Part shown: one piece after another, positions 1-22,694 of the stretch | Layout: the number at the start of each line of letters is the position of its first letter | Numbering within the stretch: position 1 is the stretch's first letter | IMG/VR virus record: IMGVR_UViG_3300047462_000721 | Coordinates: 1-22,694 of that record | Reading direction: 5' to 3' (one strand) | DNA length: 22,694 nt | From: a virus | Position numbers and translations under genes: made by a program | Notes under the pieces: generated by a model | The model's database searches: none | What the model saw: the letters and a program-made list of their open reading frames with translations, nothing else | Told to the model about the DNA's origin: nothing

Positions 1-2271
1 TCAGGCGATGCTCAGAACGCCGCCATTGTTCCAGATCTGCCCGCTGCCGGCGGCCGGCTTCGTCGTCGGCAGGCCGGTGGCGAACAGCCCGCCGGATGGG
101 GACAGCGTCAGTTGTCCCTTCGGCTGCAGGCTGATGCCGCCGGCATTGGTCGTTATCTGGCACAGGCTCGAAGAGGCCGCATTCTGCAGCACGATCCAGT
201 TCGCGGCCGACGCGGTGTTGACCAGCGTCAGCATGTTGCCGGTATCCCCCGCCGCACCGGCGGCGGTAACGGAAAATGTGCCGCCCTTGGTCTGAATCAC
301 CCCCGCCACCGTCGCGTCGGTGCCGTCGAAACACAAAGCCGGCGCAGTACCGCTGGTCGCCGGCTGGTGCCGCAGATAGTTCGCCGCACCGGCAATGTTG
401 TTGATGCGGAACAGCACCGCGCCGCTGCCACCGGACCAGACATGGTCCTTGGTGTTGCCGATGCCGGCCGGCACCCCCGATTGGGACGGCGTGACAAAGC
501 TCAGATAATTGCTGGATCCCGCCACCGACTGGTCGATGATCGCCGTGGCGAGCGGCACGTTGCCCAGATGCAGCCCATAGGTGGTCAGCGCGACCGTGCC
601 GTTCGCGCCATTGATCTGGATCACCGTCGCCATATCCTCGAAATGGCACCCTTCCAAGATATTGCTGGACGAGTTCGCCGTGCTGGTGAACGAGAAGGCG
701 ATGTCCAGGCTCGGTCCGCCCGATGGCCCGCCCACGAAGTTGCAGCCGGAGACATGAAAGTTGGAGACATTCGTCAGATTGAACAGGACCTGCGCCGCAG
801 CCGGCCCGGTATCGCGTGTGATGTCCAGATTGGCAAAGAAGCCATCCGTCACGCCGGTCAGCTGCACGGTGCCCAGCGCCGTGTTCACTTCGCCGTCGGC
901 GCACCACAGCCCCAGCAGCGTCACCTTGTTGGCGACATAGCCGGACCATGTCGCCGGACTGGTCTGCGTCACCAGATAATCGACGCCGACGACCACCGGA
1001 TTGCTGATATAGACGCCCTCGCAATATCCGGTCTGCAGCACTAGCGTATTGCCGTAATAGGCTTGGATATTTTCCAGTCGGGTATCGATCGATCCGTTCA
1101 CCTCCACCACCGCCGAACTCGTGGCCCCCGCTGCCGAGGGCGGACCGAACCAGGAAATGTTGGACAGTTCGGCACTCCAGCACCCGTTCAGCACAAAGCC
1201 GCGCAGGAAGGTCTGCGGAAACGGCGCCGCGCCGTTCACCGCATTCGGATATCCGAAACATTCGATGTCATTGATGCTGGTGGTCACATAGCCGAAGGCC
1301 GAGCTCGCGGGATAGGTAATGCGCACCGCCGCCGCCGTCTGTCCGGCAGCGCTCTCCGCATACATCGAAAATCCGGACAGGATCACCTTGCTGAACAGGC
1401 TTCCCGTCGCGCAATCGAATCCGATTCCGGTATGCGAAAAATGCACCCGCGTCTGCCCGCGGCCGGCGCCGCGGATCGCGAGCGGCTTGCCGCTGAACGC
1501 CAGCGGACTGAACAGCCAGTAATCCCCGGCCGGCAGATAGATCTCGCCGCCGCTGGCCGGCAGCCGGGAAAACGCCGCGTTGAAGGCGGCCGTGCAGTTG
1601 GCACCCCCTGGCAGCGCGCCGAAATCCAGGATGTTGATGCTGTCCAGCGCGCGTGCGCTCAGCGTGCGCGCCGAACCGCCCGCCGCGGCGGTCACCGTCG
1701 CGCTGCTGACGTCCCCGGCCACCGGCTGCGTGATCTGGCCGCTGCTGTTCAGCCCGACGATCTGCCCGGACGGCAGCCGCGCGTTGATCACCGCGATGCC
1801 GGCCTGCGCCGCCGTCACGCTCTGCGTCAGCGTGGTCAGGGATCCGGTCACGCTCGGATCGGTTTGCGCGGCAATCACGCCGTTCGTCTGAATCGTTACG
1901 TTGCTGCCGGCGCTGAACAGGCCGCGCAGATAGGGCAGGGCGAGCCGCTTGGGCGTGCCTGCGGAATTGATGATGGCCTCGTCGGTGGCGACGAAGCCCG
2001 TCTCCTCCACGAATGATGCATGATCGCCGCCATTCGCCATGATGGCAGCATTCTGCACCGCAATACCGGCACCAACGCTCAACGCCTCCGGCGCGCCGGG
2101 GCCAAGCGACGACCGGCCGAGCACGCAGGGGCTCGGCACGATCAGCGCCTGCTGCGTACCGCTCAGCAGGTCGGCAACGGAGACCGCCTTGGCGATGCCC
2201 CCCTGGCTGATCGGGATTTCGTCCTGCGGACCGGCGGTGGTGGCCGTCGGCAATTCCGGAATGGTTGGCAT
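1..2271 (-). CDS. Tail spike protein with beta-helix (pectate-lyase-like) body
   Basis: A 756-aa protein, last in the late module as seen here, and probably the receptor-binding or polysaccharide-degrading tail spike. The N-terminus (MPTIPELPTATTAGPQDEIP then ISQGG) is the short adaptor segment typical of prophage spikes and fibres. Around residues 213-250 the pattern DFGA..GG...T.AFNAAF..LP..GGEIYLPAGDY marks the start of a pectate-lyase-like parallel beta-helix. The following ~300 residues are rich in Asn, Ser, Thr and Gly, as in such helices. The C-terminus ends in a GSGQIWNNGG-type motif common at phage fibre tips. I chose ATG at 2271; a TTG at 2304 would add 11 Arg-rich residues that do not fit the family. 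The stop is at bases 1-3, so the gene is complete. The enzymatic substrate, if any, cannot be read from sequence. Confidence 0.82.
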   Translation of the reverse strand: MPTIPELPTATTAGPQDEIPISQGGIAKAVSVADLLSGTQQALIVPSPCVLGRSSLGPGAPEALSVGAGIAVQNAAIMANGGDHASFVEETGFVATDEAIINSAGTPKRLALPYLRGLFSAGSNVTIQTNGVIAAQTDPSVTGSLTTLTQSVTAAQAGIAVINARLPSGQIVGLNSSGQITQPVAGDVSSATVTAAAGGSARTLSARALDSINILDFGALPGGANCTAAFNAAFSRLPASGGEIYLPAGDYWLFSPLAFSGKPLAIRGAGRGQTRVHFSHTGIGFDCATGSLFSKVILSGFSMYAESAAGQTAAAVRITYPASSAFGYVTTSINDIECFGYPNAVNGAAPFPQTFLRGFVLNGCWSAELSNISWFGPPSAAGATSSAVVEVNGSIDTRLENIQAYYGNTLVLQTGYCEGVYISNPVVVGVDYLVTQTSPATWSGYVANKVTLLGLWCADGEVNTALGTVQLTGVTDGFFANLDITRDTGPAAAQVLFNLTNVSNFHVSGCNFVGGPSGGPSLDIAFSFTSTANSSSNILEGCHFEDMATVIQINGANGTVALTTYGLHLGNVPLATAIIDQSVAGSSNYLSFVTPSQSGVPAGIGNTKDHVWSGGSGAVLFRINNIAGAANYLRHQPATSGTAPALCFDGTDATVAGVIQTKGGTFSVTAAGAAGDTGNMLTLVNTASAANWIVLQNAASSSLCQITTNAGGISLQPKGQLTLSPSGGLFATGLPTTKPAAGSGQIWNNGGVLSIA

Positions 2272-2304
2272 GCGGTCTCGCTGTCGGTTGCGGTCTCGGG
2301 ACAA

Positions 2305-2784
2305 TCAGGTCATCAGCGGCGCGCCGGCTTGGTCGGTCAGCGGAATGCCGTTCTGGTCGGTGATGTCGTTGGCGGTGGAAACCACCGCGCTCAGGGTTGC
2401 CACCGGCAGGGTGATCGTGCGCGAAAAGATCCGGCCGCTGTTGGTGCCCACCACCACGGTCACGGCATAGGACGTGCCGGAGACGCCCTGGCCCAGCCAC
2501 AGGATCGCCAGATCGCCGTCCGCACTGGAAGATTGCAGCGTCAGGTCGCCCGGATTGTCCGGCGCGATGCTGACATCCAGGGTCGCCACGGCGTCGCCGT
2601 CGTTGCCGGCCAGTGCCCGCGAGAAATCGACGACGTAGTCTAGCACGTCGCCCGGGTCCTTGACTGGCCAGACCAGCGGTGCCGGCACGGTCGGATAGGT
2701 GCCGCGCGGATACGGTCCGAACCCGTCCACAACAACGACGCGGGTGACGCAAGGCTGCCAGGTGAAACTTGCCGGAGTTGCCAT
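2305..2784 (-). CDS. Phage fibre-tail adaptor-like protein
   Basis: A 159-aa protein between the glycine-rich fibre and the spike. It carries the pattern WPVKDPGDVLDYVVDFSRAL (residues ~37-56) followed by a beta-rich segment with SGTSYAVTVVVGTNSGR and TITLPV. I recognise this as the small fibre-tail adaptor type of protein: immunoglobulin-like, thought to attach fibres or spikes to the baseplate. ATG 2784 has a good AAGGA ribosome-binding site a few bases upstream. Longer in-frame starts lie inside the preceding fibre gene and lack support. The stop abuts the spike gene's upstream region, so the two are probably co-translated. The family assignment is from memory of the motif; the attachment role is inference. 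Confidence 0.65.
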   Translation of the reverse strand: MATPASFTWQPCVTRVVVVDGFGPYPRGTYPTVPAPLVWPVKDPGDVLDYVVDFSRALAGNDGDAVATLDVSIAPDNPGDLTLQSSSADGDLAILWLGQGVSGTSYAVTVVVGTNSGRIFSRTITLPVATLSAVVSTANDITDQNGIPLTDQAGAPLMT

Positions 2785-2824
2785 GATGTCCTTCTCGCTG
2801 CGTGTTCGGCGCGGTCGCCCGGCC

Positions 2825-4072
2825 TCACCATTCCACCAGCACCAGCCCCGGCCCGCCCTGGCCGCCCACCCCCACACCGGCAGCGCCCGAGCCGCCGGCG
2901 CCCGGGCCGGCCCCATTGCTGCCGGCAACCGCCGCGTCCGCGGCGCCGGTCACCGGCGCGCCGCCGGCGCTGCCGAAGGCGCTGCCCCCTGCGCCACTCA
3001 ACCAGTTTGTCCCGCTGCCGAAAGCATCCCCTCCTGCGCCGCCGGCCACCGAAAGGCCGCTGCCGGCGCCCGCGGCACCGCCTGCACCGCCGGTTCCGCC
3101 CGCACTGGAGGTACCGTTCGCGCCGGCCGCCCCGCCGTTAGCTACGGCCACGCTGCCAAAGCTGGACATGCCGCCGACCGACCCAGCGCCGGCCCCGCCA
3201 TTGCCGACCGTGACGGTGAAAACCTGGCCGGGCGAGACGCTGTAATAGCCCTCGCAATACCCGCCGCCGGCGCCGCCGCCGCCGGCGCCCCCAAATCCGT
3301 TCCCGCCCGCGCCGCCGCCGCCCCATGCGCGCACGCGCACCACGCTCACCCCCGCCGGCACGGCCCAGTTCCCCTGGGTCGTCGGCTGGAACACCGCCAG
3401 GTTGCTGGTACCCGGCGTCAGTTGCGGCAGCTTGTGGGAAAGAAAAGGCGCGGTAGGCAGCCGCGTGATGTTCGCTGCCGTCACGGCGGTGGCCCCGTAG
3501 GGCACGGTAATCTCGTACAGTCCGAACCAGCCGGCATCGACCGCCGGCAGGTTCGGCGTGCCCGCCGCCACCGCAGGGCCGGCCTTCACCTGAACCTGTA
3601 CCGACTGCAGCCGCTGCGTATTCTGCGGCGTCCCTGAGTTGTCTGGCCCGCTGAATGGCTGCCCGGGATTGGCGGAATTGTAGTAGGGCAGAACCACCGG
3701 CGTCGCGTCCGCTTCCAGAAACGACGCTTCCACAAGATAGCTGATCTGCTGCCCCGCGGCGGAAGGTGCGGCGAGCGCAAAGCTCAGGCTGGCAAGGTTG
3801 ATCCCCATGCGCAGCAACGGATCGGCCGGCAGCGCCGGCAGCGATCCGAACGCGGTACTGTCCACCGAACCGAATTGCGTGATGCTGCCCGGACCGATCG
3901 TGACCGACATGGAAGCCGGCTGCGTCGGTCCGCAAGCCAGCCCGTCCGCCACGGTGCCGGTCCCCAGCGTCGCCTGCGCCAGATACCCGACAGCGACCAG
4001 CGCATTCCGCTGCAACCCCAGAATATCCGTGTCGAGCGGAATGCTCGCGGGATAGACGATCTGTCTGTCCAT
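2825..4072 (-). CDS. Tail fibre / adhesin with glycine-rich C-terminal domain
   Basis: A 415-aa protein. The N-terminal ~235 residues (MDRQIVYPASIPLDTDILGL...) form an attachment domain of the type seen in prophage tail fibres, with alternating strands and a GLYEITVPYG segment. From about residue 255 (VPAGVSVVRVRAWGGGGAGG) the protein turns into a long glycine/alanine-rich domain ending in GQGGPGLVLVEW. This layout matches glycine-rich tip domains in which polyglycine sandwiches display variable loops for receptor binding, as in gp38-type adhesins. ATG 4072 is preceded by AAGGA at suitable distance; an ATG 18 nt upstream is also possible. It is the first gene after the large intergenic gap, so it heads the fibre/adaptor/spike cassette. 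The receptor is unknown. Confidence 0.75.
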   Translation of the reverse strand: MDRQIVYPASIPLDTDILGLQRNALVAVGYLAQATLGTGTVADGLACGPTQPASMSVTIGPGSITQFGSVDSTAFGSLPALPADPLLRMGINLASLSFALAAPSAAGQQISYLVEASFLEADATPVVLPYYNSANPGQPFSGPDNSGTPQNTQRLQSVQVQVKAGPAVAAGTPNLPAVDAGWFGLYEITVPYGATAVTAANITRLPTAPFLSHKLPQLTPGTSNLAVFQPTTQGNWAVPAGVSVVRVRAWGGGGAGGNGFGGAGGGGAGGGYCEGYYSVSPGQVFTVTVGNGGAGAGSVGGMSSFGSVAVANGGAAGANGTSSAGGTGGAGGAAGAGSGLSVAGGAGGDAFGSGTNWLSGAGGSAFGSAGGAPVTGAADAAVAGSNGAGPGAGGSGAAGVGVGGQGGPGLVLVEW

Positions 4073-4186
4073 CGTGTCCTTAGGCTCCATCCAGGAAGTG
4101 TTCGTTCTTGCTCTCGACCCAGGTAGGGAGCGCCTCAGAGGCCCGGGGCCCAAGCAGAAGCCGCGTGTCAGAACCTGAGGCCAAAA

Positions 4187-4310
4187 AAATCAACCACAAA
4201 GGCACGAAGCTCACGAAGCAAACACAAAGAAGCAAACAGGACACGCCACCAGCCGCCCCACACGCTCCTTCGTGAATCCTTCGCGCACTCCGCGCCTTCG
4301 TAGTTGATTT
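4187..4310 (-). repeat. Long imperfect inverted repeat, terminator-like on the minus strand
   Basis: Bases 4187-4218 and 4279-4310 can pair over about 32 positions with several G-T wobbles and one mismatch. The outer eight pairs are perfect (AAATCAAC with GTTGATTT). On the minus strand the 3' arm runs directly into a T-tract (the A-run at 4183-4189), so the transcript would look like a long hairpin plus U-tract. It separates the baseplate genes (ending at 4637) from the fibre cassette (starting at 4072). The CTTCGTG/CTTTGTGG-type arms resemble a dispersed repeat motif common in bacterial genomes. It may act as a terminator, be a mobile-type repeat, or both. The remainder of 4073-4636 holds the repeat pair described next and no convincing gene. 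Confidence 0.55.
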
Positions 4311-4330
4311 ACTCTATTGCAAGACAGCAA

Positions 4331-4413
4331 CCGTAGGATGGGTGAGCGAAGCGTAACCCATCACTCCCGCCGCACCAAACCGTAGGATGGGTAAGCGAAG
4401 CGTCACCCATCAC
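4331..4413. repeat. Pair of REP-like palindromic repeats (copies 1 and 2)
   Basis: Two 34-bp copies at 4331-4364 and 4380-4413. Each starts CCGTAGGATGGGT and ends ACCCATCAC, with the inverted arms GATGGGT/ACCCATC around a 12-base centre containing AGCGAAGCG. The copies differ at two positions (G/A in the left centre, A/C in the right centre). Two further copies lie at 21735-21768 and 21830-21863. They sit in the spacer between gpI-position and fibre genes. A 69-residue open frame crosses this stretch on the minus strand, but it consists largely of repeat and is not credible. Confidence 0.8.
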
Positions 4414-4636
4414 TCACGCAGCACCACCCATTAACCGCGCTGTAGGGCCGAAAAGCAAAGCACCTCCCGCCACCACCACGCGTACCAAGCGAGACGCACG
4501 CAACCACATCCCAGTGATCAGAACCTCTCCGGCATCGCCGCATGCCACCGATTTGATCGACCGCAATGGCACCAGGTGCAGGAGGGATTCCAGAAAGAAA
4601 TGGAGGAGCCAAAAAACTGTATGTCGCGCTTATCTC

Positions 4637-5302
4637 CTACATCAGCCGCACCCAAGCCAGATGCCCCGCCGGAACAACCGCCGTCACCTTCGCAAAAATC
4701 TGCGCATCCGTCACCGGCGTCGCCACCATGGAAAGATCGCCGTAGGCAAGGGCGCCGGCTGTTCCATATCCCGCCAGGTAAGCTATTCCCTCACCCAGCG
4801 GCCGCAGTACGGTGATGAAACTCTGATGCCGAAGCTGCAGATTTCCCCAGCCACCGCCACCGCCGACGACACTGCCACTGGAAGGGGTGGCGTAGCCGAC
4901 ACCGCCCACCGTGTAGCCGCCCGTATCCGCCGGCCGCACCGGCTCGAAGATCACCGGCGCCTGGCCGGTCAACTCCGTCAGCGCCGTGTGCAGGGCGGCA
5001 CGTGTCGCGCGCGGCCGCAGCATTTCCTGCTGGATGCGCAGCAGGAAGGCGGCATCGGTCTCACCGGATCGACGCGGCAGTCCGTCAGCAAAGAAATCGC
5101 TGCTGATCAGATCGAGGAAAGGCCCGGTCGCCGTGGCGATCCGTGCCATCAGCCGCACGGTGCCGATCAACCCGTAGATGAAAGCCCAGGCCGATCCGAA
5201 TCCCGCCAGCACGGCGGAAGCGATCGGCGGCGCATCGGCGAACCATCTTACCGGCAGAACCTGCAGCATGCGCCGCACGAAATCGGCGACGTCACCTTGC
5301 AT
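4637..5302 (-). CDS. Baseplate wedge protein, gpI / Mu gp48 position
   Basis: A 221-aa protein directly after the gpJ-like gene, where P2-type phages have gpI and Mu-type phages have gp48. The N-terminal half is helical (residues ~1-65, including FGSAWAFIYGLIGTVRLMAR). A conserved-looking block follows, FFADGLPRRSGETDAAFLLR (~71-90), and then a glycine-rich patch (~145-160). The C-terminal region reads as beta-rich. ATG 5302 overlaps the J-gene end region (one base between TGA and ATG), indicating translational coupling. I cannot place it firmly in a named family by sequence; the role as the outermost baseplate/fibre-attachment protein is inferred from gene order. Confidence 0.6.
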   Translation of the reverse strand: MQGDVADFVRRMLQVLPVRWFADAPPIASAVLAGFGSAWAFIYGLIGTVRLMARIATATGPFLDLISSDFFADGLPRRSGETDAAFLLRIQQEMLRPRATRAALHTALTELTGQAPVIFEPVRPADTGGYTVGGVGYATPSSGSVVGGGGGWGNLQLRHQSFITVLRPLGEGIAYLAGYGTAGALAYGDLSMVATPVTDAQIFAKVTAVVPAGHLAWVRLM

Positions 5303-5303
5303 C

Positions 5304-6425
5304 TCAGCTGACCGTAACGCTGGCGGCAAGAATCACCGCATTCGCCGCCGCGGTCACGTCTGCCGTCCCACCGTTGATCGACGTCTGCACCACGCTCACC
5401 ACGGAAGGGTCGGTTGCATGCGCGATCGCCTCCAGCTTGGATACGGCCAGCGTGCCGGCGATCGGCAGGCCGGCGATCCAGGCCAGAATATTCGCCTGGA
5501 TTGCCGAGGCAACAGTCTGGGCCGTCTGCGGATTGGAGGTCAGGATCGTCATCTGCACGGCCACGCTGAGGATGGCGGGGCCGCTCACCGCATAGGTCGA
5601 TCCGATCGGCCGCACGCTCTCCACGGCGGCGCTGGCATTCGCGATCAGGGAAGCCGGCGGATAACCGGTGCCGTCATCCACCACCACACAGAAATTGCCT
5701 GGCACGGACTCGCCGGTCAGATCGACATTTTCCAGGATCGTCGTGCGCAGCCCGGGTTGCAGCGTGGCCAGCGCAAACGCGACCGCGCCCGGCGTCGCAA
5801 GTGACCTGCTGTTGATATACAGCGTGAAGCGTGCACGCAGCGCCGCATCCGTTTCCGGATCGGTCCCGCCGCCGAACGCCTGCGCGTTGCTGACCGTATC
5901 AACACCAGTGATCGCCGTACCCAGCAGCCCGATCGTGCCCGCCTGGATATTGCCGGCCACGCCCGGCACCGTCGCCTGCGCGGGCACGGTCACGCTTGCC
6001 ACCGCGGCCGCAAGCAAATACCCCGAGGACGCGTTCCAGGCCGGATTGGTGGCATCGGCCAGCACCGCAAAGCTCTGCGTGCCATCGCTGGTCAGCACCG
6101 TCGTCCCGACCGGAATTGTTGCAGCCACGCCCACAGTGTAGCGCGCGAACGTCACCGAACCGGCGCTCCGTGCACCAGGCAAGCGGGTCAGCGAGAAATC
6201 CGCCATCCAGCTGTCCAGATCGGGTCCCACGCTGGTCGCGGCCCGCGTCATCGACAGCACCTGCAGGATCAGCCACTGCATCCACAAGGCGATGGACGCG
6301 CTTGCCTCCAGCAACGCCCGCAGCACACCGCCGACCGACAGATCGATCAGTTGCGCCGCACTGCCCTGAACACTGGCGGACATGTTCTGAAGCAGCGTCG
6401 AAAAATTCTGCAGCTGCAGCAACAT
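5304..6425 (-). CDS. Baseplate J-like protein
   Basis: A 373-aa protein of the gpJ / Mu gp47 / T4 gp6-related baseplate wedge family. Supporting features are the N-terminal amphipathic helices with GSAAQLIDLSVGGVLRALLE (residues ~21-40), the central segment GGGTDPETDAALRARFTLYI (~189-208), the VPGVAGNIQAGTIG block (~152-165), and VPGNFCVVVDDGTGYPPASL (~244-263). Length is within the family's usual range. ATG 6425 is one base after the stop of the gpW-like gene. It would form the baseplate wedge with the gpW-like and downstream proteins, holding the hub and controlling sheath contraction. Confidence 0.88.
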   Translation of the reverse strand: MLLQLQNFSTLLQNMSASVQGSAAQLIDLSVGGVLRALLEASASIALWMQWLILQVLSMTRAATSVGPDLDSWMADFSLTRLPGARSAGSVTFARYTVGVAATIPVGTTVLTSDGTQSFAVLADATNPAWNASSGYLLAAAVASVTVPAQATVPGVAGNIQAGTIGLLGTAITGVDTVSNAQAFGGGTDPETDAALRARFTLYINSRSLATPGAVAFALATLQPGLRTTILENVDLTGESVPGNFCVVVDDGTGYPPASLIANASAAVESVRPIGSTYAVSGPAILSVAVQMTILTSNPQTAQTVASAIQANILAWIAGLPIAGTLAVSKLEAIAHATDPSVVSVVQTSINGGTADVTAAANAVILAASVTVS

Positions 6426-6426
6426 G

Positions 6427-6795
6427 TCAGGTGCTCACGGAAAAGGAGAGGATCTGTGTCTGGCCGCTCGTGGAATCGACATAGCGGATACTGACGTAAA
6501 CGCTGCCGTCCGTCGTGCCCTGCACATCGATCGCCGGTTCGGGCAGCCGCGCCACGGCGGCTTCCATAAAAATCTGGCTGCGGATTCTTGCCTTGATTGC
6601 GGAGATGTCGGCGGGAACGCCGACATACTGCGCCAATCCCCCGCCATAATCCGGCTGCCAGATATAATCGCCCGGATTGGTCAGCAGCCGGCGCAGAACC
6701 CGCTGCATGCCCAGCGCGCTGGCCGTCGTGGTCGCGATGTCGCCGGTCGCGCTGATATCGAGATCGGTTCCCCACAGCAGATTGGCATCTGGCAT
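6427..6795 (-). CDS. Baseplate wedge protein gpW / gp25-like
   Basis: A 122-aa protein with the gp25/gpW-like lysozyme-related fold signature: LLWGTDLDISATGDIATTTA at the N-terminus, then ALGMQRVLRRLLTNPGDYIW (~28-47) and QPDYGGGLAQYVG (~48-60). The C-terminal SVYVSIRYVDSTSGQTQILS segment is beta-rich. ATG 6795 has GAGG seven bases upstream. A TTG at 6813 overlapping the previous stop would add six residues and looks less likely. In contractile tails this protein links the wedge to the first sheath ring. It lies between the spike and J genes, the usual order. Confidence 0.88.
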   Translation of the reverse strand: MPDANLLWGTDLDISATGDIATTTASALGMQRVLRRLLTNPGDYIWQPDYGGGLAQYVGVPADISAIKARIRSQIFMEAAVARLPEPAIDVQGTTDGSVYVSIRYVDSTSGQTQILSFSVST

Positions 6796-6809
6796 GCGGC
6801 AGCCTCGCT

Positions 6810-7334
6810 TCAATCCATGGGTGAGGGCGGCGTGCTGGACGGCGGGTGCACATGCTCGTTGTAGTGGCCGCGCAAGCCGGAGAGCGGACCGTGCGAATCG
6901 AACACGTCCCCGGTCACATGCAGGCTGCCGGTATGGGTCCAGGTTCCCGCCGAACTCTGGATCGAACCGTCATTGGCGAGCTTCAGGAAGCTCCCGCTCT
7001 TGTGCACGATCCAGAACTCGCCCACCGGCGCCGGCGGCGCGGCCGCGACGTTCGACCATAGCCGCAGCGCCACGATGCCATGTTCGGCATCGCCCTCCTG
7101 CCACAGCACCAGCACCTGGTCGCCCGGGGCGGGCAGGCAGGCAAGTCCCCATCCGGCACCAACCCAGGCGGAGGCAATCGGCAGCCAGCCGGTCAGCACG
7201 CCTTCCGGCTGAACCGTGACGCGTGCGGTGAAGGATGCGGGATCCACCGAGGCAACCACCCCCAGCCGCGGCTGCGCCCACCCCTGATCCAGCTGCGACG
7301 CCTGCGATTTCAGGTGATTCAGAAAATTGTCCAA
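6810..7334 (-). CDS. Baseplate spike / assembly protein V-like (Mu gp45 / P2 gpV)
   Basis: A 174-aa protein. Residues ~20-95 form an OB-fold-like domain (LGVVASVDPASFTARVTVQP, LPAPGDQVLVLWQEGD). Next come a repeat-like beta stretch (SGSFLKLANDGSIQSSAGTW) and HVTGDVFDSHGPLSGLRGHY. The C-terminus carries HVH at residues 161-163, matching the HxH motif that binds an iron ion at the spike tip in P2 gpV and Mu gp45. This is the membrane-piercing spike under the hub. The start is TTG 7334 with AGGG seven bases upstream, overlapping the end of the gpD-like gene by 16 bp, which suggests coupled translation. Confidence 0.85.
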   Translation of the reverse strand: MDNFLNHLKSQASQLDQGWAQPRLGVVASVDPASFTARVTVQPEGVLTGWLPIASAWVGAGWGLACLPAPGDQVLVLWQEGDAEHGIVALRLWSNVAAAPPAPVGEFWIVHKSGSFLKLANDGSIQSSAGTWTHTGSLHVTGDVFDSHGPLSGLRGHYNEHVHPPSSTPPSPMD

Positions 7335-8320
7335 CTCGGCACCCTGGCCTGAACAGATTGCTGGAAACCGTGGCGGAACGACAGACTGCGCTCCACTTCG
7401 GTGATCATGTAGGTGCCGTCGAAATCCGTTCCGGTATTCGCAAGGCTCAGCACACCGCGGGGCAGGGTCGTCAGATCACCCGGCATCTCGATCGCCACCG
7501 ACCGCTGCTGCTGGGACATCTGCGACAGCACACGCTGCGCCAGAGCCTGGGCTGCCTGTTCCGTCAGGTTGGGGCTGACCAGCACGTAGCTCTTCCCGCC
7601 GGCCGGCCCCGCCGACGCGGTCTGGCTGACCGCCATCTGCCCCCGGCAGTCCCAGCTCTTCACCGTCACAGCCAGGCCGTTATTTAGGGGTGGCAGCCGT
7701 TCCAGCGTGATACCGGAACAGTCGTCCGGCGTCAGCACAAGCGGCGTGCCGGCTGGCGAAGCCGGTGCGAAATTCAGCGTTCGTCCCGCCACCCAGACAT
7801 CGAAATTCTCCAGTTCGGCAAGCCGGATCAGCAGATCCCATTGCGTCGTCACCCGCGCATGCTGGTCCATGGAGGTGCGGGCATGGTCGTTGTGGAAATC
7901 CCGTCCCACCAGAGTCGTTGTCGGCGTCACCGCCGCCGCCAGACCCTGCCGGGAAGCCAGCGTCGCAGCAATTTCGCTGGACGTCCGGTTTTCGAAAACC
8001 TCCTGCGTCCGCGCCTCGATGAACAGCGATGTCAGATCCCGTCCTTCGGCCCGCACTTCCCCGCGCGCCAGGTCGAAGGCGACCCGATCCACGGTGCCGG
8101 TGATCATGCTGACCCAGGCACCATCGATCCCGATCTGGATTTCCACCGACAATAGGCCGGCTGCCCAGGCGTCGTAACCCGTCGCCGTCAGCGATGCGGT
8201 CAGCCGGAAACGGTTTGCGGCCAGATAGGAATTGGCACTGATCTCAACGTCAATAACGCCGTCGATGGCCAGACCGTTCAGCAGAACCAGCGGCGCCGGC
8301 GCCCGCGCACTACTGCTCAC
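7319..8320 (-). CDS. Baseplate hub protein, gpD / late-control-D-like
   Basis: A 333-aa protein in the hub (gpD, Mu gp44, T4 gp27-type) position between LysM and spike genes. Characteristic segments are the N-terminal beta-rich region (LVLLNGLAIDGVIDVEISAN), GRDLTSLFIEARTQEVFENR around 92-111, WDLLIRLAELENFDVWVAGR (~158-177) and TYMITEVERSLSFRHGFQQS near the C-terminus. It would form the trimeric cap joining the tube to the spike. I chose GTG 8320 because GGAGGGGG precedes it at good spacing. A start ten codons upstream would bury the ribosome-binding site. It overlaps the LysM gene by 11 bp. Confidence 0.85.
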   Translation of the reverse strand: MSSSARAPAPLVLLNGLAIDGVIDVEISANSYLAANRFRLTASLTATGYDAWAAGLLSVEIQIGIDGAWVSMITGTVDRVAFDLARGEVRAEGRDLTSLFIEARTQEVFENRTSSEIAATLASRQGLAAAVTPTTTLVGRDFHNDHARTSMDQHARVTTQWDLLIRLAELENFDVWVAGRTLNFAPASPAGTPLVLTPDDCSGITLERLPPLNNGLAVTVKSWDCRGQMAVSQTASAGPAGGKSYVLVSPNLTEQAAQALAQRVLSQMSQQQRSVAIEMPGDLTTLPRGVLSLANTGTDFDGTYMITEVERSLSFRHGFQQSVQARVPSWTIF

Positions 8321-8495
8321 CGATTCCCCCTCCCGCCGCCGGATCGACATCCGGCAGATTCAGCGTCACCAGCCCGCTCAGCCACGGATCGGAAATGTTA
8401 TTCAGCGCGGCAATGCGCACCCACTGCGTGGCATCACCCAGATACTGCGCGGCAATCTGAAAAAGAGTGCCGCTGGCAACAGTGATGGTGCGCAT
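8310..8495 (-). CDS. LysM-type tail protein, gpX-like
   Basis: A 61-aa protein with a single LysM-like unit: RTITVASGTLFQIAAQYLGD followed by WVRIAALNNISDPWLSGL and LNLP. This is the usual pattern of gpX-type tail proteins that sit beside gpD in contractile phages and help organise the hub. The ATG at 8495 has GGGAG eleven bases upstream and gives the conserved-looking N-terminus. A GTG at 8531, directly after the preceding stop, would add 12 residues (73 aa) and cannot be excluded. Order and size agree with P2- and Mu-like baseplate operons. Confidence 0.8.
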   Translation of the reverse strand: MRTITVASGTLFQIAAQYLGDATQWVRIAALNNISDPWLSGLVTLNLPDVDPAAGGGIGEQ

Positions 8496-8531
8496 CGCAA
8501 ATGCCGCTCCCGCACGGAAAAACACCTGCAC

Positions 8532-9212
8532 TCACGCTTCGCCGCCCTGCAGGTTGGCCAGGCACCGCCCCACATAACCCTTCGCGCACGTCAGTTGCGC
8601 GAGCGTACCGCTGGAACTGACCAGCTGCGTCAGATCGTCGCCATCCAATCCCTGGCCGGCCGTCACGATCCCCTGCCCGATCACCGCCTGCACCCCGGCA
8701 ACCGCAGCAGCGCTCGTCAGCAGCGCCGGATTGCCCGGCACCAGGCCACCTTGCGCCGAGGTCGCTGCAACCGCCCCGGATACGTCCGTGAACAACGCTG
8801 CCTGCGCGAGATCCGCAGTGACGCTTTCGGCAAGATCCGGCAGGAAATCGGCAAAGGACTGTGCCAGGTCGGCGACAACCGTGCAGGCGATCCGGTAGGG
8901 AATCCACCAGGGGCTGGAGAAATCCAGATCCAGTTCGGTAATGATGGCGGAATACGCGAACGCGTTCCAGGCGAGTTCCAGCGTCTGGCCCGCGGCGCGC
9001 ATCGCATCGAACGCGCGGGCCCGATCCGCGGCGTCGGTGCCGCTGATGATGCCGGACCATCGCAGCGCCGCATCGTCGCGGCCAAGCGTGTCGATCACCC
9101 GCGCGCCGCCGATCAGCCGATGCACCACCACACGCTGCGCGCCGCCGAACCGCACGCCGGCCGGGATCTCGAATCCGTCGAGTTCCAGACCGCCCAGCGT
9201 CAACACGGCCAT
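8532..9212 (-). CDS. Tail/baseplate hub-associated protein (Mu gpN/gp43 position)
   Basis: A 226-aa protein between the tape-measure-position gene and LysM. The N-terminal half (residues ~1-115) is beta-rich: FGGAQRVVVHRLIGGARVID, RWSGIISGTDAADRARAFDA and SSPWWIPYRIACTV. This resembles the N-terminal domain of tail proteins that occupy the gpN/DNA-circularisation or distal-tail slot in Mu-like phages. The C-terminal half is Ala/Gly-rich and helical. The ATG at 9212 overlaps the previous stop by one base (TGATG), with a G-rich stretch upstream. A structural role at the tube-baseplate junction is inferred from position; I cannot confirm the family. Confidence 0.65.
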   Translation of the reverse strand: MAVLTLGGLELDGFEIPAGVRFGGAQRVVVHRLIGGARVIDTLGRDDAALRWSGIISGTDAADRARAFDAMRAAGQTLELAWNAFAYSAIITELDLDFSSPWWIPYRIACTVVADLAQSFADFLPDLAESVTADLAQAALFTDVSGAVAATSAQGGLVPGNPALLTSAAAVAGVQAVIGQGIVTAGQGLDGDDLTQLVSSSGTLAQLTCAKGYVGRCLANLQGGEA

Positions 9213-10309
9213 CACCCCCCCACGGTCGGTCCCGGCATCAGCGCAGTGCGTCGCCCGTCGAAGCTCGTCGGACCGGCACTGGCCCGCCCCGCCTCACGGT
9301 TCAGAAAGCGCGACATCCAGCGGCCGACCAGCATGCCATCCAGATAAACATCCCCTTCGCCCGGTCCCTGCTGCGCAGCCGCTTCCGTGCGCGGCGCAGC
9401 CGGCGCGGATTGCTGCGGGGCCGGTAAATCGTCCGGGGCCGCCGCCGCACCCGCCGCATCTGTCGGCGGATAGGGCGAAGGGGCAGGGGTCCATGCCGGC
9501 GGCGCAAAATACGGCGCACCGGCGGCAACACCCGGTTCCGGACCAGCCCACGGGAACGGCGCTGGTGCGCCAGCCTGCCCCAGATCCGCCGCCGGAAGCC
9601 GCTGCGGCAGGTCGGCCATGCGCACCGGCGCGATCATCGCCGGCGCCGCCGCGGCGGCCGGCATGGCCGACTGTCCGGCCGGCGCTGTCGGCGAGACCGG
9701 CGGCGCAATCGGGACCGAAATTTCCACCTTGCCTGCCGCCACCACAGCATCAGGGGGCGGTGGTTCGGGGCCGCGCACGTCTGCCCGCACCGGCGCGACA
9801 GGCCAGACCGGCGGCTGCTGCCCCGGTGACGCCGGCCGCTCCGCCACCGCCGAGGCGGCAGGCCGCTCGGGCGCTGCCGCAGCGGCGCCGGCGTCCGTGT
9901 CGCGAACAGGTGCCGCCGCGCGCGTCTCGCCCGCCTCCGCCGGCAGCTTCACCGGCAGCGCCGGCGGATCAACCGGCGTCCCGCTCGCCATCGCCGCCTC
10001 CATCACGCGCCAGCCTGGCGAATCATCCCCCGCCGCCTCGTCCACACGCGCGTCGAATCGCGCCTGCCCAAACTCCGGATCGCCGGCCTCCGCCGTCGGG
10101 GCGGTGGCCGTCGCGGCTTTTTCAACCTCCGCCGGCCGCACCGGGGGCGGCGCCACCGCCGCGCACCCCGCCTCCCGCAGGCGCTGCACCGGGATGCCGG
10201 CCTGCAGGATCGCGGAAAACCGCGCCAGATCCTGCCGGGCGCGCTCCATGGACGCGGAAACGCCATCGTCCAAAGCCAGCGAGACGCCGATCTCATACGC
10301 GTCGCTCAT
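9212..10309 (-). CDS. Ala/Pro-rich protein in the tape-measure slot
   Basis: A 365-aa protein located where contractile phages keep the tape-measure gene, after the tail chaperones and before the hub genes. The ends look ordered. Residues 1-50 (YEIGVSLALDDGVSASMERA...) resemble the start of some tape-measure proteins. The last ~48 residues (DVYLDGMLVGRWMSRFLNRE, then FDGRRTALMPG) look like a conserved tail-tip motif. The middle ~270 residues are dominated by Ala and Pro with almost no predicted helix or membrane segment, unlike the coiled-coil body of classical tape measures. The ATG overlaps the previous stop (ATGA), with GGAGG upstream. It may be a short, unusual tape measure, or another tail protein. 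Confidence 0.55.
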   Translation of the reverse strand: MSDAYEIGVSLALDDGVSASMERARQDLARFSAILQAGIPVQRLREAGCAAVAPPPVRPAEVEKAATATAPTAEAGDPEFGQARFDARVDEAAGDDSPGWRVMEAAMASGTPVDPPALPVKLPAEAGETRAAAPVRDTDAGAAAAAPERPAASAVAERPASPGQQPPVWPVAPVRADVRGPEPPPPDAVVAAGKVEISVPIAPPVSPTAPAGQSAMPAAAAAPAMIAPVRMADLPQRLPAADLGQAGAPAPFPWAGPEPGVAAGAPYFAPPAWTPAPSPYPPTDAAGAAAAPDDLPAPQQSAPAAPRTEAAAQQGPGEGDVYLDGMLVGRWMSRFLNREAGRASAGPTSFDGRRTALMPGPTVGG

Positions 10310-10596
10310 CCGGCCTCCCCCCGCATCGTCGCCGCCACCGCCCGAGCCACCTCGGGCGCCACGGCGCGCGCAGCGTCCTCCAGCGGCGCCAAGGGCGGCA
10401 TCCCCACCCGTCCGGTTTCCGCGTCAATCACCGCGCGAGACCGGCTGGCCAGGCGCAGCCGGTTTCCCTGCACGGACATCTCTAGCTCAGCCGGCAGGCC
10501 CCGCGCGGCCAGCGCCGCCTGCACCGCCTGCATCAGCCGCGCGCCGCCGGCCAGCAGGGCTGCGCTCAGCCGCGCTTCCAGCGTCGTGTTGCCCAA
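10306..10596 (-). CDS. Small tail-region protein of unknown function
   Basis: A 96-aa, Ala/Arg-rich protein between the tail chaperone genes and the tape-measure-position gene. The N-terminal half is helical (LEARLSAALLAGGARLMQAV). A middle beta segment (LEMSVQGNRLRLASRSRAVI) and a helical C-terminus (VAPEVARAVAATMRGEAG) follow. The best start is TTG 10596, with GAGGGA about 11 bases upstream; an in-frame stop lies just beyond it. Its first 31 bases overlap the frameshifted chaperone reading frame, and its stop overlaps the next ATG. I do not recognise the family. Its position suggests a tail-assembly role. Confidence 0.6.
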   Translation of the reverse strand: MGNTTLEARLSAALLAGGARLMQAVQAALAARGLPAELEMSVQGNRLRLASRSRAVIDAETGRVGMPPLAPLEDAARAVAPEVARAVAATMRGEAG

Positions 10597-11080
10597 TCGA
10601 ATTCCAATCCCTCAAACCGGCCCATGGCGACCACCCAGGCCAGCCGCTCGTCCGCCGGCAGGCAGAACGCCACGTCAAACGGCACCCCGTTCCGAACCAG
10701 GTAGAGACAATCGACCAGATCGGGGTGCCCGCTCAGTTTCCCTGGGCGGCACTCCCGATCTGCGGCGCCGGGTTGGCCGCAAGCGCTGCCGCGGCCGCGG
10801 CAATGCCGGAATCACCCAGCCGCGCCACAAGTGCCTCAATCTGTCCCTCCGTCACCGGCGGCGGCACCGGAACGGAATCGATCATGCCGACCGAGGCCGC
10901 CAGCATCGCCATGCCGAGATACGCATTGTTCTGCGAAAGCACCGGCCCGATCGCCTTGAACAGTCGCAACCGGTCCAGCGCCGTTATCCGCCGCAGCGTC
11001 AGCTCCCGCCCGTCCGCATCGCGAACGCTCACCGTCGCTGCGGCGGCAGCGACAATCTGCGCGCTCGGGGACGCCGTCAA
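10566..11080 (-). CDS. Tail assembly chaperone, frameshifted long form (gpGT-like)
   Basis: The predicted product is 171 aa: the 115-residue short chaperone plus a 56-residue extension read after a -1 slip at 10736-10742. The extension (LSGHPDLVDCLYLVRNGVPF, FCLPADERLAWVVAMGRFEG, LEFDWATRRWKRG) is clearly protein-like. It has no sensible start codon or ribosome-binding site of its own, and it ends at a TGA at 10566. This mirrors the lambda G/GT and P2 E/E' arrangement, where a few percent of ribosomes make a fusion that recruits tube subunits to the tape measure. The extension resembles the small T-domain proteins that follow chaperone genes. The fusion itself is inference from the signal and the reading frames. 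Confidence 0.8.
10681..10742 (-). promoter_or_regulatory. Programmed -1 ribosomal frameshift signal
   Basis: Three elements are directly visible on the minus strand. First, a heptamer GGGAAAC (10736-10742), phased G GGA AAC in the short chaperone frame and directly followed by its TGA stop. Second, a 6-base spacer (10730-10735). Third, a perfect 9-bp stem GGCACCCCG/CGGGGTGCC (10721-10729 with 10681-10689) around a 31-base loop. Heptamer type, spacer length and stem match the known design of bacterial and phage -1 frameshift sites; lambda uses GGGAAAG. It joins the two chaperone frames. Confidence 0.88.
10733..11080 (-). CDS. Tail assembly chaperone, short form (gpG-like)
   Basis: A 115-aa protein immediately after the tube gene, the conserved slot of tail assembly chaperones. 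The N-terminal half has VSVRDADGRELTLRRITALD and RLRLFKAIGPVLSQNNAYLG. The C-terminal half is Ala-rich with VTEGQIEALVARLGDSG. It would bind the tape-measure protein and keep it soluble during tail assembly. The likely start is TTG 11080, overlapping the tube stop; an alternative GTG 17 codons downstream lacks a ribosome-binding site. Its last codons contain the slippery heptamer, so it is made by ribosomes that do not shift. Confidence 0.78.
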   Translation of the reverse strand: MTASPSAQIVAAAAATVSVRDADGRELTLRRITALDRLRLFKAIGPVLSQNNAYLGMAMLAASVGMIDSVPVPPPVTEGQIEALVARLGDSGIAAAAAALAANPAPQIGSAAQGN

Positions 11081-11505
11081 AGCCGCTGTCTCTGCGTCGC
11101 AAAGAATTCCAGCTTCTGCTTCACCGTGGAATCGCCCTTCCAGCTGCCCGCATTCGCCAGCTTGAACACCACATTGCTGTATTGGTAGGTCGATGTGGAG
11201 CCGTCCACCTCGGCCACATACTGATACACCGTTCCCGCCGGCATCGATCCTTGGTTCAGGAAGATCAGCTCGGCCGCCGCGATGAAATCATCCACCGTGC
11301 TGGTGCCGCGCTCCACCTCGAAACTGCCCTCCCAGCCCTTCGGCAGTTCGGCACCCATCGGGATTCCGTCCAGCCGGTCCAGCCGCACCGATTGCGTGAT
11401 CTGCCGGCTTTCGAACCCGGTGACATAGGTCAGATCGACGCGACCCTGTGGACCCATCACCACAAGCTGGCAATCGCGCCCGATCGAAAAGGAATTGATC
11501 GGCAT
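11077..11505 (-). CDS. Tail tube protein
   Basis: A 142-aa protein directly after the sheath gene. Size and beta-rich pattern fit contractile tail tubes of the Mu gpM / P2 FII superfamily: MPINSFSIGRDCQLVVMGPQ, DLTYVTGFESRQITQSVRLD, GIPMGAELPKGWEGSFEVER, and a final strand STVKQKLEFFATQRQ. It would polymerise into the inner tube through which DNA passes. ATG 11505 has GGGAGA about nine bases upstream. The 46-bp gap to the sheath gene contains nothing else of note. Assignment rests on gene order plus these motifs. Confidence 0.88.
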   Translation of the reverse strand: MPINSFSIGRDCQLVVMGPQGRVDLTYVTGFESRQITQSVRLDRLDGIPMGAELPKGWEGSFEVERGTSTVDDFIAAAELIFLNQGSMPAGTVYQYVAEVDGSTSTYQYSNVVFKLANAGSWKGDSTVKQKLEFFATQRQRL

Positions 11506-11551
11506 TGTGCTTTGTCTCCCTCAATCCAGGCGCCGCATGCAGGAAACCCGA

Positions 11552-13123
11552 TCAGGAGGTGCCTGCAGGCAGCACCTGCCGCTGCACGATCACGGTCTGG
11601 CCGCCCTCCACATTGACGATGAATTTCTCGTTGATGCTCTGATACTGCACCTGCGCGTCGCTCTGCACGAACCCCAGGCTGGTGCGGCTCTGCGGATTGT
11701 TGCTGGTATCGCAGATCACCGAAAACGGCGGCGAACCATCCAGGCTTCCCAGCACACCCTGCGAAAACAGGTTCTGCAGGTAACTCAGCTGCGTGGACCG
11801 GATCTGCTGGAACAAGCCGCCATTGATCACCTGGCCAACGAACTGCCCCATTCCCGCTGCCAGCGTCGCCGCAATATAGTTGGTCAGCCTGGTATAATTG
11901 TCGCCGTCGATCGCCGGATTGGAAGACGTGTTGTGGCCGCAGCGAACACCCCAATACGCACCGCCCGGCTGCGGATTGCTGATCACGTCGATCCCGTTCT
12001 GGAACAGCACCTCCAGCTCCGCATCGCTGTAGGTGCTTGTCTGCCCGCTGCCCGGCACGCCGGAGCGCTGGGTGCCAACCACGCTATACAGCGGCTTGTT
12101 CAGGCTGGATTGCTCGGGCGAGAGGTTCGCCAGCCGGCCGGCCACGAACCCCTGCGGCGAGATCAGCCTGGTCAGCCCGTTGGCCTGATCGTTCCAGAAG
12201 ATCCAGTCGCCGAACATCAGCTTTGCGGCGTAGGAATCCAGGCCCGCCGCCTGCTTGGTGGAAACCGCGTCAGCGATCGCATCGCCGGGCGGTCCCGTCA
12301 GGATCATGTAGATTCCCTCGGAAAGCCCGAACGCCGCCTCTGTCGTCCATTGCGTCGGGTCCGACACATCCGCCAGCAGGCCGATGCCGCAGCCCTGGGA
12401 TCGCAGCGCATACATGCCCGTACGCGGCAGCGTATCCTGCCCGACCATTGCGGCGCTCGTCACGCCGCTCGCACCATCGCTGCCGCCGCTCAGCGCCAAC
12501 GGTCCCTGGGCCGTCGGCACGCTGGCCAGCGCCGTGCCCAGCGTCGCCACCACAAGCTGCGATGGTCCGCGCAGCGGTCCGTTGCCAAGGTTGATGGCGT
12601 TCACAAGGGTTTGCCAGAACGCAGCCGGGGTAGGGGCGGGCAGGTTGGTAAACACCTCCGGCACCATCCCCGGCATGGCCAGAACCGCCTGCCATTGCCC
12701 CGCCGGCGCTGCTGGACTCAGCGTGATCGTGATGCTGTTGCCCAGCGATCCGGTGTACCGGGCGCTCAGCAGCACGGCAAACGCGCTGCCCGTCGCCGCG
12801 ATCGTCAGGCTCGCCGCGATATCGGTGCCGTCCGTTACCCGAACGCAGCGAAAATCCGTGGCGCCCTGCTGCACCGCAGCCGCCACCGCGGTGCCCATGT
12901 CATAGGTCCGCACCACAACCGGACCGAACGCGGCGGCATAATCCGCCATGGTGCCGATCGCCACCGGCTGGTTCACCGGGCCCCAGCTCGCGGTTCCCAC
13001 AACGCCCACCACGTTCGTCGGCACGCCGTTCAGAACCAGGTTCTGCGGCGGCACGATCTGCACATACAGGTCCGGCACCACGAGTGACGTGGTGTTCAAT
13101 GTGCCCTGCTGATATATCGGCAT
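11552..13123 (-). CDS. Tail sheath protein
   Basis: A 523-aa protein of the contractile tail sheath family. The N-terminus (NVVGVVGTASWGPVNQPVAI, residues ~37-56) is the typical start of domain I, followed by a variable outer domain. The C-terminus carries the conserved sheath region GDNYTRLTNYIAATLAAGMG, QFVGQVINGGLFQQIRSTQL and the final strand region ERQ-like NEKFIVNVEGGQTVIVQRQV. Length is normal for the family. ATG 13123 has GGGAGGGG upstream. Its presence, with tube and baseplate genes, establishes the myovirus-type tail. Confidence 0.92.
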   Translation of the reverse strand: MPIYQQGTLNTTSLVVPDLYVQIVPPQNLVLNGVPTNVVGVVGTASWGPVNQPVAIGTMADYAAAFGPVVVRTYDMGTAVAAAVQQGATDFRCVRVTDGTDIAASLTIAATGSAFAVLLSARYTGSLGNSITITLSPAAPAGQWQAVLAMPGMVPEVFTNLPAPTPAAFWQTLVNAINLGNGPLRGPSQLVVATLGTALASVPTAQGPLALSGGSDGASGVTSAAMVGQDTLPRTGMYALRSQGCGIGLLADVSDPTQWTTEAAFGLSEGIYMILTGPPGDAIADAVSTKQAAGLDSYAAKLMFGDWIFWNDQANGLTRLISPQGFVAGRLANLSPEQSSLNKPLYSVVGTQRSGVPGSGQTSTYSDAELEVLFQNGIDVISNPQPGGAYWGVRCGHNTSSNPAIDGDNYTRLTNYIAATLAAGMGQFVGQVINGGLFQQIRSTQLSYLQNLFSQGVLGSLDGSPPFSVICDTSNNPQSRTSLGFVQSDAQVQYQSINEKFIVNVEGGQTVIVQRQVLPAGTS

Positions 13124-13126
13124 GCG

Positions 13127-13291
13127 TCAGTTCCCCTCCCGGCCGGCGGTTGCCTCGGCCGGTGCCTGTATCCGAACCACGTTCTGCGCATGCTCGCCGG
13201 TCTCGGCCGCGCGAATGCTCACCGCATCGGTAATCAGGTCGCCCAACGCATGCCGGCCAAACGGCCGCACCACCAGCAACACCGTCTTCAT
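13127..13291 (-). CDS. Small 54-aa protein preceding the sheath gene
   Basis: A short gene, too small for most automatic calls, encoding MKTVLLVVRPFGRHALGDLI then TDAVSIRAAETGEHAQNVVR and IQAPAEATAGREGN. ATG 13291 has GGAGAG six bases upstream, lying in the end of the previous gene. The stop TGA is three bases before the sheath ATG. Mu and relatives have a similarly small protein (gp38, DUF2635) just before the sheath; this one is analogous in place and size. It shares no motif with that family that I can prove. The tight spacing and ribosome-binding site argue that it is translated. Confidence 0.72.
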   Translation of the reverse strand: MKTVLLVVRPFGRHALGDLITDAVSIRAAETGEHAQNVVRIQAPAEATAGREGN

Positions 13292-13303
13292 CAGGCGCTC
13301 TCC

Positions 13304-14113
13304 TCACGCGTAAATGATGGCGCCGGCCAGATCCACAGTGCCGAACAGCATGGATGGCACCGCCTGCCCAAGAGTCGTTCCATATTCGACATCATACAGC
13401 AGATCGCGGCGATACAGCTGAGCGTCCTGGTCATCGTCGAAGCTGGCGGTGGACCGGTAGCGCAGACGTCCCGCCGTGCCATCCGCCAGCGTCAGAAACG
13501 TGACGGCCGAAAGCGCGCCGCCAATCGCCGAACACACACTGTCCCGCAGCATCGGGCTGGGACACCAGGCAGAAACGCGAAACCCTTGTTCCTGGCGCGC
13601 CCATTCGGTCAGGGACGCGCCATCGCCCACCACGCGCGCGATGATCGATGTCACGGCGGGCACGGTCACCGTGCTGCCGGACAGCCAGCACGCCATGCTG
13701 GCGCGCACGCTGTCCGCAAGCACCGCCGCCACCACCGCGGGCGTGTCGCCTTCCTGCCCCACATGAACAAACGCCTGGTTCGCCACCAGCAGCCCGGCGA
13801 TCTGCCCCACGCCGCCCACACCGCCAAACGTGGCCGACGATCCGTTCACCGTCACCGTCAGCGTCGGCGCCCCCGGTGTCGTATGCACCGGCGGCACCCA
13901 GCGCGTGACATTGCGGGTCGCACCCGGAATCGGAAACACGCTCACATTGGCAATGCCCGCCGCCATGTCCGCATCCAGCGATCCGGCCATCGGCCAGCCG
14001 CGATAGATACGTACCGGCCTACCCGTCAGGCTCGCGCCCGCCGCACCGGTTGGATAGACCACCGTCGTCAGCGCATTGACCAATGCCAACTCTACGTCGC
14101 TCAGGTCCGCCAC
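13304..14113 (-). CDS. Neck / tail-terminator candidate
   Basis: A 269-aa protein between the head-side genes and the sheath, the slot of the tail terminator (Mu gp37-like) or neck protein. It begins VADLSDVELALVNALTTVVY, then VRIYRGWPMAGSLDADMAAG, with a beta-rich middle (TLTVTVNGSSATFGG) and a C-terminal half containing TEWARQEQGFRVSAWCPSPM and DQDAQLYRRDLLYDVEYGTT. I chose GTG 14113. The frame stays open upstream to 14272, but that part is made of the A/T-rich palindromic repeat and overlaps the glycosyltransferase end, so it is not credible. The ribosome-binding site is weak. Function is inferred from position only. Confidence 0.68.
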   Translation of the reverse strand: MADLSDVELALVNALTTVVYPTGAAGASLTGRPVRIYRGWPMAGSLDADMAAGIANVSVFPIPGATRNVTRWVPPVHTTPGAPTLTVTVNGSSATFGGVGGVGQIAGLLVANQAFVHVGQEGDTPAVVAAVLADSVRASMACWLSGSTVTVPAVTSIIARVVGDGASLTEWARQEQGFRVSAWCPSPMLRDSVCSAIGGALSAVTFLTLADGTAGRLRYRSTASFDDDQDAQLYRRDLLYDVEYGTTLGQAVPSMLFGTVDLAGAIIYA

Positions 14114-14145
14114 GCTGCATCGCTCTCTTGCGGGAAAAGGAAGAG

Positions 14146-14200
14146 TCTTCTTTTTCTGAAGAAAAAGAAGCAAAAAGACTTTTGCTTTGCTGTCGCGGAC
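14146..14200 (+). repeat. A/T-rich palindromic dispersed repeat, copy B
   Basis: About 55 bp, nearly identical in inverted orientation to 17705-17760. The core is a perfect 11-bp stem CTTCTTTTTCT/AGAAAAAGAAG (14147-14157 and 14160-14170) with a 2-base centre. The similarity continues through AAAAGACTTTTG to GCTGTCGCGGAC. It occupies the gap between the glycosyltransferase stop (14220) and the next gene's start (14113). Its A/T-rich makeup contrasts sharply with the GC-rich genes around it. I associate this repeat type with Acetobacteraceae chromosomes (recollection, unchecked). The hairpin could also weaken read-through. Confidence 0.8.
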
Positions 14201-14219
14201 AGGGCGGCGGGCGGCGCCT

Positions 14220-15155
14220 CTAGATGCAGTTGTCGTCTTCACGCCGGGCGCGTAGATACAAATCCCACTCACGCTCCAGCTCGGGCTTGTTTCCGGCCCA
14301 TTCCAGCACGCCGTAGCTGTTCCGCTTCAAATCGGTATCCGGATCGAATCCATGCCGGACAAAGATCTCCCACCGGCCCAGATAACCGCGATTCTGTTTC
14401 GATCCATGGAACCGGTGCTCGATGATCCCCGGCAGCGCGCCCAGCCTGCCGTTCACATAGCGCATGGCGCGCTGTTGCCAGCGCAGCAGGTGCGCCTTGT
14501 AGGCGGCGCTGGTGCCGCCAGGCCAGCTTCGCTCCACCAGGCCCGCCATCGCCATCGCCATGTGATGGTCGGCACTGCCCATGCCGGCCAGTTCGAACAG
14601 CCCGCCGGTCCAGTCCAGCATCTCGCGCCGACAGGCCCAGAAATACCCGCTATGAGGATAATCCGCGTATCCGCCATCGAACTTCCAGAACCGCCTGGAC
14701 CCGGCAACCAGCGGCGCCCCGGCCATGTATTGCCCGGCGAAGGAATGGTGTACCCCGATCAGCTCATCATTCGGGCCCAGATCCAGCGCCCGCGTCCAGG
14801 TCTGCACCACCCGGTAATGCTGCAGATACTCCACCACCTCCCGCGCCCAGCCCGGCTTGCGGTGCCACACATCGGCGTCGCCCCAGGCGACATACTCCGC
14901 ATCGGGAATGCGCTTGATTCCCTCGTTAAGCGCGCATTCCTTGCTCCAGGACCAGCTGTCGGCACGCAGTCCCACGTGATTCACATGCGGCAGCGCGCAG
15001 GCGAACTCCCGCTTGCCATACTGCACCTCAACCACCGTCAGTTGCGCGCCCGAATCCAGAACGTGGCTGACCCAGTCGCGATAATGCCGGTCCGGCGTCG
15101 CCCAGCGCAGCGGGTTGAACCGCGCCGTCACAATATGAAGCCGGTCTGGCTGCAC
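14220..15155 (-). CDS. Glycosyltransferase-like protein within the structural operon
   Basis: A 311-aa protein with a GT-A type layout. An N-terminal Rossmann-like start (LHIVTARFNPLRW) is followed by SKECALNEGIKRIPDAEYVA and then WGDADVW at residues 91-97, a DxD motif expected to hold the metal and nucleotide sugar. A later block, GYFWACRREMLDWTGGLFEL then GMGSADHHMAMAMAG (170-205), resembles the acceptor/catalytic segment of galactosyltransferase-like enzymes. The end has HGFDPDTDLKRN. No membrane segment or signal peptide is seen, so it is cytoplasmic. GTG 15155 has GGAG at good spacing. It sits between head and tail genes. Substrate is unknown: a virion protein or a host surface sugar are both possible. 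Confidence 0.75.
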   Translation of the reverse strand: MQPDRLHIVTARFNPLRWATPDRHYRDWVSHVLDSGAQLTVVEVQYGKREFACALPHVNHVGLRADSWSWSKECALNEGIKRIPDAEYVAWGDADVWHRKPGWAREVVEYLQHYRVVQTWTRALDLGPNDELIGVHHSFAGQYMAGAPLVAGSRRFWKFDGGYADYPHSGYFWACRREMLDWTGGLFELAGMGSADHHMAMAMAGLVERSWPGGTSAAYKAHLLRWQQRAMRYVNGRLGALPGIIEHRFHGSKQNRGYLGRWEIFVRHGFDPDTDLKRNSYGVLEWAGNKPELEREWDLYLRARREDDNCI

Positions 15156-15226
15156 GTCGCTCTCCGCTGTCAGGAAGAAAGAACCGATAGGCCGGCAAGG
15201 CCAAAATCAGCGCGCTGACGGCCGCG

Positions 15227-15853
15227 TCAGGCGCCGATCTGCCGCACCAGCAGGCGCCAGCCGAGTTCGCTCTGCTCCGCCGCCGTCACCACATAAGTGG
15301 AACAAAAATCGTCGGTCACCACGTCCGCCACCTGCGGCGGCGCAGGCAACGCAGGCAGCAGCAGCGTCCACGCGCCGAAACGCATCTCGTTCGGCTTTGC
15401 GTCCCCCGCCCGTCCGCCGGCCTCCAGCAGACTGGCCGGCCAGCCATCGATCACGATATCGCCCGGCGTGGCATAAAAGCCGTTATAGCCGCCACTCGCC
15501 GTCGGCGCCGGCCGCAGGATCGTCACCACCCGGTTGGTGCGCACGCATTGCACCGGCAGCCCGGGAATCTGGCTCGCCACGAAATACACCTGCGGCCCGC
15601 ACACCAGATAATCGCCCGGCCTGGTATAGGACGCATCGAACGTGCCCCACCACAACGGCTGCCCGTAATCGGGTGCCCGTCCGGTGCCGCCGCCTTCGGC
15701 GCGGAAGGCAGCGAACAGCACGATCACCCGGTTTTGCGGCGCCGTCGGCTGCAACGGCCCCGCCGGCCGGAACACCGTGAACGGCTCGCCGAGCTTGCGG
15801 GCAGCAACGCCCAGACCTTTCGTCATCCGGTCCTGCAACGTGCGTGCATCCAT
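15227..15853 (-). CDS. Head-tail connector / head-closure candidate
   Basis: A 208-aa protein following the short connector gene, where head-tail stopper or minor head proteins are usual. The N-terminus MDARTLQDRMTKGLGVAARK leads into beta-rich segments (GEPFTVFRPAGPLQP, RVIVLFAAF, GDYLVCGPQVYFVASQIPG, CVRTNRVVTILRP). ATG 15853 overlaps the previous gene's TGA by one base; longer starts inside that gene are not supported. I do not recognise a named family. The beta-rich content, with a GDYLVCGPQVYFV-type strand as in head-closure proteins, makes this role plausible but unproven. Confidence 0.6.
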   Translation of the reverse strand: MDARTLQDRMTKGLGVAARKLGEPFTVFRPAGPLQPTAPQNRVIVLFAAFRAEGGGTGRAPDYGQPLWWGTFDASYTRPGDYLVCGPQVYFVASQIPGLPVQCVRTNRVVTILRPAPTASGGYNGFYATPGDIVIDGWPASLLEAGGRAGDAKPNEMRFGAWTLLLPALPAPPQVADVVTDDFCSTYVVTAAEQSELGWRLLVRQIGA

Positions 15854-16227
15854 CACACGATCCAGTTCACCCCGGGCGAGGCCAGCCCGTCGCCGGGCGG
15901 CACACCAAAGAAGCCGCACAACCGCCGCCGCCAGCCGTCGAACAACCGCAGCCGGTCGCCGATCTCGTTTCGATTATGCGTCCACGCACCCGCGGCATCG
16001 CTGTCCAGATTCTCGCCGGCGGCCGGCACCGCCTGCTCCAGCAAGGTCAGCGTCGCCAGATAATTCAGCACAACGGCCACCTCCGCATCGGACAGGTTGT
16101 TCATCCGGTATTCCAGCAACCCGTACCATGTGTAGAACCGCCATCCGATATTGCCGGAAGGCGTCGCCCCATAGGCAGGATAGCCGCAAAACCGGCGGAC
16201 ATCGGTCTTCTGCTGATCAGTCAGCAC
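15853..16227 (-). CDS. Head-tail connector (gp6-like adaptor candidate)
   Basis: A 124-aa helical protein directly after the major capsid gene. It starts MLTDQQKTDVRRFCGYPAYG, continues with helices around YTWYGLLEYRMNNLSDAEVA and VVLNYLATLTLLEQAV, and ends with RLRLFDGWRRRLCGFFGVPP. Small helical proteins in this slot form the adaptor ring under the portal (gp6/gp15-type). The start is GTG 16227 with GGAGG seven bases upstream, an unusually strong site. It overlaps the next gene by one base. Assignment to the adaptor ring is by size, helix content and position. Confidence 0.65.
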   Translation of the reverse strand: MLTDQQKTDVRRFCGYPAYGATPSGNIGWRFYTWYGLLEYRMNNLSDAEVAVVLNYLATLTLLEQAVPAAGENLDSDAAGAWTHNRNEIGDRLRLFDGWRRRLCGFFGVPPGDGLASPGVNWIV

Positions 16228-16254
16228 GCTGCTGCCTCCGCCCAGGCGCCGCCG

Positions 16255-17583
16255 TCAGCCGATATGCTCGATCATCACCGCGCGCTTGAAGCTCGCATTC
16301 GTGGCCGTCGGAACCGTCATGCTGTTCGTCGTCGTGTCGGACGGCGCGCAGAACCCGCCGATCCAGTACCAGGACTGCGCGATGATCTGCTGCAGCCGGT
16401 CGATCGGCTCCCGCGTCACCATGCACACGCCATCCACCATCGACACGATCGAATCCTTCGGCGCCACGTCGTCCGCCGCCATGCCGGCGAAATCACCCTC
16501 CACCAGCGCGCCCTGTCCAACCACGATCGGCCGCCTTATCACCGCGCCGGCAAGTGAGGGATGCGGCTGCACGTAGGACTCGGTTGTCAGCACGAAGCGC
16601 AGGCCCAGGAACTCGTTCACCACCCCCTGTCCAGGCTTGAAGATTTCATTGGCCGACGTCAGGCCGATGAACAGTCGCTGGAAATCCGGATCGGCAAACA
16701 GCTGCCGGGCACTGATCGGATCAAGATAGCAATTATACGCGCCGTCCATGTCGGGAACCGCGTTGACCCGCAGATTGGCCACGGCATCCAGGATGTTGCT
16801 CATCGCCAGCGTGTCGCCGGCCTGCAGCAGGGACGAATTGCCCCGTGCGTTCGGCCGCAGGATCAGCGAGCAGGTCGCCGACTGAACGCTGTTTCCCGCG
16901 GTGCCGTCGCTCACGGTCACGTTGCCCGAAAGCGTCAGTACGCCGCTCTGCCCACCCGGCGTCGTCGAGACATTCGTCGCATCCACCGTGGCGCCGGTCA
17001 GCGTGTAAATGTCGGCACCGATCGTCACCGCCAGCGGATTGGCGGCACTCACCGTCTGCTGCACGCCATTCACGAATGCCGTCTGGAATCCCCTGACATC
17101 GTCCACCGCAACCGCTGGCCCGGCGCTGGTCAGTGTCGTCCGCACCCGTGTGTTGCCGCCGAAATAGGCGCTGAACAGCGCGTTGCGCGCCAGGTCGTCC
17201 AGACTTCGCGCGGCCTGCTCGCCATTCACATAGGCATTCTGCAGGAACTGGCTCGCGATCCCCACGCGGCTGGTCACCATGTTCAGATCCATGGTCGCTG
17301 CGTAATGGTTCAGCGTCAGCGTAAACTGCTCCACGTTCCAGGATCCGGGCGTCAGCCCGTTATCCAGGTTGGTGTTGGTGTTCGCCGCCAGCGGTATCGT
17401 CACCGCCGGCTTCAGGCCCGCCCGCGTCTTCGTCAGCGTCTCACCGATGCCGACTGCGAATTCTTCCCGGTCGGCACATGCGCGATACCCGAGCCTGGAG
17501 CGCAGCGCCTGCTGGAATTCGCGCTCCAGAAAACCCTGCTGGATGATCGGCTGCAACGCCGCCGGAAAGTTCGAGATGCTCAT
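16255..17583 (-). CDS. Major capsid protein
   Basis: A 442-aa protein in the capsid slot after portal and scaffold. An N-terminal helical arm (FPAALQPIIQQGFLEREFQQ) leads to GETLTKTRAGLKPAVTIPLA (~48-67) and then QFTLTLNHYAATMDLNMVTS (~86-105). The C-terminal half contains DMDGAYNCYLDPISARQLFA, EFLGLRFVLTTESYV and RRPIVVGQGALVEGDFAGMA, typical of HK97-fold shells. Residues ~155-250 form a beta-rich, Thr/Gly/Val-rich insert (IYTLTGATVDATNVSTTPGG, VLTLSGNVTVSDGTAG) that looks like an added surface domain. ATG 17583 follows a G-run that doubles as part of a hairpin. The fold is inferred, not shown. Confidence 0.82.
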   Translation of the reverse strand: MSISNFPAALQPIIQQGFLEREFQQALRSRLGYRACADREEFAVGIGETLTKTRAGLKPAVTIPLAANTNTNLDNGLTPGSWNVEQFTLTLNHYAATMDLNMVTSRVGIASQFLQNAYVNGEQAARSLDDLARNALFSAYFGGNTRVRTTLTSAGPAVAVDDVRGFQTAFVNGVQQTVSAANPLAVTIGADIYTLTGATVDATNVSTTPGGQSGVLTLSGNVTVSDGTAGNSVQSATCSLILRPNARGNSSLLQAGDTLAMSNILDAVANLRVNAVPDMDGAYNCYLDPISARQLFADPDFQRLFIGLTSANEIFKPGQGVVNEFLGLRFVLTTESYVQPHPSLAGAVIRRPIVVGQGALVEGDFAGMAADDVAPKDSIVSMVDGVCMVTREPIDRLQQIIAQSWYWIGGFCAPSDTTTNSMTVPTATNASFKRAVMIEHIG

Positions 17584-17586
17584 TCA

Positions 17587-17622
17587 GGCCCCCAGGAAAG
17601 AAAAAGGGGGCCCATGGCCCCC
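17587..17622 (-). terminator. Terminator-like hairpin / attenuator candidate upstream of capsid gene
   Basis: On the minus strand, GGGGGCC (17616-17622) pairs with GGCCCCC (17606-17612) around a 3-base loop and runs into TTTTTCTTT (17597-17605), the shape of an intrinsic terminator. A second GGGGGCC (17587-17593), identical to the first, lies three bases before the capsid ATG and includes the only G-run available as ribosome-binding site. The middle segment can therefore pair with either copy. One pairing gives the terminator; the other hides the ribosome-binding site. Function is inference. Confidence 0.6.
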
Positions 17623-17643
17623 GCAGAGTGTGAGAAAAAAGCT

Positions 17644-17665
17644 GTTCTTTTTTGAAAAAAAGAAC
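17644..17665. repeat. A/T-rich hairpin between scaffold and capsid genes
   Basis: A 10-bp inverted repeat GTTCTTTTTT/AAAAAAGAAC (17644-17653 and 17656-17665) with a 2-base centre, in an A/T-rich block of the 196-bp gap between the scaffold stop and the capsid start. Nearby is another A-run followed by ACTTTTG. It resembles the A/T-rich palindromes at 17736-17759 and 14147-14170 in style but differs in sequence. It may be part of the same composite dispersed repeat. Confidence 0.7.
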
Positions 17666-17704
17666 CAAAAAACTTTTGCTCATATGGCGCACGCCAGTCG
17701 CCAA

Positions 17705-17760
17705 GTCCGCGACAGCACAACCAAAAGTCTTTTTGCTTCTTTTTCTTCAGAAAAAGAAGA
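17705..17760 (-). repeat. A/T-rich palindromic dispersed repeat, copy A
   Basis: Inverted-orientation partner of 14146-14200; 17722-17760 is an exact 39-bp match to its reverse complement. The core stem CTTCTTTTTCT/AGAAAAAGAAG spans 17736-17746 and 17749-17759. It lies 19 bases downstream of the scaffold stop. With 17644-17665 and the GC hairpin at 17606-17622 it makes a run of three hairpins between the scaffold and capsid genes. Confidence 0.8.
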
Positions 17761-17779
17761 ATCTTTCTCGTAACGTTGC

Positions 17780-18169
17780 TCAGCGCCGCCGCAGCAGGTC
17801 AGCCCGCGCCGCCCGCCATTCCTCCACGCTCATTTCGGTGGCAAGCTTGCGGCGTGGCCGCGCCGGCGGCGGCGGCGCACCCGCGCCGCTGGCCGCCGCC
17901 GTGAACAGCCAGGGCTTCTCCTGCCGCAGCCGGCCGATCGCTTCGGCCGCGCCGACATCCCCGCCCGCGAGCAACGCCGGATCCAGCAGCCGCAACCCAT
18001 CCAGATCAACGATGCCGGCGCGCAGCGCCTCGGCCTTGAGTTCGGCTTCGCGCAAGCGTAAGGCCGCCTGCGCCTCGGCCTCGTGCAACTGCCGCTCCAG
18101 GGCCTCCGCCCGTGCCTTCAATTCGGCAAGCGCATCCGCCTCCGGCAGTCCGGGTTCGGTCTCGCTCAT
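17780..18169 (-). CDS. Scaffold-like head assembly protein
   Basis: A 129-aa protein between portal and capsid genes, the usual place of the scaffold. Residues ~10-50 form a charged Ala/Glu/Leu-rich coiled coil (ALAELKARAEALERQLHEAE). Then come DLDGLRLLDPALLAGGDVGA and IGRLRQEKPWLF (79-90), a pattern common in GP20/DUF4355-like scaffolds. The C-terminus is basic (KLATEMSVEEWRAARADLLR, then RRR), as expected for a capsid-binding tail. ATG 18169 overlaps the portal stop (ATGA). No separate head protease was found, so scaffold removal may not use a phage protease encoded here. Short for a scaffold but consistent in layout. Confidence 0.72.
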   Translation of the reverse strand: MSETEPGLPEADALAELKARAEALERQLHEAEAQAALRLREAELKAEALRAGIVDLDGLRLLDPALLAGGDVGAAEAIGRLRQEKPWLFTAAASGAGAPPPPARPRRKLATEMSVEEWRAARADLLRRR

Positions 18170-19560
18170 TCCAACGTCTCCCTGGCAATACGCTGCATTT
18201 CCGCTGCCGCATCGTCGATCCCGTACTCCGCGCACAGCAGACGCAGCGCCGTCTCGCGTGACAATTGCCGGCTATTCACCAGCGCGATCATCGTCTCGGC
18301 CGTCCTTTGCGCGTCCAGCGCATCATCCGGATACCAGTCAGGCCATCGCAGGCTCACGGGCGCCTCGGGATCCAGCGGCGGCAGCGTCTTGCCTTCCACC
18401 CGCAGCGGCTGGATCCGGCTCGCGCGCAGGATCATGCGCGCCAGTTTCAACAGCGCACCCTCGCCGTAGCTGATCCGAAGATTGTCCGCCAGCCACAGCA
18501 AACCCTGGTTCATCAGCTCCAGCGAACGTCCGCTGGCCGGCGCGCTCAGCCGGCTGGCATCCGCGCGATTGCCGTGCAGGCTCTCCAGCGCCAACTCGCG
18601 CAAGGTGCGCACATAGTCGATAACCGCCTGGCTCGCCGTGCCGCCGATTTCCAGCAGCTTGGCATCGCCTTTCTCGCTTACCACCAGCGCGTTTGCCGCC
18701 CCGCGCACCATCGTCCCATCCAGCCCGGCCGGCTCCCGGATCAGCAGCGTCGGGTCGCTGCTATATTTCAGACCGCGTCCCGCCTGGCTCAGCTGATAGT
18801 CGATCTCGATCCCGGTATCGATCGCGCTGCGAAATGTGCAGGCGCCATCGATCTCGTTGCCGCCTGGCAGATTGCGTACCCAGACCAGCGGCACAAAACC
18901 CAGACCATGGCGCATGGTCCGTGCGGCATCCGGCGCAGCCCTGTCGCCGGAGCCGACGGGAACGGGCTCGAACCAGTGCTCGAACTCCTTGTCCCAGACA
19001 CGCTGGAACCAGTAGGTGCCGCTGCGGTCGGCCACGGCAAAACCCTGCGCCGCCAGTACCGTGCCGCAAACCTTGTAGCGTTCCGTCACCGATAGCAGCG
19101 TGTCCGGTTCCATCGGGTCCCACACCGGCGTCAGGAACGCAGTATCCATCACATCGACGAAAACCCGCCCGCGCAGCACGCGCATCCGCAAGGCGACGGA
19201 CCCCACACTGCCGCGCAACCCGGCTTCCACCATAACGGAATTCAGCCGGGTTTCGCGGATCAGCGCCGTCAGCGCATCACGCACGGCCGCATCGGCGGAA
19301 TGGAACGCGGGAAAATGCCCCTCGCTGAACAGCAGGGCGATGCTATCCTCCACCACCAGCCGCGCCAGCCCGTAGCGCACCGATGGCCGGCGCTGCCGCA
19401 GCGGAATATAGTCGCCGCTGCCGGTGCGCTCTTCATGAAATTCATAGGGCAGCACGTCATAAAGGCTGCCATCCAGAATGCGCTGATACAGCATCAGCTG
19501 CCGGGTGCGGTCCGGATAATCGTCATCCGCCGGGATCAGATCGGAAATCGTACCGAACAA
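18166..19560 (-). CDS. Portal protein
   Basis: A 464-aa protein directly after the large terminase; order, length and motifs fit SPP1 gp6-type portals. Key segments are LPYEFHEERTGSGDYIPLRQ, YGLARLVVEDSIALLFSEGH (~63-82), FVPLVWVRNLPGGNEIDGAC, DTGIEIDYQLSQAGRGLKYS (helical, ~249-268), a GGTASQAVIDYVRTLRELAL segment (~305-324), and ASGRSLELMNQGLLWLADNL (~347-366), typical of the crown/stem boundary. It would form the 12-fold ring at the capsid vertex that docks terminase. The start is TTG 19560 with GGGAGG six bases upstream. The 30-bp gap to terminase has no other feature. Confidence 0.85.
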   Translation of the reverse strand: MFGTISDLIPADDDYPDRTRQLMLYQRILDGSLYDVLPYEFHEERTGSGDYIPLRQRRPSVRYGLARLVVEDSIALLFSEGHFPAFHSADAAVRDALTALIRETRLNSVMVEAGLRGSVGSVALRMRVLRGRVFVDVMDTAFLTPVWDPMEPDTLLSVTERYKVCGTVLAAQGFAVADRSGTYWFQRVWDKEFEHWFEPVPVGSGDRAAPDAARTMRHGLGFVPLVWVRNLPGGNEIDGACTFRSAIDTGIEIDYQLSQAGRGLKYSSDPTLLIREPAGLDGTMVRGAANALVVSEKGDAKLLEIGGTASQAVIDYVRTLRELALESLHGNRADASRLSAPASGRSLELMNQGLLWLADNLRISYGEGALLKLARMILRASRIQPLRVEGKTLPPLDPEAPVSLRWPDWYPDDALDAQRTAETMIALVNSRQLSRETALRLLCAEYGIDDAAAEMQRIARETLE

Positions 19561-19590
19561 ACCGCGCCTCCCGCTCGTTCAGCCTGCGCG

Positions 19591-20985
19591 CTACCGGGAT
19601 GAGAACGTCAGGTTGGCAAACCGCGCCGGCGCACGAAGCTCCAGCAGCATGGCAAAGGCGCGCGCCAGCGCATCCACCTGGTCGTCCTTTGCGCCGTTCG
19701 GAAAATTTGCCAGCTCGTCCAGGAATGCCGCGTTCCACCCCGCCCGCCGCACCGAAACCGCACCGTTGCCGATCTGTGAGGCAATGGGGGTGGCACGCAC
19801 CGTTTTCGATCCGGTCTCCGGCGAGGCCATCACCCGCCAGCCGGCAAGCAACCGTGTCAGAAACAGAACCTGGCTCTTTCCGGCCTGTCCGGGATCCTGG
19901 GGCAGTCCCACCGGCACCCTGGTTCCGTCGGCTTCGGCAGTCGCCCGGATTCGGCTTGCCACGTCCGCCGATTCGCCACGGAAACGGATCACGTCATCCA
20001 CAAACACCGCCCCGGTCGCGTCCCGCACCAGCCGCAACCCCACGGTCCAATCCGGATCGCCGGTCGTGTCGATGCTGCCAGCCAGATCCCACGCCCGCAC
20101 CGCCTCGCCATCCGGCACCGCGTCCACCAGCCGCAGCTTGCGCACGTCGAACATCTGTCCTGCGGCGTGCAGCGGCGATTGCTGGAACAGCGCGCTGAAA
20201 TGGCGTTCGCCCAGCAGGCTGCGCCTTTCGCAAAGCGCGGAAACATCCTCCCATTCCGGCCACAGCGCAGCGCCGGGCGCCCGCCCCAGCGCGTCGCCTT
20301 CCTCCGCCAGCGCAGGCAGGCGCAACGTCGACCAGCCGCCTTGCTCGATCAGCCGCCCGGCCAGGTCGTCGCAATGCCAGCGCGTCATCACCAGAATAAC
20401 CCGGCCGCGCGGCTTCAGCCGGGTCACCAGTTCAGACCGGAACCACTCCCACAAATGCTCGCGCGCGGCGAAATTTTCGGCGTCCGCGAAGGACCGGATC
20501 GGGTCGTCGATCAGCGCCAGGTCGGCGCGCCGCCCGGTCACCGCCCCCTGCACGCCCACGGCGAAATACTCCCCGCCGCCCTCCGTCAGGAATCGGGCCG
20601 CCGCACGGGCGTCCGGCCGCACCCGCACGCCCAGCGGCAAGGCATGTTCTTCCAGCAGCCCACGCACGCTGCGTCCGAAATGCTCGGCCAGCCGCGCCGT
20701 GTGGCAGGCGGTGATCACCGCACTGGCCGGATTCCGGGCCAGCCACCAGGCCGGAAACAGCCGGCTGGCATAGGTGCTCTTGGCGGAGCCGGGCGGCAGC
20801 ATCATGATCAGCCGCCGGATGTCGCCGGCGCTGACCTGTTCCAACGCCTCGATGATCTTCAGATGATGCAGCGCGGGCTGCTGCCCGGACGGTGCAAGCG
20901 CGAAACGGGACCACGCTTCCAGGCTGGTCCTGATACCGGTCCGCAGCTGCCATTCCGTCGAGGGCTGGCGTGCGGAATTCGTCAC
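19591..20985 (-). CDS. terL: Terminase large subunit (packaging ATPase and nuclease)
   Basis: A 464-aa protein with the two expected domains. ATPase: Walker-A-like PPGSAKST (64-71), Walker B LALIDDP (157-162 region), and coupling motif VMTRWH (199-204). Nuclease: RAWDLAGSIDTTGDPDW (297-313), with Asp300 and Asp310 as probable metal ligands, and DDQVDALARAF (434-444) near the end. QQSP (268-271) marks the hinge usual in this family. It pumps DNA into the procapsid and cuts concatemers. The start is GTG 20985 with AGGA at workable spacing. An in-frame stop lies not far upstream, so no long extension is possible. The small subunit was not found next to it. Confidence 0.93.
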   Translation of the reverse strand: MTNSARQPSTEWQLRTGIRTSLEAWSRFALAPSGQQPALHHLKIIEALEQVSAGDIRRLIMMLPPGSAKSTYASRLFPAWWLARNPASAVITACHTARLAEHFGRSVRGLLEEHALPLGVRVRPDARAAARFLTEGGGEYFAVGVQGAVTGRRADLALIDDPIRSFADAENFAAREHLWEWFRSELVTRLKPRGRVILVMTRWHCDDLAGRLIEQGGWSTLRLPALAEEGDALGRAPGAALWPEWEDVSALCERRSLLGERHFSALFQQSPLHAAGQMFDVRKLRLVDAVPDGEAVRAWDLAGSIDTTGDPDWTVGLRLVRDATGAVFVDDVIRFRGESADVASRIRATAEADGTRVPVGLPQDPGQAGKSQVLFLTRLLAGWRVMASPETGSKTVRATPIASQIGNGAVSVRRAGWNAAFLDELANFPNGAKDDQVDALARAFAMLLELRAPARFANLTFSSR

Positions 20986-21341
20986 ATTGATCGTCCTGCA
21001 GCGCGCCCGGCCACATCGTCGCCAGCGCAGCCTTCACCAAGGTGCAGAAACAGCCGTCAACGGCCTGCCGCCCCTCCGGCGTCGGATCGGCAGCAACCCA
21101 AAAAGTAGATGGCTGGCTCCGGCCAATCAGGCCCGCTGCCCCTGCACCCATCCCCGGCGAACTCGTCGCCAGGAAGAACATATTCTTATAAGTTCACTAG
21201 GTGCGGGCTCAAACGATGCAAGCCGGCAGCGTAGGAGAAAACATACCTAAAGTTGGGCGGCCTGGGCAACGAAAAAAATGCACCCGCTCGCTGCTGCCAG
21301 ACAATCGTGGCGCGGGCCGCCGGCTGCTATAAACGGTCCGC
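20986..21341. other. Intergenic region between terminase and the plus-strand gene
   Basis: A 356-bp stretch without a convincing gene. It contains the candidate minus-strand promoter at 21185-21212. A minus-strand frame open from 21181 gives a protein-like segment before 20985 (ADPTPEGRQAVDGCFCTLVK, then AALATMWPGALQDDQ). The codons of that segment have GC-rich third positions as in real genes here, but the frame runs on into the terminase gene out of phase, so no complete gene can be drawn. It could be the remnant of a small upstream gene, such as a small terminase. Bases 21213-21341 hold the short leader of the plus-strand gene, including TATAAA at 21328-21333. Confidence 0.5.
21185..21212 (-). 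promoter_or_regulatory. Candidate promoter for the structural operon
   Basis: On the minus strand, TTGAGC (21207-21212) and TATAAG (21185-21190) are separated by 16 bases, a close match to the -35/-10 pattern of a sigma-70-type promoter. They lie in one of the few A/T-rich spots of the window, about 200 bases upstream of the terminase start and pointing toward it. No other comparably good candidate was seen upstream of terminase. Transcription start is not determined. Confidence 0.45.
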
Positions 21342-21692
21342 ATGCGCCGCACCGTGCTTCTTTCCGGCCTTCTGGCTGCCTGCGCCGGACTGGCCGAAAC
21401 CACGATCTACGCCGGCCCGGTGACCCCGGAGGCCGGCGTCTGCGATCCGCAGGCGCAAGGCGAGCTGACACAACGCGGCACCGGCATCGTCTTCTCCGCC
21501 GACAGCGGCACCCTGGTCCTGCAAGGCAAACGCTCGGGCAACGATCTCGTCGCCGGCCTCACGCTGCTCGGCATCGACAAGAAACCCTTCACCCTGACCT
21601 TCACCGGCGCCGTAAAAGGCCGGCAAATCACCGGCACCTACACCACCCAGCGCTGCCGCTACCGCGTCACGCTGAAACGCACTGACGACTAA
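21342..21692 (+). CDS. Small secreted / lipoprotein-like protein, only plus-strand gene
   Basis: A 116-aa protein with a short signal peptide MRRTVLLSGLLAACAGLAET. The LAAC at residues 11-14 fits a lipoprotein box, so it may be lipid-anchored after cleavage before Cys14; ordinary periplasmic export is the alternative. The mature part is beta-rich (GTGIVFSADSGTLVLQGK, FTLTFTGAVKGRQITGTYTT) with two Cys (GVCDP, QRCRYR) that could form a disulfide. There is no clear ribosome-binding site. TATAAA nine bases before the ATG could be a -10 element giving a nearly leaderless message. It is oppositely oriented to all neighbours and flanked downstream by REP-like repeats, suggesting a cargo (moron) or host gene. 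No function recognised. Confidence 0.65.
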   Translation: MRRTVLLSGLLAACAGLAETTIYAGPVTPEAGVCDPQAQGELTQRGTGIVFSADSGTLVLQGKRSGNDLVAGLTLLGIDKKPFTLTFTGAVKGRQITGTYTTQRCRYRVTLKRTDD

Positions 21693-21712
21693 ACGAAAAT
21701 GTTCGCACGTCC

Positions 21713-21863
21713 GCGGTCAGCAAACCGTAACAAACCGTAGGATGGGTAAGCGAAGCGTAACCCATCACTCACCCCCCAACCCGTAGCTTCTGTTCATTTG
21801 CACATCTGCGGTCAGCAAACCGTAACAAACCGTAGGATGGGTAAGCGAAGCGTCACCCATCAC
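21713..21863. repeat. Tandem 95-bp-period repeat containing REP-like copies 3 and 4
   Basis: The segment starting GCGGTCAGCAAACCGTAACA at 21713 recurs at 21808, a period of 95 bases. Each unit includes one 34-bp palindromic element (21735-21768 and 21830-21863) of the same family as 4331-4364 and 4380-4413. As at the 4.3 kb locus, the first copy has GCGTAACCC and the second GCGTCACCC. The similarity continues past the palindrome into C-rich sequence ending CCCGTAGC. It fills most of the 220-bp gap between the plus-strand gene and the DUF6362-like gene, whose 3' ends converge here. It could serve as a two-way transcription end. Confidence 0.82.
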
Positions 21864-21912
21864 TAACCCCCACCCCGTAGCACCCATCAAGCGCGAGACC
21901 TGGCATAAAGCC

Positions 21913-22395
21913 TCACTCCACCGCATGCGCCCGCAGCGCCCCGACCGCCCCCACCAGCATGTCAATCCCCTGTGCGTGCCAGCGTTGCACCGCCTTGTGG
22001 TCGGCCCCCATCACCGTCCCCAGGCGCCGCCAGGAAAACAAGTGCCGCTCGGTCACCGGGCTCACCAGGCAGCGCGCGCCGACGATGCGCCGCAGCATGT
22101 AACGGTCGCGCGGGATCAGCGCGATCCATCCCAGCGCCTCGTCCATCCGGCTGATGCGCGATGCGGAGGGCACGGGCGGCCGTATCCGCCCCGCCTGCCA
22201 GCCCTTGGCCTCCTGCGCCTCCTGAACCACGTCCAGCGCCGTCACCCGCAACCGGGTCGAATATCCCGATCCTGGCAAAGCCAGCAGCGTCGCGCCTGCT
22301 TCCTCCAGCCGGTAGATGATGAACGCGGCATCGACATCGCGAGGCGCGGCGGCATCGGCGAGGTTCGCGCTGGACAGGCGTGCGTGTTCGTTCAT
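21913..22395 (-). CDS. DUF6362-like phage protein (HTH-type)
   Basis: A 160-aa protein resembling the DUF6362 family found in alphaproteobacterial prophages upstream of terminase. Supporting segments are DAAFIIYRLEEAGATLLALP (residues ~22-41), PSASRISRMDEALGWIALIP (~75-94), RDRYMLRRIVGARCLVSPVT, and a C-terminal helix-turn-helix-like RRLGTVMGADHKAVQRWHAQ. It probably binds DNA and may regulate late genes or assist packaging; neither is shown. I chose ATG 22395, which has GAGGGA seven bases upstream. A TTG at 22410 overlapping the previous stop would place that site inside the gene. Confidence 0.7.
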   Translation of the reverse strand: MNEHARLSSANLADAAAPRDVDAAFIIYRLEEAGATLLALPGSGYSTRLRVTALDVVQEAQEAKGWQAGRIRPPVPSASRISRMDEALGWIALIPRDRYMLRRIVGARCLVSPVTERHLFSWRRLGTVMGADHKAVQRWHAQGIDMLVGAVGALRAHAVE

Positions 22396-22406
22396 GATTT
22401 GTTCCC

Positions 22407-22694
22407 TCAAAGGAAAACAGGATACGGATAGGCTTCGCCTTCCAGCACCGTGCCCACGGTCAGCAGCGCCCAGGTCACCGGATGCCCAGCCTGCCGGGGC
22501 GGGCGGTCCCGTGACTCTTCAGCCACGGCAGGCGCCGGCGCCGCCCGCCGCGCCCCGATCTTGCGGCCGCGCTCCAGCACCGTATTGCGGCCCAGCTCCA
22601 TCGACTCGGCGATGGCGTCCCAGGTCAGGCCGGCCCGCCGCAAAGCCCGCAGCCGCTCGTCGAGTTCCGTCGTCCAACGAACATGCGCCCGCAC
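22407..22694 (-). CDS. GcrA/Myb-like helix-turn-helix protein, at window edge
   Basis: At least 95 aa. The N-terminal half, WTTELDERLRALRRAGLTWD then AIAESMELGRNTVLERGRKI, is a three-helix DNA-binding unit of the type seen in GcrA-like and SANT/Myb-like small regulators of alphaproteobacterial phages. A Pro/Ala-rich linker (~50-65) and a conserved-looking tail (GHPVTWALLTVGTVLEGEAY) follow. A GTG lies exactly at the window end (22692-22694), so the true start may be further upstream. Its end sits close to the DUF6362-like gene, so the two are probably co-expressed. A role in early-to-late control is inference. Confidence 0.6.
   Translation of the reverse strand: MRAHVRWTTELDERLRALRRAGLTWDAIAESMELGRNTVLERGRKIGARRAAPAPAVAEESRDRPPRQAGHPVTWALLTVGTVLEGEAYPYPVFL

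What the first reader, a model, noticed from the sequence alone, without database searches (positions are those of the whole stretch)
10566..10742. Complete -1 programmed frameshift between two tail chaperone frames
The heptamer GGGAAAC is in the correct phase, ends exactly at the zero-frame TGA, and is followed by a 6-base spacer and a perfect 9-bp stem. The -1 frame then encodes 56 protein-like residues with no start codon of their own. This predicts a 115-aa short form and a 171-aa fusion, the G/GT arrangement of lambda. Automatic annotation would miss the extension entirely. GGGAAAC differs from lambda's GGGAAAG in the last base.
Basis: partly seen in the sequence, partly recalled or inferred. 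Interest (0 to 1): 0.72.

Follow-up and report, generated by a model that had tools for sequence, protein, structure and literature searches.

The report
Conserved frameshift in phage tail chaperone

Summary
On the minus strand, a 115-codon frame ends GGA AAC TGA inside G_GGA_AAC, followed by a 6-nt spacer and a perfect 9-bp stem. The -1 frame then runs 56 codons with no start codon near its beginning. Of 181 related loci (window included; Acetobacteraceae and Rhodospirillales MAGs, IMG/VR), 178 have GGGAAAC or AAAAAAC at exactly this point; the other three have GGGAAAT, AAAAAAT or AAAAAAA. Codons in the heptamer and stem are frozen at synonymous sites, and this stops sharply after the stem. 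The stem shows compensatory changes, and Pantoea, Aquitalea and Paraburkholderia relatives pair with different arm sequences. The zero-frame protein lies downstream of the sheath gene, matches tail-assembly-chaperone families weakly, and its confident model has the HK97 chaperone as best PDB match. Best reading: -1 programmed ribosomal frameshifting making a G/GT-type chaperone pair in a contractile-tailed phage lineage. It differs from lambda in the conserved RNA stem (lambda-type sites are described as lacking stimulators) and the AAC second codon. I found no report of the frameshift in this lineage; GenBank and RefSeq leave the extension blank or call a fragment. No experiment exists. It is a new member of a known kind.

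The parts
10733..11080 (-). zero-frame tail assembly chaperone (G-like), 115 aa, TTG start overlapping the stop of the upstream gene (TTGA), stop TGA 10735-10733
   Evidence: PHROG_20383 in 29/29 relatives, tail assembly chaperone PHROG_508 in 11/29; AlphaFold pLDDT 91.7, best PDB match HK97 tail assembly chaperone 2ob9
10736..10742 (-). slippery heptamer G_GGA_AAC in phase X_XXY_YYZ
   Evidence: GGGAAAC or AAAAAAC in 178 of 181 loci, three other valid XXXYYYZ
10730..10735 (-). 6-nt spacer TGAGCG, beginning with the zero-frame stop TGA (10735-10733)
   Evidence: stop directly after the heptamer in 160 of 181 loci, 18-39 nt later in 21
10721..10729 (-). 5' arm of stimulatory stem, GGCACCCCG
   Evidence: 95.7% of cells paired over 59 non-redundant sequences, 4 pairs with double changes, 0/500 shuffles as high
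10681..10689 (-). 3' arm of stimulatory stem, CGGGGTGCC (loop 31 nt)
   Evidence: Gly GGG and Val GTG codons frozen in 58/58
10566..10742 (-). -1 frame extension (T-like domain): 56 residues after the shift (from CTG at 10736-10734 to 10569), stop TGA 10568-10566; no start codon of its own near its beginning
   Evidence: relatives in 61 of 150 genomes of the same family; confident small helical domain, pLDDT 89.9
11077..11505 (-). upstream gene, probable tail tube (142 aa), by position after the sheath; inferred
   Evidence: PHROG_12993, function unknown
11552..13123 (-). tail sheath protein
   Evidence: PHROG_23 tail sheath E=2.9e-52; Pfam Gp18_domIII_N
9212..10309 (-). 365-aa Ala/Pro-rich protein, candidate short tape measure by position; inferred only
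   Evidence: no usable profile match; a 254-393 aa protein sits in the same place in 11 relatives

Best explanation
[quoted passage not shown] Most ribosomes read GGA AAC TGA and release the 115-aa chaperone (G). A minority have tRNA-Gly and tRNA-Asn on GGA AAC when the 9-bp stem stalls or tenses the ribosome, slip back one base to GGG AAA, bypass the TGA and continue for 56 codons, giving a 171-aa G-T fusion. By analogy with lambda, G coats the tape measure protein and the T part of the fusion recruits the tube subunit. Shown by sequence and comparison: heptamer, phase, spacer, stem, frame relation, their conservation, and chaperone-like sequence and fold. Inferred: that the fusion is made, in what ratio, that the stem stimulates, and the binding partners.
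For: Heptamer conservation: 140 GGGAAAC, 38 AAAAAAC, 1 each GGGAAAT, AAAAAAT and AAAAAAA among 181 loci found by protein search alone. No other XXX sequence is seen, although GGG and AAA differ at three bases and the tree needs about 6 switches (only one forced by strong branches). Synonymous freezing: Gly GGG 57/57 (background 25%), Lys AAA 58/58 (24%), Pro CCC 54/58 (15%), Gly GGG 58/58 and Val GTG 58/58 in the stem; normal from codon 21 on. Stem covariation; L197 re-pairs as GGACGCC/GGCGTCC; L207 keeps GGCACCCC in another codon phase; Pantoea and Aquitalea use GAACCCCG/CGGGGTTC and Paraburkholderia GGGACTC/GGGGTCCC. No ATG near the start of the extension in 179/181 and no conserved alternative start position. 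Chaperone identity: PHROG_508 and PHROG_344, HK97 chaperone 2ob9 as best of 350,542 PDB chains (E 0.046, prob 0.87). Genomic place downstream of sheath and putative tube, upstream of tail and baseplate genes. An inducible phage, Komagataeibacter phiKX1, has the same signal.
Against: No protein or reporter data. The chaperone assignment is weak by sequence (best E 6e-4; window protein E 0.07), and the extension matches no named T-domain family. The window's stem folds only modestly better than shuffles (z -1.56). One distant relative (L182) has the extension in a different relative frame with a possible start of its own. AAC is a poor second codon in E. coli compared with AAG (PMC5009743).
Confidence: 0.93

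Rival explanations
1. The extension is a separate gene translated by reinitiation or from a non-canonical start (for example CTG right after the heptamer, or an internal ATG or GTG); the heptamer is incidental.
For: CTG is the first codon after the heptamer in most loci; GenBank calls a separate ORF from an internal ATG in phiKX1, as does the table for one Pantoea plasmid; L182 has ATG with GGAG upstream.
Against: In loci with the stop 18-39 nt later the codon is usually CTC, CTT or CTN without a start role. No start is conserved in position; 161/181 have none within -40 to +8 codons. It cannot explain GGG/AAA and AAA codon freezing, nor the switch between only GGG and AAA in the XXX position, nor the residues before any internal start being conserved (K2, L3, P7).
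Confidence: 0.04
2. Transcriptional slippage: RNA polymerase slips on the homopolymer run and the fusion is made from edited mRNA.
For: 38 loci have A6 (AAAAAAC), and A-runs can slip in transcription.
Against: 140 of 181 loci, the window included, have GGGAAAC with no run longer than 3; transcriptional slippage needs longer runs (general knowledge). The covarying RNA stem at ribosomal spacing points to translation.
Confidence: 0.01
3. A pseudogene or sequencing error: the gene was once one frame and is broken by one base here.
For: A single-base frame break at the end of a gene can look like this.
Against: The same break at the same base in 181 loci from many samples, both frames under protein-level conservation.
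Confidence: 0.01
4. The frameshift is real, but the stem conservation is only a by-product of the HP...NGVP protein motif.
For: The arms lie over the most conserved peptide positions, His-Pro and Gly-Val-Pro.
Against: Third codon positions in the arms are frozen while those next to them vary freely; compensatory double changes, including synonymous GTG to GTC or GTT matched by changes on the other side (L197, L221, L225); L207 keeps the same eight bases in a different codon phase encoding Gly-Thr-Pro.
Confidence: 0.05

Closest known systems
Phage lambda G/GT -1 frameshift (G_GGA_AAG), Levin 1993, Xu 2004, 2013, 2014
   Same: Short chaperone plus -1 fusion, heptamer X_XXY_YYZ with GGG AAA, position after the tube gene and before the putative tape measure gene
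   Different: Last base C, not G; zero-frame stop directly after the heptamer; a 9-bp covarying stem 6 nt downstream, whereas such shifts in certain tailed phages are described as not involving stimulators (PMC5009743); contractile tail; no detectable sequence similarity of the T part to named families
P2 E/E' and Mu gp41 tail chaperone frameshifts
   Same: Contractile-tailed phages with the frameshifted chaperone between tube and tape measure genes
   Different: Mu uses -2 (PMC5009743, PMC2628397); P2 uses a different heptamer (own knowledge); no sequence similarity found here
Haloarchaeal tailed viruses HCTV-1 (G_GGA_AAC) and HCTV-2 (A_AAA_AAC)
   Same: The same two heptamers at the G-T site (PMC5009743)
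   Different: Archaeal siphoviruses; no homology tested; whether they have a stem was not checked
Komagataeibacter phages phiKX1 and phiKX2 (LC644975, LC644976)
   Same: Mitomycin-inducible myovirus-type phages with a homologous chaperone and extension; in phiKX1, AAAAAACTGA and the same GGCACCCCG/CGGGGTGCC stem
   Different: Extension clearly diverged (36% identical to the window's); annotated as two separate hypothetical proteins; the describing paper (PMC8566455) does not mention a frameshift; phiKX2 site not read here

Membership tests
[quoted passage not shown]
dsDNA phage tail assembly chaperone G/GT frameshift genes | Overlapping downstream frame in -1 register, open past the zero-frame stop, without its own start | tested here: met
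dsDNA phage tail assembly chaperone G/GT frameshift genes | Upstream product related to tail assembly chaperones | tested here: met
   weak PHROG_508/344 matches in relatives; HK97 chaperone 2ob9 best PDB fold match, E 0.046, prob 0.87; BFVD matches include several named tail assembly chaperones. No Pfam chaperone family matched
dsDNA phage tail assembly chaperone G/GT frameshift genes | Location between major tail (tube) gene and tape measure gene | tested here: inconclusive
   sheath and other tail/baseplate genes identified, but tube and tape measure are placed by position only; in Paraburkholderia L225 a protein annotated as tape measure lies downstream
dsDNA phage tail assembly chaperone G/GT frameshift genes | Frame relation kept across relatives | tested here: met
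   181 of 181 aligned loci; one distant exception (L182) and one with a shifted heptamer (L206 CCCTTTG) outside that set
dsDNA phage tail assembly chaperone G/GT frameshift genes | T part homologous to a known T domain | tested here: inconclusive
   no family in Pfam, PHROGs or NCBIfam; only weak fold matches
dsDNA phage tail assembly chaperone G/GT frameshift genes | Both products made at a fixed ratio and needed for tail assembly | not testable with these tools
   needs reporter, proteomics and genetics

The most novel reading that the evidence does not exclude
In this phage lineage the tail-chaperone frameshift follows a design unlike lambda's: a second codon (AAC) that is weak in E. coli is paired with an RNA stem kept by compensation across alpha-, beta- and gammaproteobacterial relatives, so that the stem, not the heptamer, sets the short-to-long chaperone ratio.
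Probability: 0.4. Interest if true: 0.5.

Novelty: new member of a known kind. Interest (0 to 1): 0.36.

Why it matters
It adds a large, largely uncultured contractile-phage lineage to the G/GT frameshift story, with about 180 natural variants of one signal. Lambda-type sites are described as lacking stimulators; here the heptamer, spacer and a covarying stem are all conserved, and Z is almost always C (two T, one A, never G). That makes the contribution of stem versus heptamer to the chaperone ratio directly testable with natural variants. It also shows a systematic annotation gap: the second half of the fusion is missing from, or truncated in, the GenBank and RefSeq-derived annotations inspected, and from the protein family libraries searched.

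Tried and rejected
(1) Host tRNA explanation for AAC instead of AAG: Acetobacteraceae MAG hosts do carry tRNA-Lys(CUU) as well as tRNA-Lys(UUU), which would make AAG less slippery. But Pantoea relatives also have AAAAAAC, and Enterobacterales are thought to have only the UUU tRNA (own knowledge), so this was dropped as a sufficient cause. (2) A pseudoknot with the region after the stem: synonymous sites are unconstrained from codon 21 on, so no partner is indicated. (3) An upper helix in the loop (codons 11 and 16): RNAalifold proposes 4 weak pairs in close relatives, not kept in the wider set. (4) Reinitiation, transcriptional slippage and pseudogene: see rivals. (5) Direct phage-database hits for the window's own proteins: none in 50,697 records; relatives appeared only through a distant homologue. 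(6) A class-wide search gave only the query genome, 1/289, so at that sensitivity the close family is confined to Acetobacteraceae; beta and gamma relatives came from tblastn on plasmids. (7) PDB sequence search with the chaperone profile: nothing.

Full report
Observation. Everything lies on the minus strand. The zero frame (TTG 11080 to TGA 10735-10733, 115 aa) ends ...GCC CAG GGA AAC TGA, so that G_GGA_AAC (10742-10736) is in the phase needed for tandem slippage and the stop follows at once. After a 6-nt spacer come GGCACCCCG and, 31 nt later, its exact complement CGGGGTGCC. The -1 frame reads on for 56 residues, LSGHPDLVDCLYLVRNGVPFDVAFCLPADERLAWVVAMGRFEGLEFDWATRRWKRG, to TGA at 10568-10566. 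It has no start codon between its last upstream stop and codon 8. The arithmetic of the finding (115 and 171 aa) is right.

Chance. The heptamer alone proves nothing: three copies in the window against two expected, two of them in phase in other genes. In-phase XXXYYYZ arises at 0.27% of codon positions, and a perfect 9-bp stem 4-9 nt behind a position at 0.6% of positions. The window's fold energy is only modestly better than shuffles (z -1.56). The case therefore rests on comparison.

Comparison. A protein search of IMG/VR with the extension gave 171 relatives, 80 kept. At the aligned first residue, 79 have GGGAAAC and one AAAAAAC. In 36 bacterial genome loci, all but one titled as Acetobacteraceae, Rhodospirillales or less specific alphaproteobacterial or proteobacterial MAGs (the exception is labelled Solirubrobacterales), 32 have GGGAAAC and 4 AAAAAAC. 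A profile search found the extension in 61 of 150 genomes sampled from the host family but only in the query genome among 289 of the class. Adding the loci from the family search, including distant ones, the tally over 181 is 140 GGGAAAC, 38 AAAAAAC and three other XXXYYYZ. Z is C in 178, T in 2, A in 1 and never G. The zero-frame stop is directly behind the heptamer in 160 and 18-39 nt later in 21, so an adjacent stop is usual but not required. These 181 loci are not all independent: some are near-copies from overlapping samples, which is why the tests below use dereplicated sets.

Selection on the RNA. In 58 dereplicated sequences, synonymous choice is frozen in the heptamer codons, in the 5' arm and in the 3' arm, and returns to background at codon 21, immediately after the stem. 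Over 59 non-redundant sequences 95.7% of stem cells pair; four pairs show double changes and no shuffle of 500 reaches this; slid registers fall to 38-50%. The clearest cases: L197 replaces two C-G pairs by G-C; L203 and L207 keep the arm GGC(G/A)CCCC in another codon phase; Aquitalea and Pantoea pair GAACCCCG with CGGGGTTC; Paraburkholderia pairs GGGACTC with GGGGTCCC. The stem is thus selected as RNA, and not only as the codons of HP and GVP.

What the proteins are. The gene follows a tail sheath gene and a putative tube gene and precedes a short Ala/Pro-rich protein and tail and baseplate genes. The chaperone matches PHROG_20383 (unknown) in all 29 relatives tested, and PHROG_508 tail assembly chaperone in 11, best E 6e-4. 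Its AlphaFold model is confident (91.7) and its best match in the PDB is the HK97 tail assembly chaperone 2ob9 (E 0.046, probability 0.87). The extension folds as three helices and a hairpin (89.9) but resembles nothing named.

Known relatives and annotation. No phage record matched the window's proteins. A distant homologue led to Komagataeibacter phages phiKX1 and phiKX2. phiKX1 has AAAAAACTGA plus the same stem, and its extension is annotated as a separate hypothetical protein from an internal ATG. The paper describing them, which reports myovirus-type particles, has no mention of a frameshift (PMC8566455). RefSeq-derived tables for six of seven plasmid relatives leave the extension blank (PLSDB tables are incomplete, so this is suggestive).

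Mechanism. Tandem slippage on GGA AAC to GGG AAA, helped by the stem, gives G and G-T. [quoted passage not shown] coli. I therefore suggest, as inference, that a weak second codon is here combined with a stem. A host tRNA explanation was considered: the MAG hosts have tRNA-Lys(CUU). It is not sufficient, because Pantoea relatives also use AAC.

Exceptions. L206 lacks the usual heptamer but has C_CCT_TTG in phase 15 nt upstream. L182 has the extension in the other relative frame with ATG and GGAG upstream, possibly a de-fused form.

Verdict. The finding is correct in its observation and its interpretation. The kind of system is well known; the lineage, the deeply conserved covarying stem and the annotation gap are the new parts. 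It remains a sequence-based prediction.

Noticed in passing
L182:1880-2180 (G011:C29): Distant relative without the heptamer: the extension is in a different relative frame, with an ATG and GGAG upstream inside the chaperone's end; possibly a separate gene or a +1 shift.
   Followed up: partly
L206 (G149:C5), minus strand near 2286-2301 of the reverse complement: Heptamer replaced by C_CCT_TTG in phase about 15 nt upstream of the usual place, a different slippery sequence in the same family.
   Followed up: partly
window 9212-10309 minus: The only candidate tape measure is 365 aa, Ala/Pro-rich and without profile matches; 11 relatives have 254-393 aa proteins there, so tails may be unusually short, although phiKX1 has a 742-aa protein in that region.
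   Followed up: partly
window 10306-10596 minus: The next gene may begin with TTG inside the extension (about 30 nt overlap), in a third frame.
   Followed up: no
-1 frame codons 9, 15 and 16 (window 10718-10716 and 10700-10695, minus): CTG and CTG GTC codons in the loop are also strongly frozen in close relatives, which the 9-bp stem does not explain.
   Followed up: partly
window 10468-10462 and 16897-16891 minus: Two more in-phase GGGAAAC copies inside other genes, within the number expected by chance.
   Followed up: partly
L221, L223-L227: The same tail cassette sits on Pantoea megaplasmids and on Aquitalea and Paraburkholderia plasmids, hinting at prophage or phage-plasmid carriage far from the Acetobacteraceae.
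   Followed up: partly
window 14220-15155 minus: A 311-aa ORF among head-tail genes has no PHROG match and by eye reads like a glycosyltransferase, an odd place for one.
   Followed up: no
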